From Clostridia bacterium (GTDB lineage Bacteria > Bacillota > Clostridia > Christensenellales > Borkfalkiaceae), in assembly GCA_017465145.1 (NCBI GenBank), contig JAFTWU010000005.1, positions 19,394 through 83,393 of the forward strand: DNA of 64,000 nt. The letters run 5' to 3'. Made by a program: the position numbers and the translations under genes. A model generated the notes under the pieces. It was given only the letters and a program-made list of their open reading frames with translations, did no database searches and was not told where the DNA came from. Of this stretch, positions 1-64,000 are shown in pieces (position 1 is the stretch's first letter; every line of letters starts with the position of its first letter).

Positions 1-233
1 TCCCACATATTCGTTTCTTCGTTTATGCGAAGGGTAGGGGTAAGTTTTTCGGGCGCACCGTTAACGTTAAGGTCTTCCCAAGTTACACCACCATCATAAG
101 AAGCTTCCCATTCTAGAGTAGTTTCGTTAATGCGGAGTTGTGGATAAAGTTTTTCGGGCGCTCCGCAACCAACGGCAAAAAGAGTGCCAAGGGAAAGAAC
201 AACCGAAAGCATAATGGATAAAACTTTTTTCAT
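1..233 (-). CDS. repeat-containing lipoprotein, 3' end beyond window
   Basis: The first 77 residues are visible; the gene runs off the left edge. The N-terminus is a lipoprotein signal (Met-Lys-Lys, hydrophobic core, then FAVGC), so a secreted, lipid-anchored protein is expected. After the Cys there are two copies of a roughly 32-residue repeat: GAPEKLYPQLRINETTLEWE, then SYDGGVTWEDL, then GAPEKLTPTLRINEETNMWE. The underlying DNA repeats AAGTTTTTCGGGCGC near 41 and 148. Such repeats are common in clostridial surface proteins and phage-like fibres, but I assign no function. A GGAGATAAAAGGAAA ribosome binding site precedes the ATG. What the rest of the protein carries is unknown. Confidence 0.75.
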   Translation of the reverse strand, partial: MKKVLSIMLSVVLSLGTLFAVGCGAPEKLYPQLRINETTLEWEASYDGGVTWEDLNVNGAPEKLTPTLRINEETNMW

Positions 234-268
234 TTCCTTTTATCTCCGATAAAATATTTTATAACGAC

Positions 269-297
269 ATTATACATTATGGTCAAAATGTTGTCAA
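269..297 (-). promoter_or_regulatory. sigma-A promoter of the repeat lipoprotein
   Basis: On the minus strand the -35 box is TTGACA (292-297) and the -10 box is TATAAT (269-274), separated by 17 nt. It points at the lipoprotein gene starting at 233. Confidence 0.75.
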
Positions 298-360
298 TAT
301 GTATTAAAAACTTTGTCAAAATTTTTTAATCGTAAAAGCGTGACACGGCAGTTTTCATCA

Positions 361-393
361 AAAATAAAAACAGGCTACGATTATATAGCCTGT
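361..393 (-). terminator. intrinsic terminator of the araC-type gene
   Basis: On the minus strand the 8-bp stem ACAGGCTA/TAGCCTGT is followed by TTTTTATTTTT. It lies about 80 nt past the stop codon of the regulator. Confidence 0.8.
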
Positions 394-472
394 GATAAGT
401 TAGACGTATATTTAGTTGAGATTGCTTAAAATTAACTGTTAAAAAGCTAAAATGCAAAAGGTTATTAAAATT

Positions 473-1318
473 CTAGCCGTTTTTTCTTTTGCAATAAACA
501 AGCGGGGTAGTGCCGTATTTTTTCTTAAACAAAGCAAAGAAATAACTTTCGCTTTTAAAATTCAAAAAACCAATTACTTGCGAAACGGGCATATCGGTGG
601 TTGAAAGCAAGTCTTTTGCAACGGATAAACGCTTGTCGTTAATAATTTCTGAAAAGGACTTGCCGTAAGCCTTATGCACGAATCTAGAAGTCTGTTTTTC
701 GCTTAAATGCAACCTATTTGCAAGGTCTTTTAAGGTGATAATTTGCGTATATTCGTTTGCGATAATAGAGTCCACGGTAAAAAGGTATTTCATACGGTCG
801 TAAACGGGGTGTTCTCTATCGTTTTTGCTAGTCGTGTAAGTGTTAATAATATCAAGCAAAATAATGCTTAACAAAGAGTTAATTTTAATTGAAGAGTCTT
901 CTAAATCTTCAATCATAGCAAGGTGCAATTCCTTTAAGAAAAACAAGGTTTTTTCACTTAACGGCAAGGTGTTTATAACGCTACCGAAAAGGTATTCTTC
1001 TAAAAGGTTATAGCGCGTTTTTTTTGCGCCCTTAGGCACGCTGAATTTCACCATAAAATTATATACGTTTTTGCGCATAGTGTAATGGTCTAGGTGCGGG
1101 GGAATAATTACGATAGAGTTTTCGTAAGAAAATTTATTGGTAGGAGTGGTTATTTCAAGCGGTTCTATGCAAAAGAAAATTTCCGTGTAAGCGTGTTGGT
1201 GCAAGTTCCTAGTAGAAGTCGGCTTAACGTCGCCCGTGTCGAAAAAGTTCTTTGCCAAAAACACTTCGGCTTGCAAGTTGTTAAAGTTTAGTTGTACGTC
1301 AAAAAATGCTCTTTCCAT
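473..1318 (-). CDS. AraC-family transcriptional regulator
   Basis: This is a 281-residue protein. Residues 1-160 form a cupin-like sensory half with His residues in HQHAYTEIFF. The C-terminal 100 residues are an AraC/XylS double helix-turn-helix (LANRLHLSEKQTSRFVHKAY, then the FKSESYFFALFKKKYGTTP signature). It is divergent from a sialidase-like gene and probably controls it in response to a sugar; this is inferred from position. The start ATG at 1318 has no ribosome binding site, because its promoter's -10 box ends only 6 nt upstream. A leaderless transcript is expected. Confidence 0.9.
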   Translation of the reverse strand: MERAFFDVQLNFNNLQAEVFLAKNFFDTGDVKPTSTRNLHQHAYTEIFFCIEPLEITTPTNKFSYENSIVIIPPHLDHYTMRKNVYNFMVKFSVPKGAKKTRYNLLEEYLFGSVINTLPLSEKTLFFLKELHLAMIEDLEDSSIKINSLLSIILLDIINTYTTSKNDREHPVYDRMKYLFTVDSIIANEYTQIITLKDLANRLHLSEKQTSRFVHKAYGKSFSEIINDKRLSVAKDLLSTTDMPVSQVIGFLNFKSESYFFALFKKKYGTTPLVYCKRKNG

Positions 1319-1324
1319 ACTTTT

Positions 1325-1353
1325 ATTGTAACATTTTAACTGCTAAATAACAA
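1325..1353 (-). promoter_or_regulatory. promoter of the AraC gene, leaderless arrangement
   Basis: On the minus strand TTGTTA (1348-1353), a 17-nt spacer and TACAAT (1325-1330) are seen. Only 6 nt separate the -10 box from the ATG, so transcription should start at or beside the A of the start codon. Confidence 0.6.
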
Positions 1354-1416
1354 CTATTTGCGCCTAAAAACTGCAAAAATCGGACATAATTTTAAATAAG
1401 GTGTCCTTTTACAATA

Positions 1417-1445
1417 TTGACTTACCCTTTTATAAAGGGTAAAAT
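1417..1445 (+). promoter_or_regulatory. promoter of the sialidase-like gene with operator palindrome
   Basis: TTGACT (1417-1422), a 17-nt spacer and TAAAAT (1440-1445) form a promoter. The spacer is almost filled by the perfect palindrome ACCCTTT-TAT-AAAGGGT (1424-1440). A dyad between the two boxes is the classic place for a repressor site. The binding protein is unknown; AraC proteins usually bind direct rather than inverted repeats. Confidence 0.6.
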
Positions 1446-1518
1446 ATAAAAGATATAAAAAAGATTTAACTTAAAATCGCTTGTCTAGTCAACAAAAAAA
1501 GTTTTAGCGGAGCAACAA

Positions 1519-2625
1519 ATGAAAACGCTTGGGAAAATTATCACCGATATAGCGCCCACAATCAATAACGGGCGCAATAGTGAAGGGGCTTTTATCCGTA
1601 TGGATAACGGCGTTATTGCCTTTGCGTATAGTAAGTTTGTTGCAGGCAGGGGATATGATGACGAACAAAGCGATATTGCCGTTTGTTTTTCCTTTGACGA
1701 AGGGGAAACCTTTACTAAAGAGCGCGTGATAATTTCGGCAAAAGAAAGCGGTGCGCAAAATTTAATGAGCGTTTCTTTACTTAAAATGCAAGACGGTAGC
1801 ATAGGCGTTTTTTACGCAAAAAAGATAACCGCGTTAAACAGCACTTATTGTATGCGCAAAACCCGTGATTTTATAGAATTCAGCAAAGAGATAACCTGTT
1901 TGCCTTGCGATAGATATTACGTGGTTAATAACGATAGGGTAAGAAGACTTTCTAACGGCGATATAATAATTCCCGCAAGCTATTTCATACTTGAACTAAA
2001 AAACCCATCTTTAGGTGTAATGCATTATAAAAACGTTAAATCGCACGGCGGAATAGCGCAGTTTTTTATCTCTAAAGACGACGGACAAACTTGGTCGCAA
2101 CTATCTAGTGACCTATATCTGCCCATAGAAGATAGTAAAACGGGGCTACAAGAAGGGGGAGTAGAAGAACTTGACGACGGCAGATTATACTCTTATTTTC
2201 GCACCGACCAAGGCTGTCAGTTTCAGTCGATATCACTAGACGGCGGAAAGACGTGGGGAGAAGTAATTCCTTCAAGATTTACTTCACCAACTTCGCCTAT
2301 GAACACCAAGCGACTAAAAAACGGCAAATTTGCCATAGTTTATAACCCAACGCCCTTAATGGCGGGCAGAAGTGAAGACGTAGACGGCGCGTGGACGGGT
2401 GGCAGAAACCCACTCGTTTTACGGCTTGCCGATGGAAACATGAAAAAAATAGGGGCTATTAACCAAATAGAGAACGATAAAAAGCGCGGTTTTTGTTACT
2501 CTGCCATTTTTGAAACGGAAGACGGCTTGTTGCTTGGATATTGCGCGGGCGGTGGTGCAGATTATTCCACCCTTAACCGTTTAAGAATAAGAAAAATTTA
2601 CGCTAGCGAACTTGAAAACGCTTAG
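1519..2625 (+). CDS. sialidase-like (BNR/Asp-box) glycosidase
   Basis: This is a 368-residue protein without a signal peptide, so probably cytoplasmic. Asp-box motifs (Ser-x-Asp-x-Gly-x-Thr-Trp type) are visible at about residue 58 (SFDEGETF), 188 (SKDDGQTW) and 240 (SLDGGKTW), typical of six-bladed beta-propeller sialidases. An N-terminal Arg in NNGRNSEGAF fits the family. Release of sialic acid or a related sugar is the family role; substrate is not proven here. The gene stands alone, divergent from the AraC regulator, and ends in its own terminator. Other BNR-repeat enzymes (for example neuraminidase-like lyases) cannot be excluded. Confidence 0.75.
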   Translation: MKTLGKIITDIAPTINNGRNSEGAFIRMDNGVIAFAYSKFVAGRGYDDEQSDIAVCFSFDEGETFTKERVIISAKESGAQNLMSVSLLKMQDGSIGVFYAKKITALNSTYCMRKTRDFIEFSKEITCLPCDRYYVVNNDRVRRLSNGDIIIPASYFILELKNPSLGVMHYKNVKSHGGIAQFFISKDDGQTWSQLSSDLYLPIEDSKTGLQEGGVEELDDGRLYSYFRTDQGCQFQSISLDGGKTWGEVIPSRFTSPTSPMNTKRLKNGKFAIVYNPTPLMAGRSEDVDGAWTGGRNPLVLRLADGNMKKIGAINQIENDKKRGFCYSAIFETEDGLLLGYCAGGGADYSTLNRLRIRKIYASELENA

Positions 2626-2698
2626 CAAAATGTGCGAAAAAGCGTTAATTAAAAACCCGAAAATCAAAGATAATAAACACCTAAAAATAAGCAATAAA

Positions 2699-2733
2699 GA
2701 TAAGTCAGCGTTCATTTCGTTGACTTATTTTTT
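2699..2733 (+). terminator. intrinsic terminator after the sialidase-like gene
   Basis: The stem ATAAGTCA/TGACTTAT (2700-2707 and 2721-2728) with a 13-nt loop is followed by a T run. The 3' arm doubles as part of the next promoter's -35 box. Confidence 0.65.
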
Positions 2734-2748
2734 ATATTACTGTATAAT
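2720..2748 (+). promoter_or_regulatory. promoter of the degV-family gene
   Basis: TTGACT (2720-2725), 17 nt, TATAAT (2743-2748). It overlaps the downstream arm of the preceding terminator. Confidence 0.65.
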
Positions 2749-2836
2749 TTTTGCATTGTTTGGCGATTGATTTTAACACAATCTCTATTGTTTGTTAATG
2801 AAAAAACGGAAAACACTAATGATAAAGGAGAGAAAA

Positions 2837-3712
2837 ATGAACTTTCAATTATTTACCGATACCGACACCGATATCACCCCAGAACTTGCCACTCACTACG
2901 GCTATAAATTGATAAGTATGCCTTATTCCACAAAAGAAGGGGAAACGGTGCACCCGTACGAAGATTTTGAAAAATTCGATTATTCCGCATTTTATAATTT
3001 GTTAAGAAAAGGCGCTTTGCCCACCACGTTTGGTTTGTCGCCCGTAAAGTATAAAGAATATTTTGAACCCACCTTAAAAGAAGGTAAAGATATTTTATAC
3101 GTGCATTTTTCAAAGGCGATGAGCGGAACTTTCGACGCGATGGAAATTGCCTTGCGCGAACTCAAAGAACAATACCCCGACCGCACCGTGTATACGATAG
3201 ATACTAAAGCGATAACTATTTTAAGTTATAATCTAGTGCGCGCTATCGGTGATTTAGCATTAAAGGGCGCTAGCATACAAGAACTTATTGAATTTGCGGA
3301 AAAAGAAGTTGACCACTACGCCGTTTACTTTTTTGCCGACGACCTTAAATTCTTTGGCCGTAGCGGTAGGGTAAGCGGAATTGCTGCAACAATGGGCAAT
3401 CTTTTGGGGTTGCGCCCCATATTAACTATGACAAGAGAAGGCAAAATGTGTTCAGTTGCTAAAGCAAGGGGCAGAAAAGCGGCAATAGATAAAATGCTAG
3501 AATACGTAAAAACGCTTGGCGACGATATAAAAAATCACCGCGTTATAATCGGGCACGGCGACGCACTAGATATTGCAAAAGAAATTGAAAAAACCTTAAA
3601 AGATGAATACGGCGAAGACTTAAACACCGAAATAGTAGTCGTTAACCCCACGGCAGGTTGCCATTGTGGGCCAGACACATTGGGCGTATCCTTCCACGCT
3701 ATTCATAGATAG
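2837..3712 (+). CDS. DegV family fatty-acid-binding protein
   Basis: This is a 291-residue protein. The ATG at 2837 is chosen because AAAGGAGAG sits just upstream; an in-frame ATG-less extension begins 45 nt earlier. DegV motifs are present: DTDTDITPE at the N-terminus, a Ser/Thr-rich ligand-binding segment (KAMSGTFDA), the FFGRSGR loop, and C-terminal HCGPDTLGVSF. DegV proteins bind fatty acids; several act as FakB subunits that present fatty acids to the kinase FakA. No fakA is in the window. It is monocistronic with its own promoter and terminator. Confidence 0.9.
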   Translation: MNFQLFTDTDTDITPELATHYGYKLISMPYSTKEGETVHPYEDFEKFDYSAFYNLLRKGALPTTFGLSPVKYKEYFEPTLKEGKDILYVHFSKAMSGTFDAMEIALRELKEQYPDRTVYTIDTKAITILSYNLVRAIGDLALKGASIQELIEFAEKEVDHYAVYFFADDLKFFGRSGRVSGIAATMGNLLGLRPILTMTREGKMCSVAKARGRKAAIDKMLEYVKTLGDDIKNHRVIIGHGDALDIAKEIEKTLKDEYGEDLNTEIVVVNPTAGCHCGPDTLGVSFHAIHR

Positions 3713-3734
3713 GAATTCTTTTAATATAAAACAA

Positions 3735-3769
3735 AAAAGGCTAACGATAACCGTTGGCCTTTAATTTTT
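3735..3769 (+). terminator. intrinsic terminator after degV
   Basis: The stem AAAGGCTAACG/CGTTGGCCTTT has one mismatch and is followed by AATTTTT. Confidence 0.75.
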
Positions 3770-3780
3770 CCCTAAAAATC

Positions 3781-3837
3781 GGCATAAAACGGCAAAAAAG
3801 CGCATAAAGTTAACTATTCGTTAAAGGGGGAATAGTT
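3781..3837 (+). promoter_or_regulatory. possible sigma-E promoter and SD-presenting hairpin of spoIIID
   Basis: GGCATAAAA (3781-3789) and CATAAAGT (3803-3810) resemble the -35 and -10 boxes of the mother-cell factor sigma-E, which transcribes spoIIID in Bacillus. Just downstream AACTATTC (3812-3819) can pair perfectly with GAATAGTT (3830-3837). The ribosome binding site AAAGGGGG lies in the loop and the stem abuts the ATG. Confidence 0.4.
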
Positions 3838-4095
3838 ATGCGCACCGATATTAAAGACAGGGTGTTAGAAGAAGCCTATTTTATAGCGCAAACGGGCGCT
3901 ACCGTTAGGGCTACGGCTAAAATTTTTCATTATTCTAAATCTACCGTTCATAAAGACGTAAGTTATAGGCTTATAAAAATTGACCGCGAACTCTACGCGC
4001 GCGTTAAAATAGCGCTACAAAAAAATCTTGCAGAACGCCATATCCGTGGGGGAGAAGCCACTCGCCAAAAATTTCTTAAAAACAAAGAAATTTAA
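3838..4095 (+). CDS. spoIIID: sporulation transcription factor SpoIIID
   Basis: This is an 85-residue protein. The helix-turn-helix carries the SpoIIID signature (TVRATAKIFHYSKSTVHKDV at residues 22-41), followed by the basic C-terminal helix. In Bacillus, SpoIIID acts in the mother cell and switches genes between the sigma-E and sigma-K stages. Its presence says the organism makes spores or descends from one that did. Length is normal for the family. The AAAGGGGG ribosome binding site is strong. The gene is monocistronic, convergent with the S1C protease, and ends in a terminator. Confidence 0.95.
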   Translation: MRTDIKDRVLEEAYFIAQTGATVRATAKIFHYSKSTVHKDVSYRLIKIDRELYARVKIALQKNLAERHIRGGEATRQKFLKNKEI

Positions 4096-4120
4096 GGACG
4101 TCGCGTTTATCACGCTAAAA

Positions 4121-4152
4121 AAAAGGATAGCACTTGCTATCCTTTTATGTTT
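4121..4152 (+). terminator. intrinsic terminator after spoIIID
   Basis: The perfect 11-bp stem AAAAGGATAGC/GCTATCCTTTT has the loop ACTT. It may also serve the convergent protease gene. Confidence 0.85.
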
Positions 4153-4201
4153 CGTTAGTGATTAAAAATTAGTATTAACGCTTATGTACTTAGCTACTAC
4201 G

Positions 4202-5164
4202 TTAGTTAGTATAAACGTAAGTTTCTAAAAAATTATTAACCGCCGTCATAGGCAACGCATAGCCTATTTTAGTTTCTTCATTTCCCGCAAAAGTTACGCC
4301 AACTACTTGCATATCGGGGTTGATTAACGGGCCACCGCTAGAGCCGTGGTCGGTAAAGGCGGTATGGCGGGTATTGCCGTAAAAGGTGGTGGGGTTTTCT
4401 TCGCCTACGGCAACCGCAACGTTAATAGCGGTAACTTTGCCAAAGGTAATGCAGTTAACTTGCCCTAAGGGTGCGCCAAGAGCAATAACGTCATCATTAA
4501 CTTTTGGAGAAGACGCTAACGGAAGAGCGATAGTTTCGGTATCGTCTGCCGTTGCAGAAAAGTATAAACACGCTAAATCTTGGCTTGGAGAATCGGCAAC
4601 CAACGTGCCGGTAAAATCGTTGCCTTGATAATCGTAAATCTTAAATGTTTGTGAATATGCGCCCGTAAGTTTTTCAACAACGTGGCTATTAGTTAAAACG
4701 TAATATCTTCCCGCGGAAATCTTAAAGCAGAACCCAGAACCTTGCGAGCCTTTTTGGTTAAGTCCAACTTGGCAAACGTTTTCAATTTTAACAACGCCTT
4801 TCATCGTTTGCGTAGAAATGGTGTTGGTAAGGGTAACGCCGTCTAGCACCCAACCTGCGTAAAGGGTAAATTCACGGGTAACGTCTTTGGCGAAATCGTA
4901 GCGCGCCGTTAAGTTTTCATCGGTAAACCAGCCTGTAAAAACGTAGTGGGTGCGCGTTGGGTCGTTGGGCGTGTTGATAGGCTCACCGATAACGGCGTCA
5001 AGCGTGCCAACGGTTGTGCCGTCGTTATAATTAAGGGTAATGGTAACGGCGTCGCCATCGTTATAAAACTTTATAGGTTTTGGCAAAAACTCGCAAGCGG
5101 AAAGGCTTGCAAGCGCCATCATTAAGCAAAGTATTAAAGCGGTAATTTTTAATTTTCTCTTCAT
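4202..5164 (-). CDS. secreted trypsin-like (S1C) protease lipoprotein with InlB-type repeat
   Basis: This is a 320-residue protein. The ATG at 5164 is chosen because GAAAGGG precedes it and the signal peptide then begins MKRKLK; a longer frame starts 36 nt upstream. The lipobox ends in LSAC. Residues about 35-105 form one Listeria-Bacteroides (InlB B) repeat, ending YVFTGWFTDENL...FTLYAGW. The rest is a chymotrypsin-fold protease with triad His (TNSHVV), Asp (SQDLACLY) and Ser (GSSGGP). There is no PDZ domain. A cell-surface quality-control or substrate-processing protease is likely. It has its own promoter and is convergent with spoIIID. Confidence 0.88.
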   Translation of the reverse strand: MKRKLKITALILCLMMALASLSACEFLPKPIKFYNDGDAVTITLNYNDGTTVGTLDAVIGEPINTPNDPTRTHYVFTGWFTDENLTARYDFAKDVTREFTLYAGWVLDGVTLTNTISTQTMKGVVKIENVCQVGLNQKGSQGSGFCFKISAGRYYVLTNSHVVEKLTGAYSQTFKIYDYQGNDFTGTLVADSPSQDLACLYFSATADDTETIALPLASSPKVNDDVIALGAPLGQVNCITFGKVTAINVAVAVGEENPTTFYGNTRHTAFTDHGSSGGPLINPDMQVVGVTFAGNEETKIGYALPMTAVNNFLETYVYTN

Positions 5165-5234
5165 AAAAACCCTTTCGCCCAAAGAAAAAACAAGGCGCAA
5201 AAATGGTAAATCTTAATATTTATCTATATAATAT

Positions 5235-5263
5235 ACATTATCAGTCCTTGTTTTATTTGTCAA
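5235..5263 (-). promoter_or_regulatory. promoter of the S1C protease
   Basis: On the minus strand TTGACA (5258-5263), 17 nt, TAATGT (5235-5240). Confidence 0.65.
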
Positions 5264-5327
5264 GAAAGAAAAAAACAAAAATTATCTTAAAAATTATTCC
5301 GTACGGCAGGTTTTAGCGCTTATCCGC

Positions 5328-5356
5328 TTGACATGGGGGCGCGCGTATAATAAAAT
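5328..5356 (+). promoter_or_regulatory. promoter of the ABC importer operon leader
   Basis: TTGACA (5328-5333), 17 nt, TAAAAT (5351-5356). Transcription should begin near 5363, at the start of the structured leader. Confidence 0.7.
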
Positions 5357-5362
5357 GTAATC

Positions 5363-5485
5363 GTAAATACCTAACCTGAAAGGTTCGCCTGACAGCGCAG
5401 GGGCAATACTTGTTAAATTACAGGGCAAATTGTGCCTTGTTTATTCACGTATCTCCCTTCGCAACGGCGAAGGGAGTTTCATTTT
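5363..5485 (+). ncRNA. structured leader with terminator, candidate riboswitch
   Basis: Between promoter and first gene lie three small hairpins: AACCT/AGGTT (5373-5385), CCTG/CAGG (5388-5401) and AGGGCA/TGCCTT (5422-5438). A strong intrinsic terminator follows: CTCCCTTCGC/GCGAAGGGAG (5453-5476), loop AACG, then TTTCATTTT. A terminator ahead of an importer operon with no leader peptide visible suggests metabolite-controlled attenuation. The conserved CTGAGA of TPP riboswitches and the ykkC guanidine-I core are absent, so I cannot name a class. SsuA-type importers are controlled by several riboswitch classes in other Firmicutes. Confidence 0.5.
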
Positions 5486-5548
5486 AAACGAAAATTCTAA
5501 TTTTTAGGTAAAAGGTGATAATAAGTATAATGCCAAAAGGAGAATGCT

Positions 5549-6541
5549 ATGAAAAAACTTATTGCACTTATTTTAAGCGTATTGTCGCTTGCAACCTGTT
5601 TTGCTTTTAGCGGTTGTAAAGCCCCCACGCCGCAAACTTTAACTTTCGTTGCGCCAGACGGTGCTCCCGCACTTGCGATAGCGCAAATGATAAAAGAAAA
5701 CGCCACCTTTGAAACGGGCAAAACGGTTAACTATAAAATAGTTAAACCTGCCGACATCGGCGCGCAAATGATGACGGGTAGCGCAGATATTATGATAATG
5801 CCCGTAAACGCCGCTTCAAAATTATACAAGGCAAACACTAGCGACCCCTACAAAATGGCGGGCGTAGTAACCCACGGAAATCTTTATGTTTTAAGTAAAA
5901 CCCCGCTTACCGTAAACGACCTAAAAGATAAAGTGGTTGGCGTTATAAGTCAAGGTGCAGTTCCCGATTTAACTTTCCGCGCAGTATTAAATAAGACGCA
6001 AATCGCTTACGAAACAAGCGATACTATAGTTGCAAATAAAGTTGCTATAAAATATTATGGCGATGCATCAAACCTTGTTCCCGCGTTAAGAACGGAAGAA
6101 ATAGAAATCGGCTTATTACCAGAACCCGCCGCATCAAAATTGCAAAAACTTAACACCGCTTATCAATATAGGCTAGACGTTCAACAATTATATAACGGCA
6201 CGACAAGTGCATATCCCCAAGCCGTTTTAATGATTAAGTCTAGCGTTTTATCCGCTCACCCCGAAATTGTAAACAATATTGTAAATTGGCTTGTTGCAAA
6301 TGCTACTTGGATTAAAACCAACACCGTAGACGCGGTTAACGCCGTATCTTCTGCCGTGGTTGAAGGGGTAACCCCCTCTCTATCTGCAAACGATATCACT
6401 TCAAGCGTTATCGATAACTGCAAAATTTATTGGCAACCCGCCTATGACGCAAAAGAAGAAGTTATAAATTATTTGGCAGATTTCCGCGCGCTTGCTCCGC
6501 AGTCTGCAGGTGCCGTTGCCGACGATTTCTTTATTTTATAA
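5549..6541 (+). CDS. ABC transporter substrate-binding lipoprotein (SsuA/ThiY/NMT1-like)
   Basis: This is a 330-residue protein with an AAAGGAGAA ribosome binding site. The signal peptide ends at lipobox FSGC. The mature part has the type-2 binding-protein pattern of the SsuA/ThiY group: VAPDGAPALAIAQMI near the start and a hinge segment GSADIMIMPVNAASKL. It should capture a small organic ligand outside the cell and deliver it to the permease encoded next. The ligand is not deducible; sulfonates, thiamine precursors and guanidine-type compounds are known for relatives. It is the first gene of a three-gene operon behind a terminator-bearing leader. Confidence 0.85.
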   Translation: MKKLIALILSVLSLATCFAFSGCKAPTPQTLTFVAPDGAPALAIAQMIKENATFETGKTVNYKIVKPADIGAQMMTGSADIMIMPVNAASKLYKANTSDPYKMAGVVTHGNLYVLSKTPLTVNDLKDKVVGVISQGAVPDLTFRAVLNKTQIAYETSDTIVANKVAIKYYGDASNLVPALRTEEIEIGLLPEPAASKLQKLNTAYQYRLDVQQLYNGTTSAYPQAVLMIKSSVLSAHPEIVNNIVNWLVANATWIKTNTVDAVNAVSSAVVEGVTPSLSANDITSSVIDNCKIYWQPAYDAKEEVINYLADFRALAPQSAGAVADDFFIL

Positions 6542-6588
6542 AAAGTTTTATTAAAAATCTATCAAAGGTAGTTTAGGAAAAATTAAAA

Positions 6589-7347
6589 GTGAAAAAAGTC
6601 GATAAAATTCTAAACTTAATATTGCCCGTTTTAACTATAGCGTGCATATTTTTAGTTTGGGGCATAACCGCAAAAAGCGTGGATAATCCCTTTATATTGC
6701 CATCAGTAAGGGAAGTGGCAATCTCTTGTGGCGCGCTCTTTAAGGACAAGGCTTTTTATCTTGCACTTTTAAAAACCTTGCTATCTTCGTTAATTGCTTT
6801 TTTAATATCTTTCGCCCTTGCATTCTTAACGGCTTATCTTACCAAAAAAAGCGCGAAGGCAGAAGTTATTTTGCGCCCGATTATCGCAATAATTCGCGCA
6901 CTTCCCACAGTTGCCGTGGTGTTAATGTTATACCTTTGGACTACTTCTGATATCGCACCCGTAGTGGTTACTATGCTCGTTGTATATCCAACGCTATATC
7001 AAAACGTAAAACAGGCGCTAGACACCACCGACGATTACACTTTAGAAATGTGCAAAATCTTTAACGTTTCTAAAAAAGACGTTTTGTTAAAAGTGCAACT
7101 ACCCCTTGCCGCACCCGACCTTCTTTCCGCAATAGGTAGCGGACTTTCGCTAAATCTTAAACTTATGGTGGCGGCGGAAGTATTATCGTCAACGGCAAAT
7201 TGTTTAGGGTTTATGCTTAATCAGTCTAAAATTTACTATGAACAAGCAACTTTAATCGCGCTTGTAGTTATAGTAATTGCCGTCGGGCTTATCATTGACG
7301 GCGCTTTTAACCTACTTTCTAAAAAGGCGGGTAAGTGGAAATGTTAA
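6589..7347 (+). CDS. ABC transporter permease (SsuC/TauC-like)
   Basis: This is a 252-residue integral membrane protein with about six hydrophobic segments. The start is GTG at 6589, preceded by TAGGAAAA. The EAA loop that docks on the ATPase is visible around residues 145-170 (TLEMCKIFNVSKKDVLLKVQ, then LPLAAPDLL). This matches the binding-protein-dependent permease domain of the nitrate/sulfonate/bicarbonate group. It follows the binding protein by 47 nt and overlaps the ATPase start by 7 nt, so translation of the two is probably coupled. Confidence 0.87.
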   Translation: MKKVDKILNLILPVLTIACIFLVWGITAKSVDNPFILPSVREVAISCGALFKDKAFYLALLKTLLSSLIAFLISFALAFLTAYLTKKSAKAEVILRPIIAIIRALPTVAVVLMLYLWTTSDIAPVVVTMLVVYPTLYQNVKQALDTTDDYTLEMCKIFNVSKKDVLLKVQLPLAAPDLLSAIGSGLSLNLKLMVAAEVLSSTANCLGFMLNQSKIYYEQATLIALVVIVIAVGLIIDGAFNLLSKKAGKWKC

Positions 7348-7991
7348 AAATTGAAAATTTAACCAAAAAATACGGCGATAAAACCGTTTACGAAAACTTT
7401 AATTTGGAAATAGAAAAGGATAAAATCACGGTAATTTTAGGGGAAAGCGGTTCGGGTAAAACCACCCTACTTAACGTTTTGGCACACCTTATCGACTATC
7501 AAGGAACTGTCAGCGGAATAGAAAATGATAAAATTTCGTTCGTATTTTGGCAAAACAGACTTGTAGACTGTTTAACCGTTATTAAAAATCTTAAACTCAC
7601 CAACCCTACCGTCACCGACGAAGAAATTATTAAGATTTTAACGGAACTTGGTATAGGTGATACTATAAATCTATACCCAAAAAGTCTTTCGGCGGGTATG
7701 CAAAGGCGTGTTGCAATAGCGCGCGCCCTATTGAAAAAAGCCCCGCTAGTTTTAATGGACGAACCTTTTATCAACCTAGATTTAGCGTTAAAATTAAGGC
7801 TTATAAACTTAATTAAGGATAGGCAGAAAAACGCCCCAACAACCGCAATTATCGTTACGCACGATATTAAAGAAGCGGTGCTTATTGCCGATAGAATTAT
7901 CGTTCTAGCAAACGGAAAAATTATCTATGACGACAATAATATATGCGATAAAACCGAAGACAAACTGTTTGATATTTTATCTAAAAGATAA
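7341..7991 (+). CDS. ABC transporter ATPase (SsuB/TauB-like)
   Basis: This is a 216-residue nucleotide-binding protein. Walker A is GESGSGKTT (residues about 34-42), the Q-loop is FWQN, the signature is LSAGMQRR, Walker B is LVLMDE and the switch is THD. The signature LSAGM departs slightly from LSGGQ, as in many SsuB proteins. The ATG at 7341 lies inside the permease gene; a GTG six nt upstream is the alternative. It energises uptake through the preceding permease. The operon ends in a strong terminator 55 nt downstream. Confidence 0.9.
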   Translation: MLKIENLTKKYGDKTVYENFNLEIEKDKITVILGESGSGKTTLLNVLAHLIDYQGTVSGIENDKISFVFWQNRLVDCLTVIKNLKLTNPTVTDEEIIKILTELGIGDTINLYPKSLSAGMQRRVAIARALLKKAPLVLMDEPFINLDLALKLRLINLIKDRQKNAPTTAIIVTHDIKEAVLIADRIIVLANGKIIYDDNNICDKTEDKLFDILSKR

Positions 7992-8045
7992 AAAGGTGAA
8001 AAAAGATTAAAAAACCCTAAAAGAACAAGGAAAAAGCATAAAGAA

Positions 8046-8077
8046 AAACCCCGCGATTTCGCGGGGTTTAATTGTTT
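8046..8077 (+). terminator. intrinsic terminator of the importer operon
   Basis: The stem AAACCCCGCGA/TCGCGGGGTTT is followed by AATTGTTTT. In the other direction it can also end the convergent apbE transcript. Confidence 0.85.
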
Positions 8078-8110
8078 TATAAAAAGGTAAAAAACGATTG
8101 TGATTAAAAA

Positions 8111-9247
8111 CTAAAATTTCATAATTTGATATTCCGTATCGTTAAGGGTAAAATCTTGGTTAACCATTTTGTTAGTAACAATTTGTTTTACCCCGTCTTT
8201 TTCGTAAACGGCGTAAAATTCCATAGTGGGTTCGTTTCTTAAATAAAGTCTTGCATAGGTTATAAATTCGCTAAGCGAATCGTCGTAAGGGTTGTGCGCA
8301 CAAGTGCAAAGCGCGGTAGTAACGGCATCTGCAAAACCGCCGTTAGAACAAACAACGGTAACCGACTTAAAGCCCGTGTCGGCAGGCTTACCCGTTCTCG
8401 TATCTATAATATGGTGGTAATTCGTGCCCGCGTGTACTCTTTCATAAGTTCCGCTAGTTGAAACGTTGCGCCCGCTTAAATTTGCGCCCGAAATAGTAAT
8501 AATTTTTTCGTTTCTATCGTTGGGGTGGCGTACGCCAAGACTATCAACCGACATTATATAAAAACTACTGCTACCTACGTTAACGTATCCTTTGGTAAAG
8601 CCTGAATAATATAGCGAATTGCCAACCATTTCCGCCGTAAAGCCTTTTATAAAGCCACCAAAATCAAGTTTATAGTTGGCGTTAGGTTTTGTTAAGCCGT
8701 TGATATCGTAGGTGATATCTTTAAAGTTACAATATGCAAGGGTATTTTGCACTTCGGTATCACTTGGCGGAGTAAAATTAACGTCGTTAAAGGTGGGCAT
8801 AAAACCCCAAAGTTCCATAAGCGGATAAACGGCGGGGTTAAACTTGCCTTCGGTGTCAAGATAATATTCTTGCGCTAGAGTATAAAGCCCTTCAACGCTA
8901 ACGTCTTCTCCGTAATTAGCAAAGGAAACGGGAACGCCACCTTCTGCATTATTAAAGGTGTGAATAAAAGAGCCTTCTTTTGTTGCCGACGTTTTATTTT
9001 CCATATCGATAAAGATATTGCGGATAGAATTTTGCATATCCGTGCTGATATCTCCGTCAACCGTTTCTATATAAACGCCCGTGTTAAACGCAGAAAGCGA
9101 CATACTAGAAGTTTTTCCGTTTCCGCCACCGCCACCACCGGGCGCGCCGGGTAGACCGGGGTTAGAACAACCGCTAAAACAGAAAAGACTAGCAATAAAA
9201 AAAGTTGAAAGTATAAGAGAACATAATTTAACGTATATCTTTTTCAT
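8111..9247 (-). CDS. apbE: FAD:protein FMN transferase (ApbE) lipoprotein
   Basis: This is a 378-residue protein. ATG 9247 is chosen because the signal peptide (MKKIYVK, lipobox FSGC) starts there; a longer frame reads upstream through the promoter. A Pro/Gly-rich spacer (GLPGAPGGGGGG) follows the Cys. ApbE motifs include HHIIDTRTGKPAD and ADAVTTALCT near the C-terminus, which bind FAD and Mg2+. ApbE attaches FMN by a phosphoester bond to Ser/Thr of extracytoplasmic flavoproteins such as Rnf/Nqr subunits or extracellular electron-transfer proteins. No such target is in the window. No ribosome binding site precedes the ATG; see the promoter entry. Confidence 0.9.
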   Translation of the reverse strand: MKKIYVKLCSLILSTFFIASLFCFSGCSNPGLPGAPGGGGGGNGKTSSMSLSAFNTGVYIETVDGDISTDMQNSIRNIFIDMENKTSATKEGSFIHTFNNAEGGVPVSFANYGEDVSVEGLYTLAQEYYLDTEGKFNPAVYPLMELWGFMPTFNDVNFTPPSDTEVQNTLAYCNFKDITYDINGLTKPNANYKLDFGGFIKGFTAEMVGNSLYYSGFTKGYVNVGSSSFYIMSVDSLGVRHPNDRNEKIITISGANLSGRNVSTSGTYERVHAGTNYHHIIDTRTGKPADTGFKSVTVVCSNGGFADAVTTALCTCAHNPYDDSLSEFITYARLYLRNEPTMEFYAVYEKDGVKQIVTNKMVNQDFTLNDTEYQIMKF

Positions 9248-9254
9248 ATAAATA

Positions 9255-9283
9255 ATTATACATAAATATAACTTTAAAATCAA
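9255..9283 (-). promoter_or_regulatory. promoter of apbE, leaderless arrangement
   Basis: On the minus strand TTGATT (9278-9283), 17 nt, TATAAT (9255-9260). The -10 box ends 7 nt before the ATG at 9247, so the mRNA should start at or one base before the start codon. Confidence 0.65.
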
Positions 9284-9291
9284 TATTACCA

Positions 9292-9320
9292 TTGACAAAA
9301 TTTTTACCCTTTGTTAAAAT
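9292..9320 (+). promoter_or_regulatory. promoter of the HprK-like/PqqD-like/DUF1846 run
   Basis: TTGACA (9292-9297), 17 nt, TAAAAT (9315-9320). It is divergent from the apbE promoter, with only 8 nt between the two -35 boxes. Confidence 0.7.
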
Positions 9321-9401
9321 ATTTAAGTATTGATAAAATTTTGCTTTTGCTTTGCAAAAAGGGTTGCAAAAAAGCGGGTAAAAGGTTAAACGGGGGTAAA
9401 T

Positions 9402-10115
9402 ATGCCAAAATATAAAATTGCAGACGTAATTTTTGAAACTGAGCATATCTACGACTACGTTCCAAAAGAAATTAAAGGCTATCTCTATACGGAAAACGCC
9501 CCCGCGGAACTTACGATAAACCTAAGGCAAGAAGATATCGATTTTGAAAAAAATCTTGCCCCCGATATTGAAGATAAATTTTTAGAAAGCATTGCACTAT
9601 ACAGAAAACTTTGCGACTATATTTTACTAAACAAACAAGGCTTAATCTTTCATTGTAGCGCGATAGCGGTTGGGAGTAACGCATATCTCTTTACCGCACC
9701 AAGCGGAACGGGAAAATCTACCCACGCAAAACTCTGGCGCAATCTTTTAGGGGATAGGGCGGTTATGATTAACGACGATAAGCCTATTATCCGCTATATC
9801 GACGGTGATTTTTACGTTTACGGCACGCCTTGGGACGGAAAACACCACCTTTCAACCAATGCGCGTGCAAAAATTAAGGGTATTTGCCGTATCGCGCAGG
9901 CAAAAGACAATAAAATCGTGCCTATAACGCCTAGCGAAATGCTTATAACGGTTCTTACTCAAACGGCACTACCTAAAGACGAAAAACAAGCAACAGAACT
10001 ATTTAACCTTATAGATAAACTTTTAGGCACGGTAAAACTTTACCACCTAGATTGTAATATCAGCGAAGACACTGCAAAACTTTCATATAACACGATGACG
10101 GGGGATAATTTATGA
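9402..10115 (+). CDS. HprK-like (PEPCK-fold) kinase of the RiPP-associated type
   Basis: This is a 237-residue protein. A P-loop TAPSGTGKSTHAKLW lies at about residues 98-112, an Asp pair in INDDKPIIR at about 125, and a YGTPWDGKHH loop at about 145, as in HPr kinase/phosphorylase C-terminal domains. Relatives phosphorylate ribosomal peptides such as the lasso precursor of the paeninodin pathway. It overlaps the PqqD-like gene by 4 nt (ATGA), so the two are translationally coupled. No precursor peptide, leader protease or cyclase gene is recognised nearby. The classical HprK N-terminal domain and HPr partner are absent. Confidence 0.8.
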   Translation: MPKYKIADVIFETEHIYDYVPKEIKGYLYTENAPAELTINLRQEDIDFEKNLAPDIEDKFLESIALYRKLCDYILLNKQGLIFHCSAIAVGSNAYLFTAPSGTGKSTHAKLWRNLLGDRAVMINDDKPIIRYIDGDFYVYGTPWDGKHHLSTNARAKIKGICRIAQAKDNKIVPITPSEMLITVLTQTALPKDEKQATELFNLIDKLLGTVKLYHLDCNISEDTAKLSYNTMTGDNL

Positions 10116-10375
10116 AAATTAAAGAAGGCTTTATTTTAAGGGAGGCGGCAGGAAAAACTATGGTAATTGCCGTTGGTCCCGCAATGCAAAGTTTTTCGGG
10201 TATTATAACCCTTAACGCTCCAAGCGTGTTTTTGTGGCGCATATTAGAAAAGGGCGCAACTGAAGAAGAACTCGTATCCGCACTTCTTAACGAATACGAC
10301 GTTTCTAAAGAAGTTGCAGAAAAAGACGTAAAAGACTTTGTGGCTAAACTAGTTAGCGCAAACATAGTAATTTAA
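10112..10375 (+). CDS. PqqD family protein
   Basis: This is an 87-residue protein of the PqqD/RRE winged-helix fold: KEGFILREAAGKTMVIAVGP, then SGIITLNAPSVFLWRILEKG, then a helical C-terminus ending KLVSANIVI. PqqD proteins bind leader peptides of ribosomally made peptides and hand them to modifying enzymes. It starts inside the stop of the HprK-like kinase and lies 12 nt before the DUF1846 gene. A peptide-modification role is inferred from family and partner; no substrate is seen. Confidence 0.85.
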   Translation: MKIKEGFILREAAGKTMVIAVGPAMQSFSGIITLNAPSVFLWRILEKGATEEELVSALLNEYDVSKEVAEKDVKDFVAKLVSANIVI

Positions 10376-10386
10376 GGCGGTATATT

Positions 10387-11874
10387 ATGCAAAAGATAGG
10401 TTTCGATAGTGAAAAATACCTTCAATTACAATCGGAAAAGATAATGGAAAGAGTTAAACTTTTCGGCGACAAACTCTATTTAGAGTTCGGCGGAAAGCTT
10501 TTTGACGACTTTCACGCATCACGCGTTTTGCCGGGTTTTGAACCAGACATTAAAATTAAAATGCTTTCTCAACTTAAAGACCAAGCGGAAATTTTAATGG
10601 TTATCAACGCCAACGATATAGAAGGCAATAAAATGCGTAGCGATTTAGGTATTTCTTACGCGCACGACGTTTTAAGACTCATTGATATCTTACGCGGTAA
10701 AGGTTTTTATATCGGTAGCGTAGTTTTAACCCGCTTTGCATCACAAACTTCGGTTATGGCTTTCCAAAAAAGGCTAGAACGCTTAGGGATAAAGGTTTAC
10801 CGCCACTATCCTATCGAAGGCTATCCTTCAGAAGTGGAAAAAATCGTTAGCGAAGACGGCTTTGGTAAAAACGAATATATAGTTACCACGCGCCCACTAG
10901 TAATGGTAACCGCACCCGGCCCAGGTAGTGGCAAAATGGCAACGTGCTTATCGCAACTTTACCACGAATTTAAGCGCGGTATCAAAGCAGGTTACGCTAA
11001 ATACGAAACCTTCCCCATATGGAACTTACCGCTGAACCACCCCGTAAACGTGGCTTACGAAGCGGCAACCGCCGATTTAGACGACCTTAATATGATAGAC
11101 CCCTTCCATATGGACGCTTACGGCGAAATGGCAGTTAACTATAATCGCGACGTGGAAATTTTCCCCGTGCTTTCTGCCGTTATGACTAAGATTATGGGCG
11201 AATGCCCCTATAAGTCCCCAACCGATATGGGCGTTAACATGGCGGGCTATTGCGTTGACGACCAAATCGTTAGAGAGGCAAGCAAACAAGAAATTATCCG
11301 TCGCTACTATGCAGCGTTAATTGACTTAAGAAAGGGTTTAATCGGTAAAGAATCGGTTTCTAAAATAGAAATCTTAATGCAAAAAATGCAACTTACCATA
11401 AACGATAGGGCGGTGGTGAAACCCGCACTTGTAAAAGAACAGTTAACGGGCACTCCCGCTTGCGCAATGCAACTACCTACGGGCGAAATCGTTACGGGTA
11501 AAACGGGGAAATTGCTTGGCGCGGCGTCTTCAGCAATGTTAAACGCGTTAAAAGTTTTGGGCGGTATAGACGATTCTATAGATTTAATATCTTCTTCGGT
11601 TATAGAGCCTATCCAAAAGTTAAAAGTTGAACATATGGGAAGCGTAAACCCCCGCCTTCACACCGACGAAGTGTTAATTTGCCTTGCGGTATGCGCGGCA
11701 ACAGACCCCGTTGCAAAACTTGCGCTTGACCAACTTACTAAACTTAAAGGCGCGCAATTCCACTCTTCAGTAATTCTATCCCACGTTGATAAAAAGACGC
11801 TTAAAGAACTTGGCGTGGACGTTACTTGCGAACCTAAGAGCAAGCGCGAATCGGTTTACATGGGCGAAAATTAA
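10387..11874 (+). CDS. DUF1846 family protein
   Basis: This is a 495-residue protein. The whole length matches the conserved DUF1846 family of Firmicutes and Actinobacteria: MQKIGFDSEKYLQLQSEKI at the start, GPGSGKMATCLSQLYHE near residue 180, and a two-lobed architecture. Structures of relatives suggest a Rossmann-like nucleotide-binding protein; the reaction is not established. It is 12 nt downstream of the PqqD-like gene with a weak GGCGG site, so it is probably in the same transcript. Whether it works with the kinase and PqqD protein or only shares a promoter is unknown. Confidence 0.85.
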   Translation: MQKIGFDSEKYLQLQSEKIMERVKLFGDKLYLEFGGKLFDDFHASRVLPGFEPDIKIKMLSQLKDQAEILMVINANDIEGNKMRSDLGISYAHDVLRLIDILRGKGFYIGSVVLTRFASQTSVMAFQKRLERLGIKVYRHYPIEGYPSEVEKIVSEDGFGKNEYIVTTRPLVMVTAPGPGSGKMATCLSQLYHEFKRGIKAGYAKYETFPIWNLPLNHPVNVAYEAATADLDDLNMIDPFHMDAYGEMAVNYNRDVEIFPVLSAVMTKIMGECPYKSPTDMGVNMAGYCVDDQIVREASKQEIIRRYYAALIDLRKGLIGKESVSKIEILMQKMQLTINDRAVVKPALVKEQLTGTPACAMQLPTGEIVTGKTGKLLGAASSAMLNALKVLGGIDDSIDLISSSVIEPIQKLKVEHMGSVNPRLHTDEVLICLAVCAATDPVAKLALDQLTKLKGAQFHSSVILSHVDKKTLKELGVDVTCEPKSKRESVYMGEN

Positions 11875-11949
11875 TCACGTTAACCCCAAAAAAACCTTGT
11901 AAAAGTAAAAAATTATAACAAAATTAATAAAATATATAAAAAATCACTA

Positions 11950-11979
11950 TTGACAAAGTCAATTTGTCAATGCTATAAT
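11950..11979 (+). promoter_or_regulatory. promoter with 8-bp inverted repeat
   Basis: TTGACA (11950-11955), 18 nt, TATAAT (11974-11979). The -35 box is the left arm of a perfect inverted repeat TTGACAAA-gtcaa-TTTGTCAA (11950-11970), so a regulator binding here would block RNA polymerase. Confidence 0.65.
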
Positions 11980-12014
11980 TGAAAAAAAATAATTAAACTC
12001 AAAGGAGACGGACT

Positions 12015-12743
12015 ATGAATTTAGAACTTTTGCTTAAAATATTATTGATTTTAGACGCAGTACTTTTGGTTGCTACCGTTGCGCTAGTTGCCGTTAAGTT
12101 CAGCAAAAAGGCTTATAAGAAAGAAGAATGCGCTTGCTGTGACTGTGCTTGTGCAGACGCTGTAGAAGAAGCACCTGCTGAAGTGGTTGAAGAACCCGCA
12201 CCCGTTGAAGAAGTTGCTGAAGCTCAAGAAGAAGTTGCTCCCGTAGAAGAAGCACCCGCAGAAGAAGTTGCACCCGTTGTTATCAACGACGCTGATTCTG
12301 ATGCAGACGAAGATATCCGCCGTATCCCCTTTGCTGAAAAGATGGTATTCATGGAAAAAGACAAACAAGCTTTCTACGATGCTATCAATAACGAATTCTT
12401 AACCTATAGAAAGGTTAACGCACGTATTTCTAACAAGGGCGTATCTTACCGCCTTGGCAGACAACTTATCGCAAAGATTACCGTTCGTGGCAAGACCATG
12501 AAGGTTCACTATGCTTTAGACGTAAATGCATTTAACCAAAACATTTACTTCCAAAAAGATATGTCTGACGTAAAAGCATACCAAGAAGTTCCCTTCACCG
12601 TTAAGGTTAGAAGTGAACGCGCTGCTAAAAACGCACTTAAACTTATCGATGCTCTTGCAAGTGTACACGGTATTCAAAAGAAAACCCGTTCTACCCCCGT
12701 TGATAGTATCGAAGTATTAAAGGCTTGGGTAAAAGAAAAATAA
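12015..12743 (+). CDS. membrane-anchored protein with acidic linker and unnamed C-terminal domain
   Basis: This is a 242-residue protein. Residues 5-28 are one membrane helix. A Cys-rich patch (ECACCDCACAD) and a Glu/Pro/Val/Ala-rich linker to about residue 95 follow. Residues 98-215 form a compact domain with the core SYRLGRQLIAKIT and VKAYQEVPFT. The same domain ends the SipW-like signal peptidase at 48436-49605; by hand count about 60 of 111 ungapped positions are identical. I do not recognise the domain. The cytoplasmic side is expected for it. The gene is monocistronic with a strong AAAGGAGACGG ribosome binding site. Confidence 0.8.
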   Translation: MNLELLLKILLILDAVLLVATVALVAVKFSKKAYKKEECACCDCACADAVEEAPAEVVEEPAPVEEVAEAQEEVAPVEEAPAEEVAPVVINDADSDADEDIRRIPFAEKMVFMEKDKQAFYDAINNEFLTYRKVNARISNKGVSYRLGRQLIAKITVRGKTMKVHYALDVNAFNQNIYFQKDMSDVKAYQEVPFTVKVRSERAAKNALKLIDALASVHGIQKKTRSTPVDSIEVLKAWVKEK

Positions 12744-12763
12744 TTAAGTTTTAACTAAAGACA

Positions 12764-12797
12764 AAAGCCGTCGGGTAAACCGACGGCTTTGATTTTC
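12764..12797 (+). terminator. intrinsic terminator
   Basis: The perfect 11-bp stem AAAGCCGTCGG/CCGACGGCTTT is followed by GATTTT. Confidence 0.85.
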
Positions 12798-12869
12798 TAA
12801 AAGTGAAAATTTTAAGAAAAAAGCGCGATAAAAAAATGGTAAAATTTACCAATAAGCGTGCATAAGTTG

Positions 12870-12929
12870 TTGACAAATAAAAATAATCGTATATAATAAG
12901 AATTAGCACTCTAACCAAAAGATTGCTAA
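12870..12929 (+). promoter_or_regulatory. groESL promoter and CIRCE operator
   Basis: TTGACA (12870-12875), 16 nt, TATAAT (12892-12897). It is followed by TTAGCACTC-N9-GATTGCTAA (12903-12929), the CIRCE element bound by HrcA, with one mismatch (consensus right arm GAGTGCTAA). The site lies at the transcription start, so HrcA repression with heat induction is expected. hrcA is not in this window. Confidence 0.9.
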
Positions 12930-12948
12930 ATTATAGGAGGCATCATAT

Positions 12949-14879
<1,931 letters not shown>

Positions 14880-14942
14880 GATTAAAATAAAACCCGTGCT
14901 TACAAACAATAAAATAAAATCCGTGTTAACAAACGCGGTGCT

Positions 14943-14974
14943 AAAAGGTCGGCAAAAAGCCGACCTTTTTTATT
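14943..14974 (+). terminator. intrinsic terminator of groESL
   Basis: The 11-bp stem AAAAGGTCGGC/GCCGACCTTTT is followed by TTTATT. An imperfect direct repeat of about 27 nt (AAATAAAACCCGTGCTTACA and AAATAAAATCCGTGTTAACA) lies between the groEL stop and this stem. Confidence 0.85.
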
Positions 14975-15048
14975 AAACAACGCGCTAAAATTATCCTTTT
15001 ATACTTTTATTAAAAAATTTTTGTGGTATAATATTTTAAGGTGATAAA

Positions 15049-16776
15049 ATGAGTAAGAAAAATATCGACTTAAAATTTAATAAAATGCTTACCACCGCGG
15101 GCGAAAGCTTGCCCGAAATTCCGTGGAATATATACCCCCGCCCCCAACTTAAAAGAGATTCGTTTTTGTGTTTAAACGGGGAGTGGGCTTTTGGCGTAAA
15201 AGGTGAAGACGGCACGCTAGCTTTAGATAAAAAAATTATAGTTCCGTTTGCGCCCGAAAGCGTTGTGTCTAAGATAGATACGGTATATCCTGACGGTGCA
15301 ACGCTAGTTTATAGCAAAAAATTCACCTTGCCGAAAGGCTTTAATAGGGGTAGAGTGATATTAAACTTTGGTGCTGTTTCGCAAATTGCAAGGGTATATT
15401 TTAACGGAAATTTTATAATTGAACATAAAAACGGCTACACCCCCTTTAGCGCGGAAGTTACCCCCTATCTAAAAGATGAAAATATCGTTACGATAGAGTG
15501 CAAAAGAACCCTTTGCGACCTTGTTCATCCATACGGCAAGCAAAGCCTTAACCGTGGCGGAATGTGGTACACCCCAACTAGCGGTATTTGGCAAACGGTG
15601 TGGCTAGAAAGCGTTGCTAACGAATATATAAAAGACTTAACCTTTAAAACTGATGAAAACCGTGTTACCATAACGCTAGAGGGCGTTAAAAAGGCAACCC
15701 TTATCGTTACAACTAACACGGGCGAAATAAAGGTTAAAACGGAAGACGGCACTTTTAAATTTACGGTGGATAGCCCTGAATTTTGGTCGCCCGAAAACCC
15801 GTATCTATATAATTTTACCGTTACTGCGGGTAAAGATAGCGTGCAATCTTATTTTGCGCTACGCACCCTGTCTATTAAAGAAGTTAACGGCGTAAAAAGG
15901 CTGTTGCTTAACGGTAAGCCTTATTTTTTCCACGGACTTTTAGACCAAGGATATTTTAGCGACGGCATATTTACCCCCGCAAGCCCAGAAGTTTACACCG
16001 AAGAAATAAAAAAGGTTAAAGCGCTTGGCTTTAACACCTTAAGAAAGCACGTTAAAATTGAACCGCAAGTTTACTATTACGATTGCGATAGGCTTGGCGT
16101 TATCGTTTGGCAAGATATGATAAACAACGGCGATTATAAATTTATGCGCGACACCGTGTTGCCAACCATAGGACTTATTCGCAAAAAAGATAAAAACATA
16201 CACAAAAGTCAAGTTCATAGACAAGCCTTTCTTTCAAATATGGAAGAAACGGTTAAAGTGGTTAAAAATCACCCAAGCGTTTGTTACTATACAATTTTTA
16301 ACGAAGGCTGGGGGCAATTCGATAGCCAAACGGTATACGAAAAACTTAAAAGTTTAGACGATACGCGCTTTATCGACACGACTAGCGGTTGGTTTTTTGC
16401 AGGCGAAACGGACGTTGACAGTCGCCATATCTATTTTAGAAAACCTAAGGTTAAAAGAAGTGATAAACCTATCGTTATAAGTGAGTTTGGCGGTTACGTT
16501 TATTCTGTTAAGGGGCACACCTTTAACACCTTAAAAACCTACGGCTATGGAAAATGCGACACGCGAAATCAGTTTGTTGAAAGACTGCGCGACCTATATT
16601 TAACCGCAGTTATTCCCGCAATAAAAACGGGGCTATGTGGCACAATCTATACACAAGTTAGCGACGTAGAAGACGAAACTAACGGTTTATTTACCTATGA
16701 TAGAAAGGTAGATAAAATTACGCCGGAAGAATTTAGTGATATCGCAACCGCTATTTACGAAGAGATAGAAAAGTAA
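15049..16776 (+). CDS. glycoside hydrolase family 2
   Basis: This is a 575-residue cytoplasmic enzyme. It has the three-part GH2 core: sugar-binding domain (residues about 25-180, with YSKKFTLPKG and WYTPTSGIWQTVWLE), immunoglobulin-like domain, and TIM barrel from about residue 280 (FNTLRKHVKIEP). The acid/base Glu is in FNEGWGQ (about residue 419) and the nucleophile Glu in VISEFGG (about 479). Family members are beta-galactosidases, glucuronidases, mannosidases; the exact sugar cannot be read. An extended -10 (TGGTATAAT, ends 15032) and AAGGTG ribosome binding site precede it. It is monocistronic. Confidence 0.9.
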   Translation: MSKKNIDLKFNKMLTTAGESLPEIPWNIYPRPQLKRDSFLCLNGEWAFGVKGEDGTLALDKKIIVPFAPESVVSKIDTVYPDGATLVYSKKFTLPKGFNRGRVILNFGAVSQIARVYFNGNFIIEHKNGYTPFSAEVTPYLKDENIVTIECKRTLCDLVHPYGKQSLNRGGMWYTPTSGIWQTVWLESVANEYIKDLTFKTDENRVTITLEGVKKATLIVTTNTGEIKVKTEDGTFKFTVDSPEFWSPENPYLYNFTVTAGKDSVQSYFALRTLSIKEVNGVKRLLLNGKPYFFHGLLDQGYFSDGIFTPASPEVYTEEIKKVKALGFNTLRKHVKIEPQVYYYDCDRLGVIVWQDMINNGDYKFMRDTVLPTIGLIRKKDKNIHKSQVHRQAFLSNMEETVKVVKNHPSVCYYTIFNEGWGQFDSQTVYEKLKSLDDTRFIDTTSGWFFAGETDVDSRHIYFRKPKVKRSDKPIVISEFGGYVYSVKGHTFNTLKTYGYGKCDTRNQFVERLRDLYLTAVIPAIKTGLCGTIYTQVSDVEDETNGLFTYDRKVDKITPEEFSDIATAIYEEIEK

Positions 16777-16856
16777 AAAAATAGCAAACAAAGGGCAAGG
16801 CGTATAAATCTTGCGCAAAAGTTAAAACAAAAACCAAAACGAAAAATTATAACAAA

Positions 16857-16890
16857 AAAGCGACGCATTTAATAAGCGTCGCTTTAATTT
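16857..16890. terminator. bidirectional terminator between GH2 and aspS
   Basis: The perfect 10-bp stem AAAGCGACGC/GCGTCGCTTT has T-rich tails on both strands and lies between convergent genes. Confidence 0.85.
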
Positions 16891-16919
16891 TAATATTTAG
16901 AAAACTTAATCGCTTGTGA

Positions 16920-18257
16920 TTAAGGCGTAACCCTGTTGATATCACGGGGGAACATAGTTGCTTCACGCACGTTCTTAAAGCCAAGTAAGTGCATAGTTAA
17001 TCTTTCTAAACCGATACCTAAACCGCCGTGTGGGGGAGCACCGTATTTGTGCAACATAAGATAGGTTTCAAAGTCTTCTGGGTTAGTGCCAAGTTTTTTC
17101 ATCTTTTCCACTTGAGCGTGGTAATCGTGGATACGTTGACCGCCCGAAGTAATTTCTAAGCCCCTAAAGAGTAGGTCGAAAGACAAGGTGTATTCGGGGT
17201 CAGCGGGGTCGTCCATAGTATAGAAAGGACGCTTTTTAGAAGGATAGTGGGTGATAAAGATAAAGTCGCTGTTAAATTCCTTTTTAGCGTATTTACCTAA
17301 AAGTTCTTCTTCGTGCGGGTCAAAGTCTTTCATATCGCTAGGCGTATACTTAAACTTTTCCATAATAATCTTTTTCGCGTCCATAAACTTAATTGCGGGA
17401 ATTTCCGTAATTTCAGGGATATCGGCGTGTAAAATTTCCACTTCTTCAGCGTATTCCGTTTTCAAAAGATTCATAATGTACTTAAGCGCGCCCGTTTCCA
17501 TATTCATAATGTCTTCAAAGCCGTTGATAAAGCCCATTTCAAAGTCCATTGAAGTATATTCGTTTAAGTGGCGTGAAGTATCGTGGTGTTCCGCGCGGAA
17601 AACGGGGGCAATTTCAAATACCCTTTGGAAAACGCCAACTAGCGCTTGCTTATATAATTGAGGGGATTGTGCAAGGTAAACTTGCTTGTCAAAATAGTCA
17701 AGTTTAAATACGTTAGTACCACCTTCAGCACCAGCGTAGTTGATTTTGGGCGAACGAATTTCCGTAAAGCCGTTCTTCATTAAAAATTCTCTAAAGCCCC
17801 TTGCAATACCTTCTTGCAACTTAAAAATAGCGCGTTCTTTGGGGTTGCGCATAGATACGGGGCGCAAGTCTAAAACGGTGTTTAATTGAATATTATCAAG
17901 TTGCTTTTTGTTGATAACTATAGGTAATTGTTCTGCGGGGAGTGATAAAATTTTAATATCGTGAATTTGTAATTCATAGCGGTCGTTACCCTTAGCGTCC
18001 TTGCTAGAAACAACCTTGCCGTAAACTTTAACGCACGCTTCTTCGCAAAGTTTTTCATCTAAACGATAGTCGGAAAATTCGGGTGCGTATACGCATTGAA
18101 TAGTTTCTTTCGCCGTTCTAATAATAATGAAGGCAAAACCCGTCATTTCACGGATACGATGAACGTAACCCGCAATGCTAACAACTTCGCCGTCGTGATT
18201 CTTAAAGTCGGCAAAAGCCACGTTTTCGTTTATAATTGTGCCGTTAATCTTGTCCAT
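16920..18257 (-). CDS. archaeal-type aspartyl/asparaginyl-tRNA synthetase (class IIb)
   Basis: This is a 445-residue protein. An N-terminal OB-fold reads the anticodon (GEVVSIAGYVHRIREMTGFAF). Class II motif 2 is FRAEHHDTSRHLNEYTSMDF and motif 3 is GGLGIGLERLTM. The ending ATMFPRDINRVTP is typical of archaeal-type AspRS, found also in some Clostridia as a second enzyme for tRNA-Asn. It lacks the large GAD insertion of bacterial AspRS. Such enzymes often charge tRNA-Asn with Asp for GatCAB to amidate; specificity is not provable here. An AsnRS is the main alternative. TTGGAG precedes the ATG. Confidence 0.85.
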   Translation of the reverse strand: MDKINGTIINENVAFADFKNHDGEVVSIAGYVHRIREMTGFAFIIIRTAKETIQCVYAPEFSDYRLDEKLCEEACVKVYGKVVSSKDAKGNDRYELQIHDIKILSLPAEQLPIVINKKQLDNIQLNTVLDLRPVSMRNPKERAIFKLQEGIARGFREFLMKNGFTEIRSPKINYAGAEGGTNVFKLDYFDKQVYLAQSPQLYKQALVGVFQRVFEIAPVFRAEHHDTSRHLNEYTSMDFEMGFINGFEDIMNMETGALKYIMNLLKTEYAEEVEILHADIPEITEIPAIKFMDAKKIIMEKFKYTPSDMKDFDPHEEELLGKYAKKEFNSDFIFITHYPSKKRPFYTMDDPADPEYTLSFDLLFRGLEITSGGQRIHDYHAQVEKMKKLGTNPEDFETYLMLHKYGAPPHGGLGIGLERLTMHLLGFKNVREATMFPRDINRVTP

Positions 18258-18372
18258 AAAATCTCCAAAAATAAGATATTTTGCTTATTAAATCTTATAT
18301 AATAATATCACTTAAACAACTTTAAGGCAAGTATTTATAAAATTATTTTATAGATATAGGGCTCTTTTACCC

Positions 18373-18401
18373 TTGCAAAACAAATTTTAGTGTGCTATCA
18401 T
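18373..18401 (+). promoter_or_regulatory. promoter of the DUF1508 protein gene
   Basis: TTGCAA (18373-18378), 17 nt, TATCAT (18396-18401). Confidence 0.5.
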
Positions 18402-18441
18402 ATAACTAGTAAAAAAGTAATATCTCTTAAAGGAGTTTTCT

Positions 18442-19737
18442 ATGAAAGAATTTTTCAACAAGATTTGGACTGCCGTATCGGGCTTTTTCCTTAACGTATG
18501 GGCGTGGCTTACGGGCGTTTGCACCCCTATCGGTGAAAAAATAGGCTTATCGGCAGAAGTTACCGCTTATATTTTAATAGGTGTTGTAGTAGCTCTTATA
18601 ATCGTTATAATAATGCTTATCGCGGGCGCTTGCTCTAAAAAGCGCAAAGCAAAAAAAGCGGCAAAAGCGTTAGAAAAAGAAAAAGCAAAGCAAGACAACT
18701 TATCGGCTAAAGCACAAGCCGTAGTAGAAGAAAAACACGTTAGCGAAGAAGTTGTTAAGATAGATAGCGCGCCCGTTGAACAACCCGCTACCGTAGTTGT
18801 AACTGAACCCACTCAAGAAGAAGTTTCCGCAAGCGTAGAAGTTAAGGCAGTAGAAGAAACCCCCGCTCAAGAAGAAAAGGTTGAAAAACCCGTTGAAAAA
18901 GCAGAAGTTAAAGAAGACATAAAGGTTGCCGTTAAAAAGGCACCCGCTAAAAAGACGGAAAATAAAACGGCTAAAAAAGTTGCTACCGCAGAAACTGTTA
19001 AAGAAGACAAAAAACCCGCAAAAAAACTTGCAGGCAAATGGAAAATCGTTATCAAACGCGATAACGAATACGTTGCAGAACTCACCGCATCTAACGGCGA
19101 AGTTATGTTGATTAGTGAAACTTATTCAACGGCAGACGGGGCAAGAAACGGCATTTCCACCATTATCAAAGGTGTAGAAACGGGCACTTTCGTAATCTAT
19201 CGCGACAAGGCGGGCAACTATTACTTTAAACTTAAAAGCGCAAACAACCGTTTGCTTTGCGTAGGCGCGGTTTATAAAGAAAAAACGGCTTGCATAAAGG
19301 CTAGCGAATCGGTTAAGCGTATTGCAAAAGATTCACCCATTATGCCAGACGTTGTTGAAGGTGAACGCTACGTTGAATATACCCCCGCAAAAGTTACCGC
19401 AAGTGGTAAAGGTGGCAAAGGTAAGTGGAAGATAGAAGTAAGTGAAGAAGGTGGTTTTAGTGCTAAACTTTACGCTAATAACGGTCAACTTATGCTTGCT
19501 ACTGAAGAAGTTTCTGCTAAAAAGACGGCAAAAACTGCAATAGAATCGGTTAAAAAGAACTGTGCGGACGGCAACTTTATTATTGATAAAGATAAGTTTG
19601 GCAGATTCTATTATAAATTACATAACGCTCAAAAGTCCGTTCTTTGCATAGGCGAAGCGTACGATACGTTAGACGGTTGCGTAAGCGCAATAGAATCAGT
19701 TCGCCGTTTTGCAGCGACCGCTGAACTTGCTGAATAA
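18442..19737 (+). CDS. membrane-anchored protein with two DUF1508 domains
   Basis: This is a 431-residue protein. A hydrophobic N-terminus (residues 1-70) contains a clear membrane helix (ILIGVVVALIIVIIMLIAGA). A Lys/Ala/Glu/Val-rich, low-complexity linker spans about 75-190. Two DUF1508 (YegP-like) domains follow: one from GKWKIVIKRDNEYVAELTAS (about 192) and one from GKWKIEVSEEGGFSAKLYAN (about 320). Each has the N/G-rich turn (ASNGEVML, NNGQLML) and an IESV-type helix. The function of DUF1508 is not known. AAAGGAG precedes the ATG. It has its own promoter and terminator. Confidence 0.85.
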   Translation: MKEFFNKIWTAVSGFFLNVWAWLTGVCTPIGEKIGLSAEVTAYILIGVVVALIIVIIMLIAGACSKKRKAKKAAKALEKEKAKQDNLSAKAQAVVEEKHVSEEVVKIDSAPVEQPATVVVTEPTQEEVSASVEVKAVEETPAQEEKVEKPVEKAEVKEDIKVAVKKAPAKKTENKTAKKVATAETVKEDKKPAKKLAGKWKIVIKRDNEYVAELTASNGEVMLISETYSTADGARNGISTIIKGVETGTFVIYRDKAGNYYFKLKSANNRLLCVGAVYKEKTACIKASESVKRIAKDSPIMPDVVEGERYVEYTPAKVTASGKGGKGKWKIEVSEEGGFSAKLYANNGQLMLATEEVSAKKTAKTAIESVKKNCADGNFIIDKDKFGRFYYKLHNAQKSVLCIGEAYDTLDGCVSAIESVRRFAATAELAE

Positions 19738-19773
19738 AAAGCGCAAAAACTAACGTTAATTAAAAATTAAATT

Positions 19774-19804
19774 AAAGCCACGCGGTCGCGTGGCTTTTCT
19801 TTAA
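19774..19804. terminator. intrinsic terminator
   Basis: The 11-bp stem AAAGCCACGCG/CGCGTGGCTTT is followed by TCTTTAA. Confidence 0.8.
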
Positions 19805-19857
19805 TACATGCCTTATTGCGTGCCTTAAATTTTTGTAAATTATTCCGTTATATTTAG

Positions 19858-19886
19858 TTGACATCGTATAAGCAGAAATGTATAAT
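19858..19886 (+). promoter_or_regulatory. promoter of the ECF S-component gene
   Basis: TTGACA (19858-19863), 17 nt, TATAAT (19881-19886). This is a full-consensus sigma-A promoter. Confidence 0.8.
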
Positions 19887-19916
19887 AAAACTAATTTTTG
19901 ACTTGGAGAGAAAATT

Positions 19917-20501
19917 ATGATTGGAGCGGTTGCGGTAAGAAGTGATTCTATTATTAAAAAAATTACCTTAACAGCAGTATTTACTGCACTTTGTTGCATA
20001 GGTACGGTAAGTATTGCAATTCCATTGCCAACGGGCTACGTTAACGTTGGCGACGTGTTTGTTTTGCTTTCCGCGTGGCTACTTGGTCCACTTTACGGAA
20101 CGGTTGCAGCAGGCTTTGGCAGTTGTATAGCAGACGTTCTTGCAGGCTTTCCCATTTATGCCCCTGCAACGCTTATTGTTAAGGCGGGCGTTGCGCTAAT
20201 AGGCTATTATTTTTCCGTGCTAATTAAGAAGTTAATTAAAAAAGCGCCTAATTTTACTTGTCGTATTTTAGCTGTTATTATAGCAGAAGGCTTTATGGTT
20301 TTGGGCTATTTTGTTTTTGAAAGCGCCCTTTACGGCGTAGCAACGGCATCGTTAACACTTTTAGGAAATACAATTCAAGGTTTGATATGCGGAACGGTTG
20401 CGGTGTTAATAAGTTGCGCCCTAGCACCCATAAAATACGTTAACAACAACTTTCCACATTTTTCACTTAATTGGCAAAAGCGCGACAAAAAAACAAATTG
20501 A
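19917..20501 (+). CDS. ECF transporter S component
   Basis: This is a 194-residue membrane protein with about six hydrophobic segments. The segment LPTGYVNVGDVFVLLSAWLL followed by GPLYGTVAAGFGS is characteristic of substrate-binding S components of energy-coupling factor vitamin transporters. It binds a vitamin or related cofactor and docks on a shared EcfA1A2T module, which is not in the window. The substrate is unclear; pantothenate, folate, thiamine and hydroxymethylpyrimidine carriers share this pattern. TTGGAGAG precedes the ATG. It is monocistronic, just upstream of the infC leader. Confidence 0.85.
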   Translation: MIGAVAVRSDSIIKKITLTAVFTALCCIGTVSIAIPLPTGYVNVGDVFVLLSAWLLGPLYGTVAAGFGSCIADVLAGFPIYAPATLIVKAGVALIGYYFSVLIKKLIKKAPNFTCRILAVIIAEGFMVLGYFVFESALYGVATASLTLLGNTIQGLICGTVAVLISCALAPIKYVNNNFPHFSLNWQKRDKKTN

Positions 20502-20527
20502 AAATAAAATTTAATAGTAAAAAACGT

Positions 20528-20556
20528 TTGACAAGCGGTAAAAAATGTTGTATTAT
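20528..20556 (+). promoter_or_regulatory. promoter of infC-rpmI-rplT
   Basis: TTGACA (20528-20533), 17 nt, TATTAT (20551-20556). Confidence 0.75.
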
Positions 20557-20562
20557 GTATAG

Positions 20563-20690
20563 GCTTAAAGAAGAAGTTACCCTTCTCGCCGACGGAACGG
20601 TTCGTTCGGCTCAATACTTTTAACGCTTTCAACTAAGCGTATATTATCGTATTGTACGGGTTGCTTTATCTATATAAGCAACCCTTTTTT
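20563..20690 (+). ncRNA. L20 autoregulatory leader
   Basis: The leader between promoter and infC contains GAAGTTACCCTTCTCGCCG-like sequence and ends in an intrinsic terminator GGGTTGCTT/AAGCAACCC (20658-20684) with six T. This layout is the ribosomal protein L20 leader of Firmicutes: L20 binding stabilises the terminator and represses the operon. Operon content supports the call; no covariance model was run. Confidence 0.75.
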
Positions 20691-20731
20691 GTATCCGCCG
20701 TAGCGGGAAATATTTTGTGAGGTATACTACC

Positions 20732-21244
20732 ATTAAAAAAGAACATCAATTGAACGAAGAAATCAGGGATAAAGAAGTCCGCCTTATCGGTGAAACGGGC
20801 GAACAATTAGGTATCGTTTCTTCGCGCGAAGCGTTAAGTATTGCAGAAGACAGGGGCTTAGACTTGGTTAAAATTTCACCCAACGCTAATCCACCCGTAT
20901 GCAAAATTATGAACTACGGCAAATACCTTTTTGAACAAAACAAAAAGGCAAAAGAGGCAAAAAAGAATCAAAAGGTTATAGAAATTAAAGAAGTTTGGCT
21001 TTCTATGACAATCGACGTTGGCGACCTTCAGGTTAAAGCAAAGCAAGCACATAAGTTTTTAACCGGTGGCAACAAAGTTAAGGTGTCTATAAGAATGCGT
21101 GGCAGACAAATGGCACACGCTGAAATGGGCGTTGACGTTATGAACCGTTTCTTTGACCTTGTTAAAGAAGTCGGCACAATGGAAAAGAAACCGCTTACCG
21201 AAGGCAGAAACATTTGGATGATGTTAGTGCCCAAGCAAGCGTAA
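20732..21244 (+). CDS. infC: translation initiation factor IF-3, AUU start
   Basis: This is a 170-residue protein if translation starts at ATT 20732. The N-terminal domain has [20 protein letters not shown] and the C-terminal domain has the family pattern [19 protein letters not shown]-3 binds the 30S subunit and checks initiator tRNA pairing. GAGGT (20719-20723) lies 8 nt before ATT. The GTG at 20717 overlaps that ribosome binding site, so it is unlikely to be the start. AUU starts in infC are known to give autoregulation by IF-3. It is the first gene of the operon with rpmI and rplT. Confidence 0.93.
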
Positions 21245-21278
21245 CTTAAAAATAACAATATTAACGGAGGAATTTACT

Positions 21279-21476
21279 ATGCCTAAAATGAAGACCAAAA
21301 GCGCTGCTAAAAAACGCTTTAAAGTAACAGCTACTGGCAAAATCAAAAGGGCTTGCTCTGGCAAGAACCACATTTTAACCAAGAAAGACAGAAAGAGAAA
21401 GAACAATCTTTGCGATGGCGCATACGTTGACGCTACTCAACAAAAGACTATTAAAACTCTCATCTACAATAAATAA
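21279..21476 (+). CDS. rpmI: 50S ribosomal protein L35
   Basis: This is a 65-residue, very basic protein starting [20 protein letters not shown], the L35 signature. It is a component of the large ribosomal subunit. AACGGAGGA precedes the ATG. It lies 34 nt after infC and 17 nt before rplT, the standard Firmicutes operon order. Confidence 0.97.
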
Positions 21477-21493
21477 TAAAGGAGTGTATAGAT

Positions 21494-21847
21494 ATGCGTA
21501 TTAAAAGAGGTGTTAACGCTGTTAAAAAGCGTAGAAAGATTTTAAAACTCGCTAAAGGCTATTTTGGTGGCAGAAGCAAGAGATATAGAGTTGCTCGTGA
21601 AGCAGTTATGAAGGCTCAAAAGTATGCTTACATTGGTAGAAAACTTCGTAAGCGTGACTTTAGATCTTTATGGATTGCAAGAATTAACGCTGCTTGCCGT
21701 ATGAACGGTTTATCTTACAGCAAGTTTATGTTCGGTTTAAAGAACGCGGGTATCGCGCTCAACAGAAAGGTATTAGCAGAAATCGCAGTAAGCGACGCTG
21801 CAGCTTTCACCGCACTTTGCGAACAAGCAAAAAACAACTTAAAATAA
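21494..21847 (+). CDS. rplT: 50S ribosomal protein L20
   Basis: This is a 117-residue basic protein ([20 protein letters not shown], then [14 protein letters not shown]). It is needed for early large-subunit assembly, and in Firmicutes it represses this operon by binding the leader RNA. The ribosome binding site is AAGGAGTG. A terminator follows 12 nt after the stop codon. Confidence 0.97.
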
Positions 21848-21859
21848 TTTATAAGGATG

Positions 21860-21892
21860 AAGCCTGCTCTATATAATGCGCAGGCTTTATTT
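21860..21892 (+). terminator. intrinsic terminator after rplT
   Basis: The stem AAGCCTGC/GCAGGCTT is followed by TATTT. It ends only 8 nt before the next gene's ATG. Confidence 0.7.
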
Positions 21893-21899
21893 AAGTTAA

Positions 21900-22625
21900 A
21901 TGATAACCAGCAGACAAAATCCGCTTATAAAATTTATTCGTTCGCTTAAAGATAAAAAGAACCGTGATGCAAACGGCGTTTATCTATGCGAAGGCGTTAA
22001 ACTAGTCCGCGAAGCGTACCTTAGCGGGCAAGATTTTTACGCGCTAGTTTGCACTAGTAAGGGCGAAAGTTTAATAGACGACGTAGCGTGCGCTAAAGAA
22101 ATCGTTAGTGACGACGTGTTTAATTCTATCAGCGACGAAGTTTCACCCCAAGGCGTTTTGGCGGTTATAAAAAAACCGCTAAAAGAATTAAGCGCGCCTA
22201 AAGGTAGTTGCGTTTTATTAGACGGTGTTAGCGACCCTTCAAACGTGGGTATGATTATAAGAACGGCTGCGGCGGCGGGGTATAACGATATATACCTTAT
22301 AAACTGTGCAGACGCATATTCACCTAAAGCCGTAAGGGCTAGTATGAGTGGTGTTTTCCGTGTAAAAATTCACGCTGGAGCGCGCGAAGAAATTCTTCCC
22401 CTTATATCACTTCCCATAGTGGTTGGCGATATGAACGGCAAAAACGTTTTCGCGGGCGGAATTGATTGCGATTTTTGTTTGGTTATCGGTAACGAAGGAC
22501 ACGGCGTAAGCAGTGAACTTCGCGATAGGGCAACTTATACGGTAAGTATTCCTATGCAAAACGAAATGGAAAGCCTAAACGCTGCCGTTTCCGCAGGGAT
22601 ACTTATGTATAGTCTTAAAAATTAA
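21900..22625 (+). CDS. TrmH/SpoU family RNA 2'-O-methyltransferase
   Basis: This is a 241-residue protein. Residues 1-95 are a substrate-binding domain (SRQNPLIKFIRSLKDKKNRD). The SPOUT catalytic part has the three TrmH motifs: LDGVSDPSNVGMIIRTA, GNEGHG and IPMQNEMESLNAAVSAGI. It methylates a ribose in rRNA or tRNA using S-adenosylmethionine; the target is not deducible. The ATG sits 8 nt after the rplT terminator with no good ribosome binding site, so expression may depend on read-through. This gene follows rplT in many Firmicutes. Confidence 0.92.
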   Translation: MITSRQNPLIKFIRSLKDKKNRDANGVYLCEGVKLVREAYLSGQDFYALVCTSKGESLIDDVACAKEIVSDDVFNSISDEVSPQGVLAVIKKPLKELSAPKGSCVLLDGVSDPSNVGMIIRTAAAAGYNDIYLINCADAYSPKAVRASMSGVFRVKIHAGAREEILPLISLPIVVGDMNGKNVFAGGIDCDFCLVIGNEGHGVSSELRDRATYTVSIPMQNEMESLNAAVSAGILMYSLKN

Positions 22626-22645
22626 CGAAAGCAAGGAGAAAAAAT

Positions 22646-23383
22646 ATGTCTGGTCACTCACATGCAGCCAACATTGCGGCTAAAAAAGCAAAAACTGACG
22701 CAGCAAAGGGTAAAATTTTCACCAAGGTAGGTAGAGAAATTGCCGTTGCCGCTAAAAATAACCCCGACCCCGATACTAACAGCAAACTTGCCGATGCTAT
22801 TGCAAAAGCAAAAGCAGTTAATATGCCTAACGAAAACATTAAAAGATGTATCGCAAAGGCAGCAGGCGAACTAGCTAGTGATAACTTTGAAGAATTAACC
22901 TACGAAGGTTACGGCCCCGCAGGTAGCGCGGTAATTATTAAGGCGCTTACCGACAACAAAAACCGTACGGTTGACTGGGTAAGAACGGCAATGCGTAAGC
23001 ACGGTGGTTCACTTGGCAACAGCGGTTGCGTATCTTTCACTTTTACCACTATGGGTATTATCGTTATCGAAAGAACGCCCGACCTTGACGAAGACACCGT
23101 TATGGAATACGCTTTAGACGCTGGTGCTGACGATATTATTACCGAAGACGACGCGTTTGAAGTTCACACTTCAGTTGCAAACTTCTCTCAAGTAAGAAAA
23201 TATCTTGAAGAAAAGGGTTTAAACTTCTTTGAAGCGCAAATTGAAATGGTTCCCCAAAACGTTATCACTTTAGAAGGTGAAGAACTTGCTAAATTTAAGC
23301 GTTTAATCGACGCGTTAGAAGATTTAGACGACGTTCAAAACGTTTACCACAACGTTGATATGCCAGAAGACGAAGAAGAATAA
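22646..23383 (+). CDS. YebC/PmpR family regulator
   Basis: This is a 245-residue protein, starting MSGHSHAANIAAKKAKTDAA with the family's SGHSKW-like start, then FTKVGREIAVAAK and YEGYGPAGSAVIIKALTDN. YebC proteins were described as transcription regulators; recent work links them to relief of ribosome stalling. CAAGGAGAA precedes the ATG. It lies 20 nt after the methyltransferase gene, probably in the same transcript. The acidic C-terminus (PEDEEE) is usual. Confidence 0.95.
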   Translation: MSGHSHAANIAAKKAKTDAAKGKIFTKVGREIAVAAKNNPDPDTNSKLADAIAKAKAVNMPNENIKRCIAKAAGELASDNFEELTYEGYGPAGSAVIIKALTDNKNRTVDWVRTAMRKHGGSLGNSGCVSFTFTTMGIIVIERTPDLDEDTVMEYALDAGADDIITEDDAFEVHTSVANFSQVRKYLEEKGLNFFEAQIEMVPQNVITLEGEELAKFKRLIDALEDLDDVQNVYHNVDMPEDEEE

Positions 23384-23444
23384 AATTTTTCTTTAACGGC
23401 AAATCTAAAGAAAAGTAGCAAAAATATTTTTTATTGCATAAAAA

Positions 23445-23495
23445 TACCTTACTTGCCCATACTTACGGTATCGGTAGTAAGGTAATTTTTTTATT
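23445..23495 (+). terminator. intrinsic terminator after yebC
   Basis: The stem TACCTTACT/AGTAAGGTA (23445-23453 and 23476-23484) has an interior that includes a small second dyad. ATTTTTTTATTT follows. Confidence 0.75.
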
Positions 23496-23558
23496 TAACC
23501 ATTAAAATTACGTTAAATTATTACCGTTTAAATATTTTCGCAAAATAGCGGTTGCACC

Positions 23559-23611
23559 TTTGCCCGCAATTTTGCGGGCAAAGGGGGCGTATAAAAAATA
23601 CGCCCTTTTTG
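23559..23611 (+). terminator. two adjacent hairpins, second a terminator
   Basis: TTTGCCCGCA/TGCGGGCAAA (23559-23582) is directly followed by GGGCGTAT/ATACGCCC (23585-23605) and five T. The 320-nt gap before the next gene holds only these hairpins, the yebC terminator and a likely promoter near 23640-23670 that I cannot place precisely. The reason for a second terminator here is not evident. Confidence 0.6.
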
Positions 23612-23703
23612 AAATAAATTTTTCTTTTTTTGTGTAAACAAATGGAAAAATGTGTTACAATATATATAAATATAGACTTAAATTATAAATTTGGAGAAAA
23701 TAA

Positions 23704-25011
23704 ATGAAAAAATTCGTCCGCAATCTATTGTTGCTAGTTCTAACTCTTTCGTTAATTGTTGGCGTTTCGGGTTGCCGTTTTATAATTGATAGGGGAGACG
23801 ACGGCGATACGCCCACAGAACCTACCCCGCAAACCCCTTCACAAATTATCGTAGAAACGGCTTTGCCAGATTCTCTTACTCTTGCGGAAAGCGTTGATTT
23901 AACGACTGCAAGAACTTTGCAAGACGCTATGAGTATGGAAGACGCTATTGAAAGCGTAAGGCGTTCTGCCGTTGCAATCTCTATTAGTCCCGTGGGCGCA
24001 AACTATACGGGTTGGGGCTCTGGCGTTCTTATTAATACCGATACGGGCAACGTTAACGAATATTATATTCTAACTTGCCACCACGTTATTTGTGATGAAA
24101 ACGCAGATATAAAGGTGTATGTCCCGGACGCTAACTATCGTTACGACAACAATAATTATATATTCACGGGTAAAATCGGTGGAAACCGTTCTGCGACTCA
24201 AGCGGTAGAACTTGTCGGCGGTGATGCTCAAAGCGACGTTGCCGTGCTTAAACTTCGCGTTTTAGGTTCAACCATTTCTCAAGATATAAGGGCAAATTGT
24301 CTTGCACCCGTTATGGACACCGCAAACCCCGTTAAAGTTGGTCAACAAGTTTTTGCAATAGGAAATTCTACCGGTCAACTTCCCGGGCACGTTACCACGG
24401 GTACGGTAAGTTATCTAAATCGTGCCGTTTCAGTTAACGGTGTAGGCACTATGAATTTACTTGAAATTGACCTTAACAGTTACCACGGCAACTCTGGTGG
24501 CGGGTTATATAACCTTTACGGCGAAGTAATCGGCTTAACCAACTGTGGCGACGACGTAAATATCGGCATCAACTATGCAATTCCCTTAAAAATAAGTTCA
24601 TCTAAATCTGTAGATAACGGTATCGTTAATATAGCAAGCCAACTTATTGCCACGGCAAGCAGTTATAACTACGGCTATGTTTCGGGCAGAAGGCTAATGC
24701 TTGGTTTTACCATTATGACGGAAAATTCACAAGTAAAGGTAACGGAAATTGACACTAGCGCACCCGCGTATAAGGCAGGGTTAAGGCTAAACGATATCAT
24801 TAAAGAAATTCACTACGGCGACGACCAAGTTAAAACGATAAGCAACAATAATGACTTTTCTTCAGTAGTATCTACCTTAAAACTATTAGAAGAATTCAAG
24901 GTTGTGGTAAGTCGTAAAAACGGCAGAGTTACCGAAACGCGCACCATCACCTTAAAATATACTCAGCAATATTTCTGCAATACGGGTGTATACGAACAGC
25001 CCGTCGCGTAG
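23704..25011 (+). CDS. HtrA-like S1C serine protease lipoprotein with PDZ domain
   Basis: This is a 435-residue protein. The signal peptide ends at lipobox VSGC and a Pro/Thr-rich spacer follows. The protease domain (about residues 75-310) has His in LTCHHVI, Asp in QSDVAVLKL and Ser in GNSGGGLYN. A PDZ domain follows from about 335 (VTEIDTSAPAYKAGLRLND). HtrA proteases degrade or refold damaged exported proteins at the cell surface. The second S1C protease in the window (4202-5164) has an InlB repeat instead of a PDZ domain. TTGGAGAAA precedes the ATG. It is monocistronic. Confidence 0.92.
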   Translation: MKKFVRNLLLLVLTLSLIVGVSGCRFIIDRGDDGDTPTEPTPQTPSQIIVETALPDSLTLAESVDLTTARTLQDAMSMEDAIESVRRSAVAISISPVGANYTGWGSGVLINTDTGNVNEYYILTCHHVICDENADIKVYVPDANYRYDNNNYIFTGKIGGNRSATQAVELVGGDAQSDVAVLKLRVLGSTISQDIRANCLAPVMDTANPVKVGQQVFAIGNSTGQLPGHVTTGTVSYLNRAVSVNGVGTMNLLEIDLNSYHGNSGGGLYNLYGEVIGLTNCGDDVNIGINYAIPLKISSSKSVDNGIVNIASQLIATASSYNYGYVSGRRLMLGFTIMTENSQVKVTEIDTSAPAYKAGLRLNDIIKEIHYGDDQVKTISNNNDFSSVVSTLKLLEEFKVVVSRKNGRVTETRTITLKYTQQYFCNTGVYEQPVA

Positions 25012-25044
25012 AAAGTAAATAAGTTAAAACACGAAAAACTTAAC

Positions 25045-25082
25045 AAAAAAAGCGAAGTGAAAAATCACTTCGCTTTTTTATT
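25045..25082. terminator. bidirectional terminator
   Basis: The perfect stem AAAAAAGCGAAGTGA/TCACTTCGCTTTTTT serves the convergent HtrA-like and SGNH genes. Confidence 0.85.
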
Positions 25083-25103
25083 GTAAAAATTATCGTTGTT
25101 TTA

Positions 25104-26177
25104 TTAAAGGGTTTTTAATATCTTATCAATAACGGGGGCAATTTTTTCTGCCATACGGAAAAACCCTAAATCGTTGGGGTGGCAGGTGTCCACGGTACAA
25201 AGGTCACGCGTGGTTTTGCCAAACAAACTTTCGCCGTCGATAAAATAAACTTTTTTATCACCCTTGCGCTTTGCATAGCGATAGGTCTTTTTAATAATTT
25301 CGCGCCTTTCAGCACTTTGACTATCGTATTCAAAGTCAGGCTTGGAAATAAACACGATAGGGGTATCTGGTTTTTGACTTCTTAAACGCTTGTAAAGGTT
25401 AAGGTGAGTAGCCTTTAAAAATGCTGGGTCTGGGGCGTTGTAATCGTAATCCATAACGTAGATAGACGCATTGATGTTCGCCATATAATCTATCATAACG
25501 TTTTCCGCCTTGCCGTTGCCGGAAAAACCGAGGTTAATAATATCGGTATCAAGCCAACGTGAAATAAGTGAAACGTAATCGTTACCCGGTCTTGAACAGC
25601 AACCCCCTTGCGTTATAGAAGAGCCGTAAAACAATACGGGCGTTTTATAAGTATAATCGGTGGCGGGGGAAATTTCGCAACCCTTTTTAATGCCGATATA
25701 AAGTTTATTTACACCGTTATATAGTGGGAAGAAATATTCGCATTTATTTTCTTTATCGCCTTGCATACGATAAATGCCTTCAAAAGAGAATACACCGCCT
25801 ACTGCGCTGTCGTAATCTTCTTGAGTGGGAGTAATTTTAGAAACGAACTTGCCGTTAACCATTAAAGAAAAACCAAACACGCCAACCATAGTCATATGGG
25901 GCAAAAGTTCGGTTACGGGAACTTCCGCACGAATTGCCACGTAAGGAGAGTTAGTGTTAAAACGAAGTCTACCACCCGCGGTGTTCATAGATAAATGCCA
26001 CATATTGTTACTTATGCTTTTACCAAGTTCGCGGGGCATTCTTAAAAACATACCGTCCGCGTTAGAATAGTAAACGCCGTGGAGACCGAAGTTTAAATTA
26101 GACGCGTCCACCCAAACGATATCTGGTTCAGTTATGCTTTTTGCTTTAAAATTAACGTCTATTTCAGAAATTTTCAT
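25104..26177 (-). CDS. SGNH/GDSL-type esterase
   Basis: This is a 357-residue protein with no signal peptide. Residues 1-175 are a jelly-roll-like N-terminal domain. The SGNH hydrolase domain follows: block I FYGSSITQGGCCSR (Ser nucleophile), block II NLGFSGNGK (Gly, Asn), and block V DTCHPNDLGF (Asp, His). Such two-domain proteins remove acyl groups, often acetyl, from polysaccharides or small glycans. It may act with the window's other carbohydrate enzymes, but it is not in an operon with them. An AAGGT precedes the ATG by 12 nt. Confidence 0.88.
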   Translation of the reverse strand: MKISEIDVNFKAKSITEPDIVWVDASNLNFGLHGVYYSNADGMFLRMPRELGKSISNNMWHLSMNTAGGRLRFNTNSPYVAIRAEVPVTELLPHMTMVGVFGFSLMVNGKFVSKITPTQEDYDSAVGGVFSFEGIYRMQGDKENKCEYFFPLYNGVNKLYIGIKKGCEISPATDYTYKTPVLFYGSSITQGGCCSRPGNDYVSLISRWLDTDIINLGFSGNGKAENVMIDYMANINASIYVMDYDYNAPDPAFLKATHLNLYKRLRSQKPDTPIVFISKPDFEYDSQSAERREIIKKTYRYAKRKGDKKVYFIDGESLFGKTTRDLCTVDTCHPNDLGFFRMAEKIAPVIDKILKTL

Positions 26178-26211
26178 AATTCAATTTACCTTAAAATTAT
26201 TAAAAAGAATA

Positions 26212-26251
26212 AAATTTAAGGCGTTTTGCTTAAGTCTTAAGAAAACGCCTT
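26212..26251 (-). terminator. intrinsic terminator after fba
   Basis: On the minus strand AAGGCGTTTT/AAAACGCCTT is followed by AAATTTTATT. The T run is weak. Confidence 0.6.
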
Positions 26252-26272
26252 TTTAATCAATATCTTAAAATA

Positions 26273-27253
26273 TTATTTGCATTCGTCAGCCTTGCCAGCG
26301 CAACCTAAAACGTTGATAAGTTTGTGTCTAACGATTTCTTTAATGTTAGCACGTGCGGGTTTTAAGTATTCTCTGGGGTCGAACTTGTCAGGGTGGTCGT
26401 TATAGAACTTTCTAATAGTACCGGTCATAGCCAAACGTAAGTCAGAGTCGATGTTGATTTTGCAAACTGAAAGAGCAGCAGCCTTTCTTAATTGTTCTTC
26501 GGGAACACCGATAGCGTTGGGCATTTTACCGCCGTTTTCGTTTACCATCTTAACGTATTCTTGGGGAACTGAAGATGAACCGTGTAATACGATGGGGAAA
26601 CCGGGGAGTTTCTTAGAAACTGCTTCTAAAATGTCAAAACGTAGTGGAGGGGGAACAAGGATACCGTCTTCGTTTAAGGTGCATTGTTCGGGAGTGAACT
26701 TGTATGCGCCGTGTGAAGTACCGATAGCGATTGCTAAACTGTCAACACCCGTTCTGGTAACGAATTCGATAACTTCTTCGGGCTTGGTGTAAGATTCTTT
26801 ACCGTGTTCTACCTTAACTTCGTCTTCAATACCTGCTAAAGTACCAAGTTCGCCTTCTACGGTAACGCCACGTTCGTGAGCGTAATCAACTACCTTTTTG
26901 GTAAGAGCGATGTTTTCTTCAAAGGGAAGGTGACTGCCGTCAATCATAACTGAAGTGAAACCACCGTCGATACAAGCCTTACAGGTTTCAAAATCGGGGC
27001 CGTGGTCTAAGTGTAATACGATGGGGATTTCGGGGCATTCTTGAACCGCAGCTTCTACCAACTTAACAAGGTAGGTGTGGTTTGCATAAGCCCTTGCGCC
27101 CTTTGATACTTGAAGAATAACGGGAGCGTTTTCTTCTTTGCACGCTTCAGTAATACCCTGAACGATTTCCATGTTGTTAACGTTAAATGCGCCGATTGCA
27201 TAGCCGTTTTTATAAGCCATTTCGAACATTTTTTTAGAGTTAACTAATGCCAT
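26273..27253 (-). CDS. fba: class II fructose-1,6-bisphosphate aldolase
   Basis: This is a 326-residue protein. Class II zinc-binding motifs are HLDHGPDFE (about residue 84) and a His in IVLHGSS (about 217), with GTSHGAYKF between. It splits fructose-1,6-bisphosphate to dihydroxyacetone phosphate and glyceraldehyde-3-phosphate. Together with gap (28661) it shows a standard lower glycolysis. TTGGAGGAC precedes the ATG, and codon use is biased as in highly expressed genes. It is monocistronic. Confidence 0.96.
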   Translation of the reverse strand: MALVNSKKMFEMAYKNGYAIGAFNVNNMEIVQGITEACKEENAPVILQVSKGARAYANHTYLVKLVEAAVQECPEIPIVLHLDHGPDFETCKACIDGGFTSVMIDGSHLPFEENIALTKKVVDYAHERGVTVEGELGTLAGIEDEVKVEHGKESYTKPEEVIEFVTRTGVDSLAIAIGTSHGAYKFTPEQCTLNEDGILVPPPLRFDILEAVSKKLPGFPIVLHGSSSVPQEYVKMVNENGGKMPNAIGVPEEQLRKAAALSVCKINIDSDLRLAMTGTIRKFYNDHPDKFDPREYLKPARANIKEIVRHKLINVLGCAGKADECK

Positions 27254-27336
27254 AATATAAAGTCCTCCAATAAAAATAATAAAAACAATTTTCTTTAGTG
27301 GGCTTATAATTGCAAGCCCAATCTTTTACAACTTCT

Positions 27337-27365
27337 ATTATATAGTTTTTTTTGCAAATAAGCAA
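27337..27365 (-). promoter_or_regulatory. promoter of fba
   Basis: On the minus strand TTGCTT (27360-27365), 17 nt, TATAAT (27337-27342). The 80-nt leader holds a small hairpin GGGCTT/AAGCCC near 27300-27320. Confidence 0.65.
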
Positions 27366-27454
27366 ATATTTTTTTAATTTATATTAAAATACTTTATAAA
27401 AAAGATAGTTTGTGGTATATTTATGAAGAAAAAAATAAATTTTGGCAGGTAATT

Positions 27455-28570
27455 ATGCAAGACATAAGAATTAATCAACTTGCAAAAGGTTTAGTTAACT
27501 ATTCTTGCGCACTTAAAAAGGGCGAAAAAGTTTTAATTGAAGCAAAGGGCATAGACTATATGCTTGTCAACGCGCTTATAAAAGAAGTTTATGCGGTAGG
27601 GGCAATACCATTTGTGGAAATTTACGACAACAGAATTTTAAGAGAAATTCTTTTAGGACAAACGGAAGAAGGCGCGCGCCTAAAGGCAAAATACGCATCT
27701 TGTCGTATGGCGGAAATGGACGCTTATATCGGTATTCGCGGTGGTGAAAACTGCAACGAAAACGCAGACGTTCCCGAAAAGAATATGCAAATTGAAAGTG
27801 AATTTTATTCTCACCCCGTTCATCACGAAATTCGCGTTAAAAAGACTAAGTGGGTGGTTTTGCGCTATCCTAATCAAGCGATGGCACAACTTGCGGGTAT
27901 GAGTACGGACGCCTTTGAAGATTTTTATTTTAAGGTTTGCAACCTAGACTATTCTAAAATGGATAGGGCTATGGACGCGCTTAAGGCACGCCTAGATAAA
28001 GCGGACAAGGTTAGAATTACCGCAAAGGGTACTGATTTAACCTTTTCTATTAAAGGTATAGGCAGTAAAAAGTGTTCTGGCGAAAGAAATATCCCAGACG
28101 GCGAAATTTACACCGCACCCGTTAAAAATAGCGTAAACGGTGTTATCACTTACAACGCACCGTCGGTTGAACAAGGCTTTAAGTTTGAAAACGTTTCTTT
28201 AACCTTTGAAAACGGCAAAATTATAAAGGCAACCGCAAACGACAACGAAAAGGTAAACGCTATATTTAACACCGATGAAGGTGCAAGATACGTTGGCGAA
28301 TTTGCTTTCGGCGTAAACCCCTATATAACTAAACCTATGGGCGATATCCTTTTTGATGAAAAGATATCGGGTTCTATTCACTTTACTCCCGGCGCTTGCT
28401 ATGACGATGCGTATAACGGCAACGTTTCCGCAATACATTGGGACTTGGTTTTAATACAGACTAAAGAGTACGGTGGCGGTGAAATTTACCTTGACGGAGA
28501 ACTAATTCGCAAGGACGGATTATTCGTTACGCCCGACTTATTGTGTTTAAATCCCGAAAATTTAAAATAA
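27455..28570 (+). CDS. M29 family aminopeptidase
   Basis: This is a 371-residue protein. ATG 27455 is preferred because AGGT lies just upstream and MQDIRINQLAKGLVNYS is the usual family start; a non-ATG frame extends 45 nt further. M29 features include GEKVLIEAKG, the metal-ligand Glu in ARYVGEFAFGVNP, SGSIHFTPG and the His/Asp in AIHWDLVLI. M29 enzymes are dinuclear-metal aminopeptidases that trim N-terminal residues from peptides in the cytoplasm. The ribosome binding site is weak and the promoter was not clearly placed. Confidence 0.9.
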   Translation: MQDIRINQLAKGLVNYSCALKKGEKVLIEAKGIDYMLVNALIKEVYAVGAIPFVEIYDNRILREILLGQTEEGARLKAKYASCRMAEMDAYIGIRGGENCNENADVPEKNMQIESEFYSHPVHHEIRVKKTKWVVLRYPNQAMAQLAGMSTDAFEDFYFKVCNLDYSKMDRAMDALKARLDKADKVRITAKGTDLTFSIKGIGSKKCSGERNIPDGEIYTAPVKNSVNGVITYNAPSVEQGFKFENVSLTFENGKIIKATANDNEKVNAIFNTDEGARYVGEFAFGVNPYITKPMGDILFDEKISGSIHFTPGACYDDAYNGNVSAIHWDLVLIQTKEYGGGEIYLDGELIRKDGLFVTPDLLCLNPENLK

Positions 28571-28583
28571 CGCGTTAAAACGT

Positions 28584-28612
28584 TTGACTAAAAATGGTCA
28601 AAAAGCTATAAT
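28584..28612 (+). promoter_or_regulatory. promoter of gap
   Basis: TTGACT (28584-28589), 17 nt, TATAAT (28607-28612). The dyad TTGAC-TAAAAAT-GGTCAA overlaps its left half. Confidence 0.75.
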
Positions 28613-28660
28613 AATTAATGAAATTTATAAAAAATATATATTTTTTGGAGGACATATAAA

Positions 28661-29683
28661 ATGTCAAAAGTAACAAAAGTTGCAATTAACGGTTTCGGCC
28701 GTATCGGTCGTCTTGCTTTCCGTCAAATGTTCGGCGCAGAAGGTTACGAAGTAGTTGCTATCAACGACTTAACCAGCCCCGAAATGCTTGCTCACCTTTT
28801 AAAGTATGACACCATGCAAGGTAACTACGTAGCACAAGGCCACACCGTTGAATCTACCGAAGATTCAATCATCGTTGATGGCAAGGAAATCAAAATTTCT
28901 AAGTGCGCAAACGCTGCTGAATGCCCCTGGGCTCAATACGACGTTGACGTTGTATTAGAATGCACCGGCTTCTACACCAGCAAAGAAAAGGCAAATGCTC
29001 ACATCGTAGCAGGCGCTAAAAAAGTTGTTATTTCTGCTCCTGCAGGTAACGACCTTCCCACTATCGTTTACAACGTAAACCACAAGTCTTTAACCGCTGA
29101 CGACAAGATTATTTCTGCTGCATCTTGCACCACCAACTGTCTTGCTCCTATGGCTAAAGCACTTAACGATTACGCTCCCATCCAAAGCGGTATCATGACC
29201 ACCGTTCACGCTTACACCGGCGACCAAATGATTCTTGACGGTCCTCAAAGAAAGGGCGACAAGAGACGTTCACGCGCAGGCGCTATGAACATCGTTCCCA
29301 ACAGCACCGGTGCTGCTAAGGCTATCGGTCTTGTTATCCCCGAACTCAACGGCAAGCTAATCGGCGCTGCTCAACGTGTTCCCACCGCAACCGGTTCTAC
29401 CACCATCCTTATCGCAGTTGTTAAGGGCAAGGACGTAACCAAAGAAGGTATCAACGCAGCTATGAAGGCTCAAGCTACTGAATCTTTCGGTTACAACACC
29501 GATGAAATCGTTTCTTCAGACGTTATCGGTATGAGATTCGGTTCTTTATTTGATGCTACTCAAACCATGGTTTCTAAGATTGACGACGATACTTACCAAG
29601 TACAAGTTGTTTCTTGGTACGACAACGAAAACTCTTACACCAGCCAAATGGTTAGAACCATCAAATACTTCTCTGAAATCTAA
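28661..29683 (+). CDS. gap: glyceraldehyde-3-phosphate dehydrogenase, type I
   Basis: This is a 340-residue protein. The NAD-binding start [16 protein letters not shown], the catalytic Cys in [12 protein letters not shown] and the C-terminal [12 protein letters not shown] are all diagnostic. It oxidises glyceraldehyde-3-phosphate to 1,3-bisphosphoglycerate with NAD+. TTTGGAGGAC precedes the ATG. Codon use is strongly biased (for example ACC and CGT rich), which marks high expression. It stands alone; the usual pgk-tpi partners are not adjacent. Confidence 0.98.
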
Positions 29684-29705
29684 TTTTAGGGTAAACAAAA
29701 AAATT

Positions 29706-29738
29706 AAGGCAGGTCATCGACCTGCCTTTTTTGTTTTC
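29706..29738 (+). terminator. intrinsic terminator after gap
   Basis: The perfect 10-bp stem AAGGCAGGTC/GACCTGCCTT with loop ATC is followed by TTTTG. Confidence 0.85.
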
Positions 29739-29771
29739 TTTAGTGCTTTTGCGTATCATAGGATTTGCCCG

Positions 29772-29921
29772 CTAAGAGTTAGTATTTCCGCCAAATAGAC
29801 AACCGCAACTACCCGTGGTAGTCAAAAGTGCAAGCAGTAAAAACAGTTGCGTGCTAGATATCGTGTTGTTAGATGTAAGTAAAAGCAGTAGCGCAATTAA
29901 AACGATATTGTTGGAATTCAT
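29772..29921 (-). CDS. 49-residue hydrophobic protein with Cys-Gly-Cys tail
   Basis: This short reading frame has a perfect AAGGAGGT ribosome binding site 7 nt before its ATG. The protein starts MNSNNIVLIALLLLLTSNN, has a second hydrophobic stretch QLFLLLALLTTTG, and ends GSCGCLFGGNTNS. It is probably a small membrane or spore-coat-associated peptide. The family is not known to me. A sequence resembling a mother-cell sigma promoter lies upstream, which hints at sporulation expression; that is inference. It is convergent with gap and divergent from the ArsR gene. Confidence 0.7.
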   Translation of the reverse strand: MNSNNIVLIALLLLLTSNNTISSTQLFLLLALLTTTGSCGCLFGGNTNS

Positions 29922-29959
29922 TGTTAAACCTCCTTTTCCTTAAAATACGCTATTTTTTT

Positions 29960-29988
29960 ATAATATGCGACGGCTTTTTTTATTATTC
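29960..29988 (-). promoter_or_regulatory. possible sporulation-sigma promoter of the small protein
   Basis: On the minus strand CATATTAT (29960-29967) resembles sigma-E/K -10 boxes, and GAATAATA (29981-29988) lies 13 nt upstream. No good sigma-A promoter is seen for this gene. The match is weak. Confidence 0.3.
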
Positions 29989-30045
29989 CTTTTCCCATTA
30001 CTGATATAATACGTGTACAATCATTATAAGTTAACGGGGGATACT

Positions 30046-30381
30046 ATGAAAGAAGTTTTACTTGATAAACGCATGCAATCTTTGGTTAAAGATTACGTTC
30101 CTAAAGGGGAAATTTTAGATGATTTGGTGTGTTTTTTCTCTATTTTTTCCGACTACACAAGGCTTAAAATGATATCGGCGCTAGCCATCAGCGAAATGTG
30201 TGTAAGCGACCTGTCAACCTTGTTAAACCTTAACCAAACGACAGTTTCGCACCAATTAAGAATGCTAAAAAACCTTAACGCTGTAAAGACTAAAAGGCAA
30301 GGAAAGGTAGTTTTTTATTCACTTCGCAACGAAACGCTTAACGACGTTTTGCTAAAAGGGGTGGAATTTTTAGGTTATTAA
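30046..30381 (+). CDS. ArsR/SmtB family transcriptional regulator
   Basis: This is a 111-residue winged-helix protein. ATG 30046 is chosen for the ACGGGGGA site upstream; a longer frame begins 33 nt earlier. The recognition helix is LSTLLNLNQTTVSHQLRMLK, then the wing KTKRQGKVVFYSL, typical of ArsR. No obvious metal-binding Cys pair or C-terminal His/Asp metal site is seen. No transporter lies beside it, so its target and signal are unknown. It is followed by uvrC, which has its own promoter. Confidence 0.88.
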   Translation: MKEVLLDKRMQSLVKDYVPKGEILDDLVCFFSIFSDYTRLKMISALAISEMCVSDLSTLLNLNQTTVSHQLRMLKNLNAVKTKRQGKVVFYSLRNETLNDVLLKGVEFLGY

Positions 30382-30414
30382 TGGTTTTCGCGCCCGCTAC
30401 GAATATATTTCCGC

Positions 30415-30443
30415 TTGTAAATCGTTTAAAAATGGTTTATAAT
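30415..30443 (+). promoter_or_regulatory. promoter of uvrC, leaderless arrangement
   Basis: TTGTAA (30415-30420), 17 nt, TATAAT (30438-30443). Only 6 nt separate the -10 box from the GTG at 30450, so the transcript should begin at the start codon. Confidence 0.65.
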
Positions 30444-30449
30444 ATTTAG

Positions 30450-32270
30450 GTGGATAATTTAAGCGAAAAACTTAAACTTTTGCCCGATAACCCCGGCGTT
30501 TACGTCATGTTAGATAAAAACGGGCAAATTATATACGTTGGCAAGGCAAAAAACCTTAAAAATAGGGTGCGCCAATATTTTTTCAACAGCGTCAAAACGG
30601 AAAAAGTTATGGCGATGGTGTCTAATATTGCCGATTTTTACTATATTATCGCGCCAAGTGAAATAGACGCGCTATCTTTAGAAAATAACCTTATCAAAAA
30701 ACATAAGCCAAGATACAACATTTTACTTAAAGACGATAAAACCTATCCTTACTTAAAAATTAACTTAAAAGACAAATTCCCCACCTTTACCATAACGCGC
30801 AAAATCAAAAAGGACGGCTGTAAATATTTTGGTCCTTTTATGGGTGGCGTTTCGGTAAGCGGTGTGCTAGAAGTTGTCAATTCGGTGTTCAACTTGCGCC
30901 CCTGCGCCAAAGTTTTGGGCGAAAAGGTGCTTAAACCGTGCTTAAACTATCACATTAAAAAATGCCCGTCCCCTTGCAGTAGGGCGATAGATGAAAAAGA
31001 TTATAAAGAAAACGTTTCAAGGGCAATAGACTTTTTGTCGGGCGATATTTCTTCGGCAGAACAAACGCTTAAAGAAAAAATGCTCTCTTCTGCTGAAAAC
31101 GAAGAATTTGAACTTGCCCTAAAATATAAAGAATATCTATTCAGTTTAGAAAAAATTAAAATTAAGCGTATAACGTCCTTAAATAAGTTCCTTAACGCTG
31201 ATATAATTGCTTATAAGTCAAACGGAATTTATTCAACGGTAAACATTTTATTCGTGCGTAGCGGAAGAATGCTTGGCGGTAAAAACTTTTCATTTGAAAG
31301 CGGTGCGCTATCCGTAGAAGACGGGTTGAACGAATTTATTACTAGATATTACCGCGCGGGCGTGGAAATTCCCGATGAGATTATCTGTGCTAACGCCGTT
31401 ACCGACGTGGAAATTTTAACGGAATATTTTGAAAAAACATTTAATAAATCGGTGGTAATAGCACACGCTAAACAAGGGGTAAGAAAACAACTTACCGATA
31501 TGGCAAGCGTTAACGCAGCAGAACATTTAGAAACTGCCGTTGGCAAAATTGAACATAAAGTTGATATGACCGTAAAAGCGTGCGAACTATTGCAACAAAA
31601 GTTAAACCTTTCACGCTATCCAAAGCGTATGGAATGTTACGATATATCAAACGTGAGCGGTGTTGACAAGGTTGGCAGTATGGTTGTGTTTAACGATGGC
31701 GAACCTGACCGCGACCAATACCGCAGATTTAAGATTAAAACTTTTGAAGGTGCAGACGATTATCGCGCCCATCAAGAGATGATGACGCGTCGTCTAGAAA
31801 GGCTTATTACAGAGCCGGAAAAATTCCCCAAACCCGACCTTATTATAATAGACGGTGGCAAAGGGCAACTTTCCGCGGTAAAAGAAATTTTTGATAAAAA
31901 GGGTGTTACCGATATAGACCTTATTGCCCTTGCTGAGCGCGAAGAAGAAATTTTTACGCTCGAATCTAAAAATCCCGTTATTTTAGAGCGCAGAGATTAT
32001 TGTTTAAAAATGTTGCAACGTATCCGTGACGAAGCCCATCGCTTTGCCATAACCTATCACCGTTCGTTGCGCAGTAAACGTGCGCTAAGTTCGGTTTTAG
32101 ACGGTGTAAAAGGGCTTGGCAAGGTTAAAAAGCAAGCACTTCTTGCACGCTTTAAGGATATCGGCGGAATAATTTCCGCAACCAAAGAAGAATTAAAACA
32201 AGTGGACGGCATAGGCGAAAAGCAAGCCACCGCCATAATAGAAACACTCACCAAAGAGGGACTTAAATGA
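30450..32270 (+). CDS. uvrC: excinuclease ABC subunit C
   Basis: This is a 606-residue protein. The GIY-YIG nuclease is at the N-terminus (NPGVYVMLDKNGQIIYVGKA), the UvrB-binding UVR segment is near residue 200, the RNase H-like half has ECYDISNVSG and DGGKGQLSA, and tandem HhH motifs end the protein (VDGIGEKQATAI). It makes the dual incisions in nucleotide-excision repair with UvrAB. The start is GTG 30450, since UvrC proteins begin exactly there. No ribosome binding site is possible, because the -10 box lies 6 nt upstream. It overlaps the next gene by 4 nt. Confidence 0.96.
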   Translation: MDNLSEKLKLLPDNPGVYVMLDKNGQIIYVGKAKNLKNRVRQYFFNSVKTEKVMAMVSNIADFYYIIAPSEIDALSLENNLIKKHKPRYNILLKDDKTYPYLKINLKDKFPTFTITRKIKKDGCKYFGPFMGGVSVSGVLEVVNSVFNLRPCAKVLGEKVLKPCLNYHIKKCPSPCSRAIDEKDYKENVSRAIDFLSGDISSAEQTLKEKMLSSAENEEFELALKYKEYLFSLEKIKIKRITSLNKFLNADIIAYKSNGIYSTVNILFVRSGRMLGGKNFSFESGALSVEDGLNEFITRYYRAGVEIPDEIICANAVTDVEILTEYFEKTFNKSVVIAHAKQGVRKQLTDMASVNAAEHLETAVGKIEHKVDMTVKACELLQQKLNLSRYPKRMECYDISNVSGVDKVGSMVVFNDGEPDRDQYRRFKIKTFEGADDYRAHQEMMTRRLERLITEPEKFPKPDLIIIDGGKGQLSAVKEIFDKKGVTDIDLIALAEREEEIFTLESKNPVILERRDYCLKMLQRIRDEAHRFAITYHRSLRSKRALSSVLDGVKGLGKVKKQALLARFKDIGGIISATKEELKQVDGIGEKQATAIIETLTKEGLK

Positions 32271-33073
32271 AATATAAACTATTCATAAGCGACTACGACG
32301 GAACGCTAGGCAAAGCGCCCGCCAACGACGTTGATAAAGAAACGCGCAAAGCAATAGACGAATACGTTAAAAAAGGTGGAATCTTTTGCGTTTGCACGGG
32401 CAGAGAAACGTCTTCAATAACTAGAATTTTAAACGAACAAAACCTTAAAGGAATAGTCGTTTCTTTTCAAGGCGCGGTTATAACCGACCTTGATAATGGA
32501 AAGACCTTGCTAGACGAGGGCTTAAGCGTAGAGCAAACGGTTAAGGCGCTAGATAGTGCGTCTAAATACGACCTAACCCCCTTGTGTTACGGCAAAAACG
32601 ACTTTTTCTATCAACAAATGAACGGCTATATAGAAGTTTACGAAAGGGCGATAAGACTTAAAGGAAAGGTTGCCGACGTAAAAAGCGAGGTTATTAAAAA
32701 CGGCACTTCTGTATTTAAGATTTGTTGGCTTGGCGATGATAAAATCGTAAAGCAAGCGGAAAAAGAACTTAACGAAATTTATAAAGGGCAAGGCATAAAG
32801 TTTAACAGCGGTGCACCTTGCTTGCTAGAAGCAATTAACCCTACCTTTAGCAAAGGAAAAGCGGTTAAATATCTTGCCGATTACTACGGCGTACCGTTAA
32901 CGGAAGTAATTGCCGTTGGCGACAGCACAAACGATATAGACTTAATTTCGGGTGAGTGGCACGGCGTAGCGGTTGGTGACGCCAGAGAAGAACTTAAAGC
33001 GATTGCCGATGAAGTTACCCTACCCTTTGATGAAAAACCCATAAAATACTTACTAGAAAAATATTGCTTATAG
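32267..33073 (+). CDS. Cof-type HAD-superfamily phosphatase
   Basis: This is a 268-residue protein. HAD motif I is SDYDGTLG at the start, a Thr in CVCTGRE is motif II, a Lys in TFSKGKAV is motif III, and GDSTNDIDLI is motif IV. The cap is the C2b type, as in Cof/YbiV sugar-phosphate phosphatases. It should dephosphorylate a small sugar phosphate or cofactor; the substrate is not deducible. The ATG overlaps the uvrC stop (ATGA), so the two are co-translated. Confidence 0.92.
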   Translation: MKYKLFISDYDGTLGKAPANDVDKETRKAIDEYVKKGGIFCVCTGRETSSITRILNEQNLKGIVVSFQGAVITDLDNGKTLLDEGLSVEQTVKALDSASKYDLTPLCYGKNDFFYQQMNGYIEVYERAIRLKGKVADVKSEVIKNGTSVFKICWLGDDKIVKQAEKELNEIYKGQGIKFNSGAPCLLEAINPTFSKGKAVKYLADYYGVPLTEVIAVGDSTNDIDLISGEWHGVAVGDAREELKAIADEVTLPFDEKPIKYLLEKYCL

Positions 33074-33142
33074 CGGTGCGATTTCGCAAAAACGAAAAAA
33101 TTAACGCGCCTAATAAAGCAACTTACATACGATAGGTGAAAA

Positions 33143-35542
33143 ATGCAAGACAATTTAGAAAAAAAAGTTAACGGCATAGGAATTTTAGAAAAGATAGAAA
33201 ATGCCGAAGAAATTAAAAAACAATTTGACGAAGTAAAAGAAGAGTTGGTTATGCCCCTTCTTGCTTTACGCGGAAAGGTGTTATTCCCAAAAACTTTATT
33301 AAATTTTGACGTGGGCAGACCTGCGTCTATAGAAGCGGTTAATCGCGCGGCAAAGATAGGTTCTAAACTATTTATTTCCGCACAAAAAGACGCGTTTATC
33401 GACGCGCCAAAAGAAAGCGATTTAAGTAACGTAGGGGTTATTGCGCTATTAAAACAAATTGTAAAACTTCCTAACGGCAGTATGAAGATAAGCGCAGAAG
33501 CAATTTGCCGTGCGAAAATTTTAGAATTTATTCCCGATAAAGCGTGCTTTATGATAAAGTGCGAAAAAGCGCCCTATATAGAAGATGAAGATGAAATAAA
33601 GGCGGTGGCTTATACCCGCGTTGCAAAGGCGTCTTTCTTTGAATATGCACTTTTCGATAAGCGCATTACAAAAGAGGTTTTATCGCAATTAAACCGCATA
33701 GAAACCCCCAACGAATTTATAGACAACGCCCTTTCGGTAGTTAATTTTAAAGAGCCCGACCTTATTGATATCTTAGCAGAAGACGTTACGCTAGAGCGTA
33801 TAAATAAGTTTAAAACTCTATTTACAAAGGAAACGGAAATCGCTAGATTAGAGAAAAAATTATCGGCAACGGTAAAGAACAACATTGATAAATCTCAAAA
33901 AGAATTTTATCTACGCGAACAACTTCGCGCCATACACCAAGAACTTGGCGACAACGAAAACGAACGCGACGAACTTACCGAAAAGATAAAAAATAAAGGC
34001 TTACCTAAAGAAATAGAAGAAAAGGCGCTTAAAGAAATTGAACGCCTTGGAAAAATAAATCCGTCTTCACCCGACTATTCGATAATCCTTAACTATTTAG
34101 ATTGGATTTGTGAACTTCCCTTTGAAACGGTAACCACCGATACGGAAAATTTAGCCGATGCTAAGGCGGTGTTAGATGCCGACCACTTCGGTTTAGAAAA
34201 GGTTAAACAAAGAATAGTTGAATACCTTGCGGTACTTCATTTAACTAAAAAAATCAAAGGACCTGTTTTGTGTTTCGTAGGGCCTCCAGGCGTTGGTAAA
34301 ACTTCGGTTGCAACGTCTATTGCGCGCGCCCTTAACAGAAAGTTCGTTCGTATGAGCCTTGGCGGTGTTAAAGACGAAGCGGAAATACGCGGACACCGTA
34401 AAACATACGTTGGCGCAATGCCGGGTAGAATTATTTACGGGCTTAAAAATGCAGGCTCTATGAACCCCGTGTTCTTGCTTGACGAAATAGATAAACTATC
34501 TTCTGATATCCACGGTGACCCCGCTAGCGCGCTATTAGAAGTGCTAGACCCCGAACAAAACGTAACTTTCCGCGATAGATATTTAGAAGTTCCCGTAGAC
34601 CTTTCTAAAGTAATGTTTATAACCACGGCAAACAGTTTAGATACTATTCCATACCCACTCTTAGACCGTATGGAAGTTATAGAACTTACAGGCTATACCG
34701 ATGAAGACAAGTTGCAAATTGCAAAGCAATATTTAATTCCAAAGCAGATTAAAGAAAACGGCTTAACCGACGGAAAAGTTACGCTTACCGACGACGCCGT
34801 TAAGGAAATTATCGAAGGGTATACTATGGAAGCGGGCGTAAGAAACTTAGACCGCGAAGTAGCGTCTGTCATAAGAAAGGTTGCCGCACGCTTTGCGGAA
34901 AAACCCCGCACGAAAAAGCAAACTATCGATAAAAAGGATATTTCAAAATATCTCGGCGTTAAAAAATTCTTGCGTGATGAAAGCGACGCTAGTGGCGAAG
35001 TAGGTGCTTGCACGGGGCTTGCTTGGACAAGCGTTGGCGGAACTACTTTAACCATAGAAGTATCTTTAATGCGTGGCAAGGGGGAAATTTTATTAACGGG
35101 TAAACTTGGCGACGTTATGAAAGAATCTGCCCGCGCGGCAATAAGTTATATTCGCGCTAACGCAGAAAAGTACGGCATAGCGGAAGAAAGATTTGAAAAA
35201 ACCGATATCCATATCCACGTTCCCGAAGGCGCAACCCCAAAAGACGGGCCGTCTGCTGGTATCACTATGGCAACGGCAATACTTTCAGCGTTTACGGGCA
35301 AAGCGGTTAAACAGGGCGTTGCTATGACGGGTGAAATTACCTTACGCGGAAAGGTGCTTGCAATAGGTGGCTTAAAAGAAAAATCACTTGCCGCATACCG
35401 CCGTGGCATCAAAAATATTTTGATACCTAAGGCAAATATTAAAGATTTAGAAGAAATCCCCAAAGAAGTTAAAAAACACTTAAACTTTATCCCTTGTGAC
35501 AGCGTAGAACAAGTGTTTGATAAGGCGATTGACCTAAAATAG
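33143..35542 (+). CDS. lon: ATP-dependent protease Lon
   Basis: This is a 799-residue protein. The N-terminal substrate domain starts at about residue 35 (LVMPLLALRGKVLFP). The AAA+ module has Walker A GPPGVGKT and Walker B FLLDEIDK. The protease domain has the catalytic Ser in PKDGPSAGIT and a Lys about 43 residues later. It degrades misfolded and regulatory proteins in the cytoplasm. AGGTG precedes the ATG. It follows the HAD gene by 69 nt and precedes engB by 66 nt, the usual lon-engB order of Firmicutes. Confidence 0.97.
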   Translation: MQDNLEKKVNGIGILEKIENAEEIKKQFDEVKEELVMPLLALRGKVLFPKTLLNFDVGRPASIEAVNRAAKIGSKLFISAQKDAFIDAPKESDLSNVGVIALLKQIVKLPNGSMKISAEAICRAKILEFIPDKACFMIKCEKAPYIEDEDEIKAVAYTRVAKASFFEYALFDKRITKEVLSQLNRIETPNEFIDNALSVVNFKEPDLIDILAEDVTLERINKFKTLFTKETEIARLEKKLSATVKNNIDKSQKEFYLREQLRAIHQELGDNENERDELTEKIKNKGLPKEIEEKALKEIERLGKINPSSPDYSIILNYLDWICELPFETVTTDTENLADAKAVLDADHFGLEKVKQRIVEYLAVLHLTKKIKGPVLCFVGPPGVGKTSVATSIARALNRKFVRMSLGGVKDEAEIRGHRKTYVGAMPGRIIYGLKNAGSMNPVFLLDEIDKLSSDIHGDPASALLEVLDPEQNVTFRDRYLEVPVDLSKVMFITTANSLDTIPYPLLDRMEVIELTGYTDEDKLQIAKQYLIPKQIKENGLTDGKVTLTDDAVKEIIEGYTMEAGVRNLDREVASVIRKVAARFAEKPRTKKQTIDKKDISKYLGVKKFLRDESDASGEVGACTGLAWTSVGGTTLTIEVSLMRGKGEILLTGKLGDVMKESARAAISYIRANAEKYGIAEERFEKTDIHIHVPEGATPKDGPSAGITMATAILSAFTGKAVKQGVAMTGEITLRGKVLAIGGLKEKSLAAYRRGIKNILIPKANIKDLEEIPKEVKKHLNFIPCDSVEQVFDKAIDLK

Positions 35543-35608
35543 AATTAGTCAAAAAATTAGCAAAATTTAAGTAAAAAATTTATGCGCTAAAGCGCACAAG
35601 GTAAACAA

Positions 35609-36229
35609 ATGAAAATAAAAACGGCACAATTTATAACAAGCGTTGCATCGGCAAACAATTTTTATAAAACGGATAAACCGATAATTGCAGTTGCGGGCAA
35701 ATCTAACGTGGGCAAAAGTTCACTAATCAATATGCTTGCAGGTCAAAAAAAGTTGGCAAAAACTTCGGTTACCCCCGGTAGAACAAGACTTATAAACTAT
35801 TTCGATTTCGGCGCTTTCGTGCTTGCCGACTTGCCGGGTTACGGCTTTGCAAAGGTAAGCAAAGAAGAAAAGAAAAAATGGGGCGCACTTATGGAAGAAT
35901 TTTTGCGCACCCAAAAAATAGACTTATTGCTATCTTTAGTGGATATCCGCCACGACCCTACTGCCGACGACGTTACAATGATAAACTATCTTTACCACTA
36001 CGCTATACCTTTCGTTTTGGTTGCAACTAAGGCAGATAAACTTGCAAAGACAAGGGTTAAACCAAGGCTAAAAGAAATTGCCACCTTTTTAAGAGTGGGC
36101 GTTTCTGATATTACCGCGTCTTCTGCCGAAAAAGGCGTTGGTAAGCAAGAAATTTTTGCTCTAATAGAGCAAGCCATAGAAAACCGCACCTTGCAAGAAA
36201 AAGAAAAGGAAGAAACGACCGAAGATTAG
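35609..36229 (+). CDS. engB: ribosome biogenesis GTP-binding protein EngB (YsxC/YihA)
   Basis: This is a 206-residue GTPase. G1 is AGKSNVGKSSL, the switch region holds TSVTPGRTRLINYF, G3 is DLPGYGFA, G4 is TKAD and G5 lies near TASSAEKG. It assists late assembly of the 50S ribosomal subunit. It sits directly after lon as in Bacillus. The ribosome binding site (AAGG) is modest. A terminator follows 46 nt downstream. Confidence 0.96.
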   Translation: MKIKTAQFITSVASANNFYKTDKPIIAVAGKSNVGKSSLINMLAGQKKLAKTSVTPGRTRLINYFDFGAFVLADLPGYGFAKVSKEEKKKWGALMEEFLRTQKIDLLLSLVDIRHDPTADDVTMINYLYHYAIPFVLVATKADKLAKTRVKPRLKEIATFLRVGVSDITASSAEKGVGKQEIFALIEQAIENRTLQEKEKEETTED

Positions 36230-36274
36230 ACTAGTGAAAAACAAAAAGTAAAAAAACAGACAAACGTAAACGAA

Positions 36275-36310
36275 AAAAGATAGGCAAACGCCTATCTTTT
36301 TAATTTTTTA
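36275..36310 (+). terminator. intrinsic terminator after engB
   Basis: The perfect 11-bp stem AAAAGATAGGC/GCCTATCTTTT is followed by TAATTTTTT. Confidence 0.85.
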
Positions 36311-36318
36311 TAAAAAAC

Positions 36319-36347
36319 TTGCAAAACAATTTATCATATGATATATT
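36319..36347 (+). promoter_or_regulatory. promoter of the rod-like RNA
   Basis: TTGCAA (36319-36324), 17 nt, TATATT (36342-36347). Transcription should begin near 36352-36354, the foot of the long RNA stem. Confidence 0.6.
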
Positions 36348-36351
36348 ATAC

Positions 36352-36565
36352 GTGTCACACAAATTGAATAGTCTAGCTATAGGGATAACTCTTTATTTTT
36401 AAAAGGGATATTTTTGCTTTTCATTGTCAATCATAGAATTTGAAAAAATGCAAATTCCACTCGATTGACAACGATAGGTTATCCTACGGCTATTTTGAGA
36501 TTTGTGTGACAACAACGGAGTTTGCGTTTTGGTGCGCTGGCTTCGGTTGGCGCACTTTTTATTTT
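36352..36565 (+). ncRNA. structured RNA, long rod-like hairpin with UUCG-capped terminator
   Basis: The two ends pair: GTCACACAAAT (36354-36364) with ATTTGTGTGAC (36500-36510), 11 bp perfect. Going inward, ATAG (36368-36371) pairs CTAT (36490-36493), GGATAAC (36383-36389) pairs GTTATCC (36478-36484), TTGTCAATC (36424-36432) pairs GATTGACAA (36463-36471) and GAATTTG (36436-36442) pairs CAAATTC (36451-36457). A 34-nt unpaired 5' strand faces 6 nt on the 3' side, giving an asymmetric central bubble, as in 6S RNA. A terminator with a UUCG tetraloop (36532-36555) and five T ends it. It is either a free RNA of about 210 nt or the leader of the gene at 36587. Confidence 0.6.
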
Positions 36566-36586
36566 GTTTCATTTTGGAGGGTTTTT

Positions 36587-37051
36587 ATGTTTGATAATAT
36601 TGGTGAAAAAATTAAGCATCTTGCTATAGCGTCAACAATTATTGGTTGCATTCTTTCGTTAGCTGGATCAATTTACTATGGCGTAGTGTACGATGAAGTT
36701 TTTGTTCCAATGGCTATTTTAATCGTTGGTTGCCTTATATCTTGGGTGTCTTCATTTGTTTTGTACGGCTTTGGGGAATTAATAATACAAACAACAAATA
36801 TTTCTAAAGGAAATCAAAGAATGCAAGCGTTGACCGTTTACAAGGATTCAAACAAGAAGTCGGAAATAACCAAACAATCTATTGATGATATTAAAGATGA
36901 AATAATTGAAGATTATGAGCGAGATAATCACGACAACGTTAATGATATAGACGATATAAATACGCCAAATGAAGATGAATGTCCTTGCTGTTTTAATAAA
37001 ATAAATGCTAATGATAAAGAATGTTCTTTTTGTGGTTATAAACTAAAATAG
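36587..37051 (+). CDS. small membrane protein with C-terminal zinc ribbon
   Basis: This is a 154-residue protein. ATG 36587 is chosen for its TTGGAGGG site; a longer frame would read through the structured RNA. Two membrane helices are seen (residues about 12-34 and 43-65), then a charged, Asp/Asn-rich stretch, and a four-Cys ribbon DECPCCFNKI...CSFCGYKL at the end. I do not recognise the family. Base composition is more A/T-rich than flanking housekeeping genes, which suggests acquired DNA. It lies just after the terminator of the rod-like RNA. Confidence 0.75.
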   Translation: MFDNIGEKIKHLAIASTIIGCILSLAGSIYYGVVYDEVFVPMAILIVGCLISWVSSFVLYGFGELIIQTTNISKGNQRMQALTVYKDSNKKSEITKQSIDDIKDEIIEDYERDNHDNVNDIDDINTPNEDECPCCFNKINANDKECSFCGYKLK

Positions 37052-37112
37052 ATTGAAAGAATAGGGCATTATACATAATAAATTAAAGCTGCGATAGTGC
37101 AGAGCGAAAAAT

Positions 37113-37143
37113 AAAGAGTAGCAAAATTTACTACTCTTTTTTA
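37113..37143 (+). terminator. intrinsic terminator
   Basis: The stem AAAGAGTAG/CTACTCTTT is followed by TTTAAT. Confidence 0.8.
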
Positions 37144-37237
37144 ATGGGTTATAAAATCTCTATGGTGTTCACTCGTAACCTATCTCATTTTAATTGTTTA
37201 ATTAAAGATTAACGCGCAATAAATAGCCTTAAGAACT

Positions 37238-37915
37238 TTAATCGTTTTTCTTTCCGTAAAAAATATCGCGGGTGTCGGGAAGAGCGTTCTCAGCGCTACC
37301 TAACGGCATATTTGCGTTGCGATAGTCGTGCTTTCTGCAAAACGTTTCAAGGTTATTATCAAGCAAAGAAAAAGCGCGCTTTTGAGTATCGGATAGTGTT
37401 TTAAGATAGTCTTTCGTGCCGATACTAGCATATCCGCTATACCTTAAAAGTTGGGCGTAGTGTTCCATACAAAAGCCCTTGCACTTTATTAAATATTTAT
37501 AAAACTCTTTTTCATATAAAAACATTTGCGCTATCGTTTTATAATATTTAACCATACTTTTTTCAACGTAATCGCAAACTATACACTCATTTATTGCGCC
37601 GTCTATTTTATCGGCAAGTTTTTTCGCACCGCCTTTATTTTTAGCGGGGGCAAGCAAACTTTCCACGGTGGGCAGATTAGAGCGCGCCTGTATTGCAAGG
37701 CTAAGTTTATTCGGGCGGTTAAACATCATATCAAAGTGGTGGGCGCAAAACCCTTTTTTAACCACTTCTATATGGGTGTTATCTTCCATAACGGCATCGT
37801 TTAAAAATTCGTGTATAACTTGTTCTTCAACGATAGATTTAATTGCACAAAGGGGACAACACGCGTTTTCTAAAAACTTTTCGTAAATAAGCCCCGTATC
37901 AATATGATAATTCAT
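37238..37915 (-). CDS. DUF6062 family protein
   Basis: This is a 225-residue cytoplasmic protein rich in paired Cys. It starts MNYHIDTGLIYEKFLENACC, then CPLC, with GFCAHH, CIVCDYV and GFCMEHY along the chain. This regular CxxC and CxxH pattern fits metal binding and the clostridial DUF6062 family. The function is unknown. The start ATG has no ribosome binding site and the -10 box ends 6 nt upstream, so a leaderless mRNA is expected. It is monocistronic. Confidence 0.8.
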   Translation of the reverse strand: MNYHIDTGLIYEKFLENACCPLCAIKSIVEEQVIHEFLNDAVMEDNTHIEVVKKGFCAHHFDMMFNRPNKLSLAIQARSNLPTVESLLAPAKNKGGAKKLADKIDGAINECIVCDYVEKSMVKYYKTIAQMFLYEKEFYKYLIKCKGFCMEHYAQLLRYSGYASIGTKDYLKTLSDTQKRAFSLLDNNLETFCRKHDYRNANMPLGSAENALPDTRDIFYGKKND

Positions 37916-37921
37916 AATTCT

Positions 37922-37950
37922 ATTTTACCAAAGGTCAATATAAATTTCAA
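37922..37950 (-). promoter_or_regulatory. promoter of the DUF6062 gene, leaderless arrangement
   Basis: On the minus strand TTGAAA (37945-37950), 17 nt, TAAAAT (37922-37927), then 6 nt to the ATG at 37915. Confidence 0.6.
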
Positions 37951-37981
37951 CAAAAAAATAACATATTTACTTATATACCGC

Positions 37982-38010
37982 TTGAAAGTTTAACCTTGCT
38001 ATGTTAAAAT
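37982..38010 (+). promoter_or_regulatory. promoter of the alpha/beta hydrolase
   Basis: TTGAAA (37982-37987), 17 nt, TAAAAT (38005-38010). Confidence 0.6.
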
Positions 38011-38049
38011 GTTTTGGTAAAAATATTGCTTAATGCAAAAAGGTGCGCT

Positions 38050-38904
38050 ATGACGATAGAAAAAATTGACCTATACAAAGAATTTAACCTAGAAAAACCC
38101 GCAGATAGACTTGGGTTTTTAACGGTATATATGCACACCCCTAACGATAGGGAAAGCGAAAACAGAATTCGCCCCGTAATGTTGGTTTTGGGTGGCGGTG
38201 GCTATCAATACGTTTCCCCAAGAGAACAAGAGCCCGTTGCTATGAAATATTACGCGCAAGGCTATAATGCCTTTGTTTTAGATTATTCTTGCCCTTGTCC
38301 TTATCCCGTAGACCTTATCGAAGGGTGCTTAGCGATGGCGTATATTCGCATGAACGCTAAAAAATATCAAGTGGACGTTAACCACGTTGCCGCAATAGGC
38401 TTTTCGGCAGGCGGTCACCTTTGCGGTACGATTGCAACCCTTTACAATCAACCAGAAGTAAAGAAAGTGCTTGGCGAAAATTATAAACTTTGTCGCCCAG
38501 ATGCCGTTGTTTTGTCTTACCCCGTAATATCTTCAAGCGACATAGGGCAAAGCGACACTATAAACACGTTTAGTGATAATAACCCACGTTATAGGGCGCT
38601 TGCGTCGTTAGAAAATCAAGTTAGCGCGGATACTCCACCAGCATTTATTTGGTCAACCTTTAACGACACGGCTGTACCTGTAGAAAACAGTATAGTTATG
38701 GCGGCGGCTTATAAAAAGGCGGGCGTTCCTTTTGAACTTCATATTTTCGAACACGGCGACCACGGTCTATCTATCGCAACCGAAGAAGTCGGCAGTGTAA
38801 ACACCCACGTTGCACAATGGGTAGAACTTTCGTTAAAGTGGCTTGTAACCCGCGGATTTGTGCTTAGCGAACCCACCGAAGGAGAAGTTCAAGCAATAAG
38901 TTAA
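38050..38904 (+). CDS. alpha/beta hydrolase (BD-FAE/acetylesterase-like)
   Basis: This is a 284-residue protein without a signal peptide. ATG 38050 follows AAGGTG. The oxyanion-hole segment LVLGGGGYQYVS, the nucleophile elbow GFSAGGH, the Asp in TFNDTAVPVEN and the His in HGDHGLS complete the catalytic triad. This fits the carboxylesterase/acetylxylan-esterase-like group of gut Clostridia that deacetylate sugars. The substrate is not proven. It is monocistronic, upstream of tRNA-Thr. Confidence 0.88.
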   Translation: MTIEKIDLYKEFNLEKPADRLGFLTVYMHTPNDRESENRIRPVMLVLGGGGYQYVSPREQEPVAMKYYAQGYNAFVLDYSCPCPYPVDLIEGCLAMAYIRMNAKKYQVDVNHVAAIGFSAGGHLCGTIATLYNQPEVKKVLGENYKLCRPDAVVLSYPVISSSDIGQSDTINTFSDNNPRYRALASLENQVSADTPPAFIWSTFNDTAVPVENSIVMAAAYKKAGVPFELHIFEHGDHGLSIATEEVGSVNTHVAQWVELSLKWLVTRGFVLSEPTEGEVQAIS

Positions 38905-39030
38905 AAAGGTGAAAGCAAAAATAGGTGTAAATCCTTGCCCTTTTTAATTTTTTGTGTTAATATAAGTAGGCTTGAAAAAGTAATTGAAAAGATAAAAGCG
39001 GAAAGTTCTTAAAAGATTTTCCGCAAAAAC

Positions 39031-39106
39031 GCTACTATGGCTCAGCTGGTAGAGCAGCTGATTCGTAATCAGCAGGTCGCCGGTTCGAATCCGGCTAGTA
39101 GCTCCA
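39031..39106 (+). tRNA. tRNA-Thr (CGT anticodon)
   Basis: This is a 76-nt cloverleaf with encoded CCA. The acceptor stem is GCTACTA/TAGTAGC, the anticodon stem-loop CTGAT-TCGTAATCAG carries CGT (reads ACG, Thr), and the T arm is GCCGG-TTCGAAT-CCGGC. A terminator follows. About 130 nt downstream a copy of its 3' end is found. Confidence 0.95.
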
Positions 39107-39110
39107 TATA

Positions 39111-39143
39111 AACGACGGGTACGTTTGTGCCCGTCGTTTTATA
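39111..39143 (+). terminator. intrinsic terminator of tRNA-Thr
   Basis: The stem AACGACGGG/CCCGTCGTT (39111-39119 and 39130-39138) is followed by TTATATT. Confidence 0.8.
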
Positions 39144-39154
39144 TTTAAGTTAAT

Positions 39155-39253
39155 GCCAGATGAGAACCGAAGGTTCGCCCGTCTATGACGGGCAAGCTTT
39201 GAAGGGCAAGGGGATCGTAGCGTATGCGGAGATTTATCCGGCTAGTAGCTCTA
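39155..39253 (+). repeat. structured unit ending in a copy of the tRNA-Thr 3' end
   Basis: ATCCGGCTAGTAGCTCTA (39236-39253) repeats the tRNA-Thr 3' end (39089-39106) with one change (CCA to CTA); similarity continues into the flank. Upstream, GCCAGAT (39155-39161) can pair with ATCCGGC (one mismatch). The enclosed part holds two perfect hairpins, GAACC/GGTTC (39164-39176) and GCCCGTC/GACGGGC (39177-39193). A terminator hairpin follows. The layout matches the units beside tRNA-Leu at 53.5-53.9 kb. Confidence 0.65.
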
Positions 39254-39260
39254 TATAATT

Positions 39261-39286
39261 AACGGGCACCAAAAGATGCCCGTTTT
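39261..39286 (+). terminator. terminator after the tRNA-tail unit
   Basis: The stem AACGGGCA/TGCCCGTT is followed by TTA. It resembles the real tRNA-Thr terminator only loosely. Confidence 0.6.
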
Positions 39287-39292
39287 ACATTG

Positions 39293-39322
39293 AAAAAAAG
39301 CGAATAGAAAACTATTCGCTTT
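39293..39322 (-). terminator. intrinsic terminator of the XRE gene
   Basis: On the minus strand AAAGCGAATAG/CTATTCGCTTT is followed by TTTTTC. The stem begins at the stop codon. Confidence 0.75.
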
Positions 39323-39534
39323 TAGTCATTTTTAATTCCCAAAATATAATTAGCGTCTAAGTCAAGTTCTTTGCAAAGTTTTGCGAAAGTATCAAGCTTA
39401 GGTAACTTTTTGGTTGTTTTATACTGAGTTATCATTTCGGGTGAAATGTTTATGCGTTTTGCAATTTCAATAGTGGTCAATCCACTATTCTTTATTTCTT
39501 CCCCTAATCTTTTTTTAATTACATTTTCTTCCAT
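39322..39534 (-). CDS. XRE family helix-turn-helix regulator
   Basis: This is a 70-residue, single-domain DNA-binding protein (TTIEIAKRINISPEMITQYK as helices 2 and 3, ending DANYILGI). It is divergent from the leucine-rich-repeat gene and probably represses both through the CTAA...TTAG sites in the 84-nt gap. The ATG has no ribosome binding site, and a TATACT -10-like box ends 6 nt before it, so it may be leaderless. Confidence 0.88.
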   Translation of the reverse strand: MEENVIKKRLGEEIKNSGLTTIEIAKRINISPEMITQYKTTKKLPKLDTFAKLCKELDLDANYILGIKND

Positions 39535-39540
39535 AAAAGT

Positions 39541-39598
39541 AGTATATAACTAATGGTTAGAAAAATGCTTTACAACTAACCAACAGTTAGTGTATAAT
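39541..39598 (+). promoter_or_regulatory. divergent promoter region with two operator dyads
   Basis: For the plus-strand gene, TTTACA (39569-39574), 18 nt and TATAAT (39593-39598). CTAA-TGG-TTAG (39550-39560) and CTAAC-caaca-GTTAG (39576-39590) are inverted repeats of the same half-site, the second inside the promoter spacer. Minus-strand TATACT (39541-39546) would serve the XRE gene, so both genes should be under the same operators. Confidence 0.6.
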
Positions 39599-39618
39599 AT
39601 AATAAAAAGGAGAGATTT

Positions 39619-40485
39619 ATGTCAAATTTACAAAATAATTTTAGAATCGTAGACGGCGTCTTGGTTGAATATTGTGGTCAGGATAACATAATTAATATTC
39701 CTGAAGGCGTGATTCAAATTGACAGGAAAGTTTTTTTTGAGAATTATGCCATTACTGAAATAAATTTTCCTTCTAGTATTGAGATTATTGGGGAAAACGC
39801 TTTTGAAAAATGTTATAATTTAAGAAAAATTAATTTTCCTAGTGATTGTAAATTACGAGCGATTTTTGCTTATGCTTTTTTTCAAACGGGTATTGAAGTC
39901 TTTACGATGCCGTCTAACCTTTCCCTTTTAGGATTGGGGGCGTTTCAAGCGTGTGATAAACTTACACAAATAACGTTTAATAATGTTTTGGATAAGATTG
40001 GCACGATGAGTTTTGCGTTTTGTGAATCGTTAGAAAAGATTTATTTTCCGAACAACATTATGAAAATATCTATGGCTGCGTTTTACGGTTGTAAATTAAA
40101 AGAGATAAAATTGCCAGCAAACATTGTAGAAATAGGAACTCTAGCTTTTGCAAGGTGCTCTCTAAAAGAAGTGCATTTGCCAAAATCAATTAGAAATATA
40201 GGTTTTGGGGCTTTTTACAATAGAGGTTATGTTATTGATAGGTGGCAGGGTGACACTCTTATATACAAAGAGGCAAGAGAAGAGGCTTGGAGTCCGTATA
40301 TTATTTTTGATTGTACTGAAGCCGAGCGAAAAGCTCTTAATTTAGGATACAGTTGGTTTATAAGCGGTTGTACCTCTACAGAAAGCTTGGAATGGGAAAA
40401 AAAGGGGCTGTGCAAATATTGTGGAGGAACGTATTTTGGGCTTTTTTCAAAAACATGTTCAAAATGCGGTATGAAAAAAATATAA
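39619..40485 (+). CDS. BspA-type leucine-rich-repeat protein with zinc ribbon
   Basis: This is a 288-residue protein without a signal peptide. From about residue 25 to 200 it consists of BspA/LRR_5 repeats (ITEINFPSSIEIIGENAFEK, LKEIKLPANIVEIGTLAFAR and similar). The C-terminus is a zinc ribbon LCKYCGG...CSKCGMKK. LRR_5 proteins usually mediate binding; the lack of a signal suggests a cytoplasmic role. Codon use is more A/T-rich than in flanking genes. Paired with the XRE regulator; an acquired pair downstream of a tRNA gene is plausible. AAGGAGAG precedes the ATG. Confidence 0.85.
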   Translation: MSNLQNNFRIVDGVLVEYCGQDNIINIPEGVIQIDRKVFFENYAITEINFPSSIEIIGENAFEKCYNLRKINFPSDCKLRAIFAYAFFQTGIEVFTMPSNLSLLGLGAFQACDKLTQITFNNVLDKIGTMSFAFCESLEKIYFPNNIMKISMAAFYGCKLKEIKLPANIVEIGTLAFARCSLKEVHLPKSIRNIGFGAFYNRGYVIDRWQGDTLIYKEAREEAWSPYIIFDCTEAERKALNLGYSWFISGCTSTESLEWEKKGLCKYCGGTYFGLFSKTCSKCGMKKI

Positions 40486-40520
40486 AATTAAATTTAAAAA
40501 TTAATAAAAAACATAAAATT

Positions 40521-40556
40521 AAAGGCGTTAGGAAAATCCTAATGCTTTTATCTTTT
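40521..40556 (+). terminator. intrinsic terminator
   Basis: AAAGGCGTTAGG/TCCTAATGCTTT pairs imperfectly and is followed by TATCTTTT. Confidence 0.65.
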
Positions 40557-40643
40557 AGGCGGCTCAGTTAATTAGTTGTGAAATAAATTTTCAGTATCTA
40601 GTAACATAACGTCTAACGTTTTAACGTAAAATATAAATCCCCC

Positions 40644-40672
40644 TTGACAAACATAGTTAATGACTGTAATAT
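40644..40672 (+). promoter_or_regulatory. promoter of the PH-domain protein
   Basis: TTGACA (40644-40649), 17 nt, TAATAT (40667-40672). Confidence 0.65.
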
Positions 40673-40713
40673 AAATATGTATATAAAAGGTTTTAAATTG
40701 AAAGGATATTTAT

Positions 40714-41421
40714 ATGGCATCAAAATATATAACTAAAAACTTAGTTAACGACGAACACGTTGTTCTACAAGCAAAAAAATCTTATTGGTTTTTGCTTTCT
40801 TACTTTTTATGGCTTGCCTTTTTAGGTGGGTTTTATTACGGTGTTTACGCTCTTTTAAAAAGCGGTATAATTCACCCGTGGGAAGAATTGCTAACCTTGG
40901 CACAAACTTGGTTATGGCTTACCATAATTATTTTGGTGGTTTTGGCAATTCCACTTTTAGTGCTTATAATAAAGTTCCCTATAAGACTTGTTAACACTAT
41001 AATTTCACAACTTGTAATAACTAATAAAAGGGTTGTTGCAAAGGTTGGTATTTTAAGCATACGCGCAATAGATTACCCCATTGAAAAAATAGAAAGCGTT
41101 TTTATATCGGCAGGTGTGTTTGGCAATATCTTTCGCAGTCATACCTTGGTTGTAAAGGGTAGTGGCGATAGCGGTGCAATCTATTTTAAGGGCATTTCTA
41201 ACGCGCAAAAAATTAAAAATCATATCCTTTCCGCTATAGAAATTCACGCGGAAGAAGCGCGAAAACTTCAAGCAGAAGAAATTGCAAAGGCTATCGTTAA
41301 AATTCAAGCGGAACAAAAGGCAAACTCTCAAACTCAAAATGCAGAAAGCCTTAAAAAGCCACCCTTTATCAACGTTACGCCACCCGTTATAAGACCTAAC
41401 GAAAATGGAAAAGGCAATTAA
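40714..41421 (+). CDS. bacterial PH-domain membrane protein (YdbS-like)
   Basis: This is a 235-residue protein. Two membrane helices lie at about residues 25-50 and 66-90. A bPH2-type domain follows (VITNKRVVAKVGILSIRAID, then GNIFRSHTLVVKGSGDSGAI), and a Lys/Glu/Ala/Gln-rich helix leads to a Pro-rich tail. Such proteins are of unknown function; a membrane-associated scaffold is usual speculation. AAAGGATA precedes the ATG. It has its own promoter and terminator. Confidence 0.85.
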   Translation: MASKYITKNLVNDEHVVLQAKKSYWFLLSYFLWLAFLGGFYYGVYALLKSGIIHPWEELLTLAQTWLWLTIIILVVLAIPLLVLIIKFPIRLVNTIISQLVITNKRVVAKVGILSIRAIDYPIEKIESVFISAGVFGNIFRSHTLVVKGSGDSGAIYFKGISNAQKIKNHILSAIEIHAEEARKLQAEEIAKAIVKIQAEQKANSQTQNAESLKKPPFINVTPPVIRPNENGKGN

Positions 41422-41451
41422 AAGGCTAACGAAAACAATTAAACATAAACT

Positions 41452-41477
41452 AAAAACACCCGATTGGGTGTTTTTTC
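41452..41477 (+). terminator. intrinsic terminator
   Basis: The stem AAAACACCC/GGGTGTTTT is followed by TTCTTT. Confidence 0.8.
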
Positions 41478-41531
41478 TTTATGTTTTGCATAATCTTTAA
41501 TTGAAATAATAAAATTGCGAAAAATTGATTA

Positions 41532-41560
41532 TTGACACGCAACTTTACCCGTGTTAAAAT
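41532..41560 (+). promoter_or_regulatory. promoter of the cytidylate-kinase-like gene
   Basis: TTGACA (41532-41537), 17 nt, TAAAAT (41555-41560). Confidence 0.7.
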
Positions 41561-41600
41561 AAAGAAAAAGGCTATTAATACACTAGCAAAAGGGGGCAAT

Positions 41601-42206
41601 ATGAATAAAATTATCACTATTGGCAGAGAATTTGGTAGCGGTGGCAGAGAACTTGGCAGACGCTTAGCAGAATATTTAGGCTTTGAATATTACGACCGTG
41701 AAATTATTACGGAAATAGCAAAGCGTAGTGAAATGAGCGAAAAATACGTTCAACAAGTTATTGATAGCGACCCGCACAGTTTATTCCCCATCACCATAGG
41801 GCACACCTTTGCCTATATAAACAACTATGCGATAGACCACCAACAAGAAGTTTACCGTCACAATCGCGACGTGCTTAAAAGTATGGCAGAAAAGTCTAAC
41901 TGCGTTATAGTTGGCAGTTGCGCCGACTATATCTTAAAAGACTATAACCCCTATAAAATTTTCGTTTATGCAGAAGGGGATAGCAAACTTGCACGCTGTC
42001 GTGCGCGCGAAACGGAACAAGAACATTTAAGCGATAAAAAACTTAAAAAGTATATTAAAAACGTAGATAAAAACCGCGCAAGATTTTACGAATTTTACAC
42101 GGGCAACGTTTGGGGCGATAAGGTTAATTATGATATTATGGTTAACACTTCTAACGTAGAAATTAAAAAACTTATCCCTATGCTTGCAAAAATGTTTAAG
42201 GATTAA
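41601..42206 (+). CDS. cytidylate kinase-like family protein
   Basis: This is a 201-residue P-loop kinase. ATG 41601 follows AGGGGGC; a longer frame would start inside the promoter. The P-loop is ITIGREFGSGGRELGRRLAE, then YYDREIITEIAKRSEMSE, and the LID region carries RARETEQ. It belongs to the cytidylate-kinase-like group, not the canonical Cmk. A nucleoside monophosphate substrate is likely but not shown. It is monocistronic with a terminator 16 nt downstream. Confidence 0.85.
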   Translation: MNKIITIGREFGSGGRELGRRLAEYLGFEYYDREIITEIAKRSEMSEKYVQQVIDSDPHSLFPITIGHTFAYINNYAIDHQQEVYRHNRDVLKSMAEKSNCVIVGSCADYILKDYNPYKIFVYAEGDSKLARCRARETEQEHLSDKKLKKYIKNVDKNRARFYEFYTGNVWGDKVNYDIMVNTSNVEIKKLIPMLAKMFKD

Positions 42207-42222
42207 TAAAGAAAGCTTTATT

Positions 42223-42256
42223 AAACACGCCGTTTCGTTCGGCGTGTTTTCTTTTT
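42223..42256 (+). terminator. intrinsic terminator
   Basis: The perfect 10-bp stem AAACACGCCG/CGGCGTGTTT is followed by TCTTTTT. Confidence 0.85.
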
Positions 42257-42266
42257 AATATTGCGC

Positions 42267-42295
42267 TTTACATATTAAAAATAATGTGCTAAAAT
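42267..42295 (+). promoter_or_regulatory. promoter of the DeoR-family gene
   Basis: TTTACA (42267-42272), 17 nt, TAAAAT (42290-42295). Confidence 0.6.
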
Positions 42296-42326
42296 AAATA
42301 CCGTTAAAAAATTATCGGTGGCAGTA

Positions 42327-43085
42327 ATGAACCAAGAAAGAAGAAGTCAAGTTGTTGAATTAATTAATAAAAAAGGCACGGTAACTAACGCCGAACTTAT
42401 GGAAACTTTTGGCGTTTCAATAGAAACCGTTCGCAGAGATATGGCGTTTTTAGAAGCGCGCGGTCTTATAGAAAGGGTATACGGTGGCGCGGTTAAAAAG
42501 CGTTTTATGAGCGTAGAACCCGCATATCTTAGCCGTGAAAAAGAAAATGCAGATGAAAAAGAAGCCATTGCAAAAGAAACGGAAAAACATATAAACGTTG
42601 GGGACGCGGTGTTCTTTGATATAGGAACAACCGTTTTGCCCATAGTTAACTATCTTAACGAAGATAAAAAGGTAACGGGTTTTACCACTTCACTAAGAAC
42701 GGCTATCGCGCTTGCAGATAAAGGCTTTAAGGTGGTTATCCCCGGTGGCGAACTAAGAAAGGGCGAATTTTCCGTTTCGGGCAGTTTAACCGAACAAAAT
42801 ATGCAAAGCTTTAACGTTAACACGGCAATTATCGGCGTTGGTGGTATTACTATAGACGGCGTTACAGACTTTTTTATTCAAGAAGCGGGCATCCGTTCGC
42901 AAGTCATTAAAAACGCAAACACCGTTATCGCCGTTGCAGACCACTCTAAGTTCGGTGTGCGTGCAGTATGCAACGTTTGTAAAATAGACGATATTGATAT
43001 TTTAATTACCGATAATAAAGCCCCCAAAGATACGTTAAAAGCCTTTGAGAAAAAGGGCGTAAAGGTAATAACGGTAAAAATTTAG
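42327..43085 (+). CDS. DeoR/GlpR family transcriptional regulator
   Basis: This is a 252-residue protein. The ATG at 42327 lies 5 nt after GGTGG, while an in-frame GTG at 42318 overlaps that site. The N-terminal helix-turn-helix is VTNAELMETFGVSIETVRRD. The C-terminal sensor is the ribose-5-phosphate-isomerase-like DeoR fold (VFFDIGTTV, FTTSLRTAIAL, IPGGELRKGEFSVSG). It precedes glycerol-3-phosphate oxidoreductase-like genes, so a GlpR-like role is likely. A terminator and a second promoter lie between, so it is transcribed separately. Confidence 0.92.
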   Translation: MNQERRSQVVELINKKGTVTNAELMETFGVSIETVRRDMAFLEARGLIERVYGGAVKKRFMSVEPAYLSREKENADEKEAIAKETEKHINVGDAVFFDIGTTVLPIVNYLNEDKKVTGFTTSLRTAIALADKGFKVVIPGGELRKGEFSVSGSLTEQNMQSFNVNTAIIGVGGITIDGVTDFFIQEAGIRSQVIKNANTVIAVADHSKFGVRAVCNVCKIDDIDILITDNKAPKDTLKAFEKKGVKVITVKI

Positions 43086-43142
43086 CCGTATAATTTCTTA
43101 TAACGGTAAGCAAAAATCTAACGATATTATCACAGTATTTTC

Positions 43143-43171
43143 AAACCGCTATTAATATAGCGGTTTTTTAA
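43143..43171 (+). terminator. intrinsic terminator after the DeoR gene
   Basis: The stem AAACCGCTAT/ATAGCGGTTT with loop TAA is followed by TTTAATT. Confidence 0.85.
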
Positions 43172-43185
43172 TTGTCTGAATTTGC

Positions 43186-43232
43186 CAACATTGTTAAAAA
43201 ATGTTGACAATGTTTTGTGGTGGTAGTATAAT
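43186..43232 (+). promoter_or_regulatory. promoter of the glpA-like operon with operator dyad
   Basis: TTGACA (43204-43209), 17 nt, TATAAT (43227-43232). The inverted repeat CAACATT-N7-AATGTTG (43186-43206) overlaps the -35 box, and is a candidate site for the DeoR-family regulator encoded just upstream. Confidence 0.65.
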
Positions 43233-43264
43233 TTAAGGGTAAAAATTAAAAAGGCAGGTGCAAA

Positions 43265-44707
43265 ATGCTTAAAACAAACGTCGTGGTAATAGGCGCGGGC
43301 GCAGTTGGTTGTGCAGTAGCGCGCGAATTATCTAAATACAACGTAAACGTTATCGTAGTTGACAAAAACGAAGACGTTGGCGGTGATGCGTCAAAGTCTA
43401 ACAGCGCAATAATACATACCGGTTACGATGCAACCCCCGGCACGCTAGAATCTCAATTGGTAGTTGCCGCAAACCCTATGTACGATGAAATCGTTCGCGA
43501 TTTAGACGTTCCATTTAAAAGAATAGGTGCAATACTTCCCGCAATAACGGATGAACAGTTTGAAAAATTGCCCGCCATCAAAGAAAAGGCGTTCAAAAAC
43601 CACGTTTACGACGTAGAGTTTTTAACGGGCGAAGAACTCTTAAAAATCGAACCCAACCTAAACCCAGAAGTTAAGGGCGGGTTATATATCCCTAGGGAAA
43701 GCATAATCGACCCCTTTATTTTAGTGCAAGCACTTGCTGAAAACGCTTATGCTAACGGCGTGGAATTTATGCTTAATACCCGCGTTACCGATATTAAAAC
43801 GGAAAACGGAAAAATTAAAAGCGTTATAACCACGGCGGGCGAAATAGAAACGGATTACGTTATTAACTGTGCCGCACTTTACTGTGACGAAATTGCCGCT
43901 ATGGTTGGCAAGGCAGACTATACTGTTATTCCCCGTAAAGGGCAGTTCTATATTTTAGATAAAAACACTTCTTGCCAAGTAGAACACATCGTTTTACCTA
44001 TTCCCACCAAGGTTACCAAGGGTAAACTTATGTGCCCCACAATCCACGGCAATATGCTTGTTGGTCCTACGGCAGAAGACTTGCCAGATAAAACTGATAA
44101 ATCAACCACCGCAGAAGGTTTAGAAAGTATCGCTATAGACGTTAGGAACTTAGTTCCCAACGTAAACTTGCGCGACACTATCACTCAATATTGTGGTCTT
44201 CGCCCCAACCGTAATCCAGAAGGGTTGCACGTTGACTTATACGACGACTTAAAAGGTTACGTTAACCTATCGGGCGTTCGTTCAACGGGGCTTACCTTGT
44301 CAGTTGCAATGGGTAAATACGTTGTTCAACAAATTCTTACGGACGGCGCGGGTTACACCCTAAAATCTAACTTTATAAAAACCAGAAAGGGCATTATTAA
44401 ATTTAGCGAACAACCCCGCGAAGTTCAAGATAAACTAATTAAAGAAAAACCCCTTTACGGCAATGTAGTATGCCGTTGCGAAACGATAACCGAACAAGAA
44501 ATTTTAGAAGCAATTCACCGTCCGCTTGGCGCAAAGAGTGTTGACGGCGTTAAAAGGCGCGTTCGCGCAGGTATGGGACGTTGCCAAGCAGGTTTCTGTG
44601 GTCCAAAGGTTATTGAAATTCTTGCAAGAGAATTAAATAAGGACGCCACCGAAGTTACCAAACACAACGCTGGTTCTTATATGGTAACCGGCAAAACTAG
44701 AGATTAA
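43265..44707 (+). CDS. GlpA/LhgO-like FAD-dependent dehydrogenase with BFD [2Fe-2S] domain
   Basis: This is a 480-residue protein. The FAD-binding motif is VVIGAGAVGCAVARELSK at the N-terminus; a DAO-type substrate domain spans the middle (SNSAIIHTGYDA). The C-terminal 90 residues are a bacterioferritin-associated-ferredoxin-type domain with four Cys (VVCRCE and MGRCQAGFCGP). It resembles subunit A of anaerobic glycerol-3-phosphate dehydrogenase, oxidising glycerol-3-phosphate or a 2-hydroxy acid. It heads a four-gene run with the GlpB-like, DUF1667 and M81 genes. GGCAGGTG precedes the ATG. Confidence 0.9.
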   Translation: MLKTNVVVIGAGAVGCAVARELSKYNVNVIVVDKNEDVGGDASKSNSAIIHTGYDATPGTLESQLVVAANPMYDEIVRDLDVPFKRIGAILPAITDEQFEKLPAIKEKAFKNHVYDVEFLTGEELLKIEPNLNPEVKGGLYIPRESIIDPFILVQALAENAYANGVEFMLNTRVTDIKTENGKIKSVITTAGEIETDYVINCAALYCDEIAAMVGKADYTVIPRKGQFYILDKNTSCQVEHIVLPIPTKVTKGKLMCPTIHGNMLVGPTAEDLPDKTDKSTTAEGLESIAIDVRNLVPNVNLRDTITQYCGLRPNRNPEGLHVDLYDDLKGYVNLSGVRSTGLTLSVAMGKYVVQQILTDGAGYTLKSNFIKTRKGIIKFSEQPREVQDKLIKEKPLYGNVVCRCETITEQEILEAIHRPLGAKSVDGVKRRVRAGMGRCQAGFCGPKVIEILARELNKDATEVTKHNAGSYMVTGKTRD

Positions 44708-44722
44708 TAGGGGGATAGCGTT

Positions 44723-45985
44723 ATGTATAATATTAAATGTGACGTAGCAATAGTCGGCGGTGGCCCCGCAGGTCTTGCCGCAGCGGTTTCCGCAAAAGAA
44801 AATGGCGCTGAAAAGGTGCTCATAATCGAACGCGACAGTTCGCTTGGCGGTATTTTGCAACAATGTATCCACCCTGGTTTTGGCTTAACTAGATTTAAAG
44901 AAGAATTGACGGGCCCCGAATATTATTCACGCTTTACCGCAAAAACGGATGAACTTGGCGTTGAATATCTTCTTAACTCTATGGTTTTAGAAGTTGATAG
45001 TGAAAACAAGCAAGTTATTTGCACTAATAGTGAATACGGCTTGACGACGGTATCGGCAAAGAGCATCGTTTTAGCAATGGGTTGCAGGGAAAGAACAAGG
45101 GCAAATATAGTTGTTCCCGGCACGCGCCCCGCAGGTCTTTACACGGCGGGTTCTGCACAAAGATTAATCAACCGTCAAAACATTATGGTTGGCAAAAAGG
45201 TGGTTATTCTAGGCTCTGGCGATATCGGTATGATTATGGCGCGCCGTATGACGTTAGAAGGTGCAAAAGTAGTTATGGTCGTTGAACTTATGGACTATTT
45301 GGCGGGCTTAACTAGAAACCGCGTTCAATGTTTAGACGACTTTGGAATTCCCCTAAAACTTGCCCACACCATTACCGCTATTGAAGGTAAAGAAAGGGTA
45401 AGCGGTGTTAAAATTGCACCCGTTGACGAAAACAAAAAGCCGATAAAGGAAAAAGAAGAATTCGTTGAATGCGATACCGTTCTTTTCTCAGTTGGTCTTA
45501 TTCCCGAAAACGAACTTACCAAAAAAGCGGGTATTGAAATTAACCGCGTAACCAACGGACCTACCGTTGACCAATATATGCAAACTACCGCGCCGGGCAT
45601 CTTTGCTTGCGGTAACGTAGTTCACGTTAACGACCTTGTTGATAACGTAAGTAAAGAAAGTGAAGTTGCGGGTAAATACGCCGCAGAGTACGCTTTGGGC
45701 ACTCTTACTAAAACGGTAAAAGAAGTTGCGGTACAAGTTGGCAGAAACGTTCGCTACCTTTGTCCGCACAAGTTAAACATAGGCGACAAAGAGCAAAAGG
45801 TAACGCTATATTTCCGCGTATTGTTCCCCGAAAACAACGTAGTTCTTCGCGCGCTTGACGGCGATAAAAAAATTGCCAAAAAGAAAGAACTTCGCGTAAA
45901 CCCCGGTGAAATGTGCTCAATTACCGTTGACGCTTTAAAAATCACGTCAAACGCTATCACCGTAGAAGTAGTTAAGGAGGCGTAA
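44723..45985 (+). CDS. GlpB-like FAD/NAD(P)-dependent oxidoreductase
   Basis: This is a 420-residue protein. The FAD motif is VAIVGGGPAGLAAAVSAKE, the NAD motif is KVVILGSGDIGMIMARRM, and TAPGIFACGNVVHVNDLVD closes the FAD site. It belongs to the pyridine-nucleotide-disulfide oxidoreductase group that always accompanies the GlpA-like protein and DUF1667 in Clostridia. It likely passes electrons between the dehydrogenase and an acceptor. It lies 15 nt after the GlpA-like gene and 3 nt before the DUF1667 gene. Confidence 0.9.
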   Translation: MYNIKCDVAIVGGGPAGLAAAVSAKENGAEKVLIIERDSSLGGILQQCIHPGFGLTRFKEELTGPEYYSRFTAKTDELGVEYLLNSMVLEVDSENKQVICTNSEYGLTTVSAKSIVLAMGCRERTRANIVVPGTRPAGLYTAGSAQRLINRQNIMVGKKVVILGSGDIGMIMARRMTLEGAKVVMVVELMDYLAGLTRNRVQCLDDFGIPLKLAHTITAIEGKERVSGVKIAPVDENKKPIKEKEEFVECDTVLFSVGLIPENELTKKAGIEINRVTNGPTVDQYMQTTAPGIFACGNVVHVNDLVDNVSKESEVAGKYAAEYALGTLTKTVKEVAVQVGRNVRYLCPHKLNIGDKEQKVTLYFRVLFPENNVVLRALDGDKKIAKKKELRVNPGEMCSITVDALKITSNAITVEVVKEA

Positions 45986-45988
45986 ATT

Positions 45989-46345
45989 ATGGTTAAAGAA
46001 ATTATTTGTACCGTATGCCCCCGTGGTTGTCATATCACGGTAGAAGGGGATAATGGAAAAGTTAATTCCGTTAAAGGCGAAGGCTGTAAGCGTGGTTTAG
46101 ATTACGCTACGGCAGAGTTTATCGCACCCGTTCGTATACTTACCACCCTTGTAAAAATTAACGGCAAAGAAAACGAACTTTTACCCGTGCGCTCTAATAA
46201 ACCCCTATTAAAAGAAAAACTTTTCGACTGTATGGCGGAAATTAAAAAGGTATCCGTTAACCTACCCGTAAAAATGCACGACGTTATCGTTAAAGATATT
46301 TGTGGTACGGGTGTAGATATAGTTGCAACAAAATCTTTAAATTAA
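45989..46345 (+). CDS. DUF1667 domain protein
   Basis: This is a 118-residue protein with the family's Cys pattern: CTVCPRGCHI at residues 5-14 and GCKRGLDYA near 32. These four Cys probably bind an Fe-S cluster or zinc. The gene nearly always follows the GlpA/GlpB-like pair, so it is probably the third subunit, replacing the GlpC iron-sulfur protein. AAGGAGG precedes it inside the end of the GlpB-like gene. Confidence 0.9.
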   Translation: MVKEIICTVCPRGCHITVEGDNGKVNSVKGEGCKRGLDYATAEFIAPVRILTTLVKINGKENELLPVRSNKPLLKEKLFDCMAEIKKVSVNLPVKMHDVIVKDICGTGVDIVATKSLN

Positions 46346-46358
46346 ATTCGGTGATTTT

Positions 46359-47879
46359 ATGATAAAAAAGGCTAAACGCGTTTTCGTGTTCGGGTTCGTG
46401 CAAGAATCCAATGCATTTAACCCCGTTCTTGCAAAGATAGACGCGTTTGAAGGTTTCGGTATATATCGCGGTGAAGAAATTTTTTCTAGCGGTGCTCATT
46501 GTGGCGTTACGATAGAAGGCGCAATACAAGTTCTTAACGAAAACGGCTATGAAGTAGTCGGTGGCGTAGTTATGCGCGCCGGTAGTGGCGGTCCGGTAGA
46601 TAGTGCCCTTATTAAAGAGTTTTGTGATGAAAACCTTAAACTCTTAAAGGATGCGGGGGACGTTTGCGGTGTAGTTGCAAGTCTTCACGGTGCAACCGTT
46701 TCCGATACTTCTTTTGACGTTTGCGGTGATATTTTGCAAGGAGTTAGAGAAGTCGTTGGCGAAAAAGCCGTTATTTCCGCGGCGTTCGACTTGCACGCTA
46801 ATATTACCGAAAAGATAAAAGTTAACGCCGACTACGTTTGCGGTTATCAAACCTATCCGCACCTTGACTTAAGGGAAGTGGGTATTCGTGCCGCTAAAAG
46901 AGTGGTTAACCATTTTAAGAACGGAAAAAGTAGCGTTGCCTATTCTCACGTTCCCGTAATCGCACCCGCGCACGCTTATTCAACGGAAAAGGGCAAACTT
47001 AATTCGTTGATGGGGCGGGCAAAAGATATGGCTACGGCGGGCGTTATAGAAGACTATTCTATATTCCAAGTTCAACCTTGGCTAGACGTAAACGAAATGA
47101 GCGCTACCGTGGTTATCGCCGCAAAGGACGAAGACACGGCAAAAAGGGCGGCGGAACTACTTGCTAAAGAACTTTTTAGCATCCGTGCCGACTTGCAAGG
47201 TAGCCCACTATTCACTATAGAAGAAGTTATAGATATAGCACTAGAAAATAAAACGGGCAAACCTATCGTGCTAGTTGATTCTGCCGATTCGCCAAACGCG
47301 GGCGCGTGTGGTGATAGCGTGGCTATGCTAGAACAGTTATTAAAGGTTAAAGATAAAATAAGTTGCGCCCTTGCCGTTATAGATAAAAATGCGGTAGATA
47401 AAGCATTTGAACTTGGCGTTGGTGGGGTTGGAACTTTCACGCTTGGCGCAAGCCTAGCCCCAAAACTAACTAAACCCGTAACGGTGGAAAACGCTACCGT
47501 TAAAAGTCTGCACGACGGCGTGTTCTATTTGTTCGGCCCGCAAGAAAAGGGTGAAAGGCGCGATATAGGCAAAACTGCCGTGCTTAAGGTGGGCAAAATT
47601 TTAATTCAAGTTTCATATTACGGCTGTGCTAACGGCGACAAGGCGTTTTACCACACCTTTGGCATTAACCCAGAAACTACCGACTTAGTCTGCGTTAAGG
47701 CTTGCACTTCTTTTAGGGCAGGTTACGAAACTTTTTCCGCGCAAATTTGTAACACTCAAACACCGGGCGCAGCAGCCCCCGTTTTGCAAACTTTACCCTA
47801 TGAATATCGCCCAAAACCTTTGTATCCTTTTGAAGAAATAACTATAGATTCGGTAACCGCACCAAAAATTTATAGATAA
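46359..47879 (+). CDS. M81 family metallopeptidase (MlrC-like)
   Basis: This is a 506-residue protein. The zinc-site residues of the MlrC (microcystinase) family are visible: Asp and His in AFDLHANITEK, His in YQTYPHLDLREVG, and DSADSPNAGACGD further on. MlrC cleaves linear microcystin; most homologues act on unknown small peptides or amides. It lies 13 nt after the DUF1667 gene and is probably in that operon, an unusual partner for GlpA/B-like enzymes. The start codon is ATG with GGTGA upstream. Confidence 0.88.
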   Translation: MIKKAKRVFVFGFVQESNAFNPVLAKIDAFEGFGIYRGEEIFSSGAHCGVTIEGAIQVLNENGYEVVGGVVMRAGSGGPVDSALIKEFCDENLKLLKDAGDVCGVVASLHGATVSDTSFDVCGDILQGVREVVGEKAVISAAFDLHANITEKIKVNADYVCGYQTYPHLDLREVGIRAAKRVVNHFKNGKSSVAYSHVPVIAPAHAYSTEKGKLNSLMGRAKDMATAGVIEDYSIFQVQPWLDVNEMSATVVIAAKDEDTAKRAAELLAKELFSIRADLQGSPLFTIEEVIDIALENKTGKPIVLVDSADSPNAGACGDSVAMLEQLLKVKDKISCALAVIDKNAVDKAFELGVGGVGTFTLGASLAPKLTKPVTVENATVKSLHDGVFYLFGPQEKGERRDIGKTAVLKVGKILIQVSYYGCANGDKAFYHTFGINPETTDLVCVKACTSFRAGYETFSAQICNTQTPGAAAPVLQTLPYEYRPKPLYPFEEITIDSVTAPKIYR

Positions 47880-47942
47880 AAACGCAAACGGCAAAAAGAA
47901 TAATATAAAAAACTAAAAACAAAAAATAAAAATGAAAAAATA

Positions 47943-47974
47943 AAAACGGACTGAATTTTCAGTCCGTTTTTTTA
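47943..47974. terminator. bidirectional terminator
   Basis: The stem AAAACGGACTGAA/TTCAGTCCGTTTT with T runs on both strands lies between convergent genes. Confidence 0.85.
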
Positions 47975-47981
47975 TAAAAAA

Positions 47982-48188
47982 TTATCGGGGTTCGTTTATT
48001 CCAAGCAGTTGATATAAAGTTACGTTATATATTTCTGCAAGTTGAATTAGTTTTTCATATTCTGGGCGCGAAACGTCATTTTCCCAATCGCTTATATTTG
48101 ATTGGCAAATCCCTAACTTTTTTGCCACGTCTTTTTGTGACAAATTTATTTCTTTTCTACATTTCTTAAAATTTTCACCAAAACTCAT
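47982..48188 (-). CDS. XRE family regulator, SinR-like by context
   Basis: This is a 68-residue single helix-turn-helix protein (LSQKDVAKKLGICQSNISDW) starting MSFGENFKKCRK. A longer frame to 48245 exists; neither start has a ribosome binding site. It is divergent from a SipW-type signal peptidase and a TasA-type gene. In Bacillus the XRE protein SinR represses tapA-sipW-tasA, so a similar role is suggested by context only. A GTGTATTACAC dyad (48210-48220) lies near its start and TATGTG...CACATA lies in the divergent promoter. Confidence 0.8.
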   Translation of the reverse strand: MSFGENFKKCRKEINLSQKDVAKKLGICQSNISDWENDVSRPEYEKLIQLAEIYNVTLYQLLGINEPR

Positions 48189-48358
48189 AATAATTAAAAA
48201 AACAAAAAAGTGTATTACACACTTGATATTATGTGAAATACCCATATATTTATTACGTTAAAACAATCAGGCCCTTTAAATTAAATAATAGGTATTGTAA
48301 ATCCCCCAAGGTTGGCTATTAGCCTATAAAAATATTTTACCAAATGCGTGAAAAACAT

Positions 48359-48387
48359 TTGACAAATATGTGCAACACACATATAAT
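48359..48387 (+). promoter_or_regulatory. promoter of the SipW/TasA-like operon with operator
   Basis: TTGACA (48359-48364), 17 nt, TATAAT (48382-48387). The spacer contains the perfect dyad TATGTG-caaca-CACATA (48367-48383), a likely repressor site. Confidence 0.7.
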
Positions 48388-48435
48388 AAAGTTCCAAATT
48401 GCGTTTTGCATAAAAAACATAAAAGAGTGGCTAAG

Positions 48436-49605
48436 TTGAAAAAAAATCATAGTAAGTCAATACTGTTTGAAAACATCTTGGGAATATTTGCATGGTTTGT
48501 ATTCTTTTTGGCATTGTTTTTAGCGGTATTCACCGTTTTTGCGTCGCTTAGTGGAGAAAAGAATGGCAAAGAAATTTTTGGGCATAAATTGCTTATCGTT
48601 GCAAGCGATTCAATGAGCAAGTCGCACATAAGCGAACATGAAAAAATTTTCTTTAACGCGGGCGACCTTATCGTTATAAAAACGACGGATAGTTCTACCT
48701 TGTTAAGCGTTGGCGACGTTATAACCTTTTTCTCTCATAATCCAGAAAGTTATGGAAAAACCGTTACACACAAAATAAGGGAAGTGAAATATTCTCAAAC
48801 GGGTGAAGTGATTGGATACGTAACCTACGGTATTAATACGGGCGTAAACGACGTGGTAGTAGTAACGCCTGAAAACGTTATAGGCAAATACGTGTTTAAA
48901 GTGCCAAACGTCGGGCACGTTTTTTCCTTCTTAAAATCGCCAAGGGGATATTATTTAAGTATCCTAACCCCAGCCGTGCTTTTAATTATATTTTTTAGCA
49001 TAAAAATAGGCAAAACTATCGGCAAAAAAGAAATTGCAACTAGCTATAATGAAGAATTTGAAAATCTAAAAATTAGATTGATTGATTTAGAAAATATAGT
49101 TAACTCATCTAAAGATGAGATAGTTAAAAGCGACCTATTAAACGATCGTCAAGATGAAACAATTATCGAAGAGCAAGCCTTAACGGATATAAACATAGCA
49201 AAACCCTTAAACATACCAAGGGCAAAGAAAATTTCTTTTTCCGAAAAAATCTTAAGCGCGGATAAAGATACTCAAAAATACTTTGACCTTTTACACCAAA
49301 GTTTAACTTCTTATAAGGGTGTAAATAGCAGACTTTCTTATAGATGCACGTCTTATAGATTAGGAAGAAAACTGATAGCGAAAATAACTCTGCGCGGGAA
49401 AACGCTTAAACTACACCTTGCGCTAAAGTTAGAAGACTTTAATAAAAACGTATATTTTCAAAAAGACCTTTCTCTAGTAAAGGCGTATCAAGAAGTGCCC
49501 TTTACCATAAAGGTAAAAAGCCAACGTGGGCTTAATAATGCAATAAAATTAATTGAAGAACTTATGACTAAAAACGCCGTAGTCAAAAAAGTTATTTCAA
49601 TTTAA
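48436..49605 (+). CDS. SipW-type signal peptidase fused to unnamed C-terminal domain
   Basis: This is a 389-residue protein if TTG 48436 (after GAGTGG) is the start; the ATG at 48370 lies inside the promoter. Residues about 10-40 and 175-195 are membrane helices. The catalytic Ser is in VASDSMS (about 57) and a His replaces Lys in VTHKIREV (about 110), the SipW/archaeal-type dyad. After a linker, residues about 270-385 form the same domain as the C-terminus of the 12015-12743 protein (SYRLGRKLIAKIT, VKAYQEVPFT). The fusion is unusual for a signal peptidase. It should process the exported protein encoded 27 nt downstream. Confidence 0.85.
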   Translation: MKKNHSKSILFENILGIFAWFVFFLALFLAVFTVFASLSGEKNGKEIFGHKLLIVASDSMSKSHISEHEKIFFNAGDLIVIKTTDSSTLLSVGDVITFFSHNPESYGKTVTHKIREVKYSQTGEVIGYVTYGINTGVNDVVVVTPENVIGKYVFKVPNVGHVFSFLKSPRGYYLSILTPAVLLIIFFSIKIGKTIGKKEIATSYNEEFENLKIRLIDLENIVNSSKDEIVKSDLLNDRQDETIIEEQALTDINIAKPLNIPRAKKISFSEKILSADKDTQKYFDLLHQSLTSYKGVNSRLSYRCTSYRLGRKLIAKITLRGKTLKLHLALKLEDFNKNVYFQKDLSLVKAYQEVPFTIKVKSQRGLNNAIKLIEELMTKNAVVKKVISI

Positions 49606-49632
49606 ATAGTTCATTTCCAAGGAGGTATTGAA

Positions 49633-51468
49633 ATGAAAATTAAGAACGTAAAAAGAACATTGGTAAGCAGTGCAATAGCGCTTGTCGTTAGTTGCAGTAT
49701 GCTTATCGGCACGACTTTTGCTTGGTTTACCGATTCTGCAACAAGTGGCGTAAACACCATTAAGTCAGGCAATTTAGACGTTGGTTTAACCTATACCAAC
49801 TCTTATAACGGTATTTCAGAAGAAGTTGCTGAAGATACGAAAATTTTTATGGATATTAACGGCGAACCGATTTTATGGGAACCGGGTGCTTTTGCAAGCG
49901 GTCGCTTTGAAGTATCGAACGACGGATTGTTGGCATTAAAATATCAACTTAAAATTATTCAAGCTAACGCAACAAAAACTAAGTCGGGTAAAACTCTTGC
50001 CGACGCATTGTCCGTTTACGCGCTATTACGCAACAAATCTACCGGTACGGACGACGTTATGCAAGATGAAAACTTGCAAAATTTACAAATAGATTCCGCT
50101 ATCCCTGAATACGATCCTGCAAATATGCCTTCGTTTAAGAACGGTTTTAGCGTTGAAGCTTTCCTTTTGCCAGGTGAATCTATTACATATGAAATAGGCG
50201 TATGCTGGTTGCCAAGCGAAAAGGATAACGAATTTAACGTTGCTGGTGGCTTATCTTTAGATTTTGCAGTATCTTTGGTAGCAACACAAGTTTCTTATGA
50301 AAACGACGGCGACGGGTTTATTTACGACGTGGGTGCGCAATTCCCTGAAACTCCCGTAATACCTGAAAAATGGGACGGCTCTGTTGATACGTCTTGGTAC
50401 AACGCAGAAGCAACGGAATTTAAGTTGTATACAGCAGAAGAGATAGCGGGTTTAGCACAACTTGTAGATTCTGGTGAAACGTTTGAAGGGAAAACGATTA
50501 AACTTGAAAGTGACCTTGACCTTTCCGCAGATGGCAAGTGTTTTGAGCCTATCGGAAGTTATAGAAAAGATAAACCTTTTAAGGGAACATTCGACGGTAA
50601 TGGGCACACTATTAGCAATATGTCGCAAAATACTTGGGCGTTAGACAACGGCTATTCTTATGGTGACTTAGGCTTAGGTTTATTTGGGGCGGTTGAAGAC
50701 GCGATTATTAAAAACGTAACGCTAGACGGCGCTGAAATTTCTGGTGAATCTGCTATTTGTGGAACTGTCGTTGGGTGCGCTTACGGTGATTGTACTTTTG
50801 AAAATATTACGGTAACTAATACTAAATGCAACGATTATCAATATTATGCAGGCGGTGTTGTAGGATGGGCTTCAGGTAATCACGTTTATAAAAATATCGT
50901 TATAGATGAGTCTACCACAATTGGTGGTCAATGGGGCGACTTTGGTAATGCTAACGGTGGCATTATTGGTGGTGCAGGAGCAAGTGGAACGTATCATTTT
51001 GAAGATTGTACCGTTGCTTGCCGTATTGATGCTGTAAACGACATTGTTTCTGCATATCAATGGCATTGTTATCGCAATAGTGGTATGTTGATTGGTAATA
51101 CTGGTCATACGGAAACGGGCGATGCAGTAACTAACGCGGCTGCGCCTAACGTAACTTGTACAAACGTAACCGTAATATATGGTGAATGGGCAAATTATAC
51201 ATACTGCGAATTTGCTGGTACGGGTTATCCTTACGTTAGAGTTCAAGCAGGCGTAAGTGCTGATGCTTACACAAACGTAAGATACGGTCATCCAACTGAT
51301 GCTAATGGCAACGCGGTCGTTGATGATAATCACGTTCATAACGACGGCGAGGATCATCATCTTCTAATCGCATTTGACCAACTGTTCGGCGGTAAAGCAG
51401 ATCACCGCTATTGTCAATACGGTATCGCTACTCATCCTGGTGTAACCGTTATTTACAATAACAAATAA
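49633..51468 (+). CDS. TasA-type exported protein with beta-helix repeats
   Basis: This is a 611-residue protein. The N-terminus is a SipW-cognate signal peptide (RTLVSSAIALVVSCSMLIGT, then TFAWFTDSATSGVNTIKSG). A TasA/camelysin-like beta-sandwich spans to about residue 220. A linker with CCGGT-free, Pro/Asp-rich sequence leads to a C-terminal part (about 255-560) with GLUG-like, glycine-rich beta-helix repeats (FKGTFDGNGHTISNM, LGLFGAVEDAIIKNVTLDGA). It is probably a surface or matrix protein; fibre formation is not shown. CAAGGAGGT precedes the ATG. It ends in a terminator. Confidence 0.85.
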   Translation: MKIKNVKRTLVSSAIALVVSCSMLIGTTFAWFTDSATSGVNTIKSGNLDVGLTYTNSYNGISEEVAEDTKIFMDINGEPILWEPGAFASGRFEVSNDGLLALKYQLKIIQANATKTKSGKTLADALSVYALLRNKSTGTDDVMQDENLQNLQIDSAIPEYDPANMPSFKNGFSVEAFLLPGESITYEIGVCWLPSEKDNEFNVAGGLSLDFAVSLVATQVSYENDGDGFIYDVGAQFPETPVIPEKWDGSVDTSWYNAEATEFKLYTAEEIAGLAQLVDSGETFEGKTIKLESDLDLSADGKCFEPIGSYRKDKPFKGTFDGNGHTISNMSQNTWALDNGYSYGDLGLGLFGAVEDAIIKNVTLDGAEISGESAICGTVVGCAYGDCTFENITVTNTKCNDYQYYAGGVVGWASGNHVYKNIVIDESTTIGGQWGDFGNANGGIIGGAGASGTYHFEDCTVACRIDAVNDIVSAYQWHCYRNSGMLIGNTGHTETGDAVTNAAAPNVTCTNVTVIYGEWANYTYCEFAGTGYPYVRVQAGVSADAYTNVRYGHPTDANGNAVVDDNHVHNDGEDHHLLIAFDQLFGGKADHRYCQYGIATHPGVTVIYNNK

Positions 51469-51488
51469 ATAAAAATATGTAAATAAGC

Positions 51489-51525
51489 AAAAGGCAAGCC
51501 GTTTTAGGCTTGCCTTTTAATTTTA
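51489..51525 (+). terminator. intrinsic terminator of the SipW/TasA-like operon
   Basis: The perfect 12-bp stem AAAAGGCAAGCC/GGCTTGCCTTTT is followed by AATTTT. Confidence 0.85.
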
Positions 51526-51613
51526 ATATTCAGTTGTGGGTGTTTGCTTTTTTGTATTCTTTGGGATAGGGGGTTATTTTTATAAGCGCATTTTAGTTTT
51601 ATTTAATAATGGC

Positions 51614-52402
51614 TTAAACAACTCTTCTTGCCGTTATGTAATAACCCCAACGGGTGTTTGATATAGGTTCTATAACGGCGTGGTCGCTTGCCGTGTGTAA
51701 AATATAGTTGTTGCCAAAATAAATTCCAACGTGCCCTATTCTTTCGTTGCCCGATAAGTTCTTGCGCGATTCGTTTGTAAAGAACATAAGGTCGCCACGC
51801 TTTAAGTCGCTTTTTTTAACCGCCGTGCCGTTATAGGCTTGCGCGCGGGACGTTACGTCTAGAATAATGCCGTTAGTCTTATAGTAAATATAAAGAACTA
51901 GGGCAGAACAGTCGTACTTTCCGTGAACGTAATCACTATTTAATTTTCCGTTTCCCCAATGGTATCTTTGACTGCCCCAAACGTAAGGGTATCCAAGAAG
52001 AGACGCGCCAAGTTCTATGGCTTTTTCTATTTTGTCGTCTTCAGCGGATATTTCCATAATATCGCAGTAAGGCGCGTAAACGTAGGCAACCTTTTCTTTA
52101 TATATCGTTTTATAAAAGTCATTTACCTTTTCGGTAAAAACTACCGCGTCGTTTTTGTCAAGCGTGCCGACAACCGTTCCGCTTGTGCTTGCGCTAGCGC
52201 GTATTCTTAAACCGTTAACCGTAGATACGGCGTAGTATTTTTTCTTTTCTTCGTTTTCTTCAAATTCTGGCAAAGAAGGAGCGAAGTCGTTAGAAGGAGC
52301 GTTTATATTAGGAGCGTCCATAGTTATATCACCGCTTACCTTACCGCACCCCCAAAGAGAAACTGTAAAAAGCAAACAAAATATAATAATTAAACGTTTC
52401 AT
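51614..52402 (-). CDS. NlpC/P60 lipoprotein with SH3 domain
   Basis: This is a 262-residue protein. ATG 52402 starts the signal peptide (MKRLIIIF, lipobox LWGC); a longer frame reads through the promoter. An SH3b domain spans about residues 55-115 (VSTVNGLRIRASASTSGTVV). The NlpC/P60 peptidase follows, with the catalytic Cys in GKYDCSALVLYI, His in RIGHVGIYF and a third polar residue in ILHTASDH. It cleaves peptidoglycan stem peptides at the surface, for growth, division or spore germination. No ribosome binding site precedes the ATG; see the promoter entry. Confidence 0.92.
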   Translation of the reverse strand: MKRLIIIFCLLFTVSLWGCGKVSGDITMDAPNINAPSNDFAPSLPEFEENEEKKKYYAVSTVNGLRIRASASTSGTVVGTLDKNDAVVFTEKVNDFYKTIYKEKVAYVYAPYCDIMEISAEDDKIEKAIELGASLLGYPYVWGSQRYHWGNGKLNSDYVHGKYDCSALVLYIYYKTNGIILDVTSRAQAYNGTAVKKSDLKRGDLMFFTNESRKNLSGNERIGHVGIYFGNNYILHTASDHAVIEPISNTRWGYYITARRVV

Positions 52403-52408
52403 GGCTAT

Positions 52409-52438
52409 ATTATAAAATAGGCTATACAGTAAAATCAA
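52409..52438 (-). promoter_or_regulatory. promoter of the NlpC/P60 gene, leaderless arrangement
   Basis: On the minus strand TTGATT (52433-52438), 18 nt, TATAAT (52409-52414), then 6 nt to the ATG at 52402. Confidence 0.65.
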
Positions 52439-52489
52439 TAGGAGATAATTGGTAATCGTTTGGTAACTTTTGCCATTATAAAATGGCGA

Positions 52490-52525
52490 AAAAACAAAAA
52501 AAGGCGGTCGAAAAGACTGCCTTTT
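52490..52525 (-). terminator. intrinsic terminator of the XRE gene
   Basis: On the minus strand AAAAGGCAGTC/GACCGCCTTTT pairs with one G-T wobble or mismatch and is followed by TTTGTTTTTT. Confidence 0.7.
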
Positions 52526-52548
52526 AATTTTTAATGGTTAACCTAGGT

Positions 52549-52854
52549 TTAGTCAAGGTTTTTACATAAATCTATAACTGCGGTTTTGCTCTTTGATGAT
52601 AAATTGCGGTAGTGGTGTAAAAGTTCTTTTTCATCGTCAGACGTAACTTCGCCATAATTATCGTCGGCGAAAAATTGCGCCAACGTTATGCCAAGTGCGT
52701 CGCATATAGCGGAAAGTGTTGTAATAGACGGCAAAGTTTTTCTTGAAAACATATTCGTTAGGGTAGAATTGGTTACGCCTGCTTCCAAAGACAATTTATA
52801 AATTGACCATCCTTTTTGCTTTATTAATTGTTCAATTCTATTTAATATATCCAT
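52549..52854 (-). CDS. XRE family transcriptional regulator
   Basis: This is a 101-residue protein. An N-terminal Cro/C1-type helix-turn-helix (WSIYKLSLEAGVTNSTLTNM, then FSRKTLPSITTLSAICDALG) is followed by a short C-terminal segment (LLHYRNLSSKSKTAVIDLCK). TAGGTGG precedes the ATG. It is divergent from a small lipoprotein gene, with ACATnTGTGT-type dyads in the gap, and probably represses both genes. Confidence 0.9.
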   Translation of the reverse strand: MDILNRIEQLIKQKGWSIYKLSLEAGVTNSTLTNMFSRKTLPSITTLSAICDALGITLAQFFADDNYGEVTSDDEKELLHHYRNLSSKSKTAVIDLCKNLD

Positions 52855-52881
52855 AAAACCACCTATGTAAGAATTATACTA

Positions 52882-52942
52882 TACATTTGTGTAAAAAATA
52901 AAACCCAAAACCGTTGACAATATAATACATATGTGTTATAAT
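52882..52942 (+). promoter_or_regulatory. promoter of the small lipoprotein and two operator sites
   Basis: TTGACA (52914-52919), 17 nt, TATAAT (52937-52942). TACATTTGTGTA (52882-52893) and TACATATGTGTT (52926-52937) share a near-palindromic core; the second lies in the promoter spacer. They are likely sites for the divergent XRE protein. Confidence 0.6.
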
Positions 52943-52973
52943 GCAAATACAAAAAAACAAAAGGAGAGTTTTT

Positions 52974-53411
52974 ATGAAGAAAATTTTAAAAGGATTTACA
53001 ATGGTGCTAGTTCTTATTTGTACTGCTATGTCGTTTGCGGGCTGTATGAAAATTGACTGGGTGAGTGCAGGCGATAAGCTTATCAACAAGGGGTTTGATG
53101 TGCACTCAGAGACTGATATCGACGATATTGAGTGGTATCTTGAAGATTGTTTGATAAACGGTGACTCAATAGTTGTTGCGCCCGAAGACGTAAATCGTTT
53201 ATTGATAGCTGAAAAAAGAGGTGATACTGCTATTCTTTTTGTAGTGTTCTGTAAAAATGAGGATGCAGCTAAGAGAGTTGAAGAAAGATGTGAAGAAATA
53301 AGAATTGAGTTTGCTTATGAATTTTATATGAGTGCAGACGATGTTAAATGTGGCAGAGATGGCAAGGTTGCTTACATTGGTCATAAAGATGCAGTAAAGG
53401 CTGCAAAATAA
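52974..53411 (+). CDS. small lipoprotein of unknown function
   Basis: This is a 145-residue protein. ATG 52974 follows AAGGAG. The signal peptide MKKILKGFTMVLVLICTAMS ends at lipobox FAGC. The mature part is acidic and alternates strands and helices (DIEWYLEDCL, AILFVVFCKNEDAAKRVEER); I do not recognise a family. GC content is lower than around it. It is paired with the divergent XRE gene. Its terminator is immediately followed by the tRNA-tail array. Confidence 0.75.
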   Translation: MKKILKGFTMVLVLICTAMSFAGCMKIDWVSAGDKLINKGFDVHSETDIDDIEWYLEDCLINGDSIVVAPEDVNRLLIAEKRGDTAILFVVFCKNEDAAKRVEERCEEIRIEFAYEFYMSADDVKCGRDGKVAYIGHKDAVKAAK

Positions 53412-53424
53412 TTATTAAACACAA

Positions 53425-53455
53425 AAAAGGTGGCGAAAAGCCACCTTTTAATTAT
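53425..53455. terminator. bidirectional terminator
   Basis: The perfect stem AAAAGGTGGC/GCCACCTTTT with loop GAAAA ends the lipoprotein gene and, on the minus strand, follows the tail of unit 1 of the array. Confidence 0.8.
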
Positions 53456-53458
53456 TAA

Positions 53459-53571
53459 TGGTGCGGAAGGGGGATAAAGGGACTTGCTCCGTAACCTGCG
53501 GTTACTATCACGCCCACTCGCTAAAATATGCGGAGCAACGCATATTTCTTAACGCTCGCGTTCAAGTCCCT
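53459..53571 (-). repeat. tRNA-Leu-tail structured unit 1
   Basis: Read on the minus strand: AGGGACTTG (53478-53486 complement) pairs with CAAGTCCCT, enclosing hairpins AAATATGCG/CGCATATTT and GTAACC/GGTTAC. The unit ends with the tRNA-Leu 3' end CAAGTCCCTTTAT...CCGCACCA, here interrupted by 7 extra bases. Positions 53475-53571 are identical over 97 bp to 53810-53906 (unit 3). A terminator hairpin (53425-53455) follows its tail. Confidence 0.75.
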
Positions 53572-53586
53572 AAACAACATAAAGCA

Positions 53587-53617
53587 AAACAAGGCGACCA
53601 AAAAGGTCGCCTTGTTT
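53587..53617 (-). terminator. hairpin after the tail of unit 2
   Basis: AAACAAGGCGACC/GGTCGCCTTGTTT is a perfect 13-bp stem with loop AAAAA. On the minus strand it lies 5 nt after the CCA of unit 2. Confidence 0.7.
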
Positions 53618-53621
53618 CACT

Positions 53622-53736
53622 TGGTGCGGATAAAGGGACTTTCGCTCTGTGGCGACCATACCCGACAAACAGTTCACAGGACTGTTTGCCCTACGGGAAA
53701 TTGCCAAAGCAATTTTCTCCCTATTCAACTCCCTTT
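53622..53736 (-). repeat. tRNA-Leu-tail structured unit 2
   Basis: TGGTGCGGATAAAGGGACTT (53622-53641) is the complement of the tRNA-Leu 3' end. The outer stem AAAGGGA/TCCCTTT (53632-53638 and 53730-53736) encloses two hairpins: CAAACAGT/ACTGTTTG (53666-53688) and AAATTGC/GCAATTT (53698-53715). The inner sequence differs from units 1 and 3 but the architecture is the same. Confidence 0.7.
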
Positions 53737-53757
53737 TTTATTTACACATAACAAAAA

Positions 53758-53800
53758 AAGAGTTCCACAACAAACCTTTCGGTTCGTTTTAGAACTCTTT
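53758..53800 (-). terminator. hairpin after the tail of unit 3
   Basis: AAGAGTTC/GAACTCTT encloses a smaller AACC/GGTT stem; on the minus strand it is followed by a T run. Confidence 0.65.
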
Positions 53801-53907
53801 TGGTGCGGATAAAGGGACTTGCTCCGTAACCTGCGGTTACTATCACGCCCACTCGCTAAAATATGCGGAGCAACGCATATTTCTTAACGCTCGCGTTCAA
53901 GTCCCTT
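53801..53907 (-). repeat. tRNA-Leu-tail structured unit 3
   Basis: TGGTGCGGATAAAGGGACTT (53801-53820) copies the tRNA-Leu 3' end exactly. The outer stem AAGGGACTTG/CAAGTCCCTT (53812-53821 and 53898-53907) is perfect. Inside are GTAACC/GGTTAC (53826-53840) and AAATATGCG/CGCATATTT (53859-53882). 97 bp are identical to unit 1, implying recent duplication. Confidence 0.75.
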
Positions 53908-53924
53908 ACACATTAACTACAAAA

Positions 53925-53965
53925 CAAAAAACTCAAACCAAGCAAAAGCCTGATTTGAGTTTTCT
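53925..53965 (-). terminator. intrinsic terminator of tRNA-Leu
   Basis: On the minus strand AAAACTCAAA/TTTGAGTTTT with an inner imperfect stem is followed by TTG. It lies directly after the tRNA CCA. Confidence 0.75.
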
Positions 53966-53967
53966 GT

Positions 53968-54050
53968 TGGTGCGGATAAAGGGACTTGAACCCCCACGGT
54001 CTCCCACTAGATCCTAAGTCTAGCGCGTCTGCCAATTCCGCCATATCCGC
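53968..54050 (-). tRNA. tRNA-Leu (TAG anticodon)
   Basis: This is an 83-nt class II tRNA with encoded CCA. The acceptor stem is GCGGATA/TATCCGC, the anticodon loop CTTAGGA carries TAG (reads CUA), a long variable arm is present, and the T loop is TTCAAGT. Downstream on its own strand lie three structured units each ending with a copy of its 3' end. Confidence 0.95.
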
Positions 54051-54141
54051 ACTCTGCCCTAAAAACAAGGGCAATTCACATTTTATCACAAATTTAATAA
54101 AAGTCAAACGATTTTAACCGTTTATTTCATTTTTAATTAAC

Positions 54142-55311
54142 TTAAATTATCAACATATGGTTTTCGTTAGCCTTTCCACCCGTTGCCAAGTTATAAAGGT
54201 CGTTTGCCAAAACGTCTATTTCAAAGCAATTTTTAGCCGTCTTTTTAAGTTTATCGCAGTCGCTTTTTCTAGTAAGCAGGGGAACGGAACTCTTTTCAGC
54301 AATTACGGATAGTAAATCCATACTTTCTTTTTTAACCGCCAAAACCTTAGCGTAAAGCGGTTCTTTTAAGCACTCGTCGGTAAAATCTTTGGTAATGCCA
54401 AGCATATTTGCTATAAGTATGCGCCTAACTCTTGCAGAAGAATATCGTTTGGTAGATACCTTTTCTATCAAGCCGTCTAACGTTTTATTATCCTTACAAA
54501 GTGCTTTAATGCGGTTTTCTAATCCTTCGGTGCAATCGGGCACTTTAGCCATTTGTTCGGCGGGGGTTGTGATAGCGTGCGCCAAAATCATTTTTTCAAA
54601 ACCAAATGGATAAACGCAGTTTTTAATATCTTCAAACACAAACGGGGGAAGGTTGCCTTTCGTTTTTTTCGCAAGCCCAGATTTTACCGCGCTACGAATA
54701 CTAGTCGCGCTAGTTACACCCTTTTTCAAAACTCCGTCGTTATGGTCGCCCGTGCGAATCATAGGGTAAATTTCAACGGGGTTATCGTATAAAAGGGTGG
54801 CTTTGGTATATTCTAAACCTAAAATATTATTTGGCAAAGAAATTAATTCTTCGTCGTGTTCGCCACTTTTAATAGCGTTAAACTTTGCTTTCGCTAGTGA
54901 AACGCCGTTTGCAAGGTTTTCTTTTAGAGCGCGCTTAAACTCTTTGCTTTCGTTATTCATTGCGGTTGCAAGGCTAACGTATTCTTGCTTTTTGCCACTT
55001 TCTACACCAAAACACAAGCCGTCTACCACGTTAAGCCCGTTTATAACTTTAACGCCACCTTTAGCAAATACTTCTGCATTAGCCGTTGCAAAAACGGTGG
55101 GTAGTTCTATAACCACGTCCGCCCCCGCTAAAATAGCGTGCTTAGCGCGGGTGAACTTGTTTAAAATAGCAGGTTCACCGCGTTGGCAAAAGTTACCGCT
55201 CATAATAACGATAAGTTTTTCCGCACCTAGCGTCTTTTTAATATACTCTAGGTGTTTCAAATGCCCCAAGTGAAAGGGATTATATTCAGTTATACACGCG
55301 CAAATTTTCAT
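54142..55311 (-). CDS. tmcAL: tRNA(Met) cytidine acetate ligase TmcAL (YlbM)
   Basis: This is a 389-residue protein. The nucleotidyltransferase start is CACITEYNPFHLGHLKHLEY, then VIMSGNFCQRGEPAILNKF and GADVVIELPTVFATANAE. In Bacillus it forms N4-acetylcytidine at the wobble position of elongator tRNA-Met, using acetate and ATP. An adjacent acetate-producing pair (pta-ackA) is divergent. AAGGGG lies about 15 nt before the ATG, a long spacing. Confidence 0.92.
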   Translation of the reverse strand: MKICACITEYNPFHLGHLKHLEYIKKTLGAEKLIVIMSGNFCQRGEPAILNKFTRAKHAILAGADVVIELPTVFATANAEVFAKGGVKVINGLNVVDGLCFGVESGKKQEYVSLATAMNNESKEFKRALKENLANGVSLAKAKFNAIKSGEHDEELISLPNNILGLEYTKATLLYDNPVEIYPMIRTGDHNDGVLKKGVTSATSIRSAVKSGLAKKTKGNLPPFVFEDIKNCVYPFGFEKMILAHAITTPAEQMAKVPDCTEGLENRIKALCKDNKTLDGLIEKVSTKRYSSARVRRILIANMLGITKDFTDECLKEPLYAKVLAVKKESMDLLSVIAEKSSVPLLTRKSDCDKLKKTAKNCFEIDVLANDLYNLATGGKANENHMLII

Positions 55312-55340
55312 AAAAAATTCAAAAACCCCTTAACTATTAT

Positions 55341-55369
55341 TTTACTTTTTAGTTTAAATGTTGTAAAAT
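55341..55369 (+). promoter_or_regulatory. promoter of pta-ackA
   Basis: TTTACT (55341-55346), 17 nt, TAAAAT (55364-55369). Confidence 0.6.
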
Positions 55370-55451
55370 ATAATGGTCAATAATTATTTTACACTATTTT
55401 TCACAAAAAACAAAATGATTTTATAAAAATATATAAGGAGCGTTCAATATT

Positions 55452-56489
55452 ATGGCAGGCGTTTTAGAAAATATTAAAAAACGTGCAAGTTTAAAAAATA
55501 AGAACATCGTTTTACCCGAAGGTGAAGACAGTCGTGTTGTCGTTGCCGCTGCGCAAGCAGTTAAAGAAGGTCTTGCAAAAGTTACCCTTTTAGGTAACCC
55601 AGAAGAAATTGCAAAGGCTAACCCCACCGTTGACCTTAGCGGTGTAAACGTTATCGACCCCGTAACCTATGCTAAAACTGATGATTACGCTGCAATCTTG
55701 TTTGAAGCAAGAAAGGGCAAAATCAATAAAAAGACGGGTCTTCCCGAATATGCGGATATCCCTGCAGCAAGGGCGTCAATTCTTAAAGACTATACTATGT
55801 ACGCTGCGCTTATGCTTAAAGCGGGTGACGTTGACGGTTTAGTATCAGGCGCTTGCCACTCTACCGCAAACACCTTGCGCCCCGGTCTTCAAGTTATTAA
55901 AACTATGCCCGGTATCAACACGGTATCAAGCAGTTTCGTAATGATTGCCCCCGAAGGTTATAACGAATATATCCCCGACGGCGTTGCAGTATTTGCTGAC
56001 TGTGCTATCAATATTGAACCAGACGCTCAACAACTTGCAGATATCGCTATTTCTTCAGCAGAAACGGCAAAATCTATCGCAGGTTTAGAACCCCGCGTTG
56101 CAATGCTTTCTTTCTCTACTAAAGGCTCTGGCAACGACGACAAGTTCTTTAAGTCAGTTCCCAAAATGCAAGAAGCAACGGCTATCGCTAAGGCTCAAGC
56201 ACCCGACCTTATTTTAGACGGTGAATTCCAATTCGATGCTGCGGTTGCACCCGAAGTTGGCAAGCTTAAAGCACCCGATTCTAAGGTTGCAGGTAATGCA
56301 AACGTATTCGTATTCCCCAATATTAACGCGGGCAATATCGGTTATAAAATTGCACAACGTTTCGGCAAGTTCTTGGCGCTTGGTCCTATTTGCCAAGGCT
56401 TTGCAAAACCCATCAACGACTTATCACGCGGTTGCAGTGTAGAAGACGTTATCGCGGTAATCGCTATCACCGCACTTCAAGCAGAATAA
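55452..56489 (+). CDS. pta: phosphate acetyltransferase
   Basis: This is a 345-residue protein with the single PTA_PTB domain of the short clostridial type. Signatures are KNIVLPEGEDSRVVVAAAQA near the start, GDVDGLVSGACHSTANTLRP in the middle and VFPNINAGNIGYKIAQRF near the end. It converts acetyl-CoA and phosphate to acetyl phosphate. It is directly upstream of ackA (31 nt), so the pair makes acetate and ATP. Strong codon bias suggests high expression. AAGGAGCG precedes the ATG. Confidence 0.97.
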   Translation: MAGVLENIKKRASLKNKNIVLPEGEDSRVVVAAAQAVKEGLAKVTLLGNPEEIAKANPTVDLSGVNVIDPVTYAKTDDYAAILFEARKGKINKKTGLPEYADIPAARASILKDYTMYAALMLKAGDVDGLVSGACHSTANTLRPGLQVIKTMPGINTVSSSFVMIAPEGYNEYIPDGVAVFADCAINIEPDAQQLADIAISSAETAKSIAGLEPRVAMLSFSTKGSGNDDKFFKSVPKMQEATAIAKAQAPDLILDGEFQFDAAVAPEVGKLKAPDSKVAGNANVFVFPNINAGNIGYKIAQRFGKFLALGPICQGFAKPINDLSRGCSVEDVIAVIAITALQAE

Positions 56490-56520
56490 TTTAGTACAAT
56501 AAACATAAGGAAATATAGTA

Positions 56521-57714
56521 ATGAAAATTTTAGTTGTAAATGCAGGTAGTTCTTCTCTTAAATATCAACTTATTGATATGGCGGACGAAAGCGTAGTATT
56601 AAAGGGCGTTTGCGAACGTATTACCTTTGAAGGTGGCATTCTTACCCAAAAGACTTTCGACGGCAGAGAAACGGTTATTAAACAAGATATGCCTTCTCAT
56701 AAAGAAGCAATGCAACTTGTTCTTGGCGCAATGTTAGACTCTGAAAAGGGCGCGCTTAAGTCTATCGACGAAATCGGCGCGGTAGGTCACAGAGTACTTC
56801 ACTCTGCAGAAGACTTTCACGAATCAGTTGTTATCGACGAAGAAGTTATTAGAATTTGCGAAAAGAACGCAGTATTCGGCCCCTTACATATGCCCGGTAA
56901 TATCGCGTGCATTAAATCTTGTATGGAAGTTATGCCCGGCGTTCCTATGGTAGCGGTATTCGATACCACTTTCCACTCTACAATGCCCGCAAAAGCATAT
57001 ATGTACGCTATTCCTTACGAAGTGTACGATAAATTTAAGATTAGAAAATACGGTTTCCACGGCACTTCACATAAGTTCGTAAGCCAAGAAACCGGTAAAC
57101 TATTAAACAACCCCAACGCTAAAATGATTATCTGTCATTTGGGTAACGGCTCTTCAATTTCTGCCGTTAAAGACGGCAAGTGCCAAGATACTTCAATGGG
57201 CTTTACTCCCCTAGAAGGTTTAGCAATGGGTACTAGAAGTGGCGACATCGACCCCGCTGCTGTTGAATATATGGGCGCGTGCTTAAACCTTAACGCTAGC
57301 GAAATGGTTAACTACCTTAACAAAAAGTGTGGTATCTTGGGCGTAAGCGGTTTATCTAGCGACCTACGTGACCTTACCGCTGCTGCAAAAGAAGGCAACG
57401 AAAGGGCAAAACTTGCTTTAGAAATTTTAGCGTACCGCGTTAAAAAATACGTTGGCAGTTATATCGCTGCGCTTGGCGGTGTAGACGCTATCGTATTTAC
57501 CGGCGGTATCGGCGAACACTCACCCTTAATCCGTGGCTTAGTTATGGAAAATATGGAATATTGCGGTGCTAAGTTCGACGTAGAAAAAAACAAAGAATAC
57601 TCTTCAGGTATCGGTTTCTTAAACGCAGACGACTCTAAGGTTAAAATTATCGTTCTTCCCACCAACGAAGAACTTTCTATCGCACGCGAAACCAAAGCAC
57701 TTACTTCAAAATAA
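56521..57714 (+). CDS. ackA: acetate kinase
   Basis: This is a 397-residue protein of the ASKHA fold. It starts ILVVNAGSSSLKYQLIDM; the motifs RKYGFHGTSHKFVS, ICHLGNGSSISAVKDGK and FTGGIGEHSP carry the catalytic Arg, His and Glu. It transfers phosphate from acetyl phosphate to ADP, the last step of acetate fermentation. It is co-transcribed with pta. The start ATG has AAGGAAA upstream. Confidence 0.98.
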   Translation: MKILVVNAGSSSLKYQLIDMADESVVLKGVCERITFEGGILTQKTFDGRETVIKQDMPSHKEAMQLVLGAMLDSEKGALKSIDEIGAVGHRVLHSAEDFHESVVIDEEVIRICEKNAVFGPLHMPGNIACIKSCMEVMPGVPMVAVFDTTFHSTMPAKAYMYAIPYEVYDKFKIRKYGFHGTSHKFVSQETGKLLNNPNAKMIICHLGNGSSISAVKDGKCQDTSMGFTPLEGLAMGTRSGDIDPAAVEYMGACLNLNASEMVNYLNKKCGILGVSGLSSDLRDLTAAAKEGNERAKLALEILAYRVKKYVGSYIAALGGVDAIVFTGGIGEHSPLIRGLVMENMEYCGAKFDVEKNKEYSSGIGFLNADDSKVKIIVLPTNEELSIARETKALTSK

Positions 57715-57751
57715 TATCAAAAACGTGCTTTTTAAAACTTTTGCAAAATCG

Positions 57752-57780
57752 TTGACAATATTTTGCAAATAGTATATACT
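57752..57780 (+). promoter_or_regulatory. promoter of yceD-rpmF
   Basis: TTGACA (57752-57757), 17 nt, TATACT (57775-57780). Confidence 0.7.
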
Positions 57781-57806
57781 TGTTAGGCTTGTTAGATTGG
57801 TGTATA

Positions 57807-58247
57807 ATGTTTTTAGATTTAAAAAGTTTAAGGCGTAGCGGAAAGGACAGTCAAAGTTTTTTCTATGAATATTCGCCGGAAAAAGATTTAATCGATATTC
57901 CAAATACCAAACTTGACTTGCCTGTAAAAATTTCGGGCGAAGTTACGCTTACGGGTATGCACAGCGCATTTATCAGCGGTGAAATTGCTTTTACCTTAAC
58001 GGGTGAATGCACAAGGTGTTTATCTAGCGTTACGCGTGAATACGTTGCAGAGTTTGACGAACAAGTAGAAGAAAACAATCCAGACGGCTACAGCGTGGTT
58101 AACGACACGGTAGACCTTGGCAAAATTGTTGAAGACGCTATCTTAATAAATCTTCCCGTAAGTTTTTTGTGTAAGGAAGATTGCAAGGGGATATGCCTAA
58201 ACTGTGGCGTAAACCTTAACGAAGATAGTTGCAAATGTAAAAACTAA
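57807..58247 (+). CDS. yceD: YceD family (DUF177) protein
   Basis: This is a 146-residue protein. ATG 57807 is preferred; an earlier ATG-less frame overlaps the promoter. The family core is GECTRCLSSVTREYVAEFDE, and the C-terminus has CKEDCKGICLNCGVNLNEDS, a Cys cluster that may bind zinc. YceD proteins are linked to 23S rRNA metabolism and are found with rpmF across bacteria. The neighbour rpmF starts 18 nt downstream. The ribosome binding site (GGTG) is weak. Confidence 0.9.
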   Translation: MFLDLKSLRRSGKDSQSFFYEYSPEKDLIDIPNTKLDLPVKISGEVTLTGMHSAFISGEIAFTLTGECTRCLSSVTREYVAEFDEQVEENNPDGYSVVNDTVDLGKIVEDAILINLPVSFLCKEDCKGICLNCGVNLNEDSCKCKN

Positions 58248-58265
58248 TAGGGAAGGTAAATAAAA

Positions 58266-58460
58266 ATGGCAGTTCAAAAAAGTAAAACTTCAAAACAAAG
58301 AACTAATACCAGATATGCTCAATGGAAAATTTCAGCACCTAATCTTTCTGAATGCCCCCAATGCCACGAATTAAAAGCATCACACGAAGTATGCCCCAAA
58401 TGTGGTTACTATAAGGGTAAGCAAGTTGTAGATACTGCAAAGAAAGAAAAGAAAGACTAA
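58266..58460 (+). CDS. rpmF: 50S ribosomal protein L32
   Basis: This is a 64-residue basic protein. It starts MAVQKSKTSKQRTNTRYAQW and carries a complete zinc-binding set (CPQCHEL and CPKCGYY), the C+ form. It is part of the large ribosomal subunit. A GGGAAGG site lies upstream. It follows yceD as usual. Confidence 0.97.
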   Translation: MAVQKSKTSKQRTNTRYAQWKISAPNLSECPQCHELKASHEVCPKCGYYKGKQVVDTAKKEKKD

Positions 58461-58502
58461 TTTAATATAGGTTTTTGTTTTTGTAGACGATTAAAAAGAA
58501 TC

Positions 58503-58532
58503 GGGCGCAATTTTCTTGCGCCCTGTTTTTGT
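58503..58532 (+). terminator. intrinsic terminator after rpmF
   Basis: The stem GGGCGCAA/TTGCGCCC is followed by TGTTTTTG. Confidence 0.8.
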
Positions 58533-58565
58533 TTTAAATTTTGTTTTTACAAATTGACTTAATTA

Positions 58566-58597
58566 ATAAAAGCGACAGAAAATTTTCTGTCGCTTTA
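58566..58597 (-). terminator. intrinsic terminator of the TIGR04076 gene
   Basis: A perfect 14-bp inverted repeat AAAGCGACAGAAAA/TTTTCTGTCGCTTT lies just past the stop codon, followed on the minus strand by TATTAATT. Confidence 0.75.
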
Positions 58598-58601
58598 ATT
58601 T

Positions 58602-58904
58602 TTATTCAACAACTTCTATATAAAAGGAAACGGGGCGGAAACCGTCGTTGCAACTTATCATTGCGGAATAGGGGTTTTTCATCCAACCGTCAAAAAAGTT
58701 GCCTTTTCCTTTTGCAAGTTGTTTTACAAACGGCTTAACGCTATCCCAAGCGCTGTCGCAAAAGCCAAGGGGCTTTTTGCCTTTAACCGATATAAACGTT
58801 TTGCCTATTTGCATATCGCAAGTGTGCTCTATAGGGTTTTCGTAAATGGCGGATAATTCGGGATAGGTGGTAATTTTCATTACCGTAATTTTAACTTTTT
58901 TCAT
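58602..58904 (-). CDS. TIGR04076 family protein
   Basis: This is a 100-residue protein. ATG 58904 follows AAGGA at 9 nt. It matches the small clostridial TIGR04076 family (MKKVKITVMKITTYPEL, GFCDSAWDSVKPFV, GWMKNPYSAMISCNDGFRPV). The function is unknown. It is encoded between rpmF (convergent) and ispDF (same strand, 41 nt upstream), possibly co-transcribed with ispDF. Confidence 0.85.
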   Translation of the reverse strand: MKKVKITVMKITTYPELSAIYENPIEHTCDMQIGKTFISVKGKKPLGFCDSAWDSVKPFVKQLAKGKGNFFDGWMKNPYSAMISCNDGFRPVSFYIEVVE

Positions 58905-58945
58905 TTTGATTATTCCTTGAAAACGGCACTCAACCTGCAAATAAA

Positions 58946-60118
58946 TTATTTACCTTTAACGGTTGCGTTAGCGTGCACGCAAATACCTTCTTCACGCCCA
59001 ACGAAACCTAAACCTTCTAGCGTAGTTGCCGTAATGCCTATTTTATCGGGGGAGATACCCAAAACGCCTGAAAGATTTTTCGTTATGGTGGGGATATGGG
59101 GCAATAGTTTGGGTTTTTGCGCCATAATGCACGCGGAAACGCTATCCACAACGTATCCTTTTCCGTCAACTATTTTCAAAACCTGTTTAAGAAGTTCAAT
59201 ACTGTTTGCACCCTTATATTTTTCGTCGGTATCGGGGAAGTGATAACCTATATCGCGTTCTGCAACGCTAGATAAAAGGGCGTCCATAATAGCGTGGGTT
59301 AAAACGTCTGCGTCGCTATGACCTAAAAGTCCTTTGTCGTGGGGGATAGTGATACCACCCAAAATAAGAGCCCTGCCTTCTACTAACTTATGGCAGTCAA
59401 AACCCGTGCCAAAGCGATAATTTGATGCACAGTAAAGAGTTTCAAAATCTTCGGGGTAGGTAAGTTTAACGTTCTTAGCGTCGCCCGCATAAACGTTTAC
59501 CTTGCCAAAGCGTAGTTTATAAACTTCGCCGTCGTCGTTAAATACATTAATATTATCCGCGCCCGCGTTAGCGCCCGTACGCGCGTGCGCGCCCTTACGC
59601 CCGTGCGTATGCGCGTAAGCGTCTTTAATTTGTTCGGTAATAAAACCTTGCGGTGTTTGAACGGAATAAATTCCGCTTTTGCCAAGGTAACTTTCAATAT
59701 ATTCGCCGTCTGCAGTAACAACCGTATTGCGCGTGGGGATAACGGGGATAGCACTACCCGTATTGCGCGCAGTTGCAATGCATTCTTCAATCATCTTTAA
59801 GGTAACGAAAGGTCTAGCCCCGTCGTGTATAAGCACAACGTCACCGTTAGCAACGCTTAAACCGTTATAAACCGATTCCGTTCTAGTAGCACCGCCCAAA
59901 ATTACGGTAGCACCAACGGGGGAACAAATCTTTTTAACGGTTTCGTAATCTTCTTCGCTTGCCGTTACGATATATTGGTCGATAAGCCCGCTTTTTACAA
60001 AAGCGGAAAGAGTGCGCTCTAAACAAGTAGAGCCACCAAAATCTACAAGCAGTTTATTCTTTTCAAAACCGGCGCGGTTACCTTTACCGGCGCAAGCCAA
60101 AATTAACGTTACGCTCAT
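58946..60118 (-). CDS. ispDF: bifunctional IspD/IspF (MEP pathway)
   Basis: This is a 390-residue fusion. Residues 1-230 are IspD, which makes CDP-methylerythritol (LILACAGKGNRAGFEKNKLL, VLIHDGARPFV). Residues 232-390 are IspF, which makes the cyclodiphosphate (GTGFDCHKLVEGRALILGG, GHSDADVLTHAIMDALL, FPDTDEKYKG). An insertion in IspD near residue 170 (AHTHGRKGAHARTGANAGAD) replaces the usual FTDDA segment's upstream part and is coded by a GC-rich, repeat-like run (59560-59625). Fusion of non-consecutive enzymes is well known. AGAGGTAAT precedes the ATG. Confidence 0.93.
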   Translation of the reverse strand: MSVTLILACAGKGNRAGFEKNKLLVDFGGSTCLERTLSAFVKSGLIDQYIVTASEEDYETVKKICSPVGATVILGGATRTESVYNGLSVANGDVVLIHDGARPFVTLKMIEECIATARNTGSAIPVIPTRNTVVTADGEYIESYLGKSGIYSVQTPQGFITEQIKDAYAHTHGRKGAHARTGANAGADNINVFNDDGEVYKLRFGKVNVYAGDAKNVKLTYPEDFETLYCASNYRFGTGFDCHKLVEGRALILGGITIPHDKGLLGHSDADVLTHAIMDALLSSVAERDIGYHFPDTDEKYKGANSIELLKQVLKIVDGKGYVVDSVSACIMAQKPKLLPHIPTITKNLSGVLGISPDKIGITATTLEGLGFVGREEGICVHANATVKGK

Positions 60119-60168
60119 AATTACCTCTAAAGTAGGCGTGTGTTTTTTCCTACCCTTATACTATACAA

Positions 60169-60206
60169 TAAAACGGGGCATAAGCCAATAGCCTTGCCCG
60201 TTTTTT
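60169..60206 (-). terminator. terminator between rqcP and ispDF
   Basis: On the minus strand AAACGGGCA/TGCCCCGTTT pairs with one bulge and is followed by TATTG. The opposite strand has a better T run. Confidence 0.5.
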
Positions 60207-60234
60207 CTTTAAAATTATTTAATTTTTACAAAAC

Positions 60235-60480
60235 TTATTCTTCAATAACGCGATAAAGGGAATCTACTTCATCCTTTTTAACGGTATCTTTAATTTGCAA
60301 AATTTCTATTTTAACCGTTCCGCTGTTAAACCCAAGTTCTACTATGTCGCCAACGCTAATTTGGTGGGCGGGCTTAACTTCTCTGCCGTTAATTTTAACC
60401 CTACCGCAAGAAACGGCCTCGTTTGCAACCGTTCTGCGCTTTAATATTCTGCTTACTTTTAAAAATTTATCAATTCTCAT
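60235..60480 (-). CDS. rqcP: S4-domain RNA-binding protein RqcP (YabO)
   Basis: This is an 81-residue protein consisting of an S4 domain: MRIDKFLKVSRILKRRTVAN, then GRVKINGREVKPAHQISVGD. It belongs to the Hsp15/YabO group; in Bacillus RqcP helps RqcH add alanine tails to stalled nascent chains on 50S subunits. AGGGT lies 9 nt before the ATG. It is divergent from rpoB. Confidence 0.9.
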   Translation of the reverse strand: MRIDKFLKVSRILKRRTVANEAVSCGRVKINGREVKPAHQISVGDIVELGFNSGTVKIEILQIKDTVKKDEVDSLYRVIEE

Positions 60481-60570
60481 ATTTTTTTACCCTAAAACTA
60501 CAAAGATTTTGTCGAAAAATAGGTTATTTTTAAAATAATTTAAAATACTTTTCAAAAATGCTTGACTTTG

Positions 60571-60598
60571 TTGACAATATGCATTAACATTATAAAAT
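60571..60598 (+). promoter_or_regulatory. promoter of rpoB
   Basis: TTGACA (60571-60576), 16 nt, TAAAAT (60593-60598). A long leader of about 195 nt follows. It holds a weak hairpin TTAAGG/CCTTAA near 60656-60677 and no clear terminator. Confidence 0.65.
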
Positions 60599-60799
60599 GC
60601 ATTATGATAGGTTAATATCGATTTTTGTCGCCTTTTTTAGAAAAAAAAGAAAAATTTAAGGGGTAAAAAAACCTTAAAATCGACAGTTAAAGACTATTAA
60701 ACCGGCAACTTTTAACGCCAAAGTGATTATACACCAAATTTAAGCGTTTGTAAACCACGATGGCACAACAATTTAAATTTTTTTAAGGAGTGTGTTTTG

Positions 60800-63700
60800 A
60801 TGACACGAAAATTATCCGAAATCGAATGTGGCAAAATAAGAAGAAAAACGTTCAGTAAGATTAACGAAGCAATCGAACTTCCTTATCTTGTCAAAATTCA
60901 AAAAGACTCCTACGATGCTTTCATTAAAGACGGCATCAGAGAAGTGCTCGAAGACTTTTCACCGATAACCGACTACTCTGACCACTTTGAATTGTACTTC
61001 TTGGAACACAGCCTTGACGGCAAGCCCAAGTACGATGAAAAAGAATGTAGAGATAGGGACGCTAACTACGCCCTTCCTTTACGCGTTAAGGTAAGATTAG
61101 TTAATAAGGTTACCGACGAAGTTATCGACCAAGAAGTATTCATGGGCGAATTCCCCCTTATGACCGACAACGGCTCGTTCATTATCAACGGTGCTGAAAG
61201 AGTTGTAGTATCACAACTAGTTCGTTCACCCGGCGTATACAACGGCGTTCAAGTGGACAAGTCTGGTAAAAAGATTTTCGATACCACCGTTATACCTTCA
61301 AGGGGCGCTTGGTTAGAATTTGAACAAGATTCACAAGGTTTACTTTGGGTTCACGTTGACAGAACTAGAAAACTTACGGGTACGGTACTTCTCCGTGCGC
61401 TAGGTTTTGGTAGCGACGACGCTTTAAACCAACTTTTCGAAAACAACGAAATGATTTCTGCAACCGCGGCTAAAGACACGGCTAAGAGTGAAGCAGAAGG
61501 TCTTATCGAACTTTATCGTCGTCTCCGTCCCGGTGAAATTCCCACCGACGACGCTGTTAAGACTCAACTTAAAAACCTATTCTTCGACGCTAGACGTTAC
61601 GATTTAGCAAGAGTTGGTAGATATAAGTTCAATAAGCGCCTACGCCTTGGCGCACGTATCGTTGGCTTAACCGCTTTTGAAGACGTAATTTCACCCGACG
61701 GCGAAGTTTTGGCAACCGCAGGTCAAGTTATCGACAGAAATACTGCTGAAAGTATTCAAAACGCAGGTGTTAACGTTTTCTATGCAGACGTTAACGGTGC
61801 AAAACACAAAATTATTGCAAACAACGTAGTAGACTATAAGAAAGTTACCGGCTTAAACCCCAAAACTTTCGGTTTACTTGATTACGTTTATTATCCCACC
61901 CTTGAATTCTCCGCTCAAGTTGCATCTTGTGCAAAAGACAACGGCGTAGAACAAGCGGCTGAAATCTTAAAGAAGGAAATTAACCAAATTTTCTATCTAG
62001 AAGAAAAAGTTCTCGGCACGGCTGAAGAAAAACCCGAAGATAGAAAATACGACGAAAAGGCAAGGGAAACCAGAACTAGATTCGTTGAAGCCTGCGTTGC
62101 TTACTACGATATGGTAGAAGGTGACCTTCCCGAAGTTGTTAGTGCAGAACAAAAGAAAGTTCTTCGTCCCCTTCTTGAAAAACTTAACCACAAGCACGTT
62201 ACCGTTGACGATATCGTTGCATCTGTTTCAGTTAACCTTGACCTTATCCAAGGTATCGGCTCTACCGACAATATCGACCACTTGGGCAACCGTCGTGTTC
62301 GTTCCGTTGGTGAATTATTGCAAAATCAATTCCGTATCGGTATCACAAGGTTAGAACGCGTTATCAAAGAAAGAATGGCAACGCAAGACCCCAAGGAAGT
62401 ATCTCCACAAGGTCTTATCAACGTACGTCCCGTAAGTTCAGCAATCCGTGAATTCTTCGGTTCATCACAACTTTCACAATTTATGGACCAAACTAACCCC
62501 ATTGCAGAACTTACCCACAAGAGAAAACTTTCTGCTTTAGGTCCTGGTGGTCTAAACCGTGACAGAGCAACCTTTGAAGTTCGTGACGTTCACCACTCTC
62601 ACTACGGCAGAATGTGTCCTATCGAAACGCCTGAAGGTCAAAACATCGGTCTTATCTCTTCACTTGCAGCATTTGCAAAGGTTAACGAATTCGGCTTTAT
62701 CGAATCACCTTATAGAAAGATTGAACACACCGTAAACGCTGACGGTAAAATTGAAACTATCGTTACCGACCACGTTGACTATTTAACGGCAGACGAAGAA
62801 GACAACTATATCGTTGCACAAGCAAACGAACCCCTAATTGACAATAAGTATTTTGAAAACGAACGTATTTCTTGCCGTCATCGTGATGAAATTACCGAAG
62901 ACGTTAAAGAAAAGATGGACTACATGGACGTTTCACCCAAACAACTTATTTCAGTTGCAACCGCACTTATCCCGTTCTTAGAAAACGACGATACCAACCG
63001 TGCGCTAATGGGTTCAAACATGCAACGTCAAGCAGTTCCGCTACTTTGCCCTGAAAACGCTATCGTTGCTACGGGTATTGAAAGACGTATCGCATACGAC
63101 TCTGGCGTTATGGTTAACGCTAAAGAAGCCGGCGTTGTTAAGAGTGTTGCTAGCGACCTTATCGTTATTACTGAAAACGACGGTACGGATAGAGAATATA
63201 AACTTAAAAAGTTCGAAAGGTCTAACCAAGGCACTTGCCTAAATCAAAGACCTATCGTAGAAAAGGGCGAAAAGATTGAAAAGGGACAAACCCTTGCAGA
63301 CGGTCCTTCTACTAAAAACGGCGAACTTGCACTTGGTAGAAATATCCTTGTCGGCTTTATGAGCTGGGAAGGTTACAACTACGAAGACGCTATCTTGCTT
63401 TCTGAAAAACTCGTTCGTGAAGACGTGTTCACCACTATCCACATTGAAGAACACGAAATCGAAGCAAGGGATACCCGCCTTGGTGAAGAAGAAATCACCC
63501 GCGATATTCCTAACGTAAGCGAAGAAGCGTTAAAAGACCTTGATGAAGACGGTATCGTAAGAATCGGTGCTGAAGTTAACTCTGGCGACATCCTAGTTGG
63601 TAAGGTTACCCCCAAGGGCGAAACCGAACTCACCCCTGAAGAAAGATTGCTCCGTGCAATTTTCGGTGAAAAGGCTAGAGAAGTTAGGGATACTTCACTT

Positions 63701-64000
63701 AAAGTTCCCCACGGCGAAGGCGGTGTGGTAGTAGACGTTAAAATCTTTACCCGCGCAAATAAAGATGAACTTGCGCCTGGCGTTAACAAACTTATAAGAG
63801 TATATATCGCACAAAAACGTAAGATTTCTATCGGCGATAAGATGGCAGGTCGTCACGGTAACAAGGGCGTTATTTCAAGAATCTTGCCCGAAAGTGATAT
63901 GCCCTTTATGGCTGACGGTACTCCCTTACAAATCGTACTTAACCCCTTAGGCGTTCCTTCACGTATGAACATCGGTCAGGTGTTAGAAGTTCACTTAGGG
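60800..64000 (+). CDS. rpoB: RNA polymerase beta subunit, 3' end beyond window
   Basis: 1067 codons are visible and open to the edge. AAGGAG lies 9 nt before ATG 60800; a TTG codon directly before it is the alternative. Typical segments are [15 protein letters not shown], the rifampicin region ([20 protein letters not shown], then [10 protein letters not shown]) near 62460-62555, and [15 protein letters not shown]. Asp, His and Ser at the usual resistance positions are wild type, so sensitivity to rifampicin is expected. rpoB is normally downstream of rplJL; here the upstream neighbour is rqcP on the other strand. Confidence 0.97.

Follow-up and report, generated by a model that had tools for sequence, protein, structure and literature searches.

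What kind of element is formed when the 3' end of a tRNA gene is repeated downstream of it, each time closing a small folded unit? The question is raised by the array behind tRNA-Leu(TAG) in the window analysed here, a stretch of 64,000 nucleotides (G000:C5:19394-83393) from a Clostridia bacterium with a genome of 1.51 Mb (G000, the home genome). tRNA genes are classic landing sites for phages and islands, and phages, ICEs and IMEs equipped with a tyrosine recombinase target them with crossover in the T-loop. The first-pass annotation of the locus had offered three readings: a non-autonomous integrating element, a SINE-like RNA with a tRNA tail and a transcribed tRNA mimic. In our analysis the units represent a real and conserved family, absent from Rfam 15, and the most fitting reading is that of insertion cassettes without genes, placed at tRNA 3' ends.

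The whole array lies on the minus strand, in the order tRNA-Leu(TAG) (53968..54050), three modules and a closing terminator-like hairpin (53425..53449, from the terminator scan). Each module consists of a spacer (a hairpin with a T-run), X', a core and X, where X is a copy of the tRNA from C56 of the T-loop to CCA (53988-53968 in the gene itself) and X' is the reverse complement of the T-arm. Nearest to the tRNA, the spacer of module 3 carries a terminator-like hairpin (53923..53967; inverted repeat I3 and terminator scan) and is followed by unit 3 of family A (53809..53910; model match of 81.9 bits), which reads X' (53907-53895), P2, the junction GGCGTGATA, P3, GGAGC and the right arm, and is closed by an intact X copy, C56 to CCA, at 53801..53821. 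Module 2 comprises a spacer with a T-run hairpin (53752..53800, inverted repeat I2), unit 2 of family B (53632..53735, from an alignment with 16 relatives) and its closing X copy (53622..53641). Module 1 has a terminator-like spacer (53582..53622, terminator scan), unit 1 of family A (53474..53575) and an X copy interrupted by a 6-base insertion (53459..53486). The modules measure 163-179 bp and carry no gene. The terminator scan lists sites behind the tRNA, unit 2 and unit 1 (7 sites in total; shuffles 0.9), while the hairpin behind unit 3 is absent from that list and appears as inverted repeat I2. The sole promoter-like site listed at 53400-54200 (shuffles 1.2) is placed upstream of the tRNA, at 54080..54107 on the minus strand, and the consensus scan gave none before the units of the window.

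The layout described previously, three tRNA-tailed units on the strand of tRNA-Leu(TAG), was confirmed by exact repeats of a 20-base piece of X at 53622 and 53801 (chance expectation 0.00) together with the interrupted copy ending at 53459, and a distinct T-run hairpin does stand behind every tail, as had been claimed. Some of the measures required correction: the CCA-to-CCA distances are 167, 179 and 163 bp instead of 165-177 bp, and the sequence shared by units 1 and 3 extends over 100 identical bases, not 97. An outer T-arm stem enclosing two perfect hairpins was recovered for units 1 and 3 only; unit 2, judged by eye, has three hairpins and an outer stem with one mismatch, which the minimum-energy fold shows uncleanly. 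All three units fold better than nearly all of their shuffles (z of -3.23, -2.32 and -3.33 for units 1, 2 and 3, respectively). The statement that structure rather than sequence is conserved is only partly borne out: unit 2 owes its different sequence to its membership of another family, and within family A the sequence is conserved as well.

Family A was defined by the A2 consensus of 33 sequences, in which P1 (X' paired with X), P2 with one or two hairpins, the junction GGCGTGATA, P3, GGAGC and the right arm follow each other and the core forms a three-way junction. Loss of the paired arms among homologues had been named as an outcome adverse to the original description; in these sequences all three helices covary. 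Paired cells make up 88.2% of the A2 helices, both sides are changed in 127 cells and 0 of 500 shuffles are as high, with a covariation score of 0.410, compared with 0.135 for shuffles and no more than 0.091 for slid structures. The source scan for A2 used an exact pattern, many matches of which are due to chance; since the pattern imposes them, GGCGTGATAGT, ACGGAGC and GAAC are invariant in A2, and other copies have the junction variants AGCGTGATAG and GGCGCGATAG. Of 55 candidates, 48 remained once duplicates and the candidates of six loci, rejected by eye, had been taken out, and 33 of the 48 entered A2; the alignment A3 was built from 83 chosen sources. Reduced cores, in which X' and X enclose either P2 or P3 alone, were observed in L223, L224, L312, L313 and L314.

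Named records among the matches listed in the pattern scan belong to Clostridia, Paenibacillus and Cohnella, and the core motifs are common to Paenibacillaceae and distant Clostridia. Model R1 recovered 5 units and two noise-level matches in the home genome, and 1-15 matches per genome, at E up to 0.05, in 28 genomes chosen as carriers of the pattern. The strict pattern occurs in 11/301 genomes of the window's own family, its own genome included. With Rfam 15, at the gathering score as well as permissively, tRNA alone came above threshold in the window and in 11 loci searched with intron RNA families included. We found no report of such elements in literature judged by titles and the beginnings of abstracts, with subscription papers mostly outside that scope. 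No BLAST match was returned for one Paenibacillus unit in phages or plasmids, or for unit 2 in plasmids. Viral contigs contained 8 stretches fitting the pattern, of which L176 alone passed the arm test and was dismissed as chance.

How closely are the units tied to tRNA genes? A same-strand tRNA stands within 600 bp upstream of 75 of the 108 distinct model hits, and 13 amino-acid types are represented (nearest upstream tRNA Ser in 25, Leu in 20 and Arg in 14, with ten other types besides). Copies thus recur beside tRNAs in related genomes, as the proposed search was to establish, but not beside tRNA-Leu alone. A tRNA was present within 1 kb of 76 hits, the nearest one sharing the strand of the hit in 75 cases (71 upstream, 4 downstream), and 32 hits fall in loci with no detected tRNA, many of these loci being short or cut off at contig ends. 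In the non-redundant arm set (54 of the 75 units), 8.35 of 10 left-arm positions match the reverse complement of the unit's own tRNA (shuffled 6.80, maximum of 1000 runs 7.17) and 9.11 right-arm positions match the own tRNA (shuffled 6.95, maximum 7.37); the misregistered rows L074 and L230:504 were retained, which lowers the arm score. The cassette strand is the tRNA strand and P1, built from X' and the right arm, follows the T-arm of the local tRNA. That the left arm trails the right one is expected if the target supplies X and X' follows.

The junctions point to a preferred position. The direct repeat starts at C56 in 31/43 first units, at +1 in 3, at -4 in 2 (the first units of L107 and L110) and elsewhere in 7; in L107 and L304 it reads GGTTCGAATCCC in place of GGAGCGAATCCC. 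As X mostly runs from C56 to CCA, the tRNA remains whole. In 26 of 39 first units an exact copy of the final nine tRNA bases stands at the unit end, with sequence beyond, and in 11 none was found. In 29/43 first units the repeat passes CCA by 25 nt; after subtraction of 5 that are spacer-only and 8 below 90% identity, 16/43 run at least 25 nt beyond CCA at no less than 90% identity. L111, L139, L251, L109 (second) and L050, with one detected unit each, have repeats of 55-75 bp at 94-100% identity, which start at C56 (9 bases earlier in one case) and reach the trailer end or stop close to it, so that the trailer is mostly or wholly doubled, tRNA-[X-spacer]-X'-core-[X-spacer]. X alone is doubled in other loci, e.g. 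L045, L098, L156 and L167.

Of the three original readings the integrating element fits best, on account of the many tRNAs used, the presence of each tRNA's own 3' end, a mostly uniform start in the T-loop and the tandem modules. Overall, the former interpretation is partly supported. The tRNA mimic is weak, as the unit folds, unlike a tRNA-like RNA, have no 5' acceptor strand, the tail is inexact in the 11 first units mentioned and no promoter-like site accompanies the units. Simple decay of tRNA genes, also considered at first, leaves the conserved core unexplained. Our preferred explanation, to which we assign slightly less than an even chance, is that the units are non-coding, structured, non-autonomous insertion cassettes, for which the tRNA 3' end serves as attachment site and which spread into tandem arrays via X. 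The integrated form would be tRNA - [X - spacer] - X' - core - [X - spacer] and the mobile form a circle {X, spacer, X', core} recombining at X with the tRNA 3' end, a step modelled on tRNA-targeting integrative elements. The folded tRNA-sense strand, with P1 present, would be needed for recombination or for some other step, arrays could grow by exchange between X copies, and after a move to another tRNA X' might regain complementarity through selection or template switching. The 12/43 first units which start off C56 and the loss of P2 or P3 in L312, L313 and L314 count against this cassette model.

In the home genome the survey covered 35 of the 36 tRNA hits, two of which have under 100 bases of sequence behind them. 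Leu(tag) and Glu(ttc) have direct as well as inverted T-arm copies nearby, and Lys(ctt) has a direct copy ending its unit, which sits behind another module. The copy at tRNA-Lys shares 94% identity with units 1/3 over 66 bases and the one on contig C11 shares 97% over 68 bases; the right arm and tail of the tRNA-Lys copy are those of tRNA-Lys itself. All five A units of this genome can be assigned to tRNA arrays, two of them by inference. The first of these two, with a tRNA-Glu tail, is located about 4 kb downstream of tRNA-Glu, and the intervening DNA contains a frame 77% identical to the end of a relaxase, a protein matching AbiLi and a frame with no match. The second follows a tRNA-Leu(caa) tail, with an element carrying a Mob_Pre relaxase and a tyrosine recombinase in between; this element seems to run from contig C10 to C11, a join suggested by eye, on the basis of a repeat protein broken at both ends. 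Two observations concern DNA outside the window: L367:1941-4041 (G000:C5 about 125840-127940) encodes an AAA_21 protein, with AbiLi as the best PADLOC match, within a decayed element in the tRNA-Glu array, and L368 (G000:C10:1-5000), apparently together with the end of G000:C11, represents an integrative element behind tRNA-Leu(caa). Integrative elements evidently land on the same tRNA ends and displace the arrays. Their presence at tRNA-Leu(caa), and that of a decayed relative behind tRNA-Glu, would suit the idea that the units are scars of decayed integrative elements or tRNA genes with no mobility of their own; however, the same covarying core is found in distant genera and its conservation already disfavours scars, which makes this origin very improbable.

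The order of modules gives mixed indications on how an array is built. The spacer AAAGAGTTC.. touches tRNA-Leu in relatives (nearly identical in G007 and G017) and in the window stands between unit 3 and unit 2, which suggests that the unit-3 module entered on the tRNA side; in G035, where no unit is visible, the tRNA is followed by this spacer too, and this counts against that order. Among relatives, 22 of 30 tRNA-Leu loci were read, and in four of the 22 (G001, G024, G029 and G035) no unit was seen by eye within 560 bases. The cassette model meets a difficulty here, because insertion at X puts the native spacer last, yet AAAGAGTTC.. precedes the unit in several relatives; the spacer seems native to tRNA-Leu, and the conflict would be void if it arrived with the cassette. 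Unit 1 and L003, an A unit on contig C11, have both the unit and a very similar preceding spacer in common, which suggests that the two may move together as one piece. The units of L107 are preceded by three spacers of identical sequence, and the spacer at the end of this array is different; some arrays contain tandem near-identical modules.

Unit 2 was aligned with 16 units of the genus (A4), mostly taken from loci fetched via tRNA-Leu(TAG), with one from behind the home tRNA-Glu and one on a short contig with no detected tRNA. This family B keeps P1 and X and differs in its core, with GGAGAAAATTTGC.., CCCGTAGGG and a last hairpin, e.g. GGTCGC-ACA-GGCGA, which varies in step as judged by eye. 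Still further core types stand behind other tRNAs. Several cores thus share one address. Behind tRNA-Leu(TAG) in L264 (G032), L269 (G005), L279 (G039) and L285 (G015) a recurrent sequence, CGTC..AGCAAG.. to ..CTGCTCTTCC.., directly follows CCA and is perhaps another core type, and in L258 (G009) a cluster of TATGTAAT/ATTACATA repeats lies between tRNA-Leu(TAG) and an X remnant. A wider claim, which we put forward as rather doubtful, would see in all this a gene-less cassette system of Bacillota, with tRNA genes as an integron-like platform, the T-loop as insertion point, X'/X as a single-stranded recombination site on the tRNA-sense strand, unrelated cores sharing the address and X' re-copied or re-selected for each tRNA.

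Does the fold act in DNA or in RNA? A different explanation holds that the tRNA trailer contains, in the unit, a structured RNA with a function of its own in processing, sensing or as a decoy; a P1 built from the T-arm would be part of its fold, and selection on this function would maintain the copies. We consider it unlikely, although it deserves slightly more weight than the remaining alternatives. It accords with the strong covariation of the helices and with tandem G.A pairs. These are common in P3 and, in roughly a dozen units, also take the place of Watson-Crick pairs within the left arm (column 12 reads GA in 12 units, column 14 AG in 11). Such pairs stabilise the tRNA-sense strand only and thus indicate this strand. 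The ratio of G.T to A.C is likewise 25 to 2 in P2, yet it is reversed in P3 (6 to 11) and P1 (21 to 29) and amounts to only 52 to 42 over all helices. Among 67 distinct P3 sequences there are 29 triloops (12 of them GNA), 4 GNRA, 4 GNYA and 22 other tetraloops; these loops appear to resemble DNA hairpins more than RNA, in a sample that is small and non-independent. A terminator-like hairpin intervenes between tRNA and unit in 29/43 first units (shuffled 3.85), with 5-22 nt left before the unit, and this, like the patchy distribution (a match in 17/148 genomes of the Paenibacillus family) and the lack of promoter-like sites before the units of the window, speaks against an RNA function. The other 14/43 spacers have no such hairpin by the rule applied (L139 among them looks terminator-like by eye), and there tRNA and unit may share a transcript. 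On balance we lean towards a role of the unit at the DNA level.

Under the cassette model a recombinase would have to act in trans, supplied either by visiting integrases of tRNA-targeting elements or by a resident Xer-type enzyme. The genomes surveyed for candidate enzymes, 31 carriers (home genome included) for reverse transcriptase, Y1 transposase and Cas1 and 15 for tyrosine recombinase, were chosen, not drawn. No reverse transcriptase (PF00078) was found in 18/31 carriers, no Y1 transposase (PF01797) in 26/31 and no Cas1 (PF01867) in 26/31, the home genome being among those lacking each, and 13, 5 and 5 carriers, respectively, have one; as necessary partners these three enzymes are unsupported. 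A tyrosine recombinase hit was obtained in 14/15 carriers. The home genome has five, all of them off contig C5, in agreement with the earlier remark that the window holds no recombinase gene. G056 (95% complete) and G359 have a single hit each, XerS-like by the best NCBIfam match though under its cut-off, and G353 has zero; these three carriers count against the cassette model, and the survey as a whole leaves a resident Xer-type enzyme, visiting integrases or no enzyme at all. Against the integron integrase model TIGR02249 (cut-off 265), the four proteins tested scored 55-71 bits (recombinases of G000, G056 and G359) and 52 bits (the IME enzyme). A shared mobility gene near the units was sought among 547 reading frames of 51 chosen loci and no recombinase-like cluster was seen by eye, the clusters present in at least 3 loci coming mainly from orthologous Paenibacillus loci. 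In G016, a truncated unit behind tRNA-Leu(TAG) has a GIY-YIG nuclease frame next to it (L288:503-979 minus); this is a single case and was set aside. That the searches of viral contigs, phages and plasmids yielded no real unit also weighs against mobile cassettes.

If no dedicated enzyme is involved, template switching and homologous exchange at T-arm palindromes or repeated tRNA ends might have produced the arrays, the core being an old sequence spread in this way. X, spacer and X' do form long palindromes in several genomes, well suited to template switching, and the tandem near-identical modules, as well as a carrier (G353) with no tyrosine recombinase hit, agree with such an origin. Nevertheless, a core present in Paenibacillaceae, in distant Clostridia and at many tRNAs exceeds local duplication, and the usual start at C56 is left unexplained, so we hold this explanation rather unlikely.

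Copying through RNA would be another route: the core RNA, joined to the 3' end of the tRNA transcript, would be reverse transcribed and inserted behind the tRNA terminator. The five repeats of 55-75 bp, which reach the end of the trailer or nearly so, resemble a transcript 3' end, and Cohnella panacarvi provides a suggestive case. Ten copies of the unit in this species (L218-L222, L225-L229) are embedded in a longer dispersed repeat of roughly 0.9 kb with an internal tandem repeat of about 40 bases, the unit being near its start, up to about 60 bases away. Nine of the ten repeats start close 3' of a terminator-like hairpin on the same strand, L220 following a T-run only (by eye), and nine of the ten copies have no tRNA in the fetched flanks, yet keep a tail resembling tRNA-Ser. 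As 8 reverse transcriptase hits were counted in this genome, the longer element may owe its spread to a retro-copying step. These dispersed copies count against the cassette model. The distribution of PF00078 given above, with 18 carriers, the home genome among them, lacking the enzyme, argues against retroelement-like copying as the general mechanism, as it does against the SINE-like reading, which requires a reverse transcriptase; the DNA-like P3 loops point in the same direction, and we regard this mechanism as improbable.

The cassettes share features with several known systems and differ from each. With tRNA-targeting integrative elements they have in common the tRNA 3' target, the direct repeat from T-loop to CCA, the restored tRNA, the same orientation and the tandem arrangement, but they are gene-less, with no integrase gene of their own and 163-179 bp per module in the window, and they have an inverted T-arm copy, a three-way-junction core and one core family at many tRNA types. 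Integron gene cassettes are small and stand in tandem at a fixed site, their attC sites having foldable paired outer arms with the boxes RYYYAAC and GTTRRRY (R'/R''). Our units are likewise small tandem modules with paired foldable arms behind a fixed site; in contrast, that site is a tRNA gene, the modules have no reading frame, the four proteins tested include no integron integrase, and by eye the attC boxes do not fit A2 (left TTCGAAC, right GAGCGAA). Casposons are reported (PMC9939771) to insert at tRNA 3' ends beside the T-loop with target duplications, 15 bp in A. boonei, and to form tandem arrays. The resemblance lies in insertion near the T-loop, duplications and tandem arrays, whereas casposons carry cas1 and polB and Cas1 is missing from most carriers here. 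Group IIC introns insert directly behind terminator hairpins, and most Cohnella copies seem similarly placed, but Rfam detected no intron RNA in the 11 loci and most of the carriers lack a reverse transcriptase. REP/MITE-type palindromic elements are, like the cassettes, small, non-coding and hairpin-rich and are mobilised in trans; unlike them, the cassettes are tied to tRNA genes, have arms fitted to each tRNA and mostly occur in carriers with no Y1 transposase.

Obtained results indicate that a small, conserved, gene-free folded element resides at tRNA genes in many Bacillota genomes, some of which are only about 1 Mb as assembled, and that its arms adapt to each tRNA. If it acts as RNA, it would represent a tRNA-gene-linked RNA family outside Rfam 15. 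Should it prove mobile, it would rank with the smallest site-specific elements that have a conserved architecture of their own, and would provide a natural test of how a recombination site follows a changing target.
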